64,000 bases of DNA from NCBI RefSeq assembly GCF_029478665.1, contig NZ_JARPQB010000005.1, positions 1 to 64,000 on the forward strand, in the 5' to 3' direction. Positions 1 to 64,000 of this stretch are shown here, in pieces; within the stretch, counting starts at the first letter, position 1; each line of letters begins with the position of its first letter. Both the position numbers and the translations under genes were made by a program. This DNA is from Pseudomonas entomophila (lineage in GTDB: Bacteria > Pseudomonadota > Gammaproteobacteria > Pseudomonadales > Pseudomonadaceae). The notes beneath the pieces are model-generated. The model was not told the DNA's origin and did no database searches. It worked only from the letters and a program-made list of their open reading frames with translations.

Positions 1-2
1 TC

Positions 3-1568
3 GTGCGCCATCAGGGCAATAAGCTGATGCAGACCCAGGCCTGGGACCCGGCCGGGCGCTTGCAGGAGCAACTGCTGGGCAGCCATGACGGCCAGTCCAC
101 GCTGCTCAAGCGTCAGTACCGCTACGACGCTGCCGGCCAGCTGACCAATATCCACGACAGCCGTCGGGGGCCGTTGGAGTACCAATACGATCCCGTCGGC
201 CGCCTGCTTAAGGCCACCAGCCGCTTGGGCGTGGAAACCTTCGCCTTCGACCCGGCCGGTAACCTGCTGGACCAGAAAACCCAGGAACTGAACCGCCCGC
301 TGGAAGCCGATCCGCGTCGCAACAAACTGATGGACAACCTGCTGCGCGAATACGCCGGGACCCACTACCGCTACGACGAACGCGGCAACCTGATCCACCG
401 CCTGCACAACGGTGCCCATGCGCACTTCACCTGGGACTTGTTCGACCGGCTAACGGGTTACAACGACGACAAGCTCAAGGTCGACTACAGCTACGACGCC
501 CTGGGTCGTCGTCTGCACAAACACTCGGTGGCGCACTTCTGGGACCGCCCCGAAGCGGGAACTGGCTGGAATCAACTGCAACGGGCCAAGCGCCAGCGTG
601 AACTCGGCTGCGGTTTCACCCTGTTTGGTTGGGATGGCGACACCCTGGCCTGGGAAAGCTCACCGCCGCGTGATGAGGGTGACACCGGGCGCACCGTGCA
701 TTACCTGTACGAGCCGGGCAGCTTCGTACCGGTCGCCCAGGCCCTGCGCAAAAGCCCGATCCGTCTGCACAAGCAACCAGACTGGAGTCAGCGCGAATAC
801 GACTTCGATCAGGATCCACTGTGGCACACCGAGGTAAAACCACAGGCGTTCGAGGCGATTGCCTGGTACCAGTGCGACCACCTTGGCACGCCGATGGAGC
901 TGACCGACGAACAGGGTAATGTCGCTTGGGCCGGGCAGTACAAGGCCTGGGGTGAGGTCCGTGAAGAACGCTCGGCGTGGGCCAAACAACACGGCCTGGG
1001 CAACCCAATTCGCTTCCAGGGTCAGTACCACGACCATGAGACAGGGCTGCACTACAACCGATATCGTTATTACGATAATCACAGTGGCCGTTTCATCTGT
1101 AAGGATCCTATAAGCTACGCAGGTGGGCTTAACCTCTTCACGTATGCACCTAATGCAATACAGTGGATTGATCCGAGAGGACTTACTAAGAAAAAAGGCA
1201 GTAAAAATTTCGGCTCTGCTGAAGAGGCTGCTGACGCTGCCTTGGCTTCGGGTAGGGAGAATGGTGCAGCAGCAGAGTTAAGAATCAACGGTCGGGTCTA
1301 CACTGGCGTAAGCAGTGAAGTGGTCGATCATTCGCCAGTAGTAACCGGGGCGCTTATGGGAACGCCATTGGAAGAACAGGCACCTTGGCATGGCGGGTGT
1401 GCCGAAATCGTGTGTTTAGATAAAGCATTAGAGGATGGTGTCGACCCTGCAGGTGGTAAGGCCAAGGCCGTAAATATCGGAAAGTCGGGGAAGGGACATG
1501 GAACCCACAAGCCTGCATGCAAAAGCTGTCGTGATGTAATGAAGCATTTAGGAGTGGAATGGGAATGA
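3..1568 (+). CDS. Rhs-family polymorphic toxin, 3' part, with deaminase-fold C-terminal tip
   Basis: This is the C-terminal 521 residues of an Rhs protein; the 5' end lies outside the window. YD repeats are visible (for example YRYDAAGQL and HYRYDERGN), followed by the conserved Rhs core end with GLHYNRYRYYD and the DPRGL boundary at residues 390-394. The variable tip (about 396-521) has a C-A-E motif (C466, E468) and PACKSC (C506, C509), the layout of a zinc-dependent cytidine-deaminase fold of the YwqJ/Pput_2613 type. I infer a nucleic-acid or nucleotide deaminase toxin delivered to competitors, probably by type VI secretion. Codon use becomes AT-rich from about position 1085, as expected where tips are exchanged by recombination. 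Its stop overlaps the next gene, a likely immunity gene. The exact deaminase subfamily is uncertain. Confidence 0.88.
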   Translation: MRHQGNKLMQTQAWDPAGRLQEQLLGSHDGQSTLLKRQYRYDAAGQLTNIHDSRRGPLEYQYDPVGRLLKATSRLGVETFAFDPAGNLLDQKTQELNRPLEADPRRNKLMDNLLREYAGTHYRYDERGNLIHRLHNGAHAHFTWDLFDRLTGYNDDKLKVDYSYDALGRRLHKHSVAHFWDRPEAGTGWNQLQRAKRQRELGCGFTLFGWDGDTLAWESSPPRDEGDTGRTVHYLYEPGSFVPVAQALRKSPIRLHKQPDWSQREYDFDQDPLWHTEVKPQAFEAIAWYQCDHLGTPMELTDEQGNVAWAGQYKAWGEVREERSAWAKQHGLGNPIRFQGQYHDHETGLHYNRYRYYDNHSGRFICKDPISYAGGLNLFTYAPNAIQWIDPRGLTKKKGSKNFGSAEEAADAALASGRENGAAAELRINGRVYTGVSSEVVDHSPVVTGALMGTPLEEQAPWHGGCAEIVCLDKALEDGVDPAGGKAKAVNIGKSGKGHGTHKPACKSCRDVMKHLGVEWE

Positions 1569-1990
1569 GCTTTGCTTACGGTGAGATTGTATGGCCTGAA
1601 GATGGCCGAGAGGCAAATATATTGCTAAGAGACTTTATGCTCAAAGCCCTCAGAGCAATTGGCTATAAGTTTCCTGAAGTGTTGCCGGATCCAATGGGTC
1701 TAGCTGGCAAGTATGTTTCATGTGAAATCGGGCAGCTAGAATGCACAGAGTTGGCTGCAAAATGGAGGGGGCAAATTGCAGGCGTGGCGGGAGTTAGAGA
1801 TTTCCATAGTAAAGATGCACTGAGCGCCCGTTTGGCTATGCTATTGCTTAGTATTGATGAGTCTGACGATCAAGAGATGATGTCAGAGAAATTAAGTTGG
1901 TTTATGGAGTTTCTTCAATGTGGTGGTGAGAACTACAGGTTGGCGGATGAAATTCTAGTAAAACATTTTATCAGCTACGTAGAGAAGTGA
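1565..1990 (+). CDS. Probable cognate immunity protein, VWP family copy A
   Basis: A 141-residue soluble protein whose start overlaps the toxin stop in an ATGA junction. An ATG at 1559 is also possible, but the start at 1565 matches the N-terminus and the length of the paralogue at 3307-3732 (MSFAYGEIVWP against MKFAIGFIVWP). Shared landmarks are the I/VVWP motif near residue 9, an ARLA..LL helix in the middle and an E.LSWF segment followed by KHF near the end. Direct coupling to the toxin makes it the likely antidote to the deaminase tip. No catalytic motif or membrane segment is visible. I do not recognise a named family; the immunity role rests on position and paralogy. Confidence 0.7.
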   Translation: MSFAYGEIVWPEDGREANILLRDFMLKALRAIGYKFPEVLPDPMGLAGKYVSCEIGQLECTELAAKWRGQIAGVAGVRDFHSKDALSARLAMLLLSIDESDDQEMMSEKLSWFMEFLQCGGENYRLADEILVKHFISYVEK

Positions 1991-2007
1991 TTCCGCAGTG
2001 AAGTACT

Positions 2008-2070
2008 AGAAAAATGGGGCGAGTTTATTTCCACTGCTCTATAGCGGGTGAAATAAATGCGTCCTTTTTT
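2008..2070 (+). repeat. Immunity-array palindrome, copy 1
   Basis: Imperfect inverted repeat. The left arm reads AAAATGGGGCGAGTTTATTT and the right arm AAATAAATGCGTCC followed by six T, with a short loop. It lies 18 bp after the first immunity gene. It is a divergent relative of the copies at 2601, 3204, 3738 and 4289. The T-rich right end could also act as a terminator. Confidence 0.7.
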
Positions 2071-2146
2071 TGCGGAACCTGATCGCGGATTGACTAATAA
2101 GTTATGCAGAAGTTGTGGCTTCATAATGCTTTAAGGTTCAAGTGAA

Positions 2147-2566
2147 ATGAAATCGGAAAAAGTAGTGTGGCCTGATAGTTTGGTCGATTCTGTTTTTTTA
2201 TACCGGCGTTTTATTTTTGATCTTCTGGTGGAAGGTGGCGTCGATTATAGTAGCTTTCTTTATAATCCGCTGAGCATGTTAATTGGGGATGCTGGGAGTG
2301 CATCTGGTGAGAAGTCTCGAGAAGAGGCAGTTTTTTGGTGGTGGAAATATGTCGATGATAATGGGTATATCAGAGATCTTGACTCGGAGATGTCAATCAG
2401 GGCCAGATTTGCAATTGAGTTGCTAACAGCCGTGCCTAAAAGCGTTGAGGATTTTTATGAGCTGAGGGAGCGATTTTCCTGGGTTCTACAATTCTCAGGT
2501 AAGCTGGGTATTTCTGATGATTTATTGTCTGAAGTTGTGGCGAAGCATTTTTTAATTGGTGGGTAA
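2147..2566 (+). CDS. Putative immunity protein, VWP family copy B
   Basis: A 139-residue protein of the same family as the gene next to the toxin. The N-terminus (MKSEKVVWP) keeps the VVWP motif, the middle has ARFAIELL and the end has SWVLQF and AKHF. It is more divergent than the copy at 3307, with a distinctive WWWKYV segment in the middle. It is probably a former cognate antidote to another Rhs tip, now kept as an orphan. It stands between two copies of the island palindrome. AT-rich codon use fits the island. Function is inferred from paralogy and position only. Confidence 0.6.
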   Translation: MKSEKVVWPDSLVDSVFLYRRFIFDLLVEGGVDYSSFLYNPLSMLIGDAGSASGEKSREEAVFWWWKYVDDNGYIRDLDSEMSIRARFAIELLTAVPKSVEDFYELRERFSWVLQFSGKLGISDDLLSEVVAKHFLIGG

Positions 2567-2600
2567 GTTGATTTAAAGTGCAGATATTCGATTGATGTAG

Positions 2601-2665
2601 AGTAAAAGGGGATGGGTCTATTTTTTTGCTGCTCTAAAATAGAGAAAATAGACCCGTCCCCTTTC
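2601..2665 (+). repeat. Immunity-array palindrome, copy 2
   Basis: The best-paired copy. AAAGGGGATGGGTCTATTTT on the left is matched by AAAATAGACCCGTCCCCTTT on the right, with one central mismatch in the 20-bp arms and a loop of about 20 bases. It lies 35 bp after copy B and 66 bp before the next gene. The transcript would form a strong hairpin. Confidence 0.85.
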
Positions 2666-2730
2666 CTAAGTTTTTGTGCGCCATGCTCGGTTGTAATTAA
2701 AAGACTTGGGATTAAGGATGGAGTAGAGTA

Positions 2731-3192
2731 ATGCTTGATCAATATTATTATTCAAAGGCTGACGAACTTGAAGAGCTGGCAATAGATAAGCGAGTGTCTG
2801 CAAGCCATTTGGCTGCTTGGTATGCTGATTTTCTTATTGTCATGCATGACCGGCTTATGGTGCTCACGCCAAATCATATTGTCATGAATGACGTGAGGGC
2901 TCGCATTGAAGCTCTTCGTTTAGCTGGAGTGGATAATATTGATAAAGAGCAGCGCGATAGTTCGCTGGTTATGCTTTGGCGAGTGCACGATACGAAAAAG
3001 GCTGAGGATGAAGTACTGGCGGCATATGCTAGGGCAGCAATATGTTGCTTTGCTGGTGATAAAGAATGGGAAGAAAGTAATGCGGATAGTGAAACGCCTA
3101 TATACTATCTTTTTCTTTACTTGGTTGTTTTTGGTTCGGAGGCTTTAGATAGGTTCTATGATTTTCTGAAAAATAAGATTGCTTGCTTTTGA
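2731..3192 (+). CDS. Putative orphan immunity protein, second family, copy 1
   Basis: A 153-residue, helix-rich acidic protein with a GGAG ribosome-binding site in front of the ATG. Its second half (EDEVLAAYARAAICCFAGD, then a Trp and a TP-containing segment) aligns with VDDVLSSFARCCVFCANND in the protein at 4592-5062, so the two are paralogues. No catalytic motif, signal peptide or clear membrane span is visible. I do not recognise a named family. Its place between copies of the island palindrome and among likely immunity genes suggests an antidote to another toxin tip. Confidence 0.5.
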   Translation: MLDQYYYSKADELEELAIDKRVSASHLAAWYADFLIVMHDRLMVLTPNHIVMNDVRARIEALRLAGVDNIDKEQRDSSLVMLWRVHDTKKAEDEVLAAYARAAICCFAGDKEWEESNADSETPIYYLFLYLVVFGSEALDRFYDFLKNKIACF

Positions 3193-3203
3193 TTATTGCT
3201 AGG

Positions 3204-3280
3204 GAGTAAAAGGGGACGAGTAAAAGGGGGCAGATTTATTTTCCTGTTTTTGAGTGGTGAAAATAAATCTGCCTCCTTTC
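3204..3280 (+). repeat. Immunity-array palindrome, copy 3, with duplicated left arm
   Basis: The left arm occurs twice (AGTAAAAGGGGACG, then AGTAAAAGGGGGCAGATTTA), then a short loop, then AAAATAAATCTGCCTCCTTT. The inner arm CAGATTTATTTT pairs with AAAATAAATCTG. The doubled arm suggests one element inserted into, or recombined with, another. Confidence 0.85.
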
Positions 3281-3306
3281 TGCGTCCTTCACTTCAGGAT
3301 TGAGTC

Positions 3307-3732
3307 ATGAAATTTGCTATAGGGTTTATCGTTTGGCCGTCGGGAGCTAGAGCCGCTAATTTGCTGTTGAAGTGTTTTATGCTTAAGGCCTTGGAACTAT
3401 CGAGGATCAATTTGTCAGATGGCGAGATTGATCCTGCAGAAGTGGTGCGTGGCTATGTCGCTGGAGATGTCTCTGCGGCTCATTGTAAGAAGCTGGCAGC
3501 AGATTGGCTCGCTAGACTGGATTCGGTTGATAGGGTTCGCGAGTTTCAAGATAAAAATATTTTGCTAGTTCGTCTGGCTAACTCATTGCTTGATGTTGAT
3601 GAGGGAGGGGTGATGAGTTATGCGGATGAATTGGGGTGGTTTATTGAGCTGCTAGGTTTTTATGGGGTTGATTATTACGGGGCAGTCAGGCCTATGATGG
3701 TCGAATATTTTTCTCCTTATTTGGGTGAGTAG
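3307..3732 (+). CDS. Putative immunity protein, VWP family copy C
   Basis: A 141-residue protein with the same length and order of motifs as the antidote next to the toxin: FIVWPSGARAANLLL at the N-terminus, LVRLANSLL in the middle, and ELGWFIELL near the end. An AGGA ribosome-binding site lies 6 bases before the ATG. It is flanked on both sides by the island palindrome, 26 bp upstream and 6 bp downstream, so gene plus palindrome looks like one cassette. It is probably an orphan antidote to a variant of the deaminase tip. This is inference from sequence likeness. Confidence 0.6.
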   Translation: MKFAIGFIVWPSGARAANLLLKCFMLKALELSRINLSDGEIDPAEVVRGYVAGDVSAAHCKKLAADWLARLDSVDRVREFQDKNILLVRLANSLLDVDEGGVMSYADELGWFIELLGFYGVDYYGAVRPMMVEYFSPYLGE

Positions 3733-3737
3733 TCTTG

Positions 3738-3815
3738 GAAAAAGGGGGCGAGTAAAAGGGGCAGATTTACTTTTACTACTCCAAATCAGAGAAAATAAAT
3801 CTGCTTCATTCTTCC
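3738..3815 (+). repeat. Immunity-array palindrome, copy 4, with duplicated left arm
   Basis: Starts only 6 bp after the stop of the preceding gene. The left arm is again doubled (AAAAAGGGGGCG, then AGTAAAAGGGGCAGATTTA). The right arm AAAATAAATCTGCTTCATT is intact at its inner part and degraded at its outer part. Confidence 0.8.
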
Positions 3816-3851
3816 TCTCATGGATACTATAGTTTTCCTTAAGGTATATTT

Positions 3852-4241
3852 ATGTGGCTAAAGTATGCATTGAATAAAATTAAGGTTGACCACATGTTTG
3901 GTGATATTTTAGATATGGAGGGTGCCGAGCTAGTCGGCTTTAAATTTCATGACGGCTCTTCAGTTTATTTCTCGTTCTTGATAGTAGGGGTTCCAGATAA
4001 GTGTCCCGAGAAATGGAAGGGGCATGGGTATAATGCCATGAGTGTCACGTTGAATTTTGGAGGGGTGAAAGAGTTTAGGTCGAATCTGACCAGGGTAAAT
4101 TTTTGCTGCGTTCCAATAATTAATAGCTCGCCAGACGGTGCCTCTATTTCAATTGAGGCGCCTGATGCGTCGATTTTTTGTGAGTCTGAGTATGTGAGTA
4201 TAGATGGGGTGACGCCATATATTGATATTAGATGGGATTGA
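3852..4241 (+). CDS. Imm50-like immunity protein
   Basis: A 129-residue beta-rich protein. The N-terminal run around FGDILDMEGAELVGFKFHD, the central alternating hydrophobic strands, and the end (VDG-type turn, then TPYIDIRW) resemble the Imm50 family of polymorphic-toxin antidotes. AAGG lies 7 bases before the ATG. It sits between two copies of the island palindrome. A profile search against Imm50 would settle the family; I give it as probable, not certain. Confidence 0.5.
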   Translation: MWLKYALNKIKVDHMFGDILDMEGAELVGFKFHDGSSVYFSFLIVGVPDKCPEKWKGHGYNAMSVTLNFGGVKEFRSNLTRVNFCCVPIINSSPDGASISIEAPDASIFCESEYVSIDGVTPYIDIRWD

Positions 4242-4288
4242 TTTGTGTGTAAAAAATATTTGAACGGGCGGGTTACTGGAGGTTGGCT

Positions 4289-4360
4289 AGTAAAAAATGG
4301 GTGTTTGTTTTTCCTCTTTTTAGTGGGAGAAATACAGTAAGAGGGGACGGATTTATTTGT
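4289..4360 (+). repeat. Immunity-array palindrome, copy 5 (degenerate)
   Basis: A left-arm-like start (AGTAAAAAATGGGTGTTTG) is followed by GGGAGAAATA and then another left-arm-like run, GTAAGAGGGGACGGATTTA. It seems to be a fusion of two partial elements. It is the last clear copy; no further copy is visible between the later genes of the island. Confidence 0.6.
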
Positions 4361-4380
4361 TTTGTGTGCTTGAAAGCAAG

Positions 4381-4515
4381 ATGGAGGCATTCGAGGATTA
4401 TGCAATGGAAGAGCTTAATGAGTTTGCCAGTGCAGAAGATGCCTTTGATTACTTTTGGCTAAAACAGGTTGATGTTGAAAAGTTTTCTTCTATCAAGGGG
4501 GTATTGCCTTTTTAG
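4381..4515 (+). CDS. Small ORF, NifW-like N-terminal fragment
   Basis: A 44-codon reading frame (MEAFEDYAMEELNEFASAED at the start). The ELNEFASAEDAFDYF segment resembles the N-terminus of NifW-type proteins, which carry an L-SAEDF-FFG-type pattern. The frame stops after only 44 residues, about half the usual NifW length, so it is probably a truncated remnant rather than a working gene. GTG at 4366 is an alternative start in the same frame. No strong ribosome-binding site is seen. The rest of the stretch from 4242 to 4591 holds only the degenerate palindrome. Confidence 0.35.
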   Translation: MEAFEDYAMEELNEFASAEDAFDYFWLKQVDVEKFSSIKGVLPF

Positions 4516-4591
4516 GTGGCGGAATAAGGGTGTTAGGTAGGTCTTGTGGCCATGTTGCGGAAAAGCGTAATGTTAGAAATGGAGTTTTACT

Positions 4592-5062
4592 ATGCTTAGG
4601 GCGCTAGATCAGTTGATGGTTGATAGGTTTGAGGAAGATTTTTTAAGTTCCGATCTGACTATTTATGATCTTTCTTCCTGTTTGGCAGGCTATTTAAAAT
4701 GTATGTTGGTCTCGGGGTATGTCGATTTTCCTGATGGTGAGGTGAAACGCCAACTTGTTAGCCTCTTGGGCTCTGCTGAGCGGAAAGAATGGCCCGCGAC
4801 TGAGACCCCTGAAAAAGAGAAGGCCAGAAAATATTTCTGGTTTACAGTGAATTTGTACAAAGGTGTGGATGATGTTTTATCGTCTTTCGCCAGGTGCTGT
4901 GTTTTTTGCGCGAACAATGATGAGGATTGGGCGGATCAATTGTTAGGCGAAGACACACCTTTTCTGCTGTATGCTGATGAGTTGGATAGAATGCGGGGTG
5001 GGGAAACAAAGGAGTTAGTGGCGTACTTTAGAGCGGCTTTGAGCTTGCCCGCTCCAATGTGA
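4592..5062 (+). CDS. Putative orphan immunity protein, second family, copy 2
   Basis: A 156-residue acidic, mostly helical protein with GGAG 7 bases before the ATG. It shares with the protein at 2731-3192 the segment DDVLSSFARCCVFCANNDED followed by W and a DTP turn, so both belong to one family. No enzyme motif, signal peptide or membrane span is visible. It is followed 21 bp later by another small gene and is probably cotranscribed with it. An antidote role is inferred from the neighbourhood. Confidence 0.5.
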   Translation: MLRALDQLMVDRFEEDFLSSDLTIYDLSSCLAGYLKCMLVSGYVDFPDGEVKRQLVSLLGSAERKEWPATETPEKEKARKYFWFTVNLYKGVDDVLSSFARCCVFCANNDEDWADQLLGEDTPFLLYADELDRMRGGETKELVAYFRAALSLPAPM

Positions 5063-5083
5063 AGTGAGTGGAAGCTTTAGCTT

Positions 5084-5569
5084 GTGACTGAAGCGCAGTA
5101 CCTCTGCCTGATTATGATTGACAGGTTTGTCGCCAAGTGGGGATATATGTATTCCCCAGTGTTATTGAGTTGCCATGATATTAAAGATTGGAATGACGCT
5201 TACGCTGTTCAATGGATGAAAAAGGAAGATCTTGTGGATGAGTTTACCGAGATAGAAATAAGGCTGAATCAGGGTGAGATCAATGCCTTGAAAAAAGCCT
5301 TGCGGTATTTGAAGTTTGAGTGCGAAGAGACAGGGTCTTTGATCTTTTCGGGTAGTCCTTTGATTAATTCGGCCTTTGATAAGTTGATAGCGGGTAGTTA
5401 TTTGGCTGAGTGTGAGTTGAGGTTCTATGCTGAAGGAAATTCATATACTGAGGAATGCATGTTGGATAAGTTAAGGCGAAATTGGGAGTTTGAGGGGCGA
5501 GGTGAATTCGAGGACGGTGTTGACTCCGAGTATTTTAGAGAGTGTATTCGCCCTTATAGGAAATTATGA
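5084..5569 (+). CDS. Hypothetical protein of the immunity island
   Basis: A 161-residue acidic protein with no family I recognise. The GTG start at 5084 is preceded by GGAAG 9 bases upstream; an ATG at 5114 is the alternative. It contains a SGSPLINSAFDKLI segment and a charged C-terminal part. The gene is AT-rich like its neighbours and begins 21 bp after the preceding gene, so cotranscription is likely. An immunity role is possible but rests on position alone. Confidence 0.5.
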   Translation: MTEAQYLCLIMIDRFVAKWGYMYSPVLLSCHDIKDWNDAYAVQWMKKEDLVDEFTEIEIRLNQGEINALKKALRYLKFECEETGSLIFSGSPLINSAFDKLIAGSYLAECELRFYAEGNSYTEECMLDKLRRNWEFEGRGEFEDGVDSEYFRECIRPYRKL

Positions 5570-5594
5570 AATTGCTTTGGTTGAGGGACCGATA

Positions 5595-5936
5595 GTGAAC
5601 AATACGCTCAGGAACAGCCCTGATAGTCTTCAGGATGAGGTATGCAAGCGGTATGGTGTGACGCCAACCGCTCCCGAAGCGCGAGTGGCTGTCGCGCTTG
5701 GCACGCTGAATGGATCTCCAATCTATGGCACTCGTATCCGAGGTGCGGAAGAGGGTGGGGTGAGTTGGTTTTTCCACTGCGGGGAATTTTCGGAGGCGGA
5801 CGATTTCTACCAGGCACTTCATACCTATCACCTGAAAGAGGATTTGCCAGAAGTCGTCAAGTATCTTTACCTTCCTGAAGGTGCTTATTTTATTATTGAC
5901 AGAAATGGATACGAAGACGTCTGGTTTGATGAGTAA
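5595..5936 (+). CDS. Immunity-like protein, possibly Imm33/DUF2185-type
   Basis: A 113-residue protein. The frame is open from 5490, but GTG at 5595 is favoured because GAGGGA lies 6 bases upstream and this start avoids most of the overlap with the previous gene. The segment GVSWFFHCGEFSEADDFYQA, the LPEV..YLYLPEGAYFIIDR run and the GYEDVWFDE end resemble short single-domain proteins found beside Rhs and other contact toxins. I compare it with the Imm33/DUF2185 group with low certainty. GC content is slightly higher than in the preceding genes. Confidence 0.5.
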   Translation: MNNTLRNSPDSLQDEVCKRYGVTPTAPEARVAVALGTLNGSPIYGTRIRGAEEGGVSWFFHCGEFSEADDFYQALHTYHLKEDLPEVVKYLYLPEGAYFIIDRNGYEDVWFDE

Positions 5937-6060
5937 CCTCGCTTGGCGCGTGAGGGTGCAATATAATCCGTCCTGCTGTGGAGTGGGTAGCACCTTGGTT
6001 TGGGAAAGCGCTGCCCTATAAAGTAATGGATATCTATTTAAGGGATTGTAGAAGCATTTT

Positions 6061-6543
6061 ATGGAAAAGGTAGAAGCATTTTCGGTCATCAAGGTTTTTG
6101 TCTCGGACCGAGGCCCTGTCTATGAGGAGCTTCCTGCGCTTTGGAAAGGCGAGGGTGTTTATGAGCTTTTGTCCTCCCCCGGTTTGGCGCTGAATCTCGC
6201 AAAAGGCGATTTGATTAACATCGAGGACCCCAACGCCCCAGCCGTGGTGATAAAAAGGGGTGGGAATTTTTGCATCAATTTGTATGCGGATCATATTGAT
6301 GCGGATACGCTGTCAACGCTGGAGTCACAGGTAAACGTTCTGTTGAACGGTACGCTTGATGGTGTGTATAGGGGGAACCTGGCGTTCAGTGTTCCAGCGA
6401 GAAGTGGAAAGGAGAACATAAGGGAGGTATTTAACCGCTTCAAAGAAGCTACCGGGATTGAGTGGTACTATTCAAATATATATAAAAATTATAATGACCT
6501 TGATGATGACACGCTGCTGGATTGGTGGCTTGAAGCTGATTGA
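6061..6543 (+). CDS. DUF4265-like immunity-island protein
   Basis: A 160-residue protein. Its N-terminal half (an EELPALW run, then LALNLAKGDLINIED and a V.KRGGNFCINLY strand) resembles DUF4265 proteins, which are often found among toxin-immunity genes. The C-terminal part ends with an acidic DLDDDTLLDWW segment. A 13-bp direct repeat (GTAGAAGCATTTT) occurs at 6048-6060 and again at 6070-6082, on either side of the start codon. Function unknown; an immunity role is inferred. Confidence 0.5.
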   Translation: MEKVEAFSVIKVFVSDRGPVYEELPALWKGEGVYELLSSPGLALNLAKGDLINIEDPNAPAVVIKRGGNFCINLYADHIDADTLSTLESQVNVLLNGTLDGVYRGNLAFSVPARSGKENIREVFNRFKEATGIEWYYSNIYKNYNDLDDDTLLDWWLEAD

Positions 6544-6619
6544 CTAGACCTTGGGTGCTCACAGGGTCGTACGTTTATATCGATGTGGTTTGACAAGCAG
6601 TTGTAGTTCGTTAGTGTTC

Positions 6620-6761
6620 ATGAGTTTTTGTATTGGGTGATATTGTCTGGCCGGTAGAAGGGCGGGAATCAAACGCTTTTTGATCGCGCATGCAGGCAGA
6701 GATTGAGCCTGTCTTGGGGGCGGAAAACTTTGGCCGATTCGTTGATTATTTTTATGGCTGA
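6620..6761 (+). pseudogene. Decayed fourth copy of the VWP immunity family
   Basis: ATG at 6620 begins MSFCIG and is then out of frame. The adjacent frame continues LGDIVWPVEGRESNAF to a stop at 6681, matching SFAYGEIVWPEDGREANILL of the antidote next to the toxin. A short frame at 6690-6761 (ending GRFVDYFYG) may be the remains of the C-terminus, though that part is weak. This shows a frameshift plus a large internal deletion in a former cassette. Confidence 0.6.
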
Positions 6762-6802
6762 AAGCCGTGCGGGTCGCACGGGCCGGTGACAAGGGGATCT
6801 GA

Positions 6803-7066
6803 ATGTCTAAATTGACCCACACCCAGGTATCGGGATGTGAAGTCGGTTCTTCTGAATCGCTGAGGCTGGATGAGGTAACCCTCCACGCATCACCTGAGGC
6901 CTTCAACGCCCTTGGGACGTTCTTGATCGAGGCTGCGCAGCGGATGGCTGTGGAAGGGCTGGAGCATCTGCATTGGCAGGATGTGATGGATGACTTCGAC
7001 CCTGACCATCATGTGGACTTCATCTTGGTCAACGCCACCGTCACGGTTCCCACCGCCACCGACTGA
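6803..7066 (+). CDS. Imm32-like immunity protein
   Basis: An 87-residue protein with AAGGGGA just before the ATG. The pattern LRLDEVTLHASPEAFNALG, then FLIEAAQRM, then LHWQDVMDDFDPDHHVDFIL matches the short Imm32 family (a beta strand, a helix carrying FL..AA..M, and a C-terminal D-P/S-H-D strand). GC content rises here towards the chromosomal level, so this gene and the next may form an older or separate addition. No cognate toxin is visible in the window. Confidence 0.6.
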   Translation: MSKLTHTQVSGCEVGSSESLRLDEVTLHASPEAFNALGTFLIEAAQRMAVEGLEHLHWQDVMDDFDPDHHVDFILVNATVTVPTATD

Positions 7067-7132
7067 GCCGCAGATTTCACAGGAAGGCCAGACGCATGTA
7101 TCCGCTGCCAGGTGATGTTCCAGGAGGATGAG

Positions 7133-7723
7133 ATGTTCAAGGAGTTGGTGTTCACGCAGGAAGCTCCGACGGAAAACGATGCTTACGCCGGTGGCGGCGC
7201 TTACTTGCCCACGACCCTGGGTTGGCCGACGTCCAGTGATGGCGAGCCATTGATGCATCTGCTGGCGTTGCCGAGCCATTGGTTGGGTGACGCCGCTGCC
7301 AGGTGCTGGATATCGATCTTCATCCCGGTACAGACGGAGGGTGTGCCTAACTACCGAGCACTTCGTTATCAGGATGGGCGTTCACAGGCGGTGGTGTTGA
7401 GGTACGCAAGGCACGTTGAACTGCGCCATGGGGCCGATGCAGGGGGCGACCCTCCCGGCAAAGTCGTGCTCGTGCAAGTCGATGAGTGTGATGACGACGA
7501 GAACCTGGCTTCCAAGGTGGGTGGCGTCGATGCCTGGCTGCAGGCCCCGCTCGAACTACCGGGCGCTTATAGAAGGCTTTCGCTGTATGGCGGTGATCTG
7601 GACATGTCCTTGCCTGGGCACAAAGGCCTGCTCTGCGATGGCATGGGGTATCTGCTGTTGAGCGATGCATTCGTTGCTGGCGATACCGATGGCGTCAACG
7701 GCTTCTTCCTGCAACTTGGCTAG
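7133..7723 (+). CDS. DUF1963 (YwqG-like) protein
   Basis: A 196-residue protein. Start ATG at 7133 is chosen because AGGAGG lies 5 bases upstream; GTG 7112 would place that site inside the gene. LGWPTSSDGEPLMHLLALPS near the N-terminus and the late DGMGYLLLSD and GFFLQLG strands are typical of DUF1963, where a GYLLLLQ-type strand follows the glycine-rich part. Members occur in toxin-immunity neighbourhoods and elsewhere; the biochemical role is not known. Last same-strand gene of the island. Confidence 0.7.
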   Translation: MFKELVFTQEAPTENDAYAGGGAYLPTTLGWPTSSDGEPLMHLLALPSHWLGDAAARCWISIFIPVQTEGVPNYRALRYQDGRSQAVVLRYARHVELRHGADAGGDPPGKVVLVQVDECDDDENLASKVGGVDAWLQAPLELPGAYRRLSLYGGDLDMSLPGHKGLLCDGMGYLLLSDAFVAGDTDGVNGFFLQLG

Positions 7724-7803
7724 GCGAGGTGTACCAGCAAGCCAATGGCGTTTGATGCGATTGCCTGGGAGCCGGTGTGATTCCCCCCCAGGCACCGCGA
7801 CAC

Positions 7804-8073
7804 TCAGTGAGTCATTCCCAGCTCGGCGTCATCCATCAGCGCCTTGGCCAGTGCGCTCAGGTAATACGAGGCCCAGAGCAGTTGCGGCTTTTCTTCCATG
7901 ATCCCGGTGATGGTCAGGTCGCGCACGCAGCCCATCAGTTCCGAGGCCTGTTCACGGGCGTGCTGGCAGGGGATGCCGGGTTCGATGCAGAACAATGGGA
8001 TGGTCTGGCCTTCGCCTTGGTAGAGCTTGGTTTTGCCTGTGGTGGTGTTGGGGGTGGTTTCGTCTGTTGTCAT
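7804..8073 (-). CDS. DUF3077 family protein
   Basis: An 89-residue protein starting MTTDETTPNTTTG, with GGGAGA before the ATG. The body (LFCIEPGIPCQHAREQASEL, then a helix, then MEEKPQLLWASYYLSALAKA) is the DUF3077 pattern of small Pseudomonas proteins of unknown role. It is convergent with the immunity island and marks the return to host-type composition. A longer in-frame extension upstream reads through a REP sequence and is not believed. Confidence 0.75.
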   Translation of the reverse strand: MTTDETTPNTTTGKTKLYQGEGQTIPLFCIEPGIPCQHAREQASELMGCVRDLTITGIMEEKPQLLWASYYLSALAKALMDDAELGMTH

Positions 8074-8115
8074 TGTTTTGTCTCCCTGGATTTTTCGGGG
8101 CCTGGGCGGGCCCTT

Positions 8116-8185
8116 TCGCCAGCAAGGCTGGCTCCTACAGGTGAAACGCAGCCCTTGGTAGGAAGCCGGCTTGCCGGCGAACAGG
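8116..8185 (+). repeat. REP pair
   Basis: Two REP sequences in opposite orientation: GCCAGCAAGGCTGGCTCCTA followed by GTAGGAAGCCGGCTTGCCGG. Just upstream of the DUF3077 gene. The rest of 8074-8965 holds a short minus-strand open run ending at about 8240 (ending ESLRVLLE), which may be a gene remnant, and the long inverted repeat listed next; I see no intact gene. Confidence 0.8.
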
Positions 8186-8664
8186 GCCGGCAAGGGCTTA
8201 GTGCAGCGCACCGGCATCTGTACCTGGCTCAACGCTCATTCGAGCAGCACGCGCAGCGATTCGACTTCGTGCATCGACGCCGTCATCAGGATCGTGGCGG
8301 GGGACTTGGGCTGGGCCAGTCCCGCCTGCTGTCAAACAAGAAGGCGGCAGCTGTACATGGGTTGACAGACCGGTAGGCATCCCAAAACCCGGCGCACACG
8401 AAGTGCCCCACGCACAGCCGCCATAAGGGCAAGCCATGGGAATGAACCTAGGTCGGCCTGTCAAAACCGGTCGCTGATTTCGCAGTGACCGGCCGAGACT
8501 AGAGGCCATCTGGGAACACCGCAATGGCTCGGAGGGGGGCGGGAGTATGTTTGGGAAATGGACTACAAGAAATCGGCTTAACCTGATTTTTTTTGTGGTT
8601 CGTGGAGGAGATCGGCGTTGTGGGCGAGAGGGCCAGCCACAGAATCTTCAGCGCCTATCAGATC

Positions 8665-8884
8665 GAGCGCCGCCCGCGCGGCGCATCGCGGATGAATCCG
8701 CTCCTACGTTTGTTGCAACGTGCCGCACCTGCAAGGCCATGGTTGCCAGCCTTGGCGCATGGCGTGAGCCGAGCGGGGCGGCGGCAGCACCAGCCGAAAA
8801 ACCACAAGGCGGACAACCATGGCCTATCAGGCATGGCCACGGTAGGAGCGGATTCATCCGCGATGCGCCGCGCGGGCGGCGCTC
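8665..8884 (+). repeat. Long perfect inverted repeat built on REP sequences
   Basis: Positions 8665-8707 and 8842-8884 are exact reverse complements over 43 bp, including the REP core GCGGATGAATCCGCTCCTAC. Inside, AGGCCATGGTTG (8734-8745) and CAACCATGGCCT (8814-8825) are also inverted. The AAGGCGGACAACCA run before the right arm recurs before the REP at 60029, so the repeat unit is longer than the REP itself. No open frame fits the interior. Confidence 0.8.
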
Positions 8885-8965
8885 GGTTTGCGCACCACTA
8901 CAAATCCTCAGGCGGGCACCTGGTCGTCATCACCGACCCAACGGCTGATGACTCCGCATCCCCTC

Positions 8966-11275
8966 TCAGAACTCAACCGACGTCTGCACATACAACGTCC
9001 GTGGTTCCCCCACATACTTGCCCTTGTTGTTGTCATCGAACGAGCGGGTGTAGTACTCGCGGTTGAACAGGTTCTTCACCCCCACCGCCACCTTCAAATT
9101 CGACAACTGCGGCCCGAAGTCGTAGCCGGCACGGGTGCTCACCAGCATGTAGCCCGGAATGCGCCCGGTGCTGCCATCGGCGCTCTCGGCACCGGTGTTG
9201 GCGTTGTCGGCGTACTGGCTGCTCTGGAAACTGCTGTCCAGGTTCAACTGCCACGGGCCTTCGGTGTAACCCACGCCCAGCGTGCCTTTGTGGCGCGACG
9301 AGAACGGCACCTGGTTGCCCTTGTTCGGCCCATCCTCACGGATGGTGGCGTCGACGAAGGCATAGCCGGCGTGCACATCGAAACCGGCCAGGGCCGGGCT
9401 CAGGCCATCGAGGGCGTAGCGCACGCTGGTCTCGATGCCCTGGTGGCGGGTTTCGCCGCGGGCGATCACCGAGTCGTTGGTCTGGTTGCTTTCGTACTGG
9501 TTGTCGAAGTTGATCAGGAAGGCGCCGATCTCGGCCTGCAGGTCGCCATTGTCATAGCGGGTGCCGACTTCCCAGGTGCGCGCCTTCTCCGGCTTCACTT
9601 CGCCGCTGCTGACACGGTTGGGCATCTGGCTGTACTGCACGCTGCCGAACGAGCCTTCGGTGTTGGCATAGAGGTTCCAGCTGTCGGTCAGGTGGTACAT
9701 CACGTTCAACGCCGGCAGCGCGGTGTTGTAGCTGCCCTGGTAGCGCTGGCCGTTGAGCTTGTTGCTCTGCTCGGAGTCGATCATCTCGTAGCGCACGCCC
9801 GGGGTGATGGTCCAGCGGCCGATGTCGATGCGGTCGTCCAGGTAGATGGCGTGGGCTTCGGTGCTGCCACGGGTGTCGCGGTCGTTGCGGCTGGCGGTGG
9901 TGGGCAGGGCGCCGTTGACCGGCTCGCGGAAGCGCAGCTCGTGGCCGGCTTCGTTGACGTAGCGGTAGCCGATGCCCAGCTCGTGCCAGCTGTCGCCCAG
10001 GGCCAGGCCTTGCGAGAAGCGGGTCTCGATGCCGCGGACCCAGTACTCGCGTGGCGACAGCGAGACGAAGCTGCCCTGGTCGAGGTAGCCGCTGCGCAGG
10101 GTCTTGGTGAAGAAGCTGTTGACGCTGAACTGGCGGTCGTCCTGCTTGTAGTCGTAGCCGAAGTTGAACAGCGTGCGGCGGCCCCAGAACTTGTCTTTCA
10201 GGCGGGTCGACTGGTACGGGTCGGCGTCGAAGTCGGCAGTGCTCAGGCCACCAGGCATTTCGGCTTCGCCCTCGTAGTACTGGGCCATGGCATGCAGGCT
10301 GTTGGCTTCGTCTAACTGCAGCTTGCCCTTGAGCATCAGGTCGTCGATCTGCGTGTCGCTGTGTTCGCGCCAGTCGCTGCCGCGGGTGCCGGAGTAGAGC
10401 AGGGCGCCGCCCAGGCCGTTGGCGTTGGTGCCGCCGATCAGCAGGTTGGCGCTGTTCTTCAGGCCATCCTGGCTGGACGACGGGCTGATCTGGTTCTGCA
10501 TCGCCGCCTTGAAGGTGGCTTCCTCGGGGATGGCGCGGGTGACGAAGTTGACGATGCCGCCGACGTTCTGAGGGCCGTAGCGCACCGCGCCGCCGCCGCG
10601 CACTACGTCCACCGCGTCCATGTTGCCCAGGCTGATGGGGGCCAGCGACAGCTGCGGCTGGCCGTAGGGGGCGAAGGGCACCGGGATGCCGTCCATCAGC
10701 ACGGTGGAGCGCGAGGCCAGGCGGGGGTTGAGGCCGCGGATGCCGAAGTTCAGCGCCAGGTCGTGGCTGCCGGTGCCGTTGTTCTCGGGGGCGTTGACCC
10801 CGGGGATGCGGTTGAGCACTTCGCGGGCGCTGCTGGCGCCGCTGCGTTCGAAGTCTTCGCGGCGGACCACGTCGCGGGCGCCGGGGTGTTCGAAGACGTT
10901 GTCCTGGCGGGCCTCGGCCAGCCAGTCACCGACCACGGTCGAGGCGCCCAGCTCGACGGCCGTACCGTTGCCGCCAGTGGGCTGCGGTTGCAGGCTGTAG
11001 GCGTTGTCGGTTTCCCGGCGGGCTTGCAGGCCGCTGCCGCGCAGCAGGGCGTCGAGGCCCTGGCCGACGTCGTATTGCCCCTCCAGGCCCGGGCTGTCCA
11101 GGCCCTGGGTGATGGCCGGGCTGAACGAGATCAGCGCGCCGCTTTCGCGGCCGAACTGGTTCAGGGCCTGTTCCAGGGTGCCGGGGGCGATGTGGTAGTC
11201 GCGGGGTTCGGCGGCCAGGGCGAACGGCGCGGCGAGGATCAGGGCGAAGGCGAGCGGGCTGGGGCGCAGGGGCAT
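8966..11275 (-). CDS. fecA: TonB-dependent receptor, FecA type (ferric dicitrate-like)
   Basis: A 769-residue outer-membrane receptor. The signal peptide ends at ALAAEP. It is followed by an N-terminal signalling domain (YHIAPGTLEQALNQFGRES), a plug (VVRREDFERSGASSAREVL, DGIPV, RGGGAVRYGPQNVGG) and a 22-strand barrel closing with the terminal aromatic VQTSVEF. The signalling domain means it reports substrate binding to a FecR-type anti-sigma factor, and the fecI- and fecR-like genes lie just upstream on the same strand. The C-terminal end resembles Pseudomonas FecA, but the substrate cannot be proven from sequence alone. An A/T-rich run at 11349-11358 and a REP pair separate it from fecR. Confidence 0.85.
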   Translation of the reverse strand: MPLRPSPLAFALILAAPFALAAEPRDYHIAPGTLEQALNQFGRESGALISFSPAITQGLDSPGLEGQYDVGQGLDALLRGSGLQARRETDNAYSLQPQPTGGNGTAVELGASTVVGDWLAEARQDNVFEHPGARDVVRREDFERSGASSAREVLNRIPGVNAPENNGTGSHDLALNFGIRGLNPRLASRSTVLMDGIPVPFAPYGQPQLSLAPISLGNMDAVDVVRGGGAVRYGPQNVGGIVNFVTRAIPEEATFKAAMQNQISPSSSQDGLKNSANLLIGGTNANGLGGALLYSGTRGSDWREHSDTQIDDLMLKGKLQLDEANSLHAMAQYYEGEAEMPGGLSTADFDADPYQSTRLKDKFWGRRTLFNFGYDYKQDDRQFSVNSFFTKTLRSGYLDQGSFVSLSPREYWVRGIETRFSQGLALGDSWHELGIGYRYVNEAGHELRFREPVNGALPTTASRNDRDTRGSTEAHAIYLDDRIDIGRWTITPGVRYEMIDSEQSNKLNGQRYQGSYNTALPALNVMYHLTDSWNLYANTEGSFGSVQYSQMPNRVSSGEVKPEKARTWEVGTRYDNGDLQAEIGAFLINFDNQYESNQTNDSVIARGETRHQGIETSVRYALDGLSPALAGFDVHAGYAFVDATIREDGPNKGNQVPFSSRHKGTLGVGYTEGPWQLNLDSSFQSSQYADNANTGAESADGSTGRIPGYMLVSTRAGYDFGPQLSNLKVAVGVKNLFNREYYTRSFDDNNKGKYVGEPRTLYVQTSVEF

Positions 11276-11373
11276 GGGGCGGAGGTCCTGTGACGAGGGG
11301 TTCTGCCTTCTCTGTCACGCGAGGGTCGGGAAATGGCTCATGTGAATGAAAAATTTTTCGCGTAACGCTCTCT

Positions 11374-11460
11374 GTAGGAGCCAGCTTTGCTGGCGAACCG
11401 AGCCAACGCAGGTCTTGGATCCGTGCGTGGGGCTGTTCGCCAGCAAGGCTGGCTCCTACA
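11374..11460 (+). repeat. REP pair between fecR and fecA
   Basis: GTAGGAGCCAGCTTTGCTGG and its inverted partner TTCGCCAGCAAGGCTGGCTC flank about 38 bp. It sits in the 205-bp gap between anti-sigma and receptor genes, as does the pair at 16928-17013 in the second system. Confidence 0.85.
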
Positions 11461-11480
11461 GGGGAGGGTGGCGCGCCTGT

Positions 11481-12410
11481 TCAACTGGTGGCGGCTTCCA
11501 CGCTGACCCAGTAGCGGGTGAAGCGCCGCACCCGTACCGGCAGCGCCACTTCGAGCATGTCGAGGATCCGCTCGCTGTCTTCCAGCGGATACGAGCCGGA
11601 GATCCGCAAGTCGGCCACTCGCTCGCTGCAAGCGAGCTGCCCGAGCCGGTAGCGCGACAACTCGGCGAGAAAGTCCGTCAGGCGCATCTGCGACACCACC
11701 AGCATGCCGTCCACCCAGGCCGCGCGGTTGGGGTCCAGGGGCGCGATGGCCTGCCAGCCACCCAGGGCGAAGCGGGCCTGGTGCCCAGCCAGCAGGGGTT
11801 GGCCGGCGACGCTGGCCTGGCCGCTGAACACCGAGACCAGGCTGAAGCCGTCGAACTGGCGAACATCGAAGCGGCCCCGAGCCAGGTGCAGCTCGCCTTC
11901 GGCCGTGCGCACGCGCAGCGGGCGGGGTTCCTCGACCACGTCGAGCAGCAACTCGCCTTCCCGCAGGCGTACCAGGCGCTGTTGGCCATCGAAACGCACA
12001 TCGGCGGCGCTGCGGGTGTTCAGGTGCAACTGGCTGCCGTCGTCGAGGCTCAGGCGGCGGCGCTGGCCCACCGGGCTGCGGTAGTCGGCCATCAGCCCGG
12101 GCAGTGGATTGTGCTGTTGCAGGCCCAGCCCGCTGGCACTGGCCACGCCCACCAGCAGCAGGGCCTTGAGCGCCCGGCGTCGGGCTGGGGAGGGCGGTGC
12201 CTGCAGGGTGGCGTGGACCACCGGCGAGGCCACGCCGCGCAGGCGCTGGTTGACCTGCTGGATATGCGCCCAGGCGCGCTGGTGCTCGCTGTCGGCCTGC
12301 AACCAGTGCTCCAGGGCCTGGCGCTGCTGCTGGTCGAAGGCGTCGCCTTGGGATTCGATCAGCCAGTGCACCGCCTGCTCGGCGATCTGCGGCGAGAAAG
12401 TGGTGTTCAC
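11481..12410 (-). CDS. fecR: FecR-type anti-sigma/sigma regulator
   Basis: A 309-residue protein. The N-terminal DUF4880 domain (AVHWLIESQGDAFDQQQRQA, then HQRAWAHI) binds the sigma factor in the cytoplasm. A single membrane segment follows at about 90-110 (ALKALLLVGVASASGLGL), then a periplasmic FecR domain with YRSPVGQRRRLSLDDGSQLH. The GTG start overlaps the sigma-gene stop (GTGA), so the two are translationally coupled. It relays the signal from the receptor's N-terminal domain to the sigma factor. Confidence 0.88.
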   Translation of the reverse strand: MNTTFSPQIAEQAVHWLIESQGDAFDQQQRQALEHWLQADSEHQRAWAHIQQVNQRLRGVASPVVHATLQAPPSPARRRALKALLLVGVASASGLGLQQHNPLPGLMADYRSPVGQRRRLSLDDGSQLHLNTRSAADVRFDGQQRLVRLREGELLLDVVEEPRPLRVRTAEGELHLARGRFDVRQFDGFSLVSVFSGQASVAGQPLLAGHQARFALGGWQAIAPLDPNRAAWVDGMLVVSQMRLTDFLAELSRYRLGQLACSERVADLRISGSYPLEDSERILDMLEVALPVRVRRFTRYWVSVEAATS

Positions 12411-12901
12411 AGGGCGAAGTAGCAGCGCAGGGCTGCCTTGTTCAGGTAGCGCTTGACGGTGGCCAGCGAGATGCCCAGCTCGCGGGAGATCTCGCCCTGG
12501 CCCAGGCCATCGACCTGGGCCAGCAGGAAGGCGCGCTTGACCAGCGGCGCCAGGCCGTCGAGCAGGCGGTCGAGTTCGAGCAGGGTGGCGAAGATGATCG
12601 CCTTGTCTTCTTCGCTCGGCGCCACTTGCTCGGGCACCTGGGCCAGCGCCTCGAGGTAGGCGCGCTCCAGCTCCTGGCGGCGGAAGTGGTTGCACAGCAC
12701 GCGCTTGGCCACGGTGGCGAGGAATGCGCGGGGCTCGATCAGCTGTGGTGTCTCGCGGGCCTGGAGCAGGCGCACGTAGGTGTCCTGGGCCAGGTCGGCG
12801 GCGCTCTGCGGGCAGCCCAGGCGCCGGCGCAGCCAACCGGTCAACCAGCTGTGGTGGGCGACATAGAGGCCTTCGACGGTGGAAGAGAGGGCGCTGGACA
12901 C
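12407..12901 (-). CDS. fecI: FecI-type ECF sigma factor
   Basis: A 164-residue sigma-70 family factor of the iron-starvation group. Region 2 reads DLAQDTYVRLLQ and region 4 has LAQVDGLGQGEISRELGISL followed by TVKRYLNKA, a helix-turn-helix. It directs transcription of the adjacent receptor gene when the receptor signals. A Fur-box-like site lies 35 bp upstream, so the pair should be made only in iron shortage. Confidence 0.9.
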   Translation of the reverse strand: MSSALSSTVEGLYVAHHSWLTGWLRRRLGCPQSAADLAQDTYVRLLQARETPQLIEPRAFLATVAKRVLCNHFRRQELERAYLEALAQVPEQVAPSEEDKAIIFATLLELDRLLDGLAPLVKRAFLLAQVDGLGQGEISRELGISLATVKRYLNKAALRCYFAL

Positions 12902-12935
12902 CGATGCGACTCCGGCGCTGGCTAGCGCAACTGGA

Positions 12936-12958
12936 AGTAAGAATTGTTCGCATTGTAT
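12936..12958 (-). promoter_or_regulatory. Fur-box-like site upstream of fecI
   Basis: On the minus strand the run ACAATGCGAACAATTCTTAC resembles Pseudomonas Fur boxes of the GCGAATGATTCTCAT type. Position, about 35 bp before the fecI start, fits an operator. Match is imperfect. Confidence 0.45.
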
Positions 12959-13012
12959 TCATGCGGCCGATGTTCGGCAATTGCTGGCGACGTAAGGAGG
13001 GTCGGGATGCTT

Positions 13013-13095
13013 GTAGGAGCGGCTTCAGCCGCGATGAAGCCAACACGATGCAGGGCACCCGCTTCGCGGGTGATCGCGGCTGAAGCCGCTCCTAC
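13013..13095 (+). repeat. REP pair between divergent iron-uptake operons
   Basis: GTAGGAGCGGCTTCAGCCGC and its exact inverse GCGGCTGAAGCCGCTCCTAC, with a small GCACCCGCTTCGCGGGTGAT palindrome between. It separates the two Fur-box-like sites. Confidence 0.85.
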
Positions 13096-13118
13096 AGGTC
13101 CGAAGGGGTTTTGCTTAT

Positions 13119-13137
13119 GAGAATTGAAATCATTACT
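13119..13137 (+). promoter_or_regulatory. Fur-box-like site upstream of the DUF3649-PepSY operon
   Basis: GAGAATTGAAATCATTACT matches the 19-bp consensus GATAATGATAATCATTATC at 13 positions. It lies 30 bp before the first gene of the plus-strand iron operon. Confidence 0.55.
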
Positions 13138-13166
13138 ATTGCACCCCCATTCCCCGGACCTCCGCC

Positions 13167-13472
13167 ATGACCCGCAAAGCCGCCGGCCTCCCCCTGAGCT
13201 ATCGCCTGGCCGTGACCTCACGCAGCCTGGCCGCGCTGTTGGGCGGTTACCTGCTGGCGTCCATGGCCAGTGTCTGCATCACCCTGCTGGCACCCATGAG
13301 CCAGGTGGACGCGACCATGACCGGCATGATGCTGTCGTTCGTGTTCTACCTGCTGGCCTTCCTCTGGTGCTTCGCCTGCCGCAGCGCCTGGCGCGCCTGG
13401 CTGGGGGTGCTGCTGCCGAGCGTGTTGCTGGGGGCGATCAACGGCCTGGCCTACTGGATGAAACAGCCATGA
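13167..13472 (+). CDS. DUF3649 membrane protein
   Basis: A 101-residue inner-membrane protein with three predicted helices (about 25-45, 52-74, 78-96), the last ending in an AINGLAYWMKQP tail. DUF3649 proteins typically sit beside PepSY proteins and TonB receptors in Pseudomonas iron operons, as here. Its stop overlaps the next start (ATGA). Probably an accessory in siderophore iron release or reduction at the inner membrane; the precise role is unknown. Confidence 0.8.
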   Translation: MTRKAAGLPLSYRLAVTSRSLAALLGGYLLASMASVCITLLAPMSQVDATMTGMMLSFVFYLLAFLWCFACRSAWRAWLGVLLPSVLLGAINGLAYWMKQP

Positions 13473-15031
13473 AAGAAGGCTTCCGCCAGGCCATGGCCTG
13501 GCTGCACACCTGGACCGGCCTGATCTTCGGCTGGCTGCTGTTCGCGATCTTCCTGACCGGCACGTTGTCGTACTTCAAGGACGAGATCAGCCACTGGACC
13601 CAACCGGAAGTCCGCAGCCACGCGCTCGATCCCGCGGCCAGCCTGACGGCGGCGCAACGCTACCTGGAGGCCAACGCCGGGCACGCCAGCGGCTGGTTCA
13701 TCCGCCTGCCCAGCGAACGCGAGGCAGCGCTGAGCGTCGGCTGGCGCGACCCCGAGGCCGGTGGGCGTCGGGGCTTCGTCAGCAAGACGCTGGATGCGCG
13801 CAGCGGCCAGGAAGTCGAGGCCCGCGACAGCCGGGGCGGCGAGTTCTTCTATCGCTTCCACTTCCAACTGCAGATGCCGCACCCCTGGGGCCGTTGGCTG
13901 TCGACCTTCTGTGCGTTCATCATGCTGCTGGGGCTGGTGACCGGGATCATCACCCACAAGAAGATCTTCAAGGAGTTCTTCACCTTCCGCCCGGGCAAGG
14001 GCCAGCGCTCCTGGCTCGATGGGCACAACGCCATCGGCGTGCTGGTGCTGCCGTTCCACCTGATGATCAGCTACAGCAGCCTGGTGATCTTCATGTACAT
14101 GGTGATGCCGGCCAGCATCATGGCCAGCTATGGCGACAGCAACCGTTACTTCAACGATGTGTTCGGCCGCGACGAAGTGCCCAAGGCGGCGGCCCAGGCC
14201 GCGCCGCTGGTGCCGTTGGGTGAACTGTACGGCAAGCTGCAGGCCCAGGCGCCGGGCGCGCGCCTGGGCTTCATCCAGGTGCAGAACCCTGGCGACCTGA
14301 ACGCCCGCGTCACCTTCAACCGCGCTTCGTCCGACAGCGTGGCCTACCGGCGCAGCGCCAACTGGACCTTCGACGGCGCCAGCGGCGCGCTGCTCACCCA
14401 GGGCGCGCCGGAAAGCGCGGCGATGTTGACCTCGTTCACCTTCGTCGGCCTGCACATGGGCAACTTCGCCGGGCCCTGGTTGCGCTGGCTGTACTTCGTC
14501 TTTGGCGTGGCCGGCACCGCGGTGATCGGCACGGGCCTGGTGATGTGGCTGGGCAAGCGCCAGCTCAAGCACGCCAAAAGTGAATGCATGCCGGGCGAGC
14601 TGCGCCTGGTCGAAGTGCTCAATATCGCCAGCATGAGCGGCCTGATGCTGGGCGTGGCGGCGTTCTTCTGGGTCAACCGCCTGGTGCCGGCGACGCAGGA
14701 AGGGCGCGCCGACTGGGAGATCAGTGGGTTCTTCCTGGCCTGGGGGCTGTCGTTGCTGCACGCGATGCTGCGCCCCGGACGCCGTGCCTGGGGTGAACAG
14801 CTGGCATTGGGCGCGCTGGCGTTTGCCCTGTTGCCCGTGCTCAACGCGCTGACCACCGGCCAGGGCCTGAACCACTCCATTGCCGTGGGCGACTGGGCCA
14901 TGGCCGGTTTCGACCTGACCGCGCTGGGCTCCGGGCTGTTCCTGGCCTGGGCCGCGGGCAAGATGCTGCGCGCGCCCAAGCCGGTAGCCAAGCGTGCGCC
15001 GCGTGTCGCGAAAGCTGTGGAGGCGAGCTGA
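13469..15031 (+). CDS. PepSY-associated inner-membrane protein (siderophore reductase-like)
   Basis: A 520-residue protein. The start at 13469 is set by the ATGA overlap with DUF3649. It begins MKEGFRQAMAWLHTWTGLIF, the typical PepSY-TM start with HTWTG, and has further helices with conserved histidines (GIITHKKIFKEFFTFRPGKG, LDGHNAIGVLVLPFHLMIS, FVGLHMGNF). Family members in siderophore operons, such as FoxB/FpvG-like proteins, are linked to reduction or release of iron from the chelate. The last part has four more helices. Cotranscribed with flanking DUF genes. Confidence 0.85.
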   Translation: MKEGFRQAMAWLHTWTGLIFGWLLFAIFLTGTLSYFKDEISHWTQPEVRSHALDPAASLTAAQRYLEANAGHASGWFIRLPSEREAALSVGWRDPEAGGRRGFVSKTLDARSGQEVEARDSRGGEFFYRFHFQLQMPHPWGRWLSTFCAFIMLLGLVTGIITHKKIFKEFFTFRPGKGQRSWLDGHNAIGVLVLPFHLMISYSSLVIFMYMVMPASIMASYGDSNRYFNDVFGRDEVPKAAAQAAPLVPLGELYGKLQAQAPGARLGFIQVQNPGDLNARVTFNRASSDSVAYRRSANWTFDGASGALLTQGAPESAAMLTSFTFVGLHMGNFAGPWLRWLYFVFGVAGTAVIGTGLVMWLGKRQLKHAKSECMPGELRLVEVLNIASMSGLMLGVAAFFWVNRLVPATQEGRADWEISGFFLAWGLSLLHAMLRPGRRAWGEQLALGALAFALLPVLNALTTGQGLNHSIAVGDWAMAGFDLTALGSGLFLAWAAGKMLRAPKPVAKRAPRVAKAVEAS

Positions 15032-15357
15032 TGCTGAGTGTCGCCCTGATCGGTTTCGCCGGTTTTGCCGGGCTGTGCCTGGCCATGGAAAAGCATTTCA
15101 ACGAATTGCTCGGGCGCAAGCCCACGGCTGTTCAACTGCGCGTCTTGCGCTTCGGTGGCTGGGCCTTGCTTCTGCTGTCGCTGGTACTTGCTGTGTACGG
15201 GCGTGGCTGGGCGCTGGGGCTGGTGGAGTGGATCGCGGTGCTGATGGCCGGGGTCACCGTCTGGGTGTTTGGCCTGCCGTATCAACCTCGCCTGTTGCTG
15301 GGGCTGGCGGCGGCGAGCCTGGTGCTCGGGCCGGTGCTGGCCGTGCTGGCGGTGTGA
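15031..15357 (+). CDS. DUF3325 membrane protein
   Basis: A 108-residue inner-membrane protein with three or four helices. It starts MLSVALIGFAGFAGLCLAME and the ATG overlaps the preceding stop by one base (TGATG). DUF3325 partners PepSY-TM proteins in iron-uptake operons. Its separate role is unknown. Confidence 0.8.
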   Translation: MLSVALIGFAGFAGLCLAMEKHFNELLGRKPTAVQLRVLRFGGWALLLLSLVLAVYGRGWALGLVEWIAVLMAGVTVWVFGLPYQPRLLLGLAAASLVLGPVLAVLAV

Positions 15358-15361
15358 GGGC

Positions 15362-15934
15362 TTGAGCGAGCCGGGGGAGGTGATCGACGCCGAGGCCGAC
15401 GGCGCTGGCCGGGCGCGCTTCGTCCAGGTGTTCCTGGCCCAGCGGGCGCGCATGGAGGCGCTGGTGAGCCGGCGCATCGGGTGCCGCGCCACCGCCTCCG
15501 ACCTGGTCCAGGACCTGTTCCTGCGCTTCTGGCGCCGCCCCGAGGTGAAAGTCGAAGCCCTCGACACCTACCTGCTGCGCAGCGCCGGCAACCTGGCCAT
15601 CGACTACCTGCGCAGCGAAGGCTCACGTGATCGCGCTACCGAAGGCCTGCATTTCAACGACGACGAACCAGGTAGCCAGGCGCCCGAGCAGGCGCTGGAA
15701 GTTGTCCACGACCTGCTGCGCATCGAGTCGGCCCTGCGCGCCTTGCCCGAGCGTACCCGCCAGATCTTCCTGCTCAACCGTATCCACGGTTGCACCTACG
15801 GCGAGATCGCCAGAGCCATGCAGCTGTCCCAGAGCGCCGTGGAAAAGCATATGATGCGCGCCCTCGAAGCGTGCAAGGCGAGTGTCGCCGAAGCCGCCCC
15901 CCCACCGCGCCGGCCAGGGAGCGCCCGTCGATGA
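15362..15934 (+). CDS. ECF sigma factor of the second surface-signalling system
   Basis: A 190-residue iron-starvation type sigma factor. Region 2 is GCRATASDLVQDLFLRFWRR and region 4 is NRIHGCTYGEIARAMQLSQS followed by AVEKHMMRAL. The frame has no ATG near its start. TTG at 15362, which gives MSEPGEVIDAEADG and lies 4 bp after the DUF3325 stop, is the best choice, and GTG at 15380 is the alternative. Its stop overlaps the anti-sigma start (ATGA). It should activate the receptor gene at 17137. Confidence 0.85.
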   Translation: MSEPGEVIDAEADGAGRARFVQVFLAQRARMEALVSRRIGCRATASDLVQDLFLRFWRRPEVKVEALDTYLLRSAGNLAIDYLRSEGSRDRATEGLHFNDDEPGSQAPEQALEVVHDLLRIESALRALPERTRQIFLLNRIHGCTYGEIARAMQLSQSAVEKHMMRALEACKASVAEAAPPPRRPGSARR

Positions 15935-16902
15935 ATGTTGAACAGCCGATCACCGCCGAGCAATCCCGGGCGGCCCTGCGTTGGCTGGGGCGGATCAACC
16001 AGCAGGCCGAGCAGGCGCACAGCGCGGCGTTCAAGCGCTGGCTGCTGGAGGACCCCGCTCATCGCCGTGCTTATGCCGAGGCCGAGGCCCTGTGGCGCCT
16101 GAGCGAAGCCCCGGCGGCGCGCCTGGCCGCCGAAGAGCAGGACAGCCTGCGCCAATATCTTGAGGCGATCCGGCGGCCTCGTCGCACGAACCATTTGCGT
16201 CGTTTTGCGGTGGCCGCCTGCCTGGTACTTGGGGTGGGCAGCATGGCGGGTTGGCATCCGCAGGCCTGGCTGCAGGACCTGCGCGCCGACTACAGCAGCG
16301 GCGAACAAATGCGCCAGGTGACCCTGGCGGATCGCTCGCAGCTGACCCTGGATGCCGGCAGCGCGGTGGCCGTGGACTTCGACCATGGCGAGCGGCGGGT
16401 GCGGCTATTGCGGGGCGCGGCGTTCTTCGAGGTGACCCATACCGGGCAGCCGTTCCTGGTCGAGGCCGGTGGCGGCGAGGTGCGTGTGCTGGGGACGCAG
16501 TTCGAAGTGCGTGAGCAGGGCGCCGGGGCCCAGGTGACCGTGCGCAGTGGGCGGGTGGCGGTGACGGCGGCCGAGGGGCAGCAGGCCCGGGAGCTGACCG
16601 CCAACCAGCAGTTGGCCTACGCCGAGGGCGTGGCGGGTGGTGTCGAGGCGGTGGACAGTGAGGTGCGGCTGGCCTGGCGCCAGGGCTGGCTGAATTACTA
16701 CCAGGTGCCGCTGGGGCAGGTGGTCGAGGATCTGGCGCGTTACTACCCGGGGCGGATCCTGTTGCTCGATGGCGAGTTGGCGCAGCGCAAGGTCAGTGGC
16801 AGTTTCCCGGTGACGGAGCCGCTGGCGGCACTGGATTCGCTGGGCAAGGTGCTGGGCTTTTCGCGGCAGACGCTGCTGGGGCGGCTGACGGTGTTGCACT
16901 GA
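15931..16902 (+). CDS. FecR-type anti-sigma regulator of the second system
   Basis: A 323-residue protein with an N-terminal DUF4880 domain (AALRWLGRINQQAEQAHSAA, FKRWLLEDPAHRRAYAEAEA), one membrane segment at about 90-105 (FAVAACLVLGVGSMAGW), and a periplasmic FecR domain (ADYSSGEQMRQVTLADRSQL and VLGTQFEVR). The start overlaps the sigma stop by ATGA. It links the receptor's signalling domain with the sigma factor. Confidence 0.88.
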   Translation: MNVEQPITAEQSRAALRWLGRINQQAEQAHSAAFKRWLLEDPAHRRAYAEAEALWRLSEAPAARLAAEEQDSLRQYLEAIRRPRRTNHLRRFAVAACLVLGVGSMAGWHPQAWLQDLRADYSSGEQMRQVTLADRSQLTLDAGSAVAVDFDHGERRVRLLRGAAFFEVTHTGQPFLVEAGGGEVRVLGTQFEVREQGAGAQVTVRSGRVAVTAAEGQQARELTANQQLAYAEGVAGGVEAVDSEVRLAWRQGWLNYYQVPLGQVVEDLARYYPGRILLLDGELAQRKVSGSFPVTEPLAALDSLGKVLGFSRQTLLGRLTVLH

Positions 16903-16927
16903 TATTCAGCCCCCAAACGCAGGCGCT

Positions 16928-17013
16928 GTAGGAGCCAGCCTTGCTGGCGAACACCGGCGACGCGGTGGATGGCACCGGCAGTGCCGGTGTTCGCCGGCAA
17001 GGCCGGCTCCTAC
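16928..17013 (+). repeat. REP pair between anti-sigma and receptor genes
   Basis: GTAGGAGCCAGCCTTGCTGG at the left and TTCGCCGGCAAGGCCGGCTC at the right, inverted. Same position relative to the genes as the pair at 11374 in the Fec-type system. Confidence 0.85.
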
Positions 17014-17136
17014 GGTGATCGCGCAGTGGCGCAAAAAATTTAGAGCAGGGGGTGAGGTACTTCATCACGGCATCCGTGTAGTGAGTGGAAGTGCGATTCA
17101 TTCGCAAACGTTCATTCCTCTCACAGGTCAGCGTCC

Positions 17137-19530
17137 ATGAAGTTCACCCCGCGTTGCGTCCCTCTCTGGTTCGGCCTTTGCGCCTTGCCCGCCCTGGCCC
17201 TGGCACCCCAGGCCCTGGCCGAACAGCAGCGCCAGGCCTATGCCTTCGCCCAGCCGAGCCAGCCGCTGGCCCAGGCGCTCAACGCCTTCAGCCGGGCCAC
17301 CGGGCAAAGCGTGGTCTACACCCTGGAACTGCCACGGCAACAGGCGCCCGCGCTCAATGGCACGTTCAGCGCCGAGCAGGCCCTGCAGCAACTGCTGGGC
17401 AATTCCGGGCTGGCCTGGCGCCGCCTCGATGCCCGCACCCTGACCCTGGAACCCGTCGACACCTCCGGTGCGCTGAACCTGCAGGCCACCACCATCAACT
17501 CGCAGATGGACGACTACAGCTACCAGCCGCCGGCCAGCGCCTCGATCATGCGCGGCCAGGGTTCGACCCTGGACATCCCCCAGGCGATCAACGTGGTGCC
17601 GGCCCAGGTGATTCGCGACCAGGCGCCACGCAACCTCGACGACGCGCTGTACAACGTCAGCGGCATCACCCAGGGCAACAACTTCGGTGGCACCGCCGAC
17701 ACTGTGATGAAGCGCGGCTTCGGCGACAACCGCGACGGCTCGATCATGCGCGACGGCATGCCGGTGGTGCAGGGCCGTGCGCTCAATGCCAGCACCGAGC
17801 GGGTGGAAGTGCTCAAGGGGCCGGCGTCGCTGCTGTATGGCATCCAGGACCCGGGCGGGGTGATCAACGTGGTCAGCAAGCGCCCGCAATTGCAGCAGTA
17901 CAACGCCCTCACGCTGCGTGGCTCGACCTATGGCAGTGGCAAGAACGGCAGCGGTGGCGGCTTCGACAGCACCGGCGCGCTGGGCGACAGTCCGTTCGCC
18001 TACCGGCTGATCGTCGACCATGAGGACGAAGACTACTGGCGTAACTATGGTGTGCACCGCGAGTCGCTGGTGGCGCCGTCGCTGGCCTGGTACGGCGAGG
18101 ACACGCAGGTGGTGCTGGCCTACGAGCACCGCGAATTTCTCTCGCCGTTCGACCGCGGCACAGCCATCAGCAACCGCACCAACCACCCGCTGGACATCCC
18201 CGCCACGCGCCGTCTGGACGAGCCGTTCAACGACATGGAAGGGCGCTCCGACCTGTACCGCCTGGAGGTCGATCACCAGCTCGCCGACGACTGGAAGCTG
18301 CATGTCGGCTACAGCTTCAACCGTGAAACCTACGACGCCAGCCAGGTGCGAGTGACCGGCGTCAACGACGCGCGTGGCACGCTCACCCGCAGCATCGACG
18401 GCACCCATGGCGCCATGAGCCGTGACCAGTTCGCCACCTTCAGCCTCAACGGCAGCGTGCAACTGGCGGGGCTGCAGCATGACTTGCTGGTGGGTGTCGA
18501 CCACGAGGATCGCAAGGTCTACCGCGCCGACCTGATCCGCCAGGCCAGTCGCTCGACCTTCAGCTACCTCGACCCGGTGTACGGCCGCGAAGTCGAAGGC
18601 AGCACCGTGCGTGCAAGCGACAGCGACCAGACCGACAAGCTGCGCACCGACGCGCTGTTCTTCCAGGATGCCCTGCACCTGGACGAGCACTGGATCCTGG
18701 TGGCGGGTGCACGCCTGCAGCAGTACGACCAGTACGCTGGCCGTGGCCGCCCGTTCAGTGCCAACACCGATACCCGCGACCGCGCCTGGGTGCCCCACGC
18801 GGGCGTCGTGTACAAGGTGGACGAGCAGCTGTCGTTCTATGGCAGCTACAGCGAGTCGTTCAAGCCCAACTCCAGCATCGCGCCATTGACCGGCGGGCTG
18901 GTGCTTGACTCGTCGGTCGCCCCGGAGGAGGGCAAGTCCTGGGAACTGGGGGCCAAGCTCGATATGCCCGGGCGGCTCTCCGGCACCCTGGCGCTGTTCG
19001 ATATCACCAAGCGCAATGTGCTGGTGTCCAACTTCGATACCAACACCGGCGAAACGTTGTACAGCAACGCCGGTGAAGTGAGCTCCCGTGGCGTGGAACT
19101 GGACCTGGCCGGCCAGCTCAGCGAGCGCTGGAGCCTGATCGGCGCCTATGCCTTCACCGATGCCGAGGTGACCAAGGATCCGGACCTGAAGGGCAACCGC
19201 TTGCAGAACGTCGCCCGCCACAGCGGTTCGCTGTCGGCGGTGTACGACTACGGCAGTTTGTTCGGCGGTGATCGACTGCGCCTGGGGGCGGGTGCCCGTT
19301 ATGTAGGGGAGCGTGCGGGGAATGCGACCAACGACTTCGACCTGCCGGCCTATACCGTCGCCGACGCCTTCGCCAGCTACGAGACCCAGCTCGACGAGCA
19401 CAAGGTACGCCTGCAACTGAACGTGAAGAACCTGTTCGACAAGGTGTACTACAGCTCGGCGGTGAACCGGTATTTCGTGGCGATCGGCGATGCGCGGCAG
19501 GTGAGCCTGTCGAGTACCTTCGAGTTCTAG
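17137..19530 (+). CDS. TonB-dependent siderophore receptor with signalling domain (ferrioxamine/hydroxamate-like)
   Basis: A 797-residue outer-membrane receptor. A signal peptide (cleavage near QALAEQ) is followed by a signalling domain (YAFAQPSQPLAQALNAFSRA), a plug (DIPQAINVVPAQVIRDQ, the siderophore-receptor DIPQ pattern, then VEVLKGPASLLYGIQDPGG) and a barrel closing with SLSSTFEF. The DIPQ plug and the linked PepSY protein suggest a hydroxamate siderophore such as ferrioxamine (FoxA-like) as ligand; this is inference. An A/T run at 17032-17041, similar to one before fecA, may be part of the sigma-dependent promoter. Confidence 0.87.
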   Translation: MKFTPRCVPLWFGLCALPALALAPQALAEQQRQAYAFAQPSQPLAQALNAFSRATGQSVVYTLELPRQQAPALNGTFSAEQALQQLLGNSGLAWRRLDARTLTLEPVDTSGALNLQATTINSQMDDYSYQPPASASIMRGQGSTLDIPQAINVVPAQVIRDQAPRNLDDALYNVSGITQGNNFGGTADTVMKRGFGDNRDGSIMRDGMPVVQGRALNASTERVEVLKGPASLLYGIQDPGGVINVVSKRPQLQQYNALTLRGSTYGSGKNGSGGGFDSTGALGDSPFAYRLIVDHEDEDYWRNYGVHRESLVAPSLAWYGEDTQVVLAYEHREFLSPFDRGTAISNRTNHPLDIPATRRLDEPFNDMEGRSDLYRLEVDHQLADDWKLHVGYSFNRETYDASQVRVTGVNDARGTLTRSIDGTHGAMSRDQFATFSLNGSVQLAGLQHDLLVGVDHEDRKVYRADLIRQASRSTFSYLDPVYGREVEGSTVRASDSDQTDKLRTDALFFQDALHLDEHWILVAGARLQQYDQYAGRGRPFSANTDTRDRAWVPHAGVVYKVDEQLSFYGSYSESFKPNSSIAPLTGGLVLDSSVAPEEGKSWELGAKLDMPGRLSGTLALFDITKRNVLVSNFDTNTGETLYSNAGEVSSRGVELDLAGQLSERWSLIGAYAFTDAEVTKDPDLKGNRLQNVARHSGSLSAVYDYGSLFGGDRLRLGAGARYVGERAGNATNDFDLPAYTVADAFASYETQLDEHKVRLQLNVKNLFDKVYYSSAVNRYFVAIGDARQVSLSSTFEF

Positions 19531-19540
19531 ATTGCTGGGA

Positions 19541-19636
19541 CCGCGTTGCGGTCCTTTCGCGGCACAAGGCCGCTCCTACAGGAGACCGCGTACCTCTGTA
19601 GGAGCGGCCTTGCGCCGCGAAAGGGCCGCAAAGCGG
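19541..19636 (+). repeat. REP pair between convergent genes
   Basis: GCGGTCCTTTCGCGGCACAA, then GGCCGCTCCTAC, then the inverse GTAGGAGCGGCCTTGCGCCG and CGAAAGGGCCGC. Lies between the ends of the receptor and the AraC gene and may serve both as a terminator. Confidence 0.85.
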
Positions 19637-19644
19637 CCCCCGGA

Positions 19645-20520
19645 TCAACCGGCAAATGCTGCCCGGTACTCTCCCGGCGTCGCCCCCAGCGCCTGCCGGA
19701 ACCGGTTGCTGAAATGGCTGGCGCTGGCGAACCCGCACAGCAACGCCACTTGCCCCAGCGGCAGGTCGCCCAGGCGCAGCAGTTCGCAGGCCCGGTGCAG
19801 GCGCCTGGCCAACAGGTACTGATGCGGCGGCAGGCCGAAGCTGGCGCGGAACATCCGGGCAAAGTGGTATTCGGAGAGGTTGCAGCGCAACGCCAGCTCG
19901 CCGAGGGTCAACGGTTGGTCGAGGTGGGTCTCGATGTACTCCACCAACTGCCGGCGCAAATGCGGCGCCAGTCCGCCCTTGAGCTTCAACCCCGCGCGCA
20001 AACCGGCCTGGTGCAGCACGGCGTGGTCGATGATGGCGTGGGCCAGGCTGCTGGCCAGCAGGCGTTCGCCGGGCTCGGCCCAGTCCAGGTGGATCAGCTG
20101 GCGGAAGCGCCGGGCCTGTTGCGGGTCGTCGAGGAAGGTTGCTTCGCGCAGCTGCATCTCGCGGGGCTCGCGGTCGAGCAGGCGGGCGCAGCCGAGGGCG
20201 AACTGTTCCTCGCTGATGTACAGGTGGGCCAGGCGGATCGAGCCGTTGATCACCCAGTTCGACTCGTGGCCGGCGGGCATGACACACAGTTTGTCCGGCG
20301 CGCCTTTGTCGGCCGGGCGCTGGCGGCGGAAGGTGCCGGTGCCCTCGGCGATGTAGCAGGACAGGGTGTGGTGGCTGGGGGCCTGATAGTCGCGGGCGTC
20401 GTGGCGGTTGCTCCACAGCGCCGCCGCCAGCCCGTCGCCCAGGTGCGCGCTCAGCTCCAGCTTGGCGTGGGGCGAGGCGTTCAGGACGTTGAAGACCTGC
20501 AGGTGATCGAGTGGGGGCAT
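19645..20520 (-). CDS. AraC-family transcriptional regulator
   Basis: A 291-residue regulator. The C-terminal AraC/XylS DNA-binding domain has two helix-turn-helix units: LTLGELALRCNLSEYHFARM, and LGQVALLCGFASASHFSNRF followed by the ALGATPGEYR signature. The N-terminal part (1-180) is a cupin-like sensor of unknown ligand with HHTLSCYIAEGTG. AGGAGT precedes the ATG. It is divergent from the EamA exporter gene, a likely target. Confidence 0.88.
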   Translation of the reverse strand: MPPLDHLQVFNVLNASPHAKLELSAHLGDGLAAALWSNRHDARDYQAPSHHTLSCYIAEGTGTFRRQRPADKGAPDKLCVMPAGHESNWVINGSIRLAHLYISEEQFALGCARLLDREPREMQLREATFLDDPQQARRFRQLIHLDWAEPGERLLASSLAHAIIDHAVLHQAGLRAGLKLKGGLAPHLRRQLVEYIETHLDQPLTLGELALRCNLSEYHFARMFRASFGLPPHQYLLARRLHRACELLRLGDLPLGQVALLCGFASASHFSNRFRQALGATPGEYRAAFAG

Positions 20521-20691
20521 GGGCGACTCCTCTGGCGCCCATCGTACTGCGCGCGGGGCGGGCTGGCAGCTACCTGGGGTGGAAAAGCGCAAGTTTGTGC
20601 AAGCCGGAACAAACAGGGCGTTGGAAACTGACAGTGGGCTTGCCGGCGAAGGCCGCAACGCGGCCCTTGGCTCAATACCCGGAGGACTGCC

Positions 20692-21597
20692 ATGAACCTG
20701 TCGCTCTACCTGCTCACCGTCCTGATCTGGGGTACCACCTGGATCGCCCTGAAACTGCAGCTGGGCGAGGTCGCCATCCCGGTGTCGATTGTCTACCGCT
20801 TCGCCCTGGCCGGGCTGATCCTGTTCGCCTTCCTGCTGCTCACCCGCCGCCTGCAACCGATGAACCGCCGCGGCCACCTGGTGTGCCTGGCCCAGGGGTT
20901 CTGCCTGTTCTGCGTCAACTTCATGTGCTTCCTCACTGCCAGCCAGTGGGTCGCCACCGGCCTGATCGCCGTGGTGTTCTCCACCGCCACCTTGTGGAAC
21001 GCGATCAACGCGCGGATTTTCTTCGGCCAGCGCATCGCCGCCAATGTGCTGGCCGGCGGGGGCCTGGGCCTGCTTGGGCTGGGCTTGCTGTTCTGGCCGG
21101 AGCTCTCGCACCACGCCGCCAGCCGCGAGACCCTGTATGGCCTGGGGCTGGGGCTGCTCGGCACGTTGTGCTTCTCGGCGGGCAACATGCTGTCCAGCGT
21201 GCAGCAGAAGGCCGGGCTCAGGCCCATGACCACCAATGCCTGGGGCATGCTGTACGGCGCCTCGATGCTGGCGGTGTATTGCCTGGCCAAGGGCATTCCC
21301 TTCGATATGGAGTGGAACGTCCGCTACATCGGCTCGTTGCTGTACTTGGTGATCCCTGGCTCGGTGATCGCCTTTACCGCCTACCTGACCCTGGTCGGAC
21401 GCATGGGGCCGGAGCGGGCAGCGTATTGCACGGTGCTGTTCCCGTTGGTGGCGCTGAATGTGTCGGCGGTGGCCGAGGGGTACCAGTGGACGGCGCCGGC
21501 GTTGCTGGGGCTGGTGGCGGTGATGGCGGGGAATGTGCTGGTGTTTCGCAAGCCCAAGCCCAAGGCCAAGCCTGCGGCAGTGGCCTTGGCACGTTGA
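20692..21597 (+). CDS. EamA/DMT-superfamily exporter
   Basis: A 301-residue inner-membrane protein with about ten helices in two EamA repeats. It starts MNLSLYLLTVLIWGTTWIAL, the standard WG-TW start of the RhaT/EamA group. GGAGG lies just before the ATG. It probably exports a small metabolite or amino acid; the substrate is unknown. Divergent AraC gene at 20520 is the likely regulator. Confidence 0.88.
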   Translation: MNLSLYLLTVLIWGTTWIALKLQLGEVAIPVSIVYRFALAGLILFAFLLLTRRLQPMNRRGHLVCLAQGFCLFCVNFMCFLTASQWVATGLIAVVFSTATLWNAINARIFFGQRIAANVLAGGGLGLLGLGLLFWPELSHHAASRETLYGLGLGLLGTLCFSAGNMLSSVQQKAGLRPMTTNAWGMLYGASMLAVYCLAKGIPFDMEWNVRYIGSLLYLVIPGSVIAFTAYLTLVGRMGPERAAYCTVLFPLVALNVSAVAEGYQWTAPALLGLVAVMAGNVLVFRKPKPKAKPAAVALAR

Positions 21598-21685
21598 AGG
21601 ATGGCCGACAACTGTTAGATGTGACAGGTGCACGCTCTGGAGGGCTGGCTAGACTTGGCCGGGAGTCCTAGCCCGGGGAAGGGGA

Positions 21686-23185
21686 ATGTCACTATCGTCG
21701 TCATGGAACAGGCCGCTCACGTCGGTCCAGCTGTGGCTGCTGTTATCGGCAGCCTTGGCACTGCATATCGTGCCATTGCTCATGGCCGACATGCCCTTCA
21801 TGGATGACTTCGAACGTCAGCATCTGGCACGCAATGATTGGGTGGAACTAGGCCGGCCATTGGCATCTGTGTTGCTCGCAGCACTCAGTTTTGGGCCGTG
21901 GGCTGTCAACATCTACCCATTGCCAATGCTGCTGGCCGTGTTGGTTGCAGCACATGCCCTTGGCTGCCTTGTTCGGCAATGGTTTGCGGTTCCCACCCTC
22001 AGTTCCGTGTTGGTCGTGTTGCCGCTCTGGTATCAACCCTATTTCCTGCAGAATCTTTCCTACCATTACGACAGCGCGTCAATGGTGCTCTCGATGGTCC
22101 TCAGTCTTTGGGCCATTACTTTGTGGAATGGGCGTTTCAGCCATTGGTTCTGGGGCGTGTTGTTGGTGGCGGCGGTGGCTGCTCTCTATCAACCCGGCGT
22201 GAATGTATTTGCCGGGCTTTGCGCCATTGAGGTGATGAGGCTGGTCATGAATGGTCAGGCTCTGCCGGTAGTCTGTCGGTATGCCGTTGCTCGTCTGGGG
22301 CAGTTGCTGCTGGGGTGCATGATTTACTACTTCAGTTGCACCTGGATGATCCGCCCTGGCCGTTTAGGGCTGTTGGCAATCGATGGCCAGTGGTTGAGTG
22401 AAGTGGCGAGGCGCTCAAGGGAAACGACCGATGTCGTCGGTTTGTTGATCACGCCATGGGTTGGCTGGATTTTGCTCGGGCTGGCTCTGCTCGCCGGCTA
22501 TGCACTGGTACGCGCCATTCTGCAGGTATGGCGTCGCCCGTTCGGTTGGGGGCAGCGACTGGGGCTTGTCTTCGCCCTGATACTGCCGCTGCCTGTCGTG
22601 GCCCTGTGTGTGTCGGGGATCATTCTGTTCCTGGTGAATTTCGATACGAATTCGCGCTTGTTGATGGGGCTCGGCGTGCTCCTGGCCCTGCTGTTCTATC
22701 TGGTTCATGGCGCTTTGGCAGGCTCACCGCGCACGCGTGTCGTGATCCTGACGATTCCTCTGCTGTTCATGTTGTCGTTTTCATTTGCCTATGGGCGGAT
22801 TCTCGTTTTGCAGAAGACGTTGCAACAGGCGATCACTCAGTCGTTGGCACACGACCTTTCCACCGGGCCGGAGTTAGCGACGGCCAAGCATTACTACCTC
22901 CTTGGTTTCTGGCTGGAGCGCCTATGGATTCCGGCCGCAAGGGAAACGATTCGGCTGATGCCAGCCCTTGAGAAAGTCGACCCCTACAAATTCTTGCTGT
23001 TGCCGGAAATGCTGCCGCGCATGGGGGTCGATGATTTTCATGCTTTCCATGAGAGTCCTCCTCTTGGGCGACGCCAGGTTCTAATGCTCAGCCCCACGCC
23101 ACTCGTCGTGGGCAGGTTCTATGACATCCATCTGGTCGGCGATGCCGCTTATGTATTGTTCAAGAATCCGGAGGCAGACAAGTGA
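21686..23185 (+). CDS. GtrII-type O-antigen glucosyltransferase
   Basis: A 499-residue polytopic inner-membrane protein with a first periplasmic loop carrying MADMPFMDDFERQ, typical of the glucosyltransferase GtrII family, and the LSYHYDSASMVLSMVLSL segment. It transfers glucose from the bactoprenol carrier to O-antigen units in the periplasm. Codon use is more AT-rich than that of gtrB, as is usual for the strain-specific third gene of gtr clusters. Here it stands first in the operon, and its stop overlaps the gtrA start (GTGA). Confidence 0.85.
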   Translation: MSLSSSWNRPLTSVQLWLLLSAALALHIVPLLMADMPFMDDFERQHLARNDWVELGRPLASVLLAALSFGPWAVNIYPLPMLLAVLVAAHALGCLVRQWFAVPTLSSVLVVLPLWYQPYFLQNLSYHYDSASMVLSMVLSLWAITLWNGRFSHWFWGVLLVAAVAALYQPGVNVFAGLCAIEVMRLVMNGQALPVVCRYAVARLGQLLLGCMIYYFSCTWMIRPGRLGLLAIDGQWLSEVARRSRETTDVVGLLITPWVGWILLGLALLAGYALVRAILQVWRRPFGWGQRLGLVFALILPLPVVALCVSGIILFLVNFDTNSRLLMGLGVLLALLFYLVHGALAGSPRTRVVILTIPLLFMLSFSFAYGRILVLQKTLQQAITQSLAHDLSTGPELATAKHYYLLGFWLERLWIPAARETIRLMPALEKVDPYKFLLLPEMLPRMGVDDFHAFHESPPLGRRQVLMLSPTPLVVGRFYDIHLVGDAAYVLFKNPEADK

Positions 23186-23550
23186 TATTGAGGCGTTTCT
23201 CTCGGTATGCGCTGGTGGGTGTTGGCAATACGCTGGCACATTGGCTGGTGTTCCTGGGGTTGCATCTGGCCCTGGGTCTTAGCCAGGCTCAGAGCAATTT
23301 CCTGGCCTTTGCAGTGGCGGCCAGCCTGTCGTACCAGGTCAATGCCCATTACACCTTCGCCGTGCGGCCCACAGGGCGGCATTACTTGTTGTTCCTGCTG
23401 GGCATGGGCTGCCTGAGCCTGGCCCTGGGTGCGCTGTCCGACTGGGCGGGCCTGCCACCGTGGCTGACCCTGGTGACCTTCTCGACCGTCAGCCTGGTGG
23501 TGGGCTACAGCTTTTCCCAGGCTGTGGTGTTCCGCCGGAGGGCGCCATGA
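23182..23550 (+). CDS. gtrA: GtrA-family bactoprenol-glucose flippase
   Basis: A 122-residue protein with four helices. It starts [20 protein letters not shown], with the conserved F-RY..VG..NT pattern of GtrA, and continues [20 protein letters not shown]. It is thought to flip undecaprenyl-phosphate-glucose across the inner membrane. The GTG start overlaps the previous stop, and the next gene overlaps it by ATGA, so the three genes form one tight operon. Confidence 0.9.
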
Positions 23551-24485
23551 ACATCACTCTGATCGTGCCGGTGTTCAACGAGCAAGACACCCTCGAGCGC
23601 TTCTACTACGCCGTGCGCGAAGAGCCGACCTTGCAGGGCATGACGGTCGAGATCCTGTTCGTCAACGATGGCAGCAGCGATGCCAGCGAGCGCATCTGCG
23701 CGGCGCTGGCGGCGCGTGACGAGTGGGTGACGGTGATCAACTTCTCGCGCAACTTCGGCAAGGAGTCGGCGCTGTTCGCCGGCCTCGAGTACGCCGATGG
23801 CGATGCGATGGTGCCCATCGATGTCGACCTGCAGGACCCGATCGCGCTGATCGCGCAGATGGTCCAGCGTTGGCAGGACGGCGCCGACGTGGTCCTGGCC
23901 AAGCGCCGCAGCCGCGCTACCGACACCCCGCTCAAGCGCTGGAGCGCCGGGCTCTACTACCGCTTGCACAACCGCATCGCCTCCACCCAGATCGAAGAGA
24001 ACGTGGGTGATTTTCGCCTGCTCGACCGCAAGGTGGTCGAGGCGATCCGGCAGATGCCCGAGCAGCAGCTGTTCATGAAGGGGGTGTTGTCATGGGTGGG
24101 CTTTCGTACCGACATCGTCGAGTACGATCGCCCGGAGCGTGCCGCAGGCAACAGCAAGTTCGGCTTCTGGCGCCTGTGGAACCTGGCGCTGGACGGCATC
24201 ACTTCGTTCAGCACGGTGCCGTTGCGGCTGTGGTCCTACGTCGGCGGCGGCGTGTCGTTGTTCGCCTTGCTGTACGCGGTGTTCCTGGTGATCGACAAGG
24301 TGCTGTTCGGCAACGACGTGCCGGGTTATCCGTCGCTGATGACGGCGATCCTGTTTCTCGGTGGGGTGCAGTTGATCGGCATCGGCATCCTGGGGGAGTA
24401 CATCGGGCGGATCTACCAGGAGACCAAGCACCGGCCGCGGTATGTGGTGCGCAAGGTGTTGGGCAGGCGGCGGCAGCCGAGGTGA
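23547..24485 (+). CDS. gtrB: GtrB-type bactoprenol glucosyltransferase
   Basis: A 312-residue GT2 enzyme. The N-terminal catalytic domain has [25 protein letters not shown] (DXD-type region) and DVDLQDP. Two C-terminal helices follow (about 230-255 and 265-290) with the family end [19 protein letters not shown]. It loads glucose from UDP-glucose onto undecaprenyl phosphate on the cytoplasmic side. Together with GtrA and the GtrII protein it should add a side-branch glucose to the O-antigen. Confidence 0.92.
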
Positions 24486-24516
24486 TCACGCTCTCCCGGT
24501 CAACCGCGATACCCCT

Positions 24517-24603
24517 GTAGGAGCCAGCCCTGCTGGCGAACAGCGCCGCGCACAGATCCCAGGCTTGCATTGGCCCCGGTTCGCCAGCGAAGCTGGCTCC
24601 TAC
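24517..24603 (+). repeat. REP pair between convergent genes
   Basis: GTAGGAGCCAGCCCTGCTGG and TTCGCCAGCGAAGCTGGCTC in inverted orientation, filling most of the gap between gtrB and the dehydrogenase gene. Confidence 0.85.
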
Positions 24604-24640
24604 AAGGTCGCGCCAACCGGCAGGAAACGGCGATCGCGCT

Positions 24641-25615
24641 TCAGTGCTTCCACACCTGCGGGTTCACCAGGTCCCGTGGCCGCTCACCCAGCAGCGCCGC
24701 GCGCAGGTTGTCCAGTGCCCGGTTGGCCATGGCTTCGCGGGTTTCGGCGGTGGCCGAGCCGATGTGCGGCAGGGTCAGGGCGTTGGGCAGCTTGAACAGC
24801 GGCGAATCGCTCAGCGGCTCCTTTTCGTACACGTCCAGCCCGGCACCGCGAATCGTGCCATTTTGCAGCGCATCGACCAGCGCCGCCTCGTCCACCACCG
24901 GCCCACGGGCGACGTTGACCAGGAACGCACTGGGCTTCATCAGCTTCAGTTCACGAGCGCCGATCAGCTTGCGGGTGGCCTCGGACAGCGGCACCACCAG
25001 GCAGACGAAATCGGCTTCGCCCAGCAGTTCGTCCAGGTTGCGGAACTGCGCGCCCAGCTCTTGCTCCAGCGCGGCCTTGCGGCTGTTGCCGGTGTACAGC
25101 ACCTGCATGTTGAAACCGAAGCGGCCACGGCGGGCGATGGCCGCGCCGATGTTGCCCAGGCCGACGATGCCCAACTTCTTGCCGTGCACATCGCTGCCGA
25201 AGTGCGCCGGGCCCACGGTGGCCTGCCACTGGCCGGCCTTGGTCCAGGCGTCCAGCTCGGCGGTGCGCCGGGCGCAGCCCATGATCAGGGCGAAGCCCAG
25301 GTCGGCGGTGCTTTCGGTGAGCACGTCGGGGGTGTTGGTCAGGGCGATGCCGCGTTCGTTGAAGTAGTCCAGGTCGTAGTTGTCGTAGCCCACCGAGACG
25401 CTGGACACCACCTCCAGCTTGCCCGCGCCTTCGAGCTGCGCGCGGCCGAGCTTGCGGCCCACGCCGATCAGGCCGTGGGCTTCGGGCAGGGCTTCGTTGA
25501 ACTGGGCATTGATGTCGCCGAGCTTGGGGTTCGGCACGATCACGTTGAAGTCTTGCTGCAGGCGTTCGGCCATGGCCGGGGTGATGCGGCTGAAGGCCAG
25601 GACGGTCTTTTTCAT
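24641..25615 (-). CDS. NAD(P)H-dependent 2-hydroxyacid dehydrogenase (glyoxylate/2-ketogluconate reductase type)
   Basis: A 324-residue D-isomer-specific 2-hydroxyacid dehydrogenase. The Rossmann motif is GIVGLGNIGAAIARRG. The catalytic Arg is in NVARGPVVDE, the Glu in GLDVYEKEPL and the His in LPHIGSAT. VGYDNYDLDYFNERGI is typical of the GhrB/TkrA group, which reduces glyoxylate, hydroxypyruvate or 2-ketogluconate. ATG at 25615 gives the family start MKKTVLAFSRI; longer frames run into a REP. Precise substrate not determined. Confidence 0.88.
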   Translation of the reverse strand: MKKTVLAFSRITPAMAERLQQDFNVIVPNPKLGDINAQFNEALPEAHGLIGVGRKLGRAQLEGAGKLEVVSSVSVGYDNYDLDYFNERGIALTNTPDVLTESTADLGFALIMGCARRTAELDAWTKAGQWQATVGPAHFGSDVHGKKLGIVGLGNIGAAIARRGRFGFNMQVLYTGNSRKAALEQELGAQFRNLDELLGEADFVCLVVPLSEATRKLIGARELKLMKPSAFLVNVARGPVVDEAALVDALQNGTIRGAGLDVYEKEPLSDSPLFKLPNALTLPHIGSATAETREAMANRALDNLRAALLGERPRDLVNPQVWKH

Positions 25616-25678
25616 CGGGCTGCTTCTCTGCAAGGCGGGAGGACGGAGTCGGGCGCAGAGGGGGCCGCGGTGCGGCCC

Positions 25679-25751
25679 ATCGCGGATAAATCCGCTCCCA
25701 CCTGTTTTCTGTAGGAGCGGATTTATCCGCGATGGAGGGCGAAGCCCTCCC
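25679..25751 (+). repeat. REP pair upstream of the dehydrogenase gene
   Basis: ATCGCGGATAAATCCGCTCC and the inverse GTAGGAGCGGATTTATCCGC, followed by the small palindrome GGAGGGCGAAGCCCTCCC that often ends REP units here. Confidence 0.82.
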
Positions 25752-25826
25752 ATGGCCCTGTCTGCCAGACGCTGGAATCAATGGTTAGCAACCTACCATT
25801 GTCCCCACCCCCAATGCAGCCCTTTT

Positions 25827-26774
25827 TCAGTTGGCGATCAGCACCTGGTGGGTCTTCAGGTCTGCCTCATGGGCGGCGAGGATCTCCGGCAGCGAATTGC
25901 GCAGGTACTCGACCCAGGTCTTGATCTTGGCATCGAGGTACTGGCGCGACGGGTAGATCGCGTACAGGTTCAGCTCCTGCAGGCGGTACTCCGGCATGAT
26001 CCGCACCAGGCTGCCGTCGCGCAGGCCGTCGATGGCCGAGTAGATCGGCAGCACGCCCACCCCCATGCTGCTGCGGATCGCGGTCTTCATCGCGTCCGCC
26101 GAGTTCACCTGGAACGGCGAGCTGGTGATGTTGACCATCTCCTGGCCTTCCGGCCCGTCGAACAGCCACTTCTCCAGCGGAATCACCGGGCTGACCATGC
26201 GCAGGCAGGCATGCTTGAGCAGATCGGCCGGCTTGTGCGCGGTGCCGTGGCGGGCCACGTACTCGGGCGAGGCGCAGACGATGCTGTAGGTGATGCCCAG
26301 GCGCTGGGACACGAAGCCTGAGTCGGGCAGCTCGCTGGCCAGCACGATGGAAACGTCGTAGCCCTCGTCCAGCAGGTCGGGCACGCGGTTGGCCATGGTC
26401 AGGTCGAAGGTGACGTCCGGGTGCGACTCGCGGTAGCGAGCGATGGCGTCGACCACGAAATGCTGGCCGACCCCGGTCATCGAATGCACCTTCAACTGCC
26501 CGGCGGGGCGGGCGTGGGCGTCGCTGGCCTCGGCCTCGGCTTCTTCCACGTAGGTAAGAATCTGTTCGCAGCGCATCAGGTAGCGCTTGCCGGCCTCGGT
26601 CAGCGCGATGCGCCGGGTGGTGCGGTTGAGCAGGCGGGTTTGCAGATGGGCTTCCAGGTTGGAGACCGCCCGCGACACGTTCGCGGTGGTGGTGTCCAGT
26701 TGCGCCGCGGCGGCGGTGAAGCTGCCGAGCTGGGCCACGCAACTGAAAGCACGCATGTTTTGCAGGGTGTCCAT
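25827..26774 (-). CDS. LysR-family regulator, divergent from FUSC efflux operon
   Basis: A 315-residue LysR regulator. The N-terminal winged helix reads MRAFSCVAQLGSFTAAAAQL and continues with RAVSNLEAHLQTRLLNRTTR. An effector-binding domain follows (about 90-300), with FDLTMANRVPDLLDEGYDVS. GAGAG lies before the ATG. It shares its 180-bp upstream region with the efflux operon starting at 26955, which it probably controls (as AaeR controls aaeXAB). The region has three TTATCGC/TTATGCGC-like runs but no clear palindrome. Confidence 0.88.
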   Translation of the reverse strand: MDTLQNMRAFSCVAQLGSFTAAAAQLDTTTANVSRAVSNLEAHLQTRLLNRTTRRIALTEAGKRYLMRCEQILTYVEEAEAEASDAHARPAGQLKVHSMTGVGQHFVVDAIARYRESHPDVTFDLTMANRVPDLLDEGYDVSIVLASELPDSGFVSQRLGITYSIVCASPEYVARHGTAHKPADLLKHACLRMVSPVIPLEKWLFDGPEGQEMVNITSSPFQVNSADAMKTAIRSSMGVGVLPIYSAIDGLRDGSLVRIMPEYRLQELNLYAIYPSRQYLDAKIKTWVEYLRNSLPEILAAHEADLKTHQVLIAN

Positions 26775-26954
26775 GGGTCACTCTCGGTTTAGAGGACAAA
26801 ATTGTGACATGAAGTAACGGAGTTTCGCCTCCGACTAAAGCCGGATTATCGCTGTTTTGGTAACAAAGATTCGCAGGATTATGCGCTTATCGCCAGTGCG
26901 GGCGGCCCCTAGAATTGCCCGGCCCCTCCACCTCTTCCTCGGGAAATCGCCGCT

Positions 26955-28481
26955 GTGCCGCGTCGCCACCTCAGAGCGCTCCATGCGTTCAGTGCCTGTG
27001 CCCTTTGTCTCACCTTGAGCGGCTGTATCGGAACCTGGGGCATCGCCCCGCAAAGCAAGACACTCCAAGCCAACCAATTGACCACCGACGCCGCGATCCG
27101 CGAGGCCGCGCGCGACGCCCACTGGCCGGCCCAGCAATGGTGGCGTGCTTATGGCGACCCGCAGCTCGACGCCTGGGTCGCCCAGGCGCTGGCCGGCAGC
27201 CCGAGCATGGCCATGGCCGCCGCGCGGGTGCGTGAAGCCAAGGCGATGGCCGGCGTGGTCGAGTCGGCGGAAAAGCTGCAGGCCAACGGCAATGCCACGC
27301 TCAAGCGCCACAACTGGCCGGAGGATCAGTTCTACGGCCCCGGCGCGCTGTCCGGTGCCAACACCTGGGACAACAATGCCGCCATCGGTTTCAGCTACGC
27401 CCTGGACCTGTGGGGCCGCGAGCGCAATGCCAGCGAGCAGGCCGTGGACCAGGCGCACATGAGCGCCGCCGAAGCGCGTCAGGCCCAGCTGGAGCTGGAG
27501 AGCAACGTGGTGCGCGCCTACATCCAGCTCAGCCTGCATTACGCCCGGCGCGATATCGTCCAGGCCGAGCTGGCGCAGCAGGAGCAGATCGTCGCCCTGG
27601 CCAAGCGTCGCCTCGACGGCGGCATCGGTACCCATTTCGAAGTCAGCCAGGCCGAGGCGCCGCTGCCGGAAACCCACCGGCAGATTGACAGCCTCAACGA
27701 AGAGATCGCCCTGGCCCGTAACCAGCTGGCCGCCCTGGCCGGCAAGGGGCCGGGGGAGGGCGCGAAGCTGCAACGCCCGACCCTGACCCTCGGCGCGCCG
27801 CTGAAACTGCCGTCGAACCTGCCCGCCGAACTGGTCGGCCAGCGCCCGGACGTGGTCGCCAGCCGCTGGCAGGTGGCGGCCCAGGCCCGTGGCATCGACG
27901 TGGCCCATGCCGGCTTCTTCCCCAACGTCGACCTGGTCGGCAGCCTCGGCTTCATGGCCACCGGCGGCGGCCCGCTGGAGTTCCTCACCGGGCGCAAGTT
28001 CAACTACAACGTGGGGCCGGCCATCAGCTTGCCGATCTTCGACGGCGGTCGCCTGCGTTCGCAACTGGGCGTGGCCTCGGCCGGCTATGACATGGCGGTG
28101 GCGCGCTACAACCAGACGGTGATCGGCGCGCTGAAGAACATCTCCGACCAACTGATCCGCCGCGAGTCGATGAAGGAGCAGGCGCACTTCGCCACCGAGT
28201 CCGTCGCCGTCGCGCAGAAGACCTACGACATCGCCACCGTCGCCTTCCAGCGTGGCCTGACCGACTACCTCAACGTGCTCAACGCCCAGACCCTGCTGTT
28301 CCGCCAACAGCACGTGCAGCAGCAGGTGCAGGCCGCGCGCCTGATGGCCCACGCCGAACTGGTGACCGCCCTGGGCGGTGGCCTGGAGGCGGGCAAGGAC
28401 GTGCCGGACGAAGAGCGTCAGGCCGCACCGCAAACGCCGGCCACCCTGGCCATCTTCGACCAGCCGGACCACGCCGAATGA
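26955..28481 (+). CDS. Outer-membrane efflux lipoprotein (NodT/OprM type)
   Basis: A 508-residue outer-membrane channel. GTG start gives a lipoprotein signal peptide ending in LTLSGC. WWRAYGDPQLDAWVAQAL follows, then two OEP repeats, with NLPAELVGQRPDVVASRWQV in the second, the standard NodT signature. It forms the outer-membrane exit duct for the FUSC pump encoded next; the stop overlaps the next start (ATGA). Confidence 0.9.
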   Translation: MPRRHLRALHAFSACALCLTLSGCIGTWGIAPQSKTLQANQLTTDAAIREAARDAHWPAQQWWRAYGDPQLDAWVAQALAGSPSMAMAAARVREAKAMAGVVESAEKLQANGNATLKRHNWPEDQFYGPGALSGANTWDNNAAIGFSYALDLWGRERNASEQAVDQAHMSAAEARQAQLELESNVVRAYIQLSLHYARRDIVQAELAQQEQIVALAKRRLDGGIGTHFEVSQAEAPLPETHRQIDSLNEEIALARNQLAALAGKGPGEGAKLQRPTLTLGAPLKLPSNLPAELVGQRPDVVASRWQVAAQARGIDVAHAGFFPNVDLVGSLGFMATGGGPLEFLTGRKFNYNVGPAISLPIFDGGRLRSQLGVASAGYDMAVARYNQTVIGALKNISDQLIRRESMKEQAHFATESVAVAQKTYDIATVAFQRGLTDYLNVLNAQTLLFRQQHVQQQVQAARLMAHAELVTALGGGLEAGKDVPDEERQAAPQTPATLAIFDQPDHAE

Positions 28482-30655
28482 GCACACTGAGCTTGCCCCT
28501 GCGCTGGCTGCAAAGCCTGGAATGGCGCCGGGGCTTCTTCGCCTGGGCGCGTACCGACGGAGTCACCTGGGTCTACATCTTCAAGGTGCTGGCCGCCGCG
28601 TTCATCACCCTGTGGCTGGCCATGCGCCTGGAGCTGCCGCAACCGCGCACGGCGATGATCACCGTGTTCATCGTCATGCAGCCGCAGAGCGGCCATGTGT
28701 TCGCCAAGAGTTTCTACCGGGTGCTGGGCACCCTGGCCGGCTCGGCAATGATGATCGCGCTGATCGCCATCTTCCCGCAGAACACCGAGCTGTTCCTGCC
28801 CAGCCTGGCACTGTGGGTGGGCCTGTGCTCGGCGGGGGCCATGCGCTACCGCACCTTCCGCGCCTACGGTTTCGTGCTGGCGGGTTATACGGCGGCGATG
28901 ATCGGCCTGCCGGTGCTGCAGCACCCCGACCAGGCGTTCATGGCGGCGGTGTGGCGGGTGCTGGAGATCGCCCTGGGGATCCTGGTCTCGACCTTCGTCA
29001 GCGCCGCGATCCTGCCGCAGTCGGCCAGTGCCGCCATGCGCAATGCCCTGTACCAGCGCTTCGGCGTGTTCGCCGGGGTGGTGGTCGAGGCCTTGCGCGG
29101 CGACAGCCAGCGCGACCGTTTCGAGACCAGCAACGTGCGCTTCGTCGCCGAGGCGGTGGGCCTGGAGAGCCTGCGCAACGTCACCGCCTTCGAAGACCCG
29201 CACATGCGTCGGCGCTCGGGCCGCCTGGTGCGCATGAACAGCGAGTTCATGGCCATCACCACGCGTTTCAACGCCCTGCACCGCTTGCTCGAACGCCTGC
29301 GCGCCCGTGGTCCGTTGCAGATCGTCGGCGCCATCGAGCCTGGCCTGGAAACCCTGGCCGAGCTGCTCAAGCCCTATGTGGGCCGGGCCTTGACCGATGC
29401 CGACGCCTTGCGCCTGGCACTGGAGCTGGGCACCTACAAGGATGGCCTGCAGGCCCAGGTGCGCGGCCTGCGCGCCGAGTACCTGGAGACCAACCCCAGC
29501 GAGTCCGACCTGCTCGATTTCCACACCGCTTTCGAGCTGCTCTATCGCTTCGTCGACGAGATGTACAGCTACGCCGAGACCCATGCCTCGCTGGCCGTGC
29601 ACAAGCACGAGCGCGAACAGTGGGACGAGCCCTACGTGGCCCAGACCAGCTGGCTGGTGTCGCTGGCCGCCGGCGTGCGCGCCTCGGCGGTGCTGTTGCT
29701 GCTGGGCAGCTACTGGCTGCTCAGCGACTGGCCCAGCGGCGCCATGATGACCCTGATCGCCACGGTCACCGTGGGCCTGTCGGCGGCCTCGCCGAACCCC
29801 AAGCGCATGTCGTTCCAGATGGCCTGCGGCACGGCGATCGGCGCGTTCATCGGGTTCTTCGAGACCTTCTTCGTGTTCCCCTGGATCGACGGTTTCCCGC
29901 TGCTGTGCATGGTGCTGGCGCCGGTGTTCGTGCTGGGTGCGTTCCTCGCCTCACGCCCGGCCTATGCGGGCTACGGCCTGGGCCTGCTGGTGTTCTTCGC
30001 CATCGGTTCGGTACCCAACAACCTGACGGTCTACGACCCCTACACCTTCATCAACGACTACATCGGCATGGTCATCGGCATGTTCGTCTGCGCCGCGGCC
30101 GGGGCGATCATCCTGCCGCCCAACAGCCGCTGGCTGTGGAGCCGCCTGGAGCAGGAGCTGCGCGAGCAGGTGCTGTTCGCCATCGGCGGGCGCTTGCGCG
30201 GGTTGGGCTCGGCGTTCGAGAGCCGCACCCGCGACCTGCTGCACCAGGCCTATGGCCTGGCGGCCGGCAAGCCGCAGGTGCAGAGCGAGCTGATGGGCTG
30301 GATGTTCACCGTGCTGGAGATCGGCCACGCCATCATCGAGCTGCGCAAGGAGCAGGCCCGCGCACCGGTGCACCCGGCCTACGCCGAGTCGCAGCCCTGG
30401 CGCCAGGCGATCCGCGTGATGGGCCGGGCCCTGGCGCGATTGTTCCTGCAACCCAGCGCCAGTAACCACGAGCGCGCCCTGGTGGCGGTGGACCATGCCA
30501 TCAGCCGCGTGCAGGCCACCGACGAACCGTTCGCCCGGCACTTCGACACCTCGGTGCTGCGCCGGGCGCAGAGCTACCTGCACTTCATCCGTTCCTCCCT
30601 GCTCGACCCACAGTCGCCGCTGGCTCCGGCGAAAGGACTGCACGATGTTCCGTGA
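28478..30655 (+). CDS. FUSC-family inner-membrane efflux pump (AaeB-like)
   Basis: A 725-residue protein with two blocks of about five helices (first about 25-180, second about 390-540), each followed by a cytoplasmic domain. This is the layout of fusaric-acid-resistance and AaeB pumps. PQPRTAMITVFIVMQPQSGH in the first block is a typical FUSC motif. It probably exports aromatic acids or similar compounds. The gene overlaps the upstream channel gene by ATGA and the downstream DUF1656 gene by 11 bp. Confidence 0.9.
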   Translation: MSTLSLPLRWLQSLEWRRGFFAWARTDGVTWVYIFKVLAAAFITLWLAMRLELPQPRTAMITVFIVMQPQSGHVFAKSFYRVLGTLAGSAMMIALIAIFPQNTELFLPSLALWVGLCSAGAMRYRTFRAYGFVLAGYTAAMIGLPVLQHPDQAFMAAVWRVLEIALGILVSTFVSAAILPQSASAAMRNALYQRFGVFAGVVVEALRGDSQRDRFETSNVRFVAEAVGLESLRNVTAFEDPHMRRRSGRLVRMNSEFMAITTRFNALHRLLERLRARGPLQIVGAIEPGLETLAELLKPYVGRALTDADALRLALELGTYKDGLQAQVRGLRAEYLETNPSESDLLDFHTAFELLYRFVDEMYSYAETHASLAVHKHEREQWDEPYVAQTSWLVSLAAGVRASAVLLLLGSYWLLSDWPSGAMMTLIATVTVGLSAASPNPKRMSFQMACGTAIGAFIGFFETFFVFPWIDGFPLLCMVLAPVFVLGAFLASRPAYAGYGLGLLVFFAIGSVPNNLTVYDPYTFINDYIGMVIGMFVCAAAGAIILPPNSRWLWSRLEQELREQVLFAIGGRLRGLGSAFESRTRDLLHQAYGLAAGKPQVQSELMGWMFTVLEIGHAIIELRKEQARAPVHPAYAESQPWRQAIRVMGRALARLFLQPSASNHERALVAVDHAISRVQATDEPFARHFDTSVLRRAQSYLHFIRSSLLDPQSPLAPAKGLHDVP

Positions 30656-30860
30656 AACCATGCCCCGTGAGATCGCCTTCCATGGCGTGTACATGCCCAC
30701 CATGACCTTGATGTTCCTGTTCGCCCTGGGCCTGGCCTGGGGCCTGGACCGGTTCATCGCCAGCCATGATGGCTATCGCTTCTTCTGGCACCCGGCGCTG
30801 CTGCGCCTTTCCCTGTTCGTCTGCCTGTTCGGCGCCCTGGCGCTGTCGCTCTACTGGTGA
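30645..30860 (+). CDS. DUF1656 small membrane protein (AaeX-like)
   Basis: A 71-residue protein with two helices (LMFLFALGLAWGLDRF and the C-terminal run ending ALALSLYW) and the PREIAFHGVYMPTM start found in DUF1656/AaeX proteins. It begins inside the end of the FUSC gene. Partner of FUSC pumps; exact role unknown. Confidence 0.88.
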   Translation: MFRETMPREIAFHGVYMPTMTLMFLFALGLAWGLDRFIASHDGYRFFWHPALLRLSLFVCLFGALALSLYW

Positions 30861-30870
30861 GAAACCTTCG

Positions 30871-31731
30871 ATGAAAAAGTTCTTCAGCCTGATCGCCACC
30901 CTGCTGGTGCTGGCCGCTGCCGTGGTGATCGGCCGCCAGTTGTGGCTGCACTACATGACCACGCCGTGGACCCGTGACGGCCGGGTGCGCGCCGACATCA
31001 TCAACGTCGCCGCCGACGCGCCGGGCTATGTGGTGGATGTGCCGGTCAAGGATAACCAGCGGGTGAAAAAGGGCGATGTGCTGATCCGTATCGACCCCGA
31101 GCACTACCAGCTGGCGGTGGACCAGGCCAAGGCGCTGGTCGCTTCGCGCAAGGCCACCTGGGAGATGCGCAAGGTCAACGCCAAGCGCCGTGCCGACATG
31201 GACAACCTGGTGATCTCCAGGGAGAACCGCGACGACGCCAGTAACATCGCCAACTCGGCGCTGGCCGACTACCAGCAGGCCCAGGCCCAGCTGGCGGCGG
31301 CCGAGCTGAACCTCAAACGTACGCAGATCGTCGCCACCGTCGATGGCTACGTGACCAACCTGAACATCCACAAGGGCGACTACGCCCGCACCGGCGAGGC
31401 GGTGATGGCGGTGGTGGATGAGCAGTCGTTCTGGGTGTATGGCTTCTTCGAGGAGACCAAGTTGCCCCATGTGAAGGTGGGCGATGTGGCCGAGTTGCAG
31501 ATGATGAGCGGCGAGCGCCTCACCGGGCATGTGGAGAGCATCGCCCGGGGTATCTACGACCGCGACAACCCACAGAGCCGCGAGCTGATCGCCGATGTGA
31601 ACCCGACCTTCAACTGGGTGCGGCTGGCACAGCGGGTGCCGGTGCGCATTCATATCGATGAAGTGCCGGATGGGTTCCTGCTGGCGGCGGGGACGACCTG
31701 TACGGTGGTGGTGAAGCCGGGCGAGGAGTGA
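30871..31731 (+). CDS. HlyD/AaeA-type periplasmic adaptor
   Basis: A 286-residue membrane-fusion protein. An N-terminal anchor (6-22) is followed by TTPWTRDGRVRADIINVAAD, the hallmark of the AaeA/EmrA branch, then a lipoyl half-motif, a short coiled coil and QIVATVDGYVTNLNIHKGDY. It bridges the FUSC pump to the outer-membrane channel encoded first in the operon. Ten bases separate it from the DUF1656 gene. Confidence 0.9.
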   Translation: MKKFFSLIATLLVLAAAVVIGRQLWLHYMTTPWTRDGRVRADIINVAADAPGYVVDVPVKDNQRVKKGDVLIRIDPEHYQLAVDQAKALVASRKATWEMRKVNAKRRADMDNLVISRENRDDASNIANSALADYQQAQAQLAAAELNLKRTQIVATVDGYVTNLNIHKGDYARTGEAVMAVVDEQSFWVYGFFEETKLPHVKVGDVAELQMMSGERLTGHVESIARGIYDRDNPQSRELIADVNPTFNWVRLAQRVPVRIHIDEVPDGFLLAAGTTCTVVVKPGEE

Positions 31732-31737
31732 GTGCTG

Positions 31738-32220
31738 CTAACTGGGCCTGACATGCGCAGGCCCGCACTCGTTCAGCAATTGATCCCAATCGTCTGGAGG
31801 GTGGCCGGTCAGCAGCATCTTTTGAAAGACTTTGTAAGCGTCGTCGCTGCTGTCGTAGGCCCGCTTGCAAGATTCGTCATTGACCCATGCCAGTACGATG
31901 ATCCGGCTGGAAGTGTGGTAGCGAAAGAACAACCGGTATTGCTGGAAGAACTTGGCTCTGAACCAGTGCTTGTGGTCACTGCCCAGCGTTGCGCCCTGCC
32001 GGTACTCCACTTTGGTCGGGTCCTGGGGAATGACATCAAATGCCAGGCGCCTGATGGCCGCCAGCCGCTTGAAAGCGTTCTTCTTCGTGTAACCCGCCGG
32101 GTCTTTCTGCATCTGGGCCTGAACTTGCGTGCTCAGCGCTTCCAGTTTGGCCAGGAACAGCGGGTGGGCAAAGACGGTCCATCCATGAATTACAAGCGGC
32201 TTCCTGTTCGCATCATTCAT
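31738..32220 (-). CDS. yhaV: YhaV-family ribonuclease toxin
   Basis: A 160-residue RelE-like toxin of the YhaV group. It starts with the WTVFAHPLFLAKLEAL segment, then FDVIPQDPTKVEYRQGATLG and HWFRAKFFQQYRLFFRYH, which hold the basic residues of the mRNA-cleaving fold, and ends near DDWDQLLNEC. Its ATG overlaps the antitoxin stop (ATGA). The 3' end is 6 bp from the end of the convergent adaptor gene. Confidence 0.92.
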   Translation of the reverse strand: MNDANRKPLVIHGWTVFAHPLFLAKLEALSTQVQAQMQKDPAGYTKKNAFKRLAAIRRLAFDVIPQDPTKVEYRQGATLGSDHKHWFRAKFFQQYRLFFRYHTSSRIIVLAWVNDESCKRAYDSSDDAYKVFQKMLLTGHPPDDWDQLLNECGPAHVRPS

Positions 32221-32543
32221 TCATCATCCGCCGACAGAGGTTGATCAAGGTCGACCTCTGCATCACCCACGAGCTTGTCGAGGCGAGCGATGAGGCCAGC
32301 ATCGACAACCTGCAGCCGTTGAGGATTGGTTGCGATGTCGTGAGCCAGAAAATTCAGGAACTGGCCTAGCACGGGATCGTCCTCGGTTGCCTCCGCGCGG
32401 GTGAGTATCACATCACCGTCCGGGCGAATCGAGTAATGGATCTTGTCACGCTTTTTCAAACCCAAAGCACGGCGCACCGTTTCAGGAACGGTAGTCTGGT
32501 AGCGATCGGTCAGCGTGGACTCGACTTCGAAGGTGGTAGCCAT
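32217..32543 (-). CDS. prlF: PrlF-family antitoxin
   Basis: A 108-residue protein with an N-terminal AbrB/SpoVT DNA-binding fold (STLTDRYQTTVPETVRRALG, then KIHYSIRPDGDVIL) and an acidic C-terminal half that should bind the toxin. It is first in the operon, as in E. coli prlF-yhaV. A 42-bp palindrome just upstream of the start is the likely autoregulatory operator. Confidence 0.9.
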   Translation of the reverse strand: MATTFEVESTLTDRYQTTVPETVRRALGLKKRDKIHYSIRPDGDVILTRAEATEDDPVLGQFLNFLAHDIATNPQRLQVVDAGLIARLDKLVGDAEVDLDQPLSADDE

Positions 32544-32580
32544 GGGCAGTTGTCCATAGAGTTACAACGATGCTCATCAA

Positions 32581-32622
32581 GGTAATGCGATTGCATTGCT
32601 TGGTCAATGCAGTTGCATTACC
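32581..32622 (-). promoter_or_regulatory. Candidate PrlF operator
   Basis: The outer arms GGTAATGC and GCATTACC are exact inverses. The interior has ATTGCATTGC and AATGCAGTTGCATT, so the site offers several GCATT half-sites. It lies 38-79 bp before the prlF ATG, where self-repression of such operons usually acts. Confidence 0.5.
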
Positions 32623-32637
32623 TGACTGATCAGCGGT

Positions 32638-33084
32638 TCAACTAGCCCCCACCAACACCGGCACCTCGACCCGGTCAATCACCTTCGCGCTGATCGACGG
32701 GTCCAGCAACCGCCCCAGCCGCGACAGGTGGCGGTGGCCCATGATGATCAGCTCGCAGTTCAGTTCCTGTGCCTTGCCGACGATCGCCTCGACCGGCTGC
32801 CCGGCGACCATGCAGCCCTGGCTGCTGAAACCGGCCTGTTGCAGCAGCTCCACCGCTTCGGCCACCGCGCGGTCACCCAGGCGTTGTTCCTCGCAGGCGG
32901 CGGGGTATTCCTCCAGTTCCTCGGCGGTGTAGGGCGCGGGCTTGTCGTGCACGGCGAAGGTCGAGTCGATGGCCAGCAGCACGTGCAGGGTGTGTTCGCC
33001 CGGGCGGCAGTAGCGGCGGGCGAGGTCGAGCAGGGTGTTGCTGGCAGGGGAGGCGTCGATGGCGATCAGGACCGGGCGCGGCAT
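32638..33084 (-). CDS. Universal stress protein (UspA family)
   Basis: A 148-residue single-domain USP. It starts MPRPVLIAIDASPASNTLLD and ends with IIMGHRHLSRLGRLLDPSIS, the G-2X-G-9X-G-S/T type nucleotide loop in modified form, then a V-VPVLV strand. Probably binds ATP. The longer open frame upstream lacks a ribosome-binding site. It is divergent from the LysR gene at 33252. Confidence 0.88.
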   Translation of the reverse strand: MPRPVLIAIDASPASNTLLDLARRYCRPGEHTLHVLLAIDSTFAVHDKPAPYTAEELEEYPAACEEQRLGDRAVAEAVELLQQAGFSSQGCMVAGQPVEAIVGKAQELNCELIIMGHRHLSRLGRLLDPSISAKVIDRVEVPVLVGAS

Positions 33085-33185
33085 GGGGGTTCCTTGAACA
33101 GGGCTGGCGGGCTTGCCTTTGAAGGGGGCACGCCATTCTTGATGCATTCCACGCTCGAATAAATGGCCCTCCACGCACGGTGCCA

Positions 33186-33200
33186 TTGCGCCTGACGCAA
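33186..33200 (+). promoter_or_regulatory. LysR-type operator candidate, copy 1
   Basis: TTGCGCCTGACGCAA, a palindrome containing T-N11-A, in the region between the stress-protein gene and the LysR gene. A nearly identical 15-mer stands in front of the MFS gene at 34316. Confidence 0.5.
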
Positions 33201-33251
33201 TCCAGCAACCTGATACCATCGCGTTTCCCACAGCTGTAACGGAAAACGGCC

Positions 33252-34157
33252 ATGCAACTCCCGGACATGAACCTGCTCGTCGCCCTCGATGCCCTGCTCG
33301 ATGAGGGCAGCGTGGTCGGCGCCGCCCAGCGCATGAACCTGAGCCCGGCGGCCATGAGCCGCACGCTGGGGCGTATCCGCGAGGCCATGGGCGACCCGAT
33401 CCTGGTGCGTGCCGGCCGGGGCCTGGTGCCGACGCCCCGGGCGCTGGCCCTGCGCGACCAGGTGCGGGCGCTGGTGGAGCAGGCCGGGCTGGTATTCCGC
33501 AGTGGCGATGAGGTCGACCTGCCCAACCTTGATCGCGCTTTCAACATCCGCACCAATGACCTGTTCATCGCCCTCTACGGCGCCCGCCTGCTGCACATGA
33601 TGCTCGCTCAGGCGCCGAACACCGTGCTGCGCTTCGTCCCCGAGCACCAGGGTGACGACGACCTGGTATTGCGCCATGGGCAGATCGACCTGGTGGTCAG
33701 CTCGAGCATCGAGCTGGGGCCGGAGATCAAGGTGCAGAGCCTGTTCGATACCTGGTTCGTCGGGCTGGCGCGGGCGGACCACCCGATCTTCGACGATGCG
33801 ATCACCCCGGAGCGTTTTGCCCTGTACCCGCAGATCAGCGTATCGCGGCGCGGGCGGGCCAATGGGCCGATCGATGTGGAACTGGGCAGCCATGGCGTGC
33901 AGCGGCGGGTGGCGCTGATCACGCCGAGTTTCCATTCGGCGATGTTTTCGCTGCCCGAATCGGATTTGATCCTGCCGATGCCGGCGAACATCCTGGGCAG
34001 CGTGAAGAAGTTCGGCCTGCCGCTGCGTTCGTTCGAAATTCCGGTGCCGTTGGAGAGGGTGCGGGTGATGCAGGCCTGGCACCCGCGTTTCGACAACGAC
34101 CCGGCGCATCGCTGGTTGCGCCAGACCATGCGCGCCTGCTGCGCGGGTGAGCCTTGA
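33252..34157 (+). CDS. LysR-family regulator of the MFS efflux operon
   Basis: A 301-residue LysR protein. The DNA-binding domain reads MNLLVALDALLDEGSVVGAA and continues RMNLSPAAMSRTLGRIREAM. The effector domain has the FNIRTNDLFIALYGARLL segment of the NodD/PcpR-like branch. Palindromes with the same sequence lie upstream of this gene and upstream of the following MFS gene, so control of both is likely. Confidence 0.88.
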   Translation: MQLPDMNLLVALDALLDEGSVVGAAQRMNLSPAAMSRTLGRIREAMGDPILVRAGRGLVPTPRALALRDQVRALVEQAGLVFRSGDEVDLPNLDRAFNIRTNDLFIALYGARLLHMMLAQAPNTVLRFVPEHQGDDDLVLRHGQIDLVVSSSIELGPEIKVQSLFDTWFVGLARADHPIFDDAITPERFALYPQISVSRRGRANGPIDVELGSHGVQRRVALITPSFHSAMFSLPESDLILPMPANILGSVKKFGLPLRSFEIPVPLERVRVMQAWHPRFDNDPAHRWLRQTMRACCAGEP

Positions 34158-34193
34158 GCATCACTTGAGACGTGCAGGGCCCTGTAGGAGCGG

Positions 34194-34297
34194 CTTTAGC
34201 CGCGAAAGGGCTGCATAGCAGCCCCAGGATTCAGCGTTGATGCAACGATCGCCGGGGCCGCGATGCGGCCCTTTCGCGGCACAAGGCCGCTCCTACA
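34194..34297 (+). repeat. REP pair between LysR and MFS genes
   Basis: GTAGGAGCGGCTTTAGCCGC then GAAAGGGCTGC at the left; GCGGCCCTTTCGCGGCACAA then GGCCGCTCCTAC at the right. It separates the LysR gene from the promoter region of the MFS gene. Confidence 0.85.
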
Positions 34298-34315
34298 GGG
34301 ATCGAGCCCTGCCGA

Positions 34316-34330
34316 TTGCGTCTGACGCAA
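34316..34330 (+). promoter_or_regulatory. LysR-type operator candidate, copy 2
   Basis: TTGCGTCTGACGCAA, differing by one base from the copy at 33186. It lies 90 bp before the MFS start codon, between the REP pair and the gene. Confidence 0.5.
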
Positions 34331-34419
34331 CATAAACCTTCCAACAAGTCAGTTTTCGTCAGCATTCGACCTTCTTAGACTTCTCCCAGCCCTGAATTTG
34401 TTGCTGGAGATGTCTATCC

Positions 34420-35961
34420 ATGAGTTCCCTGACCGCGCCTTCCGCCGCACTGGCCGCCGCCCCCGCGCCGGCCGCCCCTGCGCAGACGGCGTTCGGCCTG
34501 CGGGTGGTGGTGGGGCTGTTCGGCGTGTTGCTGGCGGTGCTGTGCGCCGGGCTCAACGAGGCGGTGACCAAGATTTCCCTGGGCGACATCCGCGGCGCCA
34601 TGGGCATCGGCGCCGACGAGGGGGCCTGGCTGCTGGCGGTGTACAGTGCCGCCTCGGTTTCGGCCATGGCCTTCGCGCCCTGGCTGGCCACCACCTTCTC
34701 GCTACGCCGCTTCACCATGAGCGCCGTCGGCCTGTTCGCCGTGCTGGGCCTGCTCCAGCCCTTCGCCCCCGACCTGCACAGCCTGATGCTGCTGCGCGTG
34801 CTGCAAGGTTTCGCCTCGGGCGCCTTGCCGCCGATGCTGATGAGCGTGGCGCTGCGTTTCCTGCCGCCGGGCATCAAGGTCTATGGCCTGGCCTGCTATG
34901 CCCTGACCGCCACCTTCGGGCCCAACCTCGGCACGCCGCTGGCGGGCCTTTGGACCGAGTACGTCGGCTGGCAGTGGGCGTTCTGGCAGATCATCCTGCC
35001 GTCGCTGCTGGCGATCTTCTGCGTCGGCTGGGGCCTGCCCCAGGACCCGCTGCGCCTGGAGCGCTTCCAGCAGTTCGACTGGCGCGGGGTGCTGCTTGGC
35101 CTGCCGGCGATCAGCGGCATCGTCCTCGGGTTGTCGCTGGGTGACCGCTGGGGCTGGTTCGACTCGTCGTTGATCTGCTGGCTGCTCGGCGGCGGCCTGC
35201 TGCTGCTGGTGTTGTTCCTGTACAACGAATGGTCCGAGCCGCTGCCGTTCTTCCAGTTGCGCATGCTGACCCGGCGCAATTTGAGCTTCGCCTTGCTGAC
35301 CCTGGCCGGCGTGCTGATCGTGCTGTCGGGCGTGGGCAGTATCCCGTCGGCGTACCTGGCGCAGATCCAGGGTTACCGCCCGGCGCAGACCAGCCCGCTG
35401 ATGCTGCTGGTGGCCATGCCGCAACTGATCGCCCTGCCGTTGACTGCGGCGCTGTGCAACATCCGCGCGGTGGACTGCCGCTGGGTGCTGGCCACCGGCC
35501 TGGCAATGCTGGCGGCCTCGTGCGTGGGCAGCAGCCTGCTGACCTCGCAGTGGATTCGTGGCGACTTCTACCCGTTCTACCTGCTGCAGGTGTTCGGCCA
35601 GCCGATGGCGGTGCTGCCGCTGCTGATGCTCTCCACCAACGGCATGACCCCGCAGGAAGGCCCGTTCGCCTCCGCCTGGTTCAACACGGTCAAGGGCCTG
35701 TCGGCGGTGATCGCTGGCGGCCTGCTCGATGCCTTGGGCACCGTGCGCCGGCATTTCCATTCCAACCACCTGGTCGACAGCCTGGGCAACGCGCCCCTGG
35801 TCGACGACAGCGCCGCTGGCCTGGCCAGGCGCATCCATGAACAGGCCCTGGTGCTGACCTCGGCCGACCTGTACCTGGTGATGGCGTGCTTCGCCATCGC
35901 CCTGATCTGCCTGATCCCCTTCGTGCCTACCCGGATCTACCCACCGCGCGCGGTGGCCTGA
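34420..35961 (+). CDS. MFS multidrug transporter (DHA2/EmrB type)
   Basis: A 513-residue inner-membrane protein with 14 predicted helices, including the LNEAVTKISLGDIRGAMGIG start region, DEGAWLLAVYSAAS, and GPNLGTPLAGLWTEYVGWQW (motif C-like). GGAGA lies 10 bases before the ATG. It should be energised by the proton gradient and work with the adaptor and channel encoded next to export toxic compounds. Confidence 0.9.
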   Translation: MSSLTAPSAALAAAPAPAAPAQTAFGLRVVVGLFGVLLAVLCAGLNEAVTKISLGDIRGAMGIGADEGAWLLAVYSAASVSAMAFAPWLATTFSLRRFTMSAVGLFAVLGLLQPFAPDLHSLMLLRVLQGFASGALPPMLMSVALRFLPPGIKVYGLACYALTATFGPNLGTPLAGLWTEYVGWQWAFWQIILPSLLAIFCVGWGLPQDPLRLERFQQFDWRGVLLGLPAISGIVLGLSLGDRWGWFDSSLICWLLGGGLLLLVLFLYNEWSEPLPFFQLRMLTRRNLSFALLTLAGVLIVLSGVGSIPSAYLAQIQGYRPAQTSPLMLLVAMPQLIALPLTAALCNIRAVDCRWVLATGLAMLAASCVGSSLLTSQWIRGDFYPFYLLQVFGQPMAVLPLLMLSTNGMTPQEGPFASAWFNTVKGLSAVIAGGLLDALGTVRRHFHSNHLVDSLGNAPLVDDSAAGLARRIHEQALVLTSADLYLVMACFAIALICLIPFVPTRIYPPRAVA

Positions 35962-35965
35962 GCCC

Positions 35966-37051
35966 GTGGCTGAATTCGAGAAACCGAAAATGACCAACAA
36001 GCGCAAGACACTCCTCATTGGCTCGGTGCTCGCCGTCGCCGTGCTGGCCGCCACCCTCGGGCCCTGGCTGTTCGGCAGCGATCATCGGCAAAGCACCAAC
36101 GATGCCTACGTGACCGCCGACTACACCGTGGTCGCGCCCAAGGTGGCCGGCTTCGTCAAGGACGTGCTGGTGGAGGACAACCAGCAGGTCAAGGCCGGCC
36201 AATTGCTGGCGACCATCGATGCGCGCGACTACCAGGCCGCCCTCGACGCCGCCCAGGCCCAGTTGCTGGTGGCCAAGGCCCAGAGCCTGGATGCCCGCGC
36301 CACCCTCGAGCGCCAGGCCGCGCTGATCGCCCAGGCCGAGGCCGCGGTGAAGGCGGCCCAGGCCGAGGCGGCCTTTGCCGATCACGAAGTGACCCGCTAC
36401 GGCCGCCTGGCCGAGCAGGGCGCCGGCACCGTGCAGAACGCCCAGCAGGCGCGCAGCCGGGTCGACCAGGCCCGCGCGCGCCTGGCCAACACCCAGGCGG
36501 CGCTGGTGGCCACGCGCAAGCAGGTGGACATCCTCCAGGCCCAGGTGGCCAGCGCCGACGGGCAATTGAAGCGAGCCGAGGCGGGGTTGGAAAAAGCCCA
36601 GCTGGACCTGTCCTACACCCGCATCACCGCACCGGTGGACGGCATGGTCGGCGAGCGCGCCTTGCGCGTCGGTGCCTACGTCAATCCAGGGGCGCGCCTG
36701 CTGTCGGTGGTGCCGCTGGCCCATGCCTATATCGTCGGCAACTTCCAGGAAACCCAGCTGACCCATGTGCAGCCGGGCCAGCCGGTGAGCATCACGGTCG
36801 ATACCTTCTCCGGCGAGAAGCTCCAGGGGCATGTCGAGAGCATCGCCCCAGCCACCGGCGTGACCTTCGCAGCAGTGAAGCCGGACAATGCCACTGGCAA
36901 CTTCACCAAGGTGGTGCAGCGCATTCCGGTGAAGATCGTCTTCGATGATGGTCAGCCGCTGCTCGAACGCCTGCGCGTGGGCATGTCGGTGGAGGCAACC
37001 ATCGATACCCAGGGCGACAGACTGGCGGGCAAAGAGGTGACCGTGCGATGA
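35966..37051 (+). CDS. EmrA/HlyD-type adaptor
   Basis: A membrane-fusion protein of 361 residues from GTG 35966, or 353 from ATG 35990, which is about equally plausible. The N-terminal anchor (about 14-35) is followed by STNDAYVTADYTVVAPKVAG, a long alanine-rich coiled coil (about 85-200), LSYTRITAPVDGMVGERALR and GNFQETQL. It partners the EmrB-type pump. Its end overlaps the first possible ATG of the channel gene (ATGA at 37048). Confidence 0.9.
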   Translation: MAEFEKPKMTNKRKTLLIGSVLAVAVLAATLGPWLFGSDHRQSTNDAYVTADYTVVAPKVAGFVKDVLVEDNQQVKAGQLLATIDARDYQAALDAAQAQLLVAKAQSLDARATLERQAALIAQAEAAVKAAQAEAAFADHEVTRYGRLAEQGAGTVQNAQQARSRVDQARARLANTQAALVATRKQVDILQAQVASADGQLKRAEAGLEKAQLDLSYTRITAPVDGMVGERALRVGAYVNPGARLLSVVPLAHAYIVGNFQETQLTHVQPGQPVSITVDTFSGEKLQGHVESIAPATGVTFAAVKPDNATGNFTKVVQRIPVKIVFDDGQPLLERLRVGMSVEATIDTQGDRLAGKEVTVR

Positions 37052-37093
37052 ATGGCCAACTTGTTGGAGTGTTTGAACATCTTCAGGCCGTCG

Positions 37094-37196
37094 GGGCTGC
37101 CGTGCAGCCCTTTCGCGGCACAAGGCCGCTCCTACAGAGGATCGCGGTCGCCTGTAGGAGCGGTCTTGTGCCGCGAAAGGGGCGCGTAGCGGCCCC
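37094..37196 (+). repeat. REP pair inside the 5' end of the channel gene
   Basis: CAGCCCTTTCGCGGCACAAG then GCCGCTCCTAC; inverse GTAGGAGCGGTCTTGTGCCG then CGAAAGGGGCG. It lies between the ATG that overlaps the adaptor gene and the lipobox of the channel protein. The right-hand unit carries an in-frame GTG at 37168. Confidence 0.88.
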
Positions 37197-38625
37197 GGCC
37201 TTACACCTGAGCCCCCTGTTGCTGGCCGTGCTGCTGGCGGGCTGCACCCTCGGGCCGGACTTCCAGCGCCCGGACAGCGAGGCGCCGAAGGACTGGGCCG
37301 CGCTGCAAGGCGAGGCGGCGGCCAGCCAGCCCACGGCCGAGCCCCTGGAGCTACGCTGGTGGGACAGTTTTCACGACCCACGGTTGAGCGCATTGATCCA
37401 GAAGGTCACCGAGCGCAACCTCGACCTGCGAATGGCCAGCGCGCGCCTGCTGCAGAGCCGCGCCCTGCGCAGCACCGTGGCCGCCGACGAGGCGCCATCA
37501 GTGGATGTGAACGCCGGCTACAGCCGTGCGCGCAACAGCGCCGAAGGGTTGAACGACCCGTCCGGCAAGGCGGGCAAGTCGGCGTACAACCTGTGGCAGG
37601 GTGACCTGGTGGCCGGCTGGGAGCTGGACCTGTGGGGGCGCGTGCGCCGTCAGGTCGAAGCCGCCGACGCCACCGTCGAGGTTGCCGAGAACGACCGTCG
37701 TGGTGTGCTGCTGGCGTTGCTGTCGGAAACGGCAGGCAACTACATCCAGCTGCGTGCGGTGCAGCACACGCTGGAAGTGACCCAGGACAACCTCAAGGTC
37801 GCGCGACATAGCCTGAAGCTCTCCGAGGACCGTCAGGCAGAAGGTGTCGCCACCCGCCTCGATGTGGCCCAGGCCAGCGCCCAGGTGGCCTCGATCGAGT
37901 CGCGCCTGCCAACGCTCGAAGCTCGCCGCGACGACCTGATCAATGCGTTGAGCTTGCTGGCCGCCGAACCGCCGCGCAGCTTGCAGGGTGAGTTGCTGCC
38001 GACAGGCGAGTTGCCTGCGCCTCAGCAGCGGTTCGCCATTGGCCTGCCCTCGGAACTGGCCGAGCGCCGGCCGGATATCCGCCAGGCCGAGGCGCGGTTG
38101 CACGCGACCACGGCCAGCATTGGCGTGGCCAAGGCGGATTTCTACCCGAGCATCCGGTTGTCCGGCAGCGTTGGTTTCCAGGCCATGCAGTTGTCCGATT
38201 TCGGCGCCTGGGACTCGCGAAGGTTCGCCTTCGGGCCGCAGCTGTCGTTGCCGATCTTCGAAGGTGGGCGGCTCAAGGGCACGCTGGAGCTGCGCGAGGC
38301 GCAACAGCAGGAGGCCGCGCTGAACTACCGCAAAGTGGTGTTGGGGGCCTGGCATGAGATCGACGATGTGCTGCGGCTGTACAACGCCAGTCAGTTGCGT
38401 CGCGATCACCTGGCCGAGGCGGTGCGGCAGAACCGCATTGCGCTGGAGACCGCGCAGCGCCAGTACGTGGAAGGGGCGGTGGACTTTCTCAACGTGCTGA
38501 CGGTGCAGTCGGCGCTGCTGGCCAGCGAGGAGCAGTGGATCGACAGCTCGGCGGCGGTGTCGCAGGCGTTGGTGGGGCTTTACAAGGCGCTGGGTGGCGG
38601 CTGGCAGGCCTTCGACCAGGTTTGA
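37168..38625 (+). CDS. Outer-membrane efflux lipoprotein (NodT type) with REP-derived start
   Basis: From GTG 37168 the protein has 485 residues. It begins MPRKGRVAAPALHLSPLLLA and continues to the lipobox LLAGC, a normal lipoprotein signal. AGGAG at 37156-37160, inside the REP, is 7 bases before this GTG. The frame is also open from ATG 37048, which would give a 40-residue extension translated from REP DNA. The mature part has WWDSFHDPRLSALIQKV, two OEP repeats and GLPSELAERRPDIRQAEARL. It completes the MFS efflux complex. The start choice is inference from the ribosome-binding site and signal peptide. Confidence 0.85.
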   Translation: MPRKGRVAAPALHLSPLLLAVLLAGCTLGPDFQRPDSEAPKDWAALQGEAAASQPTAEPLELRWWDSFHDPRLSALIQKVTERNLDLRMASARLLQSRALRSTVAADEAPSVDVNAGYSRARNSAEGLNDPSGKAGKSAYNLWQGDLVAGWELDLWGRVRRQVEAADATVEVAENDRRGVLLALLSETAGNYIQLRAVQHTLEVTQDNLKVARHSLKLSEDRQAEGVATRLDVAQASAQVASIESRLPTLEARRDDLINALSLLAAEPPRSLQGELLPTGELPAPQQRFAIGLPSELAERRPDIRQAEARLHATTASIGVAKADFYPSIRLSGSVGFQAMQLSDFGAWDSRRFAFGPQLSLPIFEGGRLKGTLELREAQQQEAALNYRKVVLGAWHEIDDVLRLYNASQLRRDHLAEAVRQNRIALETAQRQYVEGAVDFLNVLTVQSALLASEEQWIDSSAAVSQALVGLYKALGGGWQAFDQV

Positions 38626-38645
38626 GCCGGCTTGATGCGACCTCT

Positions 38646-38729
38646 GTAGGAGCGGCTTCAGCCGCGATCACCCGCGAAGCGGGTGCCAGCCACCGTGCTG
38701 CCCTCATCGCGGCTGAAGCCGCTCCTACA
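38646..38729 (+). repeat. REP pair between convergent genes
   Basis: GTAGGAGCGGCTTCAGCCGC and GCGGCTGAAGCCGCTCCTAC, inverted, with CACCCGCGAAGCGGGTG between. It lies between the channel gene and the SDR gene. Confidence 0.85.
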
Positions 38730-38731
38730 GA

Positions 38732-39544
38732 TTACAACGGCCGCAACAATCCGAAGCGCTTGCGCAGTACCCAGTCCAGCAGGCGCTGCGGCAACAGCCG
38801 GGCCATCAACGGCAACGCCGTGCTGCCATTGCCCAACCGCACCAAAGCGGGCGTCGGCGACTTGCGCGTCGCCGCCAGCAACCCTTGGGCAAACGCTGCC
38901 GCTGGCGTCGGCCGATCCTGCGACGCCCGGGCCCGCGCCTGCACCTGCTCACGCAAAGGCCACCACGGCGAGTCGGTCGCCAACACCTGCTCGGCCTGCT
39001 GCTGTGCATTGCTGGCGAACTGCGAGGCAATCGCGCCAGGTTGCACTTCCATCACCCGGATGCCAAACGGCGACAGCTCCAGGCGCAGGGCGTCGCTCAG
39101 CCCGTGCACGGCGGCTTTCGAGGCGCAGTAGGCGCCGGCGAACGGTGTCACCAGCACACCGGAGACACTGCCGATGTTCACCACCAGCCCACGGGCGCGG
39201 CGCAGCAGCGGGAACAGCGCGCGGGTTACGCCGACCAGGGCAAAGACGTTGGTCTCGAATTGCTGGCGCATGGCTTCGACACCGCCGTCGAGCAATGGGC
39301 CCATGGCGCCGTAGCCGGCGTTGTTGATCAGGATGTCGAGGTCTTGCAGTTCCTCGGCCAGGCGGGCCAGGGCGTCGGCGTCGTTCACGTCCAGTTGCCG
39401 GGCATTGAAACCGGCGGCGGCCAGTTGTTCGACATCCTGGGCTTTGCGGGCGGTGGCCCAGACTTCATGGCCGGCATCGCGGAAGGCGTCGGCCAGGGCG
39501 CGGCCGATGCCGCTGGAACAACCGGTGATCAGGACGGTGGGCAT
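38732..39544 (-). CDS. Short-chain dehydrogenase/reductase
   Basis: A 270-residue classical SDR. The cofactor motif is TGCSSGIGRA at residues 7-16. NNAGYG follows, then a catalytic Ser in NIGSVSG and YCASKAA with the active Tyr and Lys. The substrate is unknown. It is convergent with the efflux operon. Confidence 0.9.
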   Translation of the reverse strand: MPTVLITGCSSGIGRALADAFRDAGHEVWATARKAQDVEQLAAAGFNARQLDVNDADALARLAEELQDLDILINNAGYGAMGPLLDGGVEAMRQQFETNVFALVGVTRALFPLLRRARGLVVNIGSVSGVLVTPFAGAYCASKAAVHGLSDALRLELSPFGIRVMEVQPGAIASQFASNAQQQAEQVLATDSPWWPLREQVQARARASQDRPTPAAAFAQGLLAATRKSPTPALVRLGNGSTALPLMARLLPQRLLDWVLRKRFGLLRPL

Positions 39545-39578
39545 GCAGGGGACCTGTGATCAGAAATGGAAGGGCTCT

Positions 39579-39651
39579 ACCGGCCTCTTCGCCGGCAAGC
39601 CGGCTTCTACAGGGGAATGTAGGAGCCGGCTTGCCGGCGAAGAGGCCGGTA
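39579..39651 (+). repeat. REP pair upstream of the SDR gene
   Basis: CGGCCTCTTCGCCGGCAAGC then CGGCTTCTAC; inverse GTAGGAGCCGGCTTGCCGGC then GAAGAGGCCG. Nearly perfect over about 30 bp per arm. Confidence 0.85.
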
Positions 39652-39662
39652 CAGACAAGCAA

Positions 39663-40127
39663 TCAATTGGCGAATGTACCTTGCAGGTGCTCGGCACGGA
39701 ACTCCAGGTTCTGCGGCCGATAGCCCGAACGCAGCGGTGGCAGTGGCAGGCAGTCGCGCCACTCGCCGCCCGGCTGCAAGTCACCAGGCCCACGATAACG
39801 TGGGGCGCTGTAGGCGTTCTCGGCCAGGTTCACGGTGTCGCCCGGCGCGTAGGCGCCGACGCGCCAGCGCAGTTCGGTGAGCGGGGCCTGGTTGCCGTTC
39901 TTCATGTGCACTTGCAAGGCGCGGTCGGCGGGGCACTGGTCGGGGGCGTAGCTGAGGCGAATGTCCAGGCGGGCCAGTTGCGAGGCCTCGCGGGTGTCCT
40001 GCCAGGCTACCCCCAGGGCCACCAGGCCCAGACCGCATACGGCCGCCATGGAGATGGCCAGGGCCTTGGACGGGTAGCGCAACAGCAGGACCAGCCAGGT
40101 GAGGACGAGCAGGGCGCCAATGATCAT
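39663..40127 (-). CDS. Conserved hypothetical membrane-anchored protein
   Basis: A 154-residue protein from ATG 40127 (166 from ATG 40163, less hydrophobic start). Two N-terminal helices (IIGALLVLTWLVLLL and ISMAAVCGLGLVALGVAW) are followed by a periplasmic domain with LRWRVGAYAPGDTVNLAEN and LPPLRSGYRPQNLEF. Proteins of this kind in Pseudomonas have been labelled multidrug transporter, which the sequence does not support. Function unknown. Confidence 0.7.
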   Translation of the reverse strand: MIIGALLVLTWLVLLLRYPSKALAISMAAVCGLGLVALGVAWQDTREASQLARLDIRLSYAPDQCPADRALQVHMKNGNQAPLTELRWRVGAYAPGDTVNLAENAYSAPRYRGPGDLQPGGEWRDCLPLPPLRSGYRPQNLEFRAEHLQGTFAN

Positions 40128-40183
40128 GGTAATGCGAGCCTTGGTTTCACACGATCTGCTCATCGTAGCCGCAAACCGCTCCC

Positions 40184-40209
40184 TGTAGGAGCCAGCTTGC
40201 TGGCGAACG
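40184..40209 (+). repeat. Single REP
   Basis: GTAGGAGCCAGCTTGCTGGC without an inverted partner nearby. Confidence 0.7.
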
Positions 40210-40330
40210 GGGCCATCGCCAAACATCTTGTCGCCGGCCGACCTGTCATTTTTGTCAGTTGTGGAGAGTGTCAGCGGGTCTTAAAGTCTGGACGTGGTTA
40301 CTTACTAAAACTGCGAAGAGGATCAAGGAT

Positions 40331-40729
40331 ATGAGCGCGACTTCCCCAACTGTATCGGCCAGCCAAAGAAAAGCCGGCTATTTCAAAGTCAAAATTCGTG
40401 AGAGTGGTGAAAGTAATCCGGCGTATGAGTTCTCGTCGAATTGGGGGTATATCAGGGATGAGGGGGAGTTTCAGTTCATCCAGGTGGAAGGTGACGGTTG
40501 GGACTTCCGCTTTCGCGTAAGTTCAAAAGCCTCAGGGGGTGCTAATGAGGTAAAAGATAGTGAGCTCCGGGGTAAAGTCACTGGGCAAGGAACAGGCGGA
40601 TCTGTCTCAGGCTTTTACTATGGCGAGGAATATGCCGAATGTAGCAGTTACCTCTGCCAACATATCAAGTCAGGGGGTAAAGAGTGGGTGGTCGAAGGTG
40701 ATTTCAATTTTGGTAAAGAACCTGAGTGA
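40331..40729 (+). CDS. Hypothetical protein, AT-richer than its surroundings
   Basis: A 132-residue protein from ATG 40331; the frame is open from 40259 but AAGGAT precedes this ATG. It starts MSATSPTVSASQRKAGYFKV and is rich in short beta-like runs, Gly, Ser and Tyr (GWDFRFRVSS, VSGFYYGEEYAECSSYLCQH). No signal peptide or known domain is recognised. Composition differs from both neighbours, which suggests recent gain. A hairpin lies downstream. Confidence 0.6.
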   Translation: MSATSPTVSASQRKAGYFKVKIRESGESNPAYEFSSNWGYIRDEGEFQFIQVEGDGWDFRFRVSSKASGGANEVKDSELRGKVTGQGTGGSVSGFYYGEEYAECSSYLCQHIKSGGKEWVVEGDFNFGKEPE

Positions 40730-40770
40730 TCAAGGTTTAACCGATAGTTGTCCCGCAAAATGGTAGGAAG

Positions 40771-40820
40771 GGCAGGTTCGCTATACGTATGTCTTCCCAT
40801 GAACATATAGCGAACCCGCC
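40771..40820 (+). terminator. Hairpin between convergent genes
   Basis: GGTTCGCTATA (40775) pairs with TATAGCGAACC (ending 40816) with an inner ACGTATGT/GAACAT part. It lies between the hypothetical gene and the end of algA and could terminate both. There is no T-run. Confidence 0.5.
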
Positions 40821-40838
40821 ACTGACCTGTAGTGTTGG

Positions 40839-42293
40839 TTACTGCGCGATGGTCTTCATCGAAACCCCACGCTCAACCGGCGTCGAGGTACGCCCATACA
40901 CATCCTCGAAGCGCTCGATATCATCCTCGCCCAGGTAGCTCCCGGACTGCACCTCAATGATCTCCAGCGGGATCTTGCCCGGGTTGCGCAGGCGGTGCAC
41001 CGAGGCGATCGGGATGTAGGTGGACTGGTTCTCGGTGAGCAGGAACACGTTCTCGTCACAGGTCACCTCGGCGGTGCCGGACACCACGATCCAGTGCTCG
41101 GCACGGTGGTGGTGCATCTGCAGCGACAGGCTGGCGCCCGGCTTGACGGTGATGTGCTTGACCTGGAAGCGCCCACCCATGTCCACCGAGTCGTACGAGC
41201 CCCAAGGGCGGTACACCTCCAGGTGGTTCTGGGTTTCCGTGCGGCCCTGGGCGTCGAGGGTGCTGACCAGTTGCTTGACCCCCTGAACCTTGTCTTTGTG
41301 GGCGATCATCATGGCGTCCTTGGTCTCGACCACCACGATGTTCTCCAAACCGATCACCGACACCAGCTTGCCGTTGCCGTGGATCATGCAGTTGCGGCTG
41401 TCCTGCACCACCACGTCGCCCTTGGTGACGTTGCCGTTGTCATCTTTCTCGTGCACGTCCCACAGCGACGACCAGCAACCCACGTCGCTCCAGCCGGCGG
41501 ACAGCGGCACCACGCAGGCGCGCTGGGTCTTCTCCATCACCGCGTAGTCGATGGAGTTGTCCGGGCAGCAGGCGAAGGTGGCTTCGTCGATGCTCAGCAC
41601 GTCGCCGGCCTCGTCGCTGCGCTCCAGGGCCAGCAGGCAGGTGTCGTAGATGTCCGGGTCGTGCTTCTTCAGCTCTTCGAGGAAGCGGCTGGCGCGGAAC
41701 AGGAACATGCCGCTGTTCCAGAAGTAGCCTCCGGCGTGGACGAACTCGTTGGCGCGCTTCTCGTCGGGCTTCTCGACGAACTGCGCGACCCGCGCCACGC
41801 CCTCGGGCAGCAGCGCGTCCTGGCTGGAGCGGATGTAGCCGTAGCCGGTCTCGGGCTTGGTCGCCGGCACGCCGAACAGCACCATCTCGCCACGTTCGGC
41901 GGCCACGGTGGCCAGGGCCAGGGCGCGTTGCAGGGCCTTCTGGTCCTCGATCACGTGGTCGGCCGGCAGCACCAGCATCAGTTCATCACGGCCTTCGTTG
42001 ACCAGTTTCATCGCGGTCATGGCCACCGCCGGCGCGGTGTTGCGGCCGAACGGCTCCATGAGGATCGCCTGGGTTTCCAGCTTCAGCGCGTTCAGCTGCT
42101 CCTGGACGATGAACTTGTGGTCCTTGTTGCAGACCACGATGGGGGTGTCCATGCCTTCGAACACCAGGCGCTCGATGGTCTGCTGGAACAGCGTGTGCTC
42201 GCCGGTCAGGGCCAGGAACTGCTTGGGGAACTGCTTGCGCGACAGCGGCCACAGACGGGAACCGCTACCACCAGAAAGAATTACCGGGATCAT
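40839..42293 (-). CDS. algA: AlgA, mannose-6-phosphate isomerase / GDP-mannose pyrophosphorylase
   Basis: A 484-residue bifunctional enzyme that makes mannose-6-phosphate from fructose-6-phosphate and GDP-mannose from mannose-1-phosphate. The N-terminal nucleotidyltransferase has ILSGGSGSRLWPLSRKQFPK; the C-terminal type II isomerase is a cupin with GASLSLQMHHHRAEHW and its metal-binding His residues. Last gene of the alginate operon, as in other pseudomonads; 34 bp from algF. Confidence 0.96.
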   Translation of the reverse strand: MIPVILSGGSGSRLWPLSRKQFPKQFLALTGEHTLFQQTIERLVFEGMDTPIVVCNKDHKFIVQEQLNALKLETQAILMEPFGRNTAPAVAMTAMKLVNEGRDELMLVLPADHVIEDQKALQRALALATVAAERGEMVLFGVPATKPETGYGYIRSSQDALLPEGVARVAQFVEKPDEKRANEFVHAGGYFWNSGMFLFRASRFLEELKKHDPDIYDTCLLALERSDEAGDVLSIDEATFACCPDNSIDYAVMEKTQRACVVPLSAGWSDVGCWSSLWDVHEKDDNGNVTKGDVVVQDSRNCMIHGNGKLVSVIGLENIVVVETKDAMMIAHKDKVQGVKQLVSTLDAQGRTETQNHLEVYRPWGSYDSVDMGGRFQVKHITVKPGASLSLQMHHHRAEHWIVVSGTAEVTCDENVFLLTENQSTYIPIASVHRLRNPGKIPLEIIEVQSGSYLGEDDIERFEDVYGRTSTPVERGVSMKTIAQ

Positions 42294-42327
42294 GTCGTTT
42301 CTCCAAAAAGGTCGTGAAGGGCAGGAA

Positions 42328-42975
42328 TCAGTTAGTGGCTACGGGACGGGTGACCCACACCGGCGACAGGCTGCCGCCGGAGCCGGTGACGTACAGCACG
42401 GCGGCTTCGCCGCGCGCCAGGGCGACGGGTTTGACGTCGCCGACTTTCTTGTCGCCTTGGTACAGGGCCAGGTTGACCTTGACCGGGTTGATCTCCCGCT
42501 CGCCACGGCCCTTGGCCGCCACGGGGCTGACCACTTCGGTCTTGCCGTCGGCGGTCTTCAGGGTCACTGGCTGGTCGCTGAGGTTCTGCACGCGCACCAG
42601 GGCCTTCTGCTTGTTCTTGAACGGCGGCTCCTCGATCAATTGCGGGTTGCCGCCGCTGCTGTTGACCAGGGTGTAGTACTTGTCGGCGGCCAACTTCACC
42701 GGGACGCTCTTGCCACCCACCTGGGCGGTGTAGTCGCCACCGGGCAGGAAGCTGAAGTCGCTGCTGGCCTGGGCGCCGACCTGCTTGATCTGGGTGTTGC
42801 CCACGGAGGCGGCAGCGGGGGCGCTGGCCGCGTTGTACAAGCGTACGAAGGTCGAGCCCTTGGGCGCACTCGGGCCGTAGAGCGCGGCGTCGGCGCCGGC
42901 GAAGGCCTGCAGCGAGGCCAGGGACAGGCCCGCCGCGAGGGTGAGGGCTTTGGCAATGGTGGTCTTGGTAGTCAT
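42328..42975 (-). CDS. algF: AlgF, alginate O-acetylation protein
   Basis: A 215-residue periplasmic protein. The signal peptide ends at LQAFAGA, followed by beta-rich domains with GSTFVRLYNAASAPAAASVG and LVRVQNLSDQPVTL. It is needed to add acetyl groups to mannuronate residues together with AlgI, AlgJ and AlgX. Position between algJ and algA is the usual one. Confidence 0.93.
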   Translation of the reverse strand: MTTKTTIAKALTLAAGLSLASLQAFAGADAALYGPSAPKGSTFVRLYNAASAPAAASVGNTQIKQVGAQASSDFSFLPGGDYTAQVGGKSVPVKLAADKYYTLVNSSGGNPQLIEEPPFKNKQKALVRVQNLSDQPVTLKTADGKTEVVSPVAAKGRGEREINPVKVNLALYQGDKKVGDVKPVALARGEAAVLYVTGSGGSLSPVWVTRPVATN

Positions 42976-42995
42976 GTGCGTGTTCCTCTCTATCT

Positions 42996-44153
42996 TCAGT
43001 GGTCGGTCCGGTTGGACGACAGGGCCAGGTTGGCTTCGGACTTGCTGGCGTTCTTCAGCTGCGCGATCCACTGCGGATCGAAGGCGCCGAGATCGCTCTT
43101 CATTGGCAGATAACGTTCGGGGAACTCCCACACCACGACTTGTGGCGGGGCATTCTTGAAGGCGTCGCTTTGCAGGTACTTGAGCATCGGCAGCAGCGGG
43201 CCGTGGCCGTCCTCGGCGTAGTTGGCGACGTCGCTGCGCAGGGCCTGCTGCAGGGCGCCGAGGAAGTTCCAGTGCGGGTTGGCGCTGTAGCTGGTGCCCA
43301 CCAGCGCCACCGGGATCCGGCTGTCGGCGAACAGGGCGTCGCCGGCTTCGCCTTCGGCCTGCACCGGGTGGGTCTTGCGCTGCTGCAGGTTGTCCGGGGT
43401 CGGCAACAGGTTGCTGAACAGCGGGTCGAGTGGCAGGAAGTTGGTCAGGTCGCCCTTGTACGGCGCGGTGGCGCCGGCCTCGGTGATGAAGGCCTGGGGC
43501 TCGCCGCTGAGCAGCTTCTGGCGGTTGACCGCCTCGGCGATGGCCTGCGCCACCACCTCGGCGCCCATCGGCGTCCAGTGGGTGTCGGTGCGCAGGAACA
43601 CCTGGCCGCGGGCCTTGGCCTGCTCCAGCGGCGCCAGCAGGTCGGGGGCGAACACGTTGGCCTGGCGCGCCTGGGCGTGGAACTGGTTGAACAGCTGGTC
43701 GTGCAGGCTGGCCGGGTTCTGCTTGCCGATGTACTCGGAATACAGGCGTGCCTTGGCCGGCACGATCGCCAGCACCAGTTGGGTGCCCTGGCGCTCCAGG
43801 GCGTCGCGGATGCCGCGCACCAGTGCCAGGTTGTCCTGCATCTGTTGTTCGGCGTCGACGGTGGGCTTGAACTCCTCGTCGCTGAACAGCCACTGGTCGC
43901 GGCCCAGCACCACGCCGGGGCGGCCTTCGTTGAACAGCTTGAAGTCCAGCGCGGCCCACAGGTTGGTGCCGACGCGCTTGATCGGGAACTGCTCGTCGTA
44001 GTGGGTTTCGGCGGCCTTGGCCAGCTTGCCGTCGAGCAGGGTCATCTGCCCGGTGCGGCTGAAGCTGTCGAGCCCGCCGACCGACCAGGCGCCGAGCCCG
44101 ACCAGCAGGCCCATGAACGACAGCGAGTAAGTGATGCGAAGTGTCCGGTTCAT
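42996..44153 (-). CDS. algJ: AlgJ, alginate O-acetylase
   Basis: A 385-residue protein with one N-terminal anchor and a periplasmic SGNH-like domain. The D-x-H motif is in LRTDTHWTPMGAEV and the probable Ser nucleophile in VGTSYSANPHWNF. It passes acetyl groups from AlgI towards AlgX and the polymer. Ten bases from algI. Confidence 0.94.
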   Translation of the reverse strand: MNRTLRITYSLSFMGLLVGLGAWSVGGLDSFSRTGQMTLLDGKLAKAAETHYDEQFPIKRVGTNLWAALDFKLFNEGRPGVVLGRDQWLFSDEEFKPTVDAEQQMQDNLALVRGIRDALERQGTQLVLAIVPAKARLYSEYIGKQNPASLHDQLFNQFHAQARQANVFAPDLLAPLEQAKARGQVFLRTDTHWTPMGAEVVAQAIAEAVNRQKLLSGEPQAFITEAGATAPYKGDLTNFLPLDPLFSNLLPTPDNLQQRKTHPVQAEGEAGDALFADSRIPVALVGTSYSANPHWNFLGALQQALRSDVANYAEDGHGPLLPMLKYLQSDAFKNAPPQVVVWEFPERYLPMKSDLGAFDPQWIAQLKNASKSEANLALSSNRTDH

Positions 44154-44163
44154 GGTCAGGGCC

Positions 44164-45621
44164 TCAGAACTGGAAGTAGAGGAACGGCGAGTAGCTCTGC
44201 GCCGAGAGCTTGAGCACCGAGGCGATGAACAGCAGCAGCACCAGGGCGCGGGTCATGATCCGCGTCCAGTCCAGGCCCACCGAGCCATCGGCGTTGACCT
44301 GCACCGGCGTCGCGCTCGGTGTTGGCCTGGCATTGCGGTAGAAGTCGCGCAGCCCGAAGAACGCCAGGGTCAGGTAGGCGACCACCAGCGTGGCCACCTG
44401 CAGGCCTGTGAGGTTGGCGCGATTGAGCTCCGACAGCTGCCAGTCGCCGAAGCTGAACATGGCGCCGTACATGCGCGCGGCCACGTGCAGGTTCTCGGCG
44501 CGGAAGATCACCCAGCCGACCACCACCAGCAGGAAGGTGAAGGCCCACTTCACCGGGTTGAAGCGCTGCGGGTTGGTGTCGATGCCCAGCGCCCGCTCGA
44601 TGGCCAGCCACATGCCGTGCCAGGCGCCCCAGAGGATGTAGGTGAAGTTGGCGCCATGCCACAGCCCGCCCAGCAGCATGGTCAGGAACAGGTTGCGGTA
44701 GGTGTTGAAAGTGCCTTTGCGGTTGCCGCCCAGGGTGATGTACAGGTAGTCGCGCAGCCAGGTCGACAGGCTGATGTGCCAGCGCCGCCAGAACTCGGTG
44801 ATCGACTGGCTGATGTACGGCTGCTTGAAGTTTTCCATGAAGCGAAAACCCATCATCAGCCCCAGGCCGATGGCCATGTCGCTGTAGCCGGAGAAGTCGA
44901 AGTACAGCTGCGCGGTATAGGCCAGGGCGCCGAGCCAGGCATCACCGGTGGTGGGGTTTTGCAGGGCGAAGCAATGGTCGGCGACCACCGCCAGGGTGTC
45001 GGCGATGAACACCTTCTTGATGAAGCCCTGCATGAAGCGCGTGCAGCCTTCGGAGAACTTGTCGAGGGTGTGGGTGCGGTTGTTGAACTGGTCGACCAGG
45101 TCCTTGAAGCGCAGCACAGGGCCGGCGATCAGGTGCGGGAAGATCGCCACGAACGCGGCGAAGTCGATCAGGTTGCGGGTGGCCGGGGTGTCGCCGCGGT
45201 ACACGTCGATGATGTAGCTGATCGACTCGAAGATGTAGAACGAGATGCCGATCGGCAGCAGCACGTGGGTGAGGATGAACGGCTCCAGCCCGAACGAGGT
45301 GATGATGGCGTTGAGGCTGTCGACACCAAAGTTGGCGTACTTGAAGTAGCCGAGGATCGCCAGGTCGACCGCCACCCCCAGCAGCAGCCAACGCTGGGCG
45401 GGCTTGGTGCGCACGCCGGCGGCGCCGACCTTCAGGCCGATCCAGTAGTTCCACAGGGTGACCCCGGCGAACAGGGCGAGGAAGTCCACCCGCCACCAGG
45501 CGTAGAAGATGTAGCTGGCCACCAATAGCAGCAGGTTGCGATAGCGTTGCCCGCTCAAGTAGTACAAGCCGAGGAAAACCGGCAGGAACAGGAACAGGAA
45601 CACATTGGACGAGAAGACCAT
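44164..45621 (-). CDS. algI: AlgI, MBOAT-family acetyl transporter/transferase
   Basis: A 485-residue membrane protein with about 11 helices. It starts with VFLFLFLPVFLGLYYLSGQR, and the MBOAT signature EFWRRWHISLSTWLRDYLYI is followed by LGGLWHGANFTYILWGAWHG with the key His. It brings acetyl groups across the inner membrane. AAGGAGA lies before the ATG. Unusually, a 180-bp gap with a REP pair separates it from algL. Confidence 0.95.
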   Translation of the reverse strand: MVFSSNVFLFLFLPVFLGLYYLSGQRYRNLLLLVASYIFYAWWRVDFLALFAGVTLWNYWIGLKVGAAGVRTKPAQRWLLLGVAVDLAILGYFKYANFGVDSLNAIITSFGLEPFILTHVLLPIGISFYIFESISYIIDVYRGDTPATRNLIDFAAFVAIFPHLIAGPVLRFKDLVDQFNNRTHTLDKFSEGCTRFMQGFIKKVFIADTLAVVADHCFALQNPTTGDAWLGALAYTAQLYFDFSGYSDMAIGLGLMMGFRFMENFKQPYISQSITEFWRRWHISLSTWLRDYLYITLGGNRKGTFNTYRNLFLTMLLGGLWHGANFTYILWGAWHGMWLAIERALGIDTNPQRFNPVKWAFTFLLVVVGWVIFRAENLHVAARMYGAMFSFGDWQLSELNRANLTGLQVATLVVAYLTLAFFGLRDFYRNARPTPSATPVQVNADGSVGLDWTRIMTRALVLLLFIASVLKLSAQSYSPFLYFQF

Positions 45622-45704
45622 CCCGGTTCTCCTTGTTGTTCACAGCATCCAGGGCAAAAGCGCCCCCCAAACCCCCCACGAAAACGCAGGGGGCACCTGG
45701 CCCC

Positions 45705-45791
45705 TGTAGGCGCGGATTCATCCGCGATTGCGCTCGTCATGGCAGCGGTTGTGGGCCTGCCGACGCCATCGCGGATGAATCCGCTCCTACA
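45705..45791 (+). repeat. REP pair between algI and algL
   Basis: GTAGGCGCGGATTCATCCGC and the inverse ATCGCGGATGAATCCGCTCC then TAC. It interrupts the otherwise tight alg operon and may stabilise or end part of the mRNA. Confidence 0.85.
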
Positions 45792-45801
45792 GGGGTTTGA
45801 T

Positions 45802-46899
45802 TTACTTCTTCGCGCCCGGGTCGTAGACCCGGGTCACATCCCCGCCCAGCCTGAAGCTGTCGAACGGTTGCATGTCGTGCTTGCGTTCCAGGGTGTCGCC
45901 GACGCAGTGGTACAGCGCGCACCAGGGCTCGAGCCAGGCGTACTTGCTGTCGATCTTCAGGTCGTGCAGGTCCTGCTTCACGCCGGCGTGGGCGGTGAAC
46001 TGGCTCGGGTCGCGCGCCCCGGCCAGCACGCCTTCACCCAGGCGTTGCAGGGCGAAGTTGTTTTCCTTGCGCAGGTCCACGCCATTGGCCTGGGCGAAGC
46101 TGGCGATCATCGCCAGCGGCGGCAGGGCGTAGTTGTGGTAGGCCAGGGCGCGCTGGCGGCGCTTGAGCTCGTTGGGCAAAAAGCCCTGCTCGTCGACCTG
46201 GTTGGCGCCGACCTTGTATTCCTTGATTGCCCAGTCGAACAGGTCGCGGCGGTCGGTCGCGACCGCAGTGGCCATCACCGACCAGGCCGCCCAGTAGCTG
46301 TGGTTGTTGATCTTCTCAAGGGGCAGGCCGCTCCAGTCGCGCACGGTCTGCTGGGCCAGGCGGGCGAACCATTTTTCGATCTGCTCGGCCTCGGCCTGGT
46401 GCGCGGCCAGCGGCTGCGAGTTGGAGAACTTCAGGCGCAGCCACGACCCGCTCATGCTGCCCAGCGCCCATTTGCGCATGGACTTGCCGGTGTGGTTGTA
46501 GTCGCTGGACATCAGCGCATCGGCGCGGGCCCAGGTGCCCAGCCAGGTCAGCGCGCAGTCGAGCTGCGCCGGGCGGCCGTCGCGCATGTACTGGCCGACC
46601 ATCTTGCTGACGCCCTTCTCCAGGGTGGTGATGTCCTTGGTGGAGGCGCGGAAGGCCTTTTCCGAGGCGACGTTGAGCGTCGCCCGGGCCTTGTCCGAGC
46701 CCTCGTACTTGCTGCGAAAGCGCAACGAGCCGGTGTAGGGCCGGGGCGCGGCCTCACAACGGAAATCACCGTCGCTGCTCTTGGGTTTTTCGATGCCCTC
46801 GTAGTAACCCTGGGGCGGCACCAGCGCGGCCTGCGCCGCGCCGCCGAACAGGGCGAGGGCGAGCAGGGCAGGTGCGGTCTTGCTGTTGATGATGGTCAT
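45802..46899 (-). CDS. algL: AlgL, periplasmic alginate lyase
   Basis: A 365-residue PL5 lyase. The signal peptide ends at [24 protein letters not shown] carries the catalytic NNHSYW motif; the alpha/alpha barrel follows. It cuts alginate that misses the export channel and so clears the periplasm. Lies 7 bp after algX. Confidence 0.95.
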
Positions 46900-46906
46900 G
46901 GTCGCC

Positions 46907-48349
46907 TCACTGGCCAGCGTGCGCGGTGTGCTGCGCATGCCCGGCGAAGTTGTTGCGTTTGCACAGTTTCGCTTCGACTTTCTGGGTGCCGCTTTCCGGC
47001 CCCTGGACCTCCAGGGCGAGCAGGTTCTGCCCGGCCCAGTCCTCGTCCTCGCGCATCTGGAAGACGAAGCGCCCGTCGGTGTCGGAGGTCTCGGGCTTCT
47101 CGATCTTGATGTCCTCGTGGCGACCGTTCAGGTACCAGAGGGTGGCCTGCAGCACCTTCACCGAGGTGTCCTCGAAACGGATGTCGAACTGGTGGTTGCG
47201 GTTGACCAGGTCCTTGATCACGCCACCCTTGCCGTTGACCATCAGCTCGTTCTTGCCGGGCTTGAGGGTGGCGCTGGCGCTCATCTGCGCGGGGCGGTCG
47301 TCGCAGCCGTCGTCGAGCAGGCCGAGGATCTGCCGCCAGATGGTTTCCTGGTCCAGGCGGTAGAGCGGGGAGAACTCCCAGATCAGGATCTTCGGTGGGT
47401 TGTTCTGGAACTCCTCGCTGCCCAGGTACTGGATCATCGAGCCTTCCAGGCCGCCGCCGGGGAAGGCGACGTTGAGCACGTCGGCACCGATGTACTGCTC
47501 CAGGAAACCGGAGAAGTTGTAGTTCTTGCCGCTATGGCTGGTGCCGACCAGGGTGATCTGCGCGTTGCCCGAGTCGCCGAACAGATCGTCGCCGCCGCTG
47601 GCGCCTTTCGGCTCGGTGGCGAACTGGTCCATGTACTGCACCGCGTAGCTGGTACCGCACAGCTGGCCGGCGACGTTGTGCAGGGTGCCGGTCTTGCCCA
47701 TGCGCCCGGACTTCCTGGTCTCGAACGCCTTGCGTGGGATGCCTTCGAAGGCCGGCATCCTGTGCACGGTGTCGGCGACGATCTTCGCCGCGCGCTCGGC
47801 GCCGTAGGGCGTCCAGTGCTGGTCGCCACGGAAGTAGAAGTCCTTGCCCTGGTCGGCCGCGGCCAGTTGTTCATTGGTCAGCGGCGACAGGTCGGGCACG
47901 TTGTAGCCCATTTTGGCGAAGCGCTGGAGCATGGCCTGGTAGTTGCCCAGGGCCTTCTGGTAGTCGAAGGCGGCCTTCTCCTCGGGCTTGAGCATGTTGC
48001 GATTCACCAGGCCCCGGGTCGGCTGGTACACCACCACCAGCTCGACGCCGCGCTTCTTGAACGCGTCGTGCACCTGCTGCAGGCGCTTGTAGCCGCCCGG
48101 GGTGGTGTCGAACTCGGTGCGCAGGTCTTCGCGGGTACGGAACAGCCAGTCGCCCTGGGCTTGCACCAGGGTGGTGAAGTTCTGCTGGTAGCGCGTGGTG
48201 TAGCGATTGGCGTCGTGGGCTTCGGGGCACAGCTGGCAGCAGGGCTCGGCAGTGAAGGTCGGCGCCTGGATGTCCTCGGCGTGCACGCCCTGGCTGATGG
48301 CCAGGAGGGCGGCGGACAGGCCCAGCAGTTTCATCAGGTGTGGAGTCAT
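46907..48349 (-). CDS. algX: AlgX, alginate O-acetyltransferase
   Basis: A 480-residue periplasmic protein. A signal peptide ends near GVHAED. The SGNH hydrolase-like domain has [13 protein letters not shown] (D-x-H) and [12 protein letters not shown] (Ser), and a C-terminal carbohydrate-binding module follows from about residue 345. It acetylates mannuronate in the polymer and belongs to the export complex. Confidence 0.95.
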
Positions 48350-48362
48350 GGTCTGGGCTTCC

Positions 48363-49919
48363 TTAGTCGATCATTTCGGTCTGGCGCTCGACCGGGTCGA
48401 TCAGCACGGCTTTCTGCTGGCGCACCAGCAGGTCGAGGATTTCGTCCTGGCGCTCGCCGAGCACGCCGTTGAAGCTGATGCCGTTGGCCTTGCGCGGCAT
48501 CAGCATCGACACCTTGTACAGCTCCACCGACAGCGGCGAGTCGATCGACAGCGGGCCGGAGCCATTGGCCGCCAGCTCGCCGCCGACCACGATCAGCGAC
48601 ACCTTGGTGTCGAACGGATCGAGGGCGATGTCGCGGTCGGTGTCGGAGAGGTCCTTGATGTGCCCGTACACCCCCACCAGGCCGTTGGCCATGGCGACGT
48701 TCTCGTACAGGCGGATGTTCACGCTGTTGCGCACGCGGATGCCGTGGCGGCGGTTGTTGATCAGCTTGTTGCCCCAGATCAGGTTGTCGCCGCTTTCGTA
48801 CAGGGTGATGCCGTCGGTGTGGTTGCGGTAGATCTCGTTGTAGGCGATCAGGTTGTTGACGCTGTTGCGGTCGATCACCACGCCGGAGAGTTTGTTGTCG
48901 TAGCTCTTGTTGTTGATGATCCAGCTGTCGTTGACCTCGCGCGAGACGATGATCCCGTGCTTTTTCCTGGTGCCGTACACGGTGTTGCCGGCGATGATCA
49001 GGCGGTGCGAGCGGTCGTGGGGGTCGATGCCGTAGACGATGTTGTCGCGGTACACCGAGTCCTTGACCACGAAGTCCTGGGTCTCGTAGCAGTAGAAGCC
49101 GTACCACATGTCGCTGAACTCGGAGCCGATGATCCAGCCGGTGGGTTCGGCGCGGCCCATCTGCTTGGCCATGTTCGGCGTGTACTGCGAAATGCTCACG
49201 CCGTAGGACTTGGACTTCGAGTAACCGAAGCTGGCCATCTTGCTGTTGACGATGTAGGTCTCGGTGCCGCCCCAGCTGAGCAGGAACGGGCGGAACGCGT
49301 CGGGCTTCTGGAAGGTGGCCGGGCCATTGGCTCGCTCACGCCAGCCCGTCACCTGGGTATCGGTGATGAACAGCTTGCCGTCGTTGACGATGAACGCGCC
49401 GCCTTCCTCGGACAGGCGCAGTTCCTTGACCTTGCCGTCGATCTCGAGCACGCCCTTGTGCCCGACCACGATCGGCAGGCGGGCGAGGTAGACGCCCGGC
49501 GCGGTTTCGCGCAGGTACTGGCCGGGCACTTTCTTGCTGAGCTCGACCAGGTCGATATGCCCGTCGTCGATGAAGATCGCCTGGGGGATGCCGTGCTGGC
49601 GGCGTACCCATTCGGCGCCCTTGTTGTCGCCGCCGACGAACTCCTTGAGCGTGTCCTCCTGGAGCATGCGGCGCACGCTGACCTTGCCCTTGTGAGTACG
49701 GTCGATCTTGCGCTGCACGGCCTGGGCGGTGTAGCCGGACAGGTCGGGCAGCTTGGGTGGGTCCATCAGCAGCGGCTCGATCGGCGCGCTGGCGACGGTG
49801 TAGGTCTTGGCCTGTTGCAGCCCTTTGGCCATCTCGGGCTCGACGGCCTGGGCGAGGCCGGCGACCAGCAGCAGGGCGCTGGCGAGCAGGCTGTGGCGAA
49901 GGTTCGGGTGCAGGGTCAT
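48363..49919 (-). CDS. algG: AlgG, mannuronan C5-epimerase
   Basis: A 518-residue periplasmic enzyme that turns D-mannuronate into L-guluronate within the polymer. The signal peptide ends at LAQAVEP. A right-handed beta-helix follows with the catalytic DPHDRSH motif and many short parallel-strand repeats (for example NSVNNLIAYNEIYRNHTDGI). GAGAGGAAACC lies before the ATG. Confidence 0.96.
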   Translation of the reverse strand: MTLHPNLRHSLLASALLLVAGLAQAVEPEMAKGLQQAKTYTVASAPIEPLLMDPPKLPDLSGYTAQAVQRKIDRTHKGKVSVRRMLQEDTLKEFVGGDNKGAEWVRRQHGIPQAIFIDDGHIDLVELSKKVPGQYLRETAPGVYLARLPIVVGHKGVLEIDGKVKELRLSEEGGAFIVNDGKLFITDTQVTGWRERANGPATFQKPDAFRPFLLSWGGTETYIVNSKMASFGYSKSKSYGVSISQYTPNMAKQMGRAEPTGWIIGSEFSDMWYGFYCYETQDFVVKDSVYRDNIVYGIDPHDRSHRLIIAGNTVYGTRKKHGIIVSREVNDSWIINNKSYDNKLSGVVIDRNSVNNLIAYNEIYRNHTDGITLYESGDNLIWGNKLINNRRHGIRVRNSVNIRLYENVAMANGLVGVYGHIKDLSDTDRDIALDPFDTKVSLIVVGGELAANGSGPLSIDSPLSVELYKVSMLMPRKANGISFNGVLGERQDEILDLLVRQQKAVLIDPVERQTEMID

Positions 49920-49936
49920 GGTTTCCTCTCCCGGCC

Positions 49937-51415
49937 TCAGTAGCGCCAGATCACGTCGACGAAGGCGCGGTGCATGTACGAGTCGGCCTCTTTGCCGTAG
50001 GCGTCGCCTGGCTTGAACACACCGGCGCGCAGGCGCACCAGGGCCGACGGCTCGTCGATCGACTGGCTCAGCGAGGCCGGCAGCAGGCCCTGCTTGAAGT
50101 ACTTGGTCACCACCACGTCCATCTCCTGGCCGAGGTCTTTCTCGCCCTGCACCAGCGGGCGGTTGATACCGCCGTCGTCGACCACCGCGTTGATGCCGCT
50201 GGAGGCGATGTTCTGCTTGCCGTCGACACGCCAGAACTTGTGGTAGATGAAGCTGGCGTCATAGTCGTCGCGCAGCTGCCAGGAGGCGAACAAGGTGGCC
50301 GCCTGCAGGTTGCCCAGCTCGCCGCGGAAGGCTTCGCCGAAGCGGTGCACGCGCGAGCGGGTGCCGGTGAAGTTGGAGCGGTTGCTCTCCAGGCCCGTCT
50401 GCTCGAAGTTGTTCGAGCCATCGCTGCCACCGCCGCCGCTGCCCCGGGCATAGGCCGCGCCGACCTGCCATTGCGGGTCCAGGCGCAGGCGGACGCCGAG
50501 GTCGGTGCCCCAGGCGTTGACGTCGCCGCTCTGCTTGCCGGTGGCGACCTGCTCGTTGCCGATGGCCTGGCTGCTCAGCGTATCGCGGTCGCCGGTCAGC
50601 CAGGTGACGCTGCCCCAGTAGTTGACGCTGTGGTCGTTGCGCCAGTTGTAGGCGTCGCTGTTGGCTTCCAGGCCAAGCCAGGTGAGGTCGCCGGTGCGGG
50701 TCTTGTCGAGGGCGTCGACGGTTTCGCCGGGGCTCTTCAGGCTGCCGCCGTCGTGGCTGTGGTGGGCGCGCAGGCCGACCCAGTGGCCAGGGGTCCACTG
50801 CGTGGCGACGTTGCCGTAGACATGGGTGCGGTCCTTGTCCTCCGGCGCCAGTTCGGTGAGGTCGGTACGGTATTCGCTGAAGCGCTGGGCCACACCCAGG
50901 TCGGCCTTGAGCAGGGTGGTGTCGAAGGTCCAGTTCAGCGCTTCGATATTGGTGTCGCGCCACATGCCGTCGTCGCTGCGCAGGCGCTGGCGGCCGAAGC
51001 GCAGCTGTTCGCCGGGGTAGGGCGTGAAACCGCTGTAGCCGACCCAGAATTCGCGCATGGCCAGGTAGCTCTTGTCCGGCTTGCGGCTGTCATCGCCGGT
51101 GTCGATGGCGGCGCCGGTGTCGGAGGCGCGCAGGGTGTCGGTCTCGATGATGTCGGTGGCGGCCACCGCCTGGCCCATGGCATAGGCGCTCCAGTTGCCG
51201 CGCTCGCCGTACACCCAGGGGCGCAGGTCCAGGCCCAGGCCGTTGACGTCGCCGCCGGAGCGGGTGCCGAGGTCGCGGTCGTCCTCGGACTGGCCGGTGA
51301 TCTTCACGTCCAGGCCGAAGTTCTTCTGCGCGGTTTCCTGGGCGAGGGTCGGCATCGACCACAGCAGGGCGAAGCCCAGGCCGATGCCGGCTTTCACGAA
51401 GGGGTTGAGCGTCAT
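49937..51415 (-). CDS. algE: AlgE, outer-membrane alginate porin
   Basis: A 492-residue beta-barrel. The signal peptide ends at TLAQET. Many alternating aromatic strands follow (for example [34 protein letters not shown]) and the last strand ends VDVIWRY with an aromatic-rich C-terminus. It is the exit channel for alginate and works with AlgK. Its start overlaps the algK stop (ATGA). Confidence 0.95.
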
Positions 51416-52983
51416 AGCGAATCCTCGGCGTCTACGTCGTCGTTGTCGTCTTGCAGCGCTTCGATGGCCAGGGGGCTGTCGGCACGCTGGAGCATGCCGG
51501 CGCGAGCCTGTTTTTCCTGGGCCAGCAGGTTTTGCGCCTGGCTGCGTTGGGCGGGCGTCAGTTGCTGGTCGAGCTGTTGCAGCAGCGCGCTGGACTGCTC
51601 GGACGGGTTGGCCTGGGCCAGCTGGGCGAACACCCAGGCGTTGGCCGGCTCGGTACGGATGCCGTGGCCTTCGCTGAACAGCTGGGCCAGGGCGTAGTCG
51701 GCGCTGATCTGGCCGCCTCGGGCGGCGCTGAGCAGGTGGTCGACGGCTTTCTGCGGCTCGACGTTGCCCAGGTAGCCACGGCGGTAGAGCTGGCCGAGGT
51801 AGTAGTCGGCGCTGATCTCGCCAGCGTCGGCGGCAGCCTGGAGGTGTTGCTCGGCCTTCGGCGCGTCGGCCGGCACGGTCTTGCCTTCGTAGTAGAGCCG
51901 GCCCAACAGCAGCTCGGCACGGGGCTGCTCGGCCTCGCGGCCCTTGTCGATGTAGGCCATCAGCTGGTCGGTGTCGCCCAGCTCGGGGAAGTCGTAGAGC
52001 AGTTGGGCGAGGCTGACCCAGGAGGCCGGGTTGGCCGGGGCGACATGCTCCAGCAAGTCTTTCGCGGTCTTTTCGTCGGTCTGCCCCAGGCTGCGATCGG
52101 CCAGCACGCGGGCGACGCTGTCGACCCGGGTGGCCGGCACCGCGCCACGGGCATGGGCGGCCTTGAGTTGCTCCAGCAGTGCGGCCTGCTGCTCGGGCTG
52201 GGCGCGTTTCTGGTAGACGGTGGCCAGCTCGACGTAGCAGATGTCGGTGGTGGTCAGGGCGGCCTTGCAAATCTTTTCCACGTCGCCCAGGTGCTGGTCG
52301 TAGGTGCCCTGGGTGCGGTAGAGCAGCACCTGGGCCAGGCCGGCCTCGGGGTTGCCGGCGGCGCGCCACTGGTCGATCTGCTGCTGGGCGTTGATGTTGG
52401 GGAAGCTCTGCGGGTATTGCAGGTAGAGCATCGCCAGCGGGATCAGGGTGTTGCCCTCGCCCTGTTGCGCCGCATGCTTGAGCAGTGTTTCGGCCTCTTC
52501 GCGTTCGGCCTGGGTGCTGTCGGGCTTGGCCACCAGCAGGCGGCCGAGGCGGGCCTGGGCGCGGGGCGAGGTGGCGGCCGCGGCGCGGTAGGTGGCCTCG
52601 GCTTCCTTGAGCTTGGCCGGGTCGCGGGTGGCGACGCTGAGGTCGGCCAGGCCGACTTGCGCATCGCTGTAGCCGAGGTCGGCCAGGGCCTTGTAGTTGC
52701 GTTCTGCGGTGGCGGTATCACCGCGCTTGAGCGCCTCGTTGGCCAGGCGCTGGTCGGGCAGGCCGGCGCAGCCGGCCAGGGTGATGGCGGCGGCCAGGGC
52801 ACACCATGTCAACGGGCGGGTGCTGCGCACCCGATCGCGGCTGAAGGCCGCTCCTACAGGGATCGAGTCGATCAGGACAGGCGCGGACTCTGTAGGAGCG
52901 GCCTTCAGCCGCGATCGAGGGCGCAGCCCTCGCAATACAGGCGGCACCAACCCCACGGCAGAATCACGATTGAAAGGTTTCAT
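51412..52983 (-). CDS. algK: AlgK, TPR lipoprotein of the alginate export channel, with REP in the signal region
   Basis: From ATG 52983 (GAGGA 8 bases upstream) the protein has 523 residues, but residues about 6-55 are translated from an inserted REP pair. The normal signal follows as [20 protein letters not shown] and then C, the lipobox Cys. From GTG 52830 the protein would have 472 residues and a standard lipoprotein signal, but no well-placed ribosome-binding site. The mature part starts [17 protein letters not shown] and has Sel1/TPR repeats such as [13 protein letters not shown] and [16 protein letters not shown]. It helps to place AlgE. Which start is used is open. Confidence 0.93.
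52833..52935 (+). repeat. REP pair inside the 5' end of algK
   Basis: GATCGCGGCTGAAGGCCGCT then CCTAC; inverse GTAGGAGCGGCCTTCAGCCG then CGATC, followed by the small palindrome GAGGGCGCAGCCCTC. It lies between the algK ATG and its signal peptide and leaves the frame open. Confidence 0.88.
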
Positions 52984-52995
52984 GATCCGTTCCTC

Positions 52996-54162
52996 TTACA
53001 GCCCGCGGGCCACGGCCTTGTCGATCAGCCAGTTCAGCGACGGCCCACGGTCGCTGTTGACCGCGGCCGGGCGGCCGGCGAGCTCGGCCGGCAGGCTTTC
53101 GTCAGGCTTGATCTGTACGCGGATGTCGGCGGCCAGGTTGTCGGTGTCCAGGCTGCTGCTGCCAACGATCCGGCCAGTGCGCACTTCGTCCTCGCCGGCC
53201 ACCTGGAAGTTGACCCGGGTACCCGGTTTCACCTCGTCGAACTGGCGGTAGCTGAAGCGCGCCTCGACCGTCGGAGTGGTGGTACGCGGAATCAGCGCAA
53301 ACACCGCCTGCCCCTTGCTGGCGTACTGGCCGTCGTCCACCAGCTGGCGCGACACCACGCAGTCGCAGGGGCTGGTGAGGGTGCCGGAGAGCTGCTTGCC
53401 GAACAGCTCCTCGACCTTGGCCGGCTCCAGTTGCGAGTCGTCCAGGTGGCCCTTGAGCAGGTCGAGCATGCTGGTGTTGAAGGTCGCCAGGGGCGCGCCC
53501 TTGCTCACCGTGGCGCCACTTTCCACCAGGCTCTGCAGGCTGCCGTCGCGGGGCATGGTGACGTTGGTGGTGGGCACCGCGACCACACCGGCCTCGGCGT
53601 GGCTGACGAAGTACAGGCCGTACAGCGACTTGGCGACAAAGCCGAAAGCCACCAGCCCGACCACGAACACCCCGGCAGTGACGGTGACCGCGCGCAGGCG
53701 GCCGAACGCCGACAGGCCCGAGCCCGAGTCTTTCTGCTTGCGCGCCTTGGTGAAGTTGTCGCGCTGCAGGGTACTGAGCACATCGCCGACGCTGATCAGC
53801 TCGCCAGACAAGTGGCTGGTGATGATGTGGCGCAGGGTGGCGATGTCACGTGGTTCGAGGTTCTGGAATTCGGCGCCGGTGCGGCCGGTCTCGGTGTTGC
53901 TGGTGCGCACCAGGATCTCCACATCCATCGACAGCCCGAGGTTGTCGACCACGAACTGCAGGCGGCCGCGCAGCACCTCGTTCACCGGCAGGGCTTTTTT
54001 CGCATGGAAGGACAGGCCCCCGGCGGACAGGTCGTCAACCTTCACTTCGTGCGGCTCGCGGTTGCCGTCCAGGTAGCGCAGCTTGGCGGGGATGCGCACC
54101 CGGGCGTGCTGGCGCTGCGCTTCGGACTCATGCACGACATTGACGTTCACGGCGGTATTCAT
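52996..54162 (-). CDS. alg44: Alg44, c-di-GMP-binding alginate copolymerase
   Basis: A 388-residue protein. A cytoplasmic PilZ domain comes first (RQHARVRIPAKLRYLDG and DLSAGGLSF, the RxxxR and D-x-S-x-x-G motifs), followed by one membrane helix at about 160-180 (VTAGVFVVGLVAFGFVAK) and a periplasmic HlyD-like part. Binding of c-di-GMP switches on polymerisation by Alg8. Confidence 0.96.
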   Translation of the reverse strand: MNTAVNVNVVHESEAQRQHARVRIPAKLRYLDGNREPHEVKVDDLSAGGLSFHAKKALPVNEVLRGRLQFVVDNLGLSMDVEILVRTSNTETGRTGAEFQNLEPRDIATLRHIITSHLSGELISVGDVLSTLQRDNFTKARKQKDSGSGLSAFGRLRAVTVTAGVFVVGLVAFGFVAKSLYGLYFVSHAEAGVVAVPTTNVTMPRDGSLQSLVESGATVSKGAPLATFNTSMLDLLKGHLDDSQLEPAKVEELFGKQLSGTLTSPCDCVVSRQLVDDGQYASKGQAVFALIPRTTTPTVEARFSYRQFDEVKPGTRVNFQVAGEDEVRTGRIVGSSSLDTDNLAADIRVQIKPDESLPAELAGRPAAVNSDRGPSLNWLIDKAVARGL

Positions 54163-54198
54163 GGCGATATTCGTTCCTGTTATCCGATCCGGGGTGGC

Positions 54199-55689
54199 TC
54201 ACACGACCATGAACAGCACGGCGACGAAGATGCTCGCGGCCGAGAAGGTCATGGTCCGCGAGGACCAGGTGTTGAACCATTGTTGAAAGCTGGCCAGGTC
54301 GCGCTTGAGGGCAGTGGGCTGGCGGGTCCAGGACTGCTTGTCGAGGCGGAAGAACACGTAGATCTTCATCACCGCGCCGACGATCTGGTTGTAATAGAGA
54401 ATCAGCGGGTAGGCCGGGCCGACGTTGTGGCCCGAGCACAGCAGCATCACGGTGAGGATCAGGCGGGTGATGCCGATCCACAGCAGGTACACCAGCAGGA
54501 ACTGCAGGCCGAACTTGAAGCTGGCGATCACCGCCACGGTCAAACCCAGCAGGCTGGTCCACATCGACACGCGCTGGTCGAGCAGCACGATGCTGGTGAA
54601 CAGCCCCAGGCGCCTGAGGCCCAGGCCCAGGGCGCGGGAGTTCTGCCGCAGGTTGTTGCCGTACCAGCGGTACATCAGCTTGCGGCTGGCCTTGACGAAG
54701 CTCTTCTCCGGCGGGTGCTCCACCGTGTTGATGGCGGCATCGGGCACGTAGAAGGTGTCGTAGCCCAGGCGCATCAGGCTGAACCAGCTGGACTTGTCGT
54801 CGCCGGTGAGGAACTTGAAGCGGCCCAGGCGCCAGTGCATCAGCGAGTCGCTCTCGACGTCGGCGATGAACTCGGGGTTGGTCACCACGCTGGCGCGGAA
54901 CATCGACATGCGCCCGGTCATGGTCAGTACGCGCTTGCTCAGGGCCATCGAGCACATGTTGATGTGGCGCTGGGCGAAGCGCAGCTTGTGCCACTCGCTC
55001 ATGATGTAGCCGCCGCGCACTTCGCAGAATTCGTTGGTGGTCAGGCCACCGACGTTGGGGTACAGGCGGAACCACGGCACGGTCTTGCGCACCACGCCTT
55101 CGGCCAGCACGGTGTCGCCGTCGATCACCGCCACCACGGCGTTTTCGTCCGGCAGCATCCGCGAGATGGCGCGGAAACCATAGGCCAGGCCGTCGCGCTT
55201 GCCGGTGCCGGCGATGCGCACGATGTCCAGGGTGACGTGGGCGGGCGGGTTGTACTTGGCCCACAGGCTTTTCACCAGCAGCTCGTCGGACTTCTCCACC
55301 AGCGAGCAGACCACCGTGGTGGGGTAGCCGCAGTCGATCGCCTCGCGGATCACCGAGCTGTACACCTGGGCGGTGGTCAGGGCCTCGATGCGAAAGCTGG
55401 TGACCATCAGGTACACGTGCGACGGGTCGGCCGCCTTGCCCAGCTTCTGCACCTTGCGCCGCAGGTACGGGTAGACGATGTACAGGAACAGCATGCCGCG
55501 GATGAAATGGGTGGCGCCCATGGAGTAGCGCCAGATGCCGACGGCGCCGACCAGGAAGATGAAATGCTTCGATTGCGAGTCGAAGATGTCGCTGGGCAAC
55601 GCCAGGGCGATCAGCATCAGCAGGCTCATGTAGAGCAGCCAGCCGGCGCATTGCAGCAGCAGGGTCTGAAGCCTTTGCATGTTCGGCAT
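54199..55689 (-). CDS. alg8: Alg8, alginate polymerase (GT2)
   Basis: A 496-residue (or 493 from ATG 55680) membrane glycosyltransferase that polymerises mannuronate from GDP-mannuronate. Two N-terminal helices, a cytoplasmic GT2 domain with [14 protein letters not shown] and the acceptor-site region [18 protein letters not shown], then several C-terminal helices. Neither start has a strong ribosome-binding site. Confidence 0.95.
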
Positions 55690-55750
55690 CCGTCGAGAAT
55701 TCAGGGGGCGAGGGCGGCGCGCTGGGGAGGGACGCGCCGCCCTGCCGGGT

Positions 55751-57067
55751 TTACCAGCAGATACCTTCGGTGCGGCTGGTGGCGCAGGTCGGCTTGCTCA
55801 TGAAGCCGACCAGGTCGATCACCTGCTTGCCTTCCGGCGCCTGCTGGGCCAGGGCGCGGAACTGCTCGTCACGGTTGCCCAGCACGATGATCTCGGCGTT
55901 GTTCACCACCTGGTCGAAGTCGGCGTTGAGCAAGGATGAGACATGGGGGATCTTCGACTCGATGTAGTCCTTGTTGGCGCCGTGGACGCGGGCGTACTGG
56001 ACGTTCTGGTCGTAGATGTTCAGCTCGTAGCCCTTGCCGATCAGGCGCTCGGCCAGTTCCACCAGCGGGCTTTCGCGCAGGTCGTCGGTGCCGGCCTTGA
56101 AACTCAGGCCGAGCAGGGCGACCTTGCGCTTGTCGTGGCTTTCGATGATGTCGAAGGCGTTCTGCACCTGGGACTCGTTGCTGCGCATCAGCGAGTCGAG
56201 CAGTGGTGCTTTCACATCGAGGCTGGCGGCGCGGTAGGTGAGGGCGCGCACATCCTTCGGCAGGCACGAGCCGCCAAAGGCGAAGCCCGGGCGCATGTAG
56301 TACTGCGACAGGTTCAGCGCCTTGTCCTGGCAGACCACGTCCATCACCTCGCGACCATCGACGCCCACCGCCTTGGCGATGTTGCCGATCTCGTTGGCGA
56401 AGGTGACTTTGGTGGCGTGCCAGACGTTGCAGGTGTACTTGATCATCTCGGCCACTTCGACCGGCTTGCGGATGATCGGCGCGTCCAGTTCCTGGTACAG
56501 GGCCTGCAGCACGTCGCCGCTGGCGCTGTCCAGCTCGCCGATGACGGTCATCGGTGGCTGGTCGTAGTCCTTGATCGCGGTGCTTTCGCGCAGGAACTCG
56601 GGGTTGACCGCCACGCCGAAGTCGACGCCGGCCTTCTTGCCCGAGCAGTCCTCGAGGATCGGAATCACCACGTTCTTGACGGTGCCCGGCAGCACGGTAC
56701 TGCGCACCACCACGGTGTGGCGGGAGGTCTTGTCGCGCAGCACGTAGCCGATCTCGCGGCACACCGACTCGATGTACTCCAGGCCCAGGTCACCGTTCTT
56801 CTTGCTCGGGGTACCGACGCAGATCATCGACACATCGCTGGCGCGGATGGCGGCGGCGAAGTCGGTGGTGCCACGCAGGCGGCCGTTGGCGATGCCCTGT
56901 TGCAGCAGCGCTTCAAGGCCCGGTTCGACAATCGGCGACTTGCCCTGGTTGATCAGGTCGATCTTGGTGCTGGAAACGTCAACACCGATCACCTCATGGC
57001 CGCGTGCCGACAGGCAGCCCGCACAGACCGCACCCACATAACCCAAACCAAAGATGCTGATACGCAT
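55751..57067 (-). CDS. algD: AlgD, GDP-mannose 6-dehydrogenase
   Basis: A 438-residue enzyme that oxidises GDP-mannose to GDP-mannuronate with two NAD+, the committed step of alginate synthesis. N-terminal Rossmann fold [20 protein letters not shown]; catalytic Cys in [16 protein letters not shown] (about residue 268). GAGGTGATTACG lies before the ATG. First gene of the alg operon, with an 800-bp upstream region. Confidence 0.97.
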
Positions 57068-57143
57068 CGTAATCACCTCGTGTGTTTATCACGCCAGCCC
57101 TTCGGGGAAGAGCCGATCGGGTTGATTGACCAATAATTACTGG

Positions 57144-57152
57144 GCGAACGGA
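57144..57152 (-). promoter_or_regulatory. AlgR-box-like site, proximal
   Basis: Minus strand CCGTTCGCC, one base off the known CCGTTCGTC core, about 80 bp before the algD ATG. Confidence 0.35.
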
Positions 57153-57703
57153 TTCATGGCGAAATGACACTTCACCGAACGCAGGCATGAGTAAATCCGG
57201 AGCGCAAAAAAGTTGTGCGCTCAAAGTTGGCAGTCAAAGGCCAGTATTTAAATGACGTGCCCTGGAATGCAGTCGTCTTTATTGCAGCGCGCTATTTATC
57301 GTGCTGCTGTGCTTGTTTTTTCAATTGGATAAACCCTTTGAAATCAACCACTAGGACGGTAATAAAGGGGTGCGCTTGGCCTTCCTGGCGTTCGCGGTAC
57401 GGCATATCCATTGCCACCTCTGAAGTTTTTGAAGTTGGGTGTAGTACCGAACATCTTTCATCTGTAAGTCATCTCTTACGCTAGGGCGCTTGAAACTCGT
57501 TACGGGTGCTATGAGCGATGAAGCGCAGGAGAAGTTCCGGGGTGAGTTGCGCCGAGATGAAAGATTTCTAAATATTTCTTCAGCGAAAAATACTTTCAAA
57601 CTGATAGCACGAGACAGTTTTGCCCCCGTATATAAAGGGGGAAGTCGAGGTGGGATGGTTTTAGGCCAGCATGCAAAATTTTTTTTCAAAATTCGTCAAA
57701 AAA

Positions 57704-57714
57704 CTACGAACGGT
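57704..57714 (-). promoter_or_regulatory. AlgR-box-like site, distal
   Basis: Minus strand ACCGTTCGTAG matches ACCGTTCGTC at nine of ten positions. About 640 bp before the algD ATG, in line with the far-upstream AlgR sites known from P. aeruginosa. Confidence 0.4.
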
Positions 57715-57785
57715 CTTATGGCGTTTTGCGATAAGAAGAGGCGTGCTGGTTTTATGGCGCCCAAGTATTGGCGTTTTGCGTTGGT

Positions 57786-57859
57786 TGTAGGAGCCAGCCT
57801 TGCTGGCGAACCCGTCACCACCAAGTAGCGGCTGTTCGCCAGCAAGGCTGGCTCCTACA
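57786..57859 (+). repeat. REP pair downstream of yaaA
   Basis: GTAGGAGCCAGCCTTGCTGG and TTCGCCAGCAAGGCTGGCTC, inverted. It separates yaaA from the algD upstream region and may end the yaaA transcript. Confidence 0.85.
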
Positions 57860-57873
57860 AGGGAGGGGCGGGG

Positions 57874-58650
57874 TTACTCGGCGTGATCGCGCAGGAACAC
57901 CAGGTGGTCCGGTTTCGATTGCTCGGGGCTGTAGTAGTAACTCTGGACGTCGAATTGCTTCAGTTGCTCGGGATCGTCGATGCGCTCCTGGATCACGAAG
58001 CGGCTCATCATCCCGCGGGCTTTCTTGGCGTAGAAACTGATGATCTTGTACTGGCCGTTCTTCAGGTCCTTGAAGTCGACGTCGATCACCCGCGCCTTCA
58101 GGGCGCTCTTCTTCACCGCGCTGAAGTACTCGTTGCTGGCCAGGTTGAGCAGCACGTCGTCGCCCTGCTCGGCCAGGGCCTGGTTCAGCCACTCGCTGAT
58201 GCGCGTGCCCCAGAACGCATAGAGGTCCTTGCCGCGCGCGTTGGCCAGCTTGGTGCCCATCTCCAGGCGATAGGGCTGCATCAGGTCGAGCGGGCGCAGC
58301 AGGCCGTACAGGCCCGACAGCATGCGCAGGTGGTCCTGGGCATAGGTGAAATCGTCCTCGCCCAGGCTTTCGGCGTCGAGCCCGGTATACACGTCACCCT
58401 TGAAGGCCAGCAGCGCCTGCTTGGCGTTGGCTGGGGTGAAGTCCGGGGTCCAGCTGCCGAAGCGTGCGGCGTTGAGGCCGGCGAGCTTGTCGGACAGGTG
58501 CATCAGTTCGCTGATCTGCGCCGGCGACAGTTCGCGCAGTTGCAGGATCAGTGCCTGGGAATCGTCCAGGTACTGGGGCAGGGTGTGGCGTTGGGTGACC
58601 GGCGGGGTGTCGTAGTCGAGGGTCTTGGCGGGGGAAATCACCGTCAGCAT
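57874..58650 (-). CDS. yaaA: YaaA family peroxide-stress protein
   Basis: A 258-residue protein with the family start [14 protein letters not shown] and internal [14 protein letters not shown] and [12 protein letters not shown] segments. In E. coli YaaA lowers free iron under peroxide stress and binds DNA. A longer frame upstream (to 59049) is antisense to the next gene and rejected. Confidence 0.93.
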
Positions 58651-58786
58651 CGGGTCGGCTCCTGGAATCGTCGGGCGAATTCTACGGGGCTGGTGGCGCA
58701 ACGCCAAACTATGGCGACGATAGTCACGGAACATCGGCGGGCGGCGCGTTATAGTGCGCGCCATGCATTCGTGGAGAACGTTCATC

Positions 58787-59905
58787 GTGCGTATCGCTTT
58801 CGCCCTGTTCGCCGGCCTGTTGAGCCTGGGCGCGCAGGCAGCCCCTGCGGACTTCGTCAGTTTCGATCGCGGCCTGTGGCCGGAGCAGTTGGACAGCCCG
58901 GTGCTGTTCGACGTGGCGTCGCGTGCCGAGATCCTGTCTTTTGCCCGGGTGCTGCACGAGAACGAGATGCTCGATGAGCCTGCCCTGGCGGCGCGCCTGG
59001 GGCTGCGCCAGGTCAACCTGCCGACCGTCCGGGCTGTGAGGGCGCGCATGTGGCAGCGGCTGTGGCAGGGCTACCAGCAGGCCCAGCAGAGCTGCGAGCA
59101 GGACGCGTCGTTCTGCTACCCGGTGGAGTCGATGGCTGACTTGCGTATGCAAGCCGTCACGTTCGCCGGGGATGTCGGCACGTTCTACACCGGTTGGATC
59201 GAGCCCAGCCACCAGTTTCATGTCCGCTACCTGGACGAACAACTGCGCAAGGCCGCCGTGTATCCGCAGACCTCCAGCGAAGTGGAAAAGCTCTCCAGCC
59301 GGGAGCGCAATGGCGATGAACTGAACGACCGGATGTTCCTCCTGACCTTTGCCGGTGGCCCGGGCCCTGAAGGTAGTAGCACCGATGCCATGGCTGACTA
59401 CCTGCGTCGGCAGAAGCTCGACGGTATCTTCTTCGTGCTTGGCAACCGCCTGCAGCAACGTCGTGACACAGGCCCGGTGGCCGAACTCTATGCGGGACAG
59501 TGCGTGGGGATCCAGGGCTGGGAATACCGTTCCCATGCCCAGTGGCAGGGCTGGCAGGATTCGCTGCGCCGTGCCCAGGCGCGGGTCCAGGCCGATCTGC
59601 CGGAGCAGTATGTGCCGCTGTTCCGCCCGCCCTATGGGCAGCGGCGCGGCGATGGCGAGGGGTTCATGGCCAGCCAGCAGTTGCACGTTTCGTTGTGGGA
59701 TATCGATGCGCAGGATGATGGGCCATTGACCGCCGAGGCGTCGGCGCAGCGGGTGCTGACCTTGATGTTGCTGTGGCGCAAGGGCGTGATCCAGTTCCAT
59801 GACAACCAGCCCAAGGCGCAGCCGGCGCTGGAGTGGGTGTTGCAGCATACGGCGCAGAGCGGGATCGGGTGGGAGGATTGTCGGGGGTATGGGGTGCGGG
59901 AGTAG
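58787..59905 (+). CDS. Polysaccharide deacetylase-like protein
   Basis: A 372-residue exported protein from GTG 58787, chosen because GGAGAA lies 8 bases upstream and the start [20 protein letters not shown] is a normal signal peptide; ATG 58763 is the alternative. The second half looks like a NodB-type fold: [20 protein letters not shown] (a changed form of the usual TFDDGP), RPPYGQRRG and LWDIDAQD, then IQFHDNQP. The usual metal-binding first Asp is replaced, so activity may be altered. Target polymer unknown. Confidence 0.8.
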
Positions 59906-59950
59906 GGGGGCGAAGCTGTGGTATTCCTTGGGCCGAGCACCGCTTGTGCG

Positions 59951-60064
59951 GTGCATCGCGGATGAATCCGCTCCTACAAAGGCGGTAACCGAAACATCGC
60001 GCCGGGTAAACAAGGCGGACAACCAGGGCCTGTAGGAGCGGATTCATCCGCGATGCGCCGCACC
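59951..60064 (+). repeat. REP pair between deacetylase and phoH-like genes
   Basis: GGTGCATCGCGGATGAATCC then GCTCCTAC; inverse GTAGGAGCGGATTCATCCGC then GATGCGCCGCACC. AAGGCGGACAACCA before the right arm is also found beside the element at 8665-8884. Confidence 0.85.
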
Positions 60065-60394
60065 TGTTTCGGCAGGACCTTGCGGCCATCACCAGGAAAC
60101 GAGCCCGAACCACAGCCACCTGATCCCTGAGCGTAGTCCTGCCATGCCCCCACGCCAAGCCCTGTTCGTCAATCCGAAAAATAAACTTCACCCAAGCGTA
60201 AAAAGTCTTTTTTCGGTCATGGTTTTTGCGGTATCAAGGAGTCAGACAGCCGAACCCTGCAGCACAGGTGGCGTCATCCACGCCCCCTCGCCAGGTGAGC
60301 TTCCCGCCCGTAACAACGCGGATACGGGAAGAACGGCAGTCACTCTGCGGCGCAGCCGTTCGCGCCGTGTGGCTTTCACATAAGGTGACCGAGT
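60065..60394 (+). promoter_or_regulatory. Leader region of the phoH-like gene
   Basis: A 330-bp stretch without a credible gene. From about 60240 it has inverted pieces such as CTTCCCG (60300) with CGGGAAG (60326). I cannot match it to a known riboswitch. It may be an untranslated leader or only a promoter region. Confidence 0.3.
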
Positions 60395-61789
60395 ATGGAT
60401 GACCAAGGACGCAACCCTTCCTCCAACCAGCCAATCCTGTATGTGCTCGATACCAACGTCCTGATTCACGACCCCAACGCCCTGCTCAACTTCGAGGAGC
60501 ACCACGTCGCCATACCGATGACGGTGCTGGAGGAACTCGACAAGCTCAAGACCGGCAAGCACACCATCGCCGCCGAATGTCGCCAGGCCATCCGCCTGAT
60601 CGACCAAACGCTAGGTGATGCATCCCCCAGCGATGTCGAGCAGGGCGTGCCGATCCAGCGCGGCAAGAGCGGGCCCAAGGGCTTCCTGTCCATTCTCATG
60701 AGCACGCGCAACGAACCCAACCGCCTGCTCCCGGAAAACCTCGCCGACAACATCATCATCAACCAGCTCCTGGACCTGCGCGCCAAGCGCAAGGACCTGG
60801 ACGTGGTGCTGGTCACCAAAGACATCAACATGCGCCTGAAGGCGCGCGCCTGCGGGATCGCCGCCGAGGACTACAGCACCGACCAACTGGTCGATGACGT
60901 CTCCTTGCTGTCGAAGGGCTACCACTCGGTCACCGGCTCGTTCTGGGACCGCGTGAGCAAGGTCGACACCCGTCAGGAACGCGGCCGTACCTGGCACCGG
61001 GTGCAACTGATCGACAACCTGCCGGCGGTGCACGTCAACGAGTTCATCATCGATGAACAAGGCTTCGTCGGTTGGATCAAGGGCATCCGCAACGACGAGC
61101 TGCTGTTGCTCGACCTGCACCAGGAGCCCTTGCTGCACCAGGAAGCCTGGGGGCTCAAACCGCGGGACATCCACCAGAGCCTGGCGCTGTTCGCCTTGCT
61201 CGACCCGGATATCCACCTGGTCAACCTGACCGGCGCCGCCGGTTCGGGCAAGACCATCCTGGCGCTGGCCGCGGCCATCGAGCAAACGATGGTCAGCAAG
61301 CGTTACCGCCGTATCATCGCCACCCGCAGCGTGCAGGGGCTGGACCAGGAGATCGGCTTCCTGCCGGGCACCGAGGCGGAGAAGATGGAACCCTGGCTGG
61401 GGGCCATCACCGACAACCTCGAAGCCTTGCACATGGATGACGAGAGCACCCACGGCAGCGTCGAGTACATCCTCGAGCGGGTGCCGCTGCAGTTCAAGTC
61501 GCTGAACTACATCCGTGGCCGCAGTTTCCAGCAGAGCCTGATCCTGATCGACGAGTGCCAGAACCTCACGCCGCACCAGATCAAGACCATCATCACCCGT
61601 GCCGGTAACGGCTCGAAGGTGGTCTGCCTGGGCAACCTGGCGCAGATCGACACCCCCTACCTGTCGGCCACCAGCTCCGGGCTGACGTACCTGACCGAAC
61701 GCTTCAAGGACTTCCCCCACGGCGTTCACATCACCCTCCAGGGCGTGCCACGCTCGGTGCTGGCCGAGTACGCCGAGTCCCACCTGTAA
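60395..61789 (+). CDS. PIN-PhoH fusion ATPase
   Basis: A 464-residue protein of the PhoH2/YlaK group. N-terminal PIN ribonuclease domain (YVLDTNVLIHDPNALLNFEE, VLEELDKLK, then VLVTKDINMRLKA), followed by a PhoH ATPase with the Walker A motif GAAGSGKTILALA and the Walker B-type LILIDECQN. Proteins of this kind couple RNA unwinding to cleavage. AAGGTGACCGAGT precedes the ATG. Confidence 0.92.
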   Translation: MDDQGRNPSSNQPILYVLDTNVLIHDPNALLNFEEHHVAIPMTVLEELDKLKTGKHTIAAECRQAIRLIDQTLGDASPSDVEQGVPIQRGKSGPKGFLSILMSTRNEPNRLLPENLADNIIINQLLDLRAKRKDLDVVLVTKDINMRLKARACGIAAEDYSTDQLVDDVSLLSKGYHSVTGSFWDRVSKVDTRQERGRTWHRVQLIDNLPAVHVNEFIIDEQGFVGWIKGIRNDELLLLDLHQEPLLHQEAWGLKPRDIHQSLALFALLDPDIHLVNLTGAAGSGKTILALAAAIEQTMVSKRYRRIIATRSVQGLDQEIGFLPGTEAEKMEPWLGAITDNLEALHMDDESTHGSVEYILERVPLQFKSLNYIRGRSFQQSLILIDECQNLTPHQIKTIITRAGNGSKVVCLGNLAQIDTPYLSATSSGLTYLTERFKDFPHGVHITLQGVPRSVLAEYAESHL

Positions 61790-61800
61790 ACCGCCTGTTC

Positions 61801-61829
61801 GCCGGCTCCTGCACCCCGCAGGAGCCGGC
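61801..61829 (+). terminator. Hairpin after the phoH-like gene
   Basis: GCCGGCTCCTGC pairs exactly with GCAGGAGCCGGC, 12 bp with a 5-base loop, 11 bp after the stop codon. REP-like in sequence; no T-run follows. Confidence 0.5.
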
Positions 61830-61921
61830 TTGCCGGCCAACCGGCCCCTGCGTCGAAACACCCTCTGCTCAAAGCTGACCGGCGGGTTTACACTCTGCAT
61901 TCCCTTCCCAGGAGCAGAGCA

Positions 61922-62392
61922 GTGCTGACTCATCTTGATTCCCAGGGGCGCGCCAACATGGTCGACGTCACCGAAAAGGCCGTGACCGCGCGCGAGGCGA
62001 CCGCCGAGGCGCGTGTGCGCATGTTGCCAGACACGCTGCGCATGATCGTCGATGGCCAGCACCCCAAGGGCGACGTGTTCGCCGTGGCGCGCATCGCCGG
62101 CATCCAGGCGGCGAAGAAGACCAGCGACCTGATCCCTTTGTGCCACCCGCTGATGCTCACCGGTGTCAAGGTCGAGCTGGCCGCCGAAGGCGAGGATGTC
62201 GTGCACATCGTCGCCCGCTGCAAGCTGGCCGGGCAGACCGGCGTCGAAATGGAAGCCCTGACCGCCGCCAGCGTCGCCGCCTTGACGATCTACGACATGT
62301 GCAAGGCCGTGGACAAGGGCATGGTCATCGAGCAGGTGCGCCTGCTGGAGAAGACCGGCGGCAAGAGCGGCCACTACAAGGTGGAGGCGTGA
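61922..62392 (+). CDS. moaC: MoaC, cyclic pyranopterin monophosphate synthase
   Basis: A 156-residue enzyme of molybdenum-cofactor synthesis that forms cPMP from the product of Moa[21 protein letters not shown] at the N-terminus, the [11 protein letters not shown] motif, and [20 protein letters not shown] are diagnostic. GTG start with GGAG upstream. Stop overlaps moaD start. Confidence 0.96.
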
Positions 62393-62637
62393 TGAAGGTC
62401 AAGGTCATGTATTTCGCTCGTTACCGAGAGCAGCTGGGTGTCGATGCCGAGCGTCTGGAGGGCGACTTCAGGGTGCTGGACGACGTACGCCAGGCGCTGG
62501 TGGCCAAGGGTGGCAAGTATGCAGTGCTGGCCGAGCAGAACCTGATGTGCGCGCGCAACGAAGAGCTGTGCAAGCTCGGCGAGGCGCTGGAAGACGGCGA
62601 TGAAGTGGCGTTCTTCCCGCCGGTGACGGGAGGCTGA
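62392..62637 (+). CDS. moaD: MoaD, molybdopterin synthase sulfur carrier
   Basis: An 81-residue ubiquitin-like protein that starts [20 protein letters not shown] and ends FFPPVTGG, with the Gly-Gly tail that carries the thiocarboxylate. Overlaps moaC by TGATG and is 2 bp from moaE. Confidence 0.96.
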   Translation: MKVKVMYFARYREQLGVDAERLEGDFRVLDDVRQALVAKGGKYAVLAEQNLMCARNEELCKLGEALEDGDEVAFFPPVTGG

Positions 62638-62639
62638 GC

Positions 62640-63086
62640 ATGAGTGTTCGAGTACAGGAGGCGGGGTTCGATCCAGGTGTGGAGGTCAATGCCATGCACG
62701 CCGCCAATGTCGGCGTGGGCGCGGTGGTCGGTTTCGTCGGCTATGTGCGAGATTTCAACGATGGCCTGGATGTGGCGGGGATGTTCCTCGAGCACTATCC
62801 GGGGATGACCGAGAAGGCATTGCAGAAGATCGTGATCGAGGCCGAGCAGCGCTGGCCGTTGCTCAAGGTCGAGGTGCTGCACCGCATTGGTGCGCTGGAG
62901 CCGGGTGAGCCGATCGTCTTCGTGGGCGTGGCCAGCGCGCACCGGCAGGCGGCATTCGACGCCTGCAACTTCATCATGGATTACCTGAAGACCCGGGCGC
63001 CGTTCTGGAAGAAGGAGAACACCCAGGACGGGCCGCGCTGGGTCGAGGGGAAGCAGAGCGACCAGGATGCGGCAGAGCGCTGGTAG
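62640..63086 (+). CDS. moaE: MoaE, molybdopterin synthase catalytic subunit
   Basis: A 148-residue subunit with VGFVGYVRDFNDG, LEHYPGMTEKALQKIV and the lysines of APFWKKE. It transfers two sulfurs to cPMP with MoaD. Last gene of the moaCDE operon. Confidence 0.96.
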   Translation: MSVRVQEAGFDPGVEVNAMHAANVGVGAVVGFVGYVRDFNDGLDVAGMFLEHYPGMTEKALQKIVIEAEQRWPLLKVEVLHRIGALEPGEPIVFVGVASAHRQAAFDACNFIMDYLKTRAPFWKKENTQDGPRWVEGKQSDQDAAERW

Positions 63087-63098
63087 AGCGGTTCGCCT

Positions 63099-63182
63099 GT
63101 AGGAGCGGCTTTAGCCGCGATGCGGGCATCGCGGTGCCTGGTACCCGCTTTGCGGGTGATCGCGGCTAAAGCCGCTCCTACA
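63099..63182 (+). repeat. REP pair between convergent genes
   Basis: GTAGGAGCGGCTTTAGCCGC and the inverse GCGGCTAAAGCCGCTCCTAC with a small TACCCGCTTTGCGGGTGA palindrome between. Lies between the ends of moaE and the helicase gene. Confidence 0.85.
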
Positions 63183-63194
63183 GGGCCGTGGAGA

Positions 63195-64000
63195 TCAGTG
63201 ATGCTTGCGCGGCACGGGCTTCAACAGCTCGTCCGGCGGCATCTCGCACTTGATCTTGCGCCCCAGCAGTTCCTCGATCGCCGGCAACTGGTACGAGTCG
63301 TCCTCACCGGCGAAGCTGATCGACACGCCACTGCTCCCCGCCCGCCCGGTACGGCCGATACGGTGCACGTAGTCGTCCGGATCCTCCGGCAGGGTGAAGT
63401 TGATCACGTGGCTGATGCCGTCGATGTGGATGCCGCGCCCGGCCACGTCGGTGGCCACCAGCACGCTGATGCGCCCCTCGCGGAAGTTCTCCAGGGTGCG
63501 GATGCGCTTGTGCTGCGGCACGTCGCCCGACAACTGGGCGGCGTTGATGCCATCACGCACCAGTTTTTCCTCGATGCGCCGCACTTCGTCCTTGCGGTTG
63601 GCGAACACCATCACCCGTTCCCACTTGTTCTGCGTGACCAGGTTGTACAGCAGCTTGTACTTGTCGCTGCCGGCCACGGCGTAGACATGTTGCTCGACGG
63701 TTTCGCTGGCGACGTTCTCCGGCTCGATCTCGACGATGGCCGGGTTGGTGGTCCACTGCTTGGCCAGGTTCATCACGTCGTCGGTGAAGGTGGCGGAGAA
63801 CAGCAGGGTCTGGCGTTCGCTCTTCGGTGGCGTCTGGCGAATGATCTGGCGGACCTGGGGGATGAAGCCCATGTCGAGCATGCGGTCGGCTTCGTCCAGC
63901 ACCAGTACCTCGACCATGTCCAGGTGCACCTCGCCGCGCTGGTTGAAGTCCAGCAGGCGGCCAGGGGTGGCCACCAGGATGTCGCAGTGGCGCGCTTCCA
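63195..64000 (-). CDS. rhlB: DEAD-box RNA helicase, RhlB type (5' end outside window)
   Basis: C-terminal part of a DEAD-box helicase; the frame stays open to the window edge. [23 protein letters not shown] (motif II), [11 protein letters not shown] (motif III), [16 protein letters not shown] and [10 protein letters not shown] (motif VI) are present. The short tail after motif VI (ending [10 protein letters not shown]) resembles Pseudomonas RhlB, a degradosome-linked helicase, more than RhlE. Confidence 0.88.

Follow-up and report, generated by a model that had tools for sequence, protein, structure and literature searches.

What left a row of small genes behind a single rhs gene in Pseudomonas entomophila? 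We addressed this question in a window of 64,000 nucleotides (contig NZ_JARPQB010000005.1), which begins at contig position 1, inside the rhs gene. Downstream of this gene and its YwqJ-type deaminase tip, 11 small ORFs lie at 1559-7723, all on the plus strand (Table 1). The initial annotation had described about ten same-strand genes plus two remnants; strand and remnants were confirmed, and the gene count is 11. The G+C content is ~40-50% for genes A to J and 52-60% for L and M, in surroundings of at least 60%. A profile search of the encoded proteins, as originally suggested, matched Imm50, Imm33-like, DUF4265 and Imm32, with M remaining below threshold and H giving no match. Together with family I (A, B and D) and family II (C and G), this agrees with the earlier statement that at least five immunity-like families are present, two of them in several copies. 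An antidote role is predicted for all 11 genes, in the case of E and L from their matches to named immunity families.

A comparison of rhs loci across strains, also suggested originally, revealed that relatives of 8 of the 11 genes (A, B, C, D, G, H, I and J) are located directly 3' of Rhs tips in other Pseudomonas genomes. For gene A, a 51% relative stands directly behind the same kind of tip (G189, L082/L222; L denotes loci). Family I genes occupy this position in L082/L222, L205, L206 and L021, and family II genes follow a second deaminase-type Rhs tip in L209 and L208. Relatives of H directly follow Tox-ART-HYD1-type Rhs tips (L214, L212, L213), and those of J one tip type (L209, L215, L219). 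Gene M is linked by array membership only, its relatives (32% and 28%) lying inside the rhs arrays L023 and L204, and no toxin neighbour of gene L was found in the loci read. For other homologues, the sequence retrieved around them contains no Rhs gene; these are family I in L207, family II in L210 and L211, and J in L218, L220, L221 and L223; J-type and I-type genes are paired in L218 and L221. Homologues of the array genes thus do occur beside tips, and ordinary metabolic genes are ruled out by the family matches and the Rhs-tip neighbours of the relatives. The proposed action against toxins of rivals is compatible with these neighbourhoods and stays a prediction. Families of the array have a sparse and scattered distribution (7, 6, 5 and 19 of 298 genomes). 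None of the orphans' partner tips was found in the rhs loci of this genome, and two partner tips sought genome-wide, in a search without a positive control, were not found.

Table 1. Features of the rhs locus, in window coordinates
Feature	Position	Strand	Remarks
rhs gene, 3' part	3..1568	+	PF03527 1.9e-18, PF14431 8e-06; gene cut by contig start
YwqJ-like deaminase tip of rhs	1185-1565	+	tip scanned alone: PF14431 1.5e-07
Gene A, family I	1559..1990	+	overlaps rhs stop; predicted immunity gene of present tip
Palindromic element 1	2009..2072	+	71.1 bits
Stump before B, decayed 3' end of UFMG81-type tip	2073..2146	+	score 67; 0/400 shuffles
Gene B, family I, orphan	2147..2566	+	75% to gene directly 3' of UFMG81 tip
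Palindromic element 2	2602..2667	+	76.2 bits
Stump before C, last ~20 codons of second deaminase-type tip	~2669..2731	+	score 64; 0/400 shuffles; start 2669 set by eye, alignment itself starts at 2651, inside palindromic element
Gene C, family II, orphan	2731..3192	+	family II adjoins second deaminase-type tip in L209, L208
Palindromic element 3	3220..3282	+	74.6 bits
Gene D, family I, orphan	3307..3732	+	41% relatives directly 3' of YwqJ-type tips, L205 and L206
Palindromic element 4	3751..3814	+	66.3 bits
Gene E, Imm50	3852..4241	+	PF15594 4.6e-19
Half element, left arm only	4336..4358	+	repeat family D1; 17-mer arm search
Remnant F	4357..4515	+	weak match only, among fetched loci
Possible stump before G, second deaminase-type tip	4539..4586	+	weak: score 34; 5/400 shuffles
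Gene G, family II	4592..5062	+	sequence comparison with C and family II relatives
Gene H, without named family	5084..5569	+	relatives adjoin Tox-ART-HYD1-type Rhs tips
Gene I, Imm33-like	5595..5936	+	PF24719 6.7e-32; relative adjoins Rhs tip in L206
Gene J, DUF4265	6061..6543	+	PF14085 1.4e-15; relatives adjoin one tip type
Remnant K, family I (A-type) gene	6627..6674	+	16 residues; 0/400 shuffles as high
Gene L, Imm32	6803..7066	+	PF15566 2.3e-08
Gene M, DUF1963-like, weak	7133..7723	+	0.22, below cut-off; relatives in two rhs arrays

The initial annotation had stated that no second toxin tip is visible between the genes. This holds for intact tips and fails for traces: stumps are present before B and C, and perhaps before G. 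The stop of the stump preceding C overlaps the start of that gene. Shuffle-scored alignment found no stump before D, H, J, E, I, L or M. The tip ends in front of B and C match toxins adjoining like genes in other strains, and therefore an incoming cassette likely removed the older tip. A reciprocal arrangement was found in the related strain UFMG81, which bears the tip of B and in which an A-type gene is an orphan, located 3' of a deleted stump of the window's tip. Furthermore, rhs-core pieces precede the UFMG81 copies of G and E, and additional stumps lie before C' and before a third family II gene of this strain. Two further stumps are present in G189, and none was found before G' of UFMG81 or before the family I gene of L208.

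Given the stumps before B and C and the mirror-image locus of UFMG81, this array was probably left behind by toxin tips that replaced one another in succession at a single rhs locus. This supports the original suggestion that the genes are antidotes to tips which recombination has removed. An incoming tip-plus-immunity cassette would cut off the older tip and shift its immunity gene downstream, where the displaced gene is predicted to keep protecting against kin or rivals firing the old toxin. Such cassettes would recombine via rhs-core homology on the 5' side, and many would have brought or acquired a palindromic element on the 3' side. Genes without a stump, or with a weak one as in the case of G, could have arrived alone.

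The original suggestion that the layout as such may be new is not supported, since polyimmunity loci and displacement arrays have already been published. The rhs and cdi loci of E. coli, treated by Poole in 2011, are said to carry orphan toxin/immunity modules with the toxin sequence retained; the link to rhs and cdi is alike, whereas here most toxin sequence is lost. For the T6SS of Vibrio cholerae, the cited passages describe that a new pair swaps out the effector while the old immunity gene stays, and that orphan immunity genes 3' of the active pair resemble the pairs of other strains (Kirchberger 2017, PMC5361080); the same passages report no evidence for an involvement of integrases. As in those arrays, relatives of the genes studied here are partners of effectors in other genomes (8/11), and as in effector-displacement arrays, a trace of the replaced effector precedes an immunity gene (B and C, weakly G). 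Unlike in V. cholerae, rhs delivers here, stumps of lost tips are readable, a mirror-image strain exists and transposon palindromes lie at the joints. Strings of immunity genes behind polymorphic toxins have been read as remnants of tip exchange, and polyimmunity loci are described there as never interrupted by toxin cassettes (Zhang 2012, PMC3482391). Like them, our locus combines numerous immunity families that are not related to one another, all in one orientation (11 genes on the plus strand). Between its genes lie stumps and elements, though no intact tip. Genes of polyimmunity loci are closely spaced and likely share one transcript; here the gaps between A, B, C, D and E are not small (~114-165 nt) and are occupied by palindromic elements. 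Hence, successive tip replacement has been proposed before for Rhs and Vibrio T6SS arrays, and what is new here are TIRYT-type palindromes between the genes.

By sequence, the ~60-nt palindromes are copies, without the gene, of a transposon of the TIRYT type (Y1 transposase), because their arms are shared with the inverted ends of Y1 transposase genes. These arms bracket 24 of 24 close transposase homologues (query included; domain PF01797), compared to 0 of 6 distant ones, with 30 of 51 transposase matches taken as loci. In the window, the 17-mer arm occurs in 6 copies with up to 3 mismatches (0.06 expected). In TIRYT transposons (TIRtrons), a Y1 transposase gene is flanked by inverted ends carrying a motif of the GGGGWSAS type, and these ends, or TIR repeats, have also been dispersed without the gene (Di Nocera 2013, PMC3733652); section 20 of PMC6006769 lists TIRYT as subclass 2.1. 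The ends of our elements contain this motif as GGGGACAG in many copies, and the variant GGGGACGG differs at one position. A C-terminal HTH, a trait of subclass 2.1, was not found in two transposases by Pfam at E-values up to 1. Unlike the transposons of PMC3733652, the elements of this genome lack a matching transposase (none at 1e-40). Three other Y1_Tnp genes are present, but the reading of the elements as REPs belonging to these resident transposases was rejected, since all three have other, GTAG-type flanks. Among 18 predicted pairs, 7 show a double change that keeps the pairing in one or more of 15 sequences. A test for RNA structure on the gene strand gave 43:30 for G-U versus A-C mismatches in the arms (p 0.16). 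The terminator scan named no element; with loops limited to 8, it excludes them.

Do these elements take part in cassette exchange? The cited passages of PMC3733652 describe no link of TIRYT to toxin-immunity genes ('toxin' and 'Rhs' occur 0 times). Genus-wide, an Rhs/CdiA-type gene is present in 25 of 55 element loci, counted without self-hits, compared to 0 of 20 control places (p 6.8e-5). An earlier count based on a single Rhs query set gave 6 among the first 40 loci, and one with Rhs, CdiA-type and L107 queries gave 26/55. According to Pfam, the L107 protein is a subtilase/RTX protein and not a polymorphic toxin; the other five scanned CdiA-type queries have haemagglutinin repeats, most of them plus a pretoxin or toxin domain. 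A restriction of the elements to Rhs loci is nearly true in this genome, where 14 of 17 lie 3' of a visible rhs end, and fails across the genus. One gene precedes the first element in 19 of 30 ORFs counted as toxins, a number that includes L107, which is not a toxin, and a counting error for L023; 14 more such ORFs have no element within 5 kb.

It is somewhat probable that the palindromes are passive insertions favouring A+T-rich gaps 3' of genes, with no part in cassette exchange. This is consistent with the 30 of 55 element loci without an Rhs/CdiA gene, with the orientation of the gaps that hold elements (88 co-directional, 26 convergent, 6 divergent) and with the displacement stumps of UFMG81, which have no palindromic elements. 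Moreover, intergenic ends do not lie significantly nearer to elements (17/66, 13.5 expected, z 1.1), and elements as general breakpoints were rejected; for all ends, 20/208 fall within 25 bp of an element (11.7 expected uniformly). Purely passive insertion is at odds with the preponderance of elements behind rhs ends in this genome, and with eight toxin fragments that begin within 10 nt of an element, compared to a single toxin cut within 10 nt where it runs into one. Several 5'-truncated toxin fragments start right at the edge of an element. It is doubtful, on balance, that TIRYT-type palindromes act as docking joints at Rhs and CdiA loci. In this reading, a new toxin-immunity cassette would enter by homology next to the toxin and by an element at its other end, and the old toxin would be severed by joining or deletion at the edge of the element while its antidote is left in place.

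For the array itself, three other explanations were considered. The orphan genes might be neutral leftovers without protective effect that have simply not decayed so far. Remnants F and K in the array and the lack of excess of promoter-like matches (5, compared to 8.8 expected) are in line with this, but the frames are open in all 11 genes, whereas the adjoining stumps are broken, and we regard this explanation as rather unlikely. The genes could also have been collected singly as a defensive bank (acquired interbacterial defence), their toxins never having been carried at the locus. Such one-by-one acquisition would suit the seven genes without a stump, the weak stump of G, and the J-type/I-type pair of L218 and L221, where no Rhs gene is visible. 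It does not account for the stumps before B and C, the UFMG81 stump before its A-type gene, or the rhs-core pieces before the UFMG81 copies of G and E, and is an improbable origin for the array. Under the third explanation, a few immunity genes duplicated in place and then diverged, as suggested by three family I genes, two family II genes and a family I remnant. This is very unlikely to be the main source of the array, since duplication is unable to yield unrelated families, the copies are only 25% (A-B) to 37% (A-D) identical in family I and 17% alike in the family II alignment, and A and B correspond to two different tips, seen in different strains, and each is accompanied by the stump of its own tip.

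Taken together, this locus is a readable record of toxins that were probably part of the lineage in the past, and a related strain provides its mirror image. It also provides candidate toxin-antidote pairs for families without annotation, namely families I and II, H and DUF4265. Earlier work ascribed stacking without downstream homology to rare illegitimate recombination, and a mobile palindrome at several joints bears on how cassettes are stacked in this way. If the palindromes did serve as docking joints, Pseudomonas would have an integron-like way to stack immunity genes.

The draft genome comprises 5.84 Mb in 136 contigs, and the window, which runs from the start of contig C82 to 64 kb, begins inside an rhs gene whose tip is followed by 11 small genes (A-E, G-J, L, M) and two remnants (F, K), all on the plus strand. 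G+C content is about 40-50% over genes A to J, and L and M have 52-60%. A DUF3077 gene closes the array, and similar reading frames also stand after the arrays on the genome's own contig C51 (locus L022) and in the mirror-image strain UFMG81 (L021). Therefore, the array island may have a preferred border.

Features of the array and of related loci; window positions refer to contig C82, and the NCBIfam search left out L and M
Feature	Position	Strand	Assignment or remark
Rhs tip	window 1185-1565		YwqJ-like deaminase
A, B, D		+	family I; no match in Pfam or NCBIfam
C, G		+	family II; no match in Pfam or NCBIfam
E		+	Imm50
H		+	no family match
I		+	Imm33-like
J		+	DUF4265
L		+	Imm32
M		+	DUF1963 match below threshold
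Gene closing the array	window 7804-8232	-	DUF3077
Similar frames	L022 ~5085-5690; L021 12086-12355		after the C51 and UFMG81 arrays
C51 stump	L022 2607-2675		23 residues
Aligned stretches	UFMG81 6060-7199; window 2073-3206		81% in alignment
Repeated starts, AAAAGGGGAC type	window 3204-3242, 3735-3772; L054, L063, L080		at element ends
Toxin fragments at element edge	window B; window C; L022:2549; L086:10095; L089:7136; L093:8137; L106:8288; L115:9550		5'-truncated
Orphan module	L115 8063-9608		between two elements

A search of 298 genomes of the genus found homologues of family I in 7, of family II in 6, of H in 5 and of J in 19. Twenty stretches were fetched and mapped, and five without a mapped match there were checked by tblastn; the J homologues lie at 28 places, part of which were fetched. 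YwqJ-type Rhs tips are followed at once by a family I gene in genomes G189 (L082/L222), G182 (L205) and G011 (L206), and B', the UFMG81 copy of B, lies immediately 3' of a YwqJ-like tip of a different type. A second deaminase-type tip precedes family II genes in G016 (L209, with a 4-bp overlap) and G181 (L208); the similarity of both to the YwqJ profile is weak (4.6e-05 and 1.9e-06, respectively). Homologues of H follow HYD1-type tips in G188 (L214; PF15633, 8.1e-06), G268 (L212) and G024 (L213). A single tip type precedes J homologues in G016 (L209), G189 (L215) and G036 (L219); a Pfam scan gave it no match, and on visual inspection it appears HNH-like. In G011 (L206), a homologue of I stands 3' of an Rhs tip, and further ones adjoin J genes (L204, L215, L216, L217, L218, L221). 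Some homologues show no such partner, their fetched stretches being free of Rhs genes: the family I gene of L207, the family II genes of L210 and L211, and the J genes of L218, L220, L221 and L223.

The rhs loci of the window's own genome hold 11 readable tips. When the relatives' tips were compared with these loci and the window by tblastn (E <= 1e-3), the sole match was the window's own YwqJ tip, found by its three relatives; the second deaminase, HYD1 and J-type tips had none. Across the whole genome, a search without positive control gave no match to the second deaminase tip or the L215 tip.

We also looked for stumps, meaning leftover 3' ends of tips. B is preceded by the 3' end of the UFMG81 tip in decayed form, and the last ~20 codons 5' of C correspond to the terminus of the second deaminase tip, in frame and with a stop overlapping the start of C (both scores reached by 0/400 shuffles). 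A weak match lies upstream of G (5/400 shuffles), and the same shuffle-tested search found no stump before D, E, H, I, J, L and M. In UFMG81 the roles are swapped: its own tip is the partner of B, and A' (96% to A) sits downstream, preceded by a stump of the window's tip that has lost internal sequence (alignments of 92% over 61 nt and of 90% over 479 nt including the gene). Rhs-core pieces lie upstream of the G and E copies of this strain. Its C', its third family II gene and two G189 genes of family I likewise have stumps in front of them (0/400 shuffles each); for G' of UFMG81 and the L208 family I gene the search gave none. Together, the stumps and the role-swapped strain are the footprint expected of tip replacement in which the old predicted immunity gene is kept. 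The window locus, read as a store of antidotes in the initial annotation, is likely a real displacement array of predicted antidotes with unusually direct footprints. Contig C51 provides a second footprint of displacement in this genome: a stump resembling the contig's present tip lies between a palindrome and the small gene that follows.

Palindromic elements of ~60 nt occupy the gaps A/B, B/C, C/D and D/E, with a half copy 3' of E. A covariance model made from 13 copies, with scoring of 150 of 449 first-look candidates, located at least 17 distinct places in the whole genome, on six contigs. At 14 of them (C82, C51, C57, C44, C58) the element follows a visible rhs 3' end; the other three are on C135 (3.6 kb), where the rhs trace is a 22-residue core match (E 0.002). 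The gene strand scored better in 17/17, only five of these being outside the model-building set. Across the genus sample, under strict filters and with 26 candidates scored in each genome, 85 of 199 genomes had matches at 1e-6. Over all element loci, elements preferentially occupy gaps behind genes, with 88 co-directional, 26 convergent and 6 divergent cases. Short repeated starts such as AAAAGGGGAC are common at element ends, with a few flanking bases duplicated, and resemble stacked part-copies.

A Y1-transposase gene adjoins elements in L089, L090 and L096 (PF01797 in two of them). The L096 gene, used as protein query, gave 51 matches, 30 of them obtained as loci: all 24 close matches (63-100%, query included) have inverted element arms on both sides within 300 nt, and none of the six distant ones (41-43%) is so bracketed. 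Elements occur in 35/41 genomes with the transposase gene versus 50/158 without (Fisher p 5e-10). According to passages in PMC3733652 and in PMC6006769 (section 20), TIRYT ends carry the motif GGGGWSAS, which GGGGACAG in the element arms fits. From the bracketing arms, the co-occurrence with the transposase gene and the motif, the palindromes are identified as copies of a TIRYT-type transposon that lack its gene. The window's genome has no match to the L096-type transposase at 1e-40. Its own Y1 transposases (L034, L035; contigs C44, C88) have GTAGGAGCGGATTCATCCGCG- and GTAGGAGCCAGC-type repeats on their flanks, which resemble those given for P. entomophila L48 in PMC2817692.

An Rhs or CdiA-type gene was present in 25 of 55 fetched element loci (query from another locus) and in 0/20 arbitrarily picked places of the same genomes (p 6.8e-5); the 55 came from the top of the match list, some picked for several matches, and therefore are not a random sample. 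Eight 5'-truncated toxin fragments start no more than 10 nt from an arm of a palindrome; the short L089 piece, which has a similar one across the element, could be a repeat. A further eight, all within 700 nt, start at distances of 26 to 584 nt. Toxin pieces that run the other way, into the approach to an element, number 14 (128 elements examined). The L083 piece is cut at 7 nt, two at L089 and one at L256 are short or doubtful, and the remaining ten reach the toxin C-terminal end 324-571 nt short of the element, leaving room for about one gene. This one-sided pattern suggests that older toxins were cut at element edges. Two observations count against a necessary role of the elements: in UFMG81 a single element was detected and several stumps stand without one, and breakpoints as a whole show no significant closeness to elements compared with other intergenic positions. 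At the CdiA-type loci L115, L096 and L104, whole orphan modules (toxin fragment plus next gene) lie between two elements.

This kind of array is already known, since parts of Zhang 2012 (PMC3482391) read immunity strings behind toxins as tip-exchange remnants and the displacement model is set out in passages of Kirchberger 2017 (PMC5361080). In the open-licence literature, we found no paper linking TIRYT repeats to toxin or immunity arrays, and none containing any of six 16-mers of the element. What is new is the association of a predicted immunity array with a mobile palindrome family that might play a role there.
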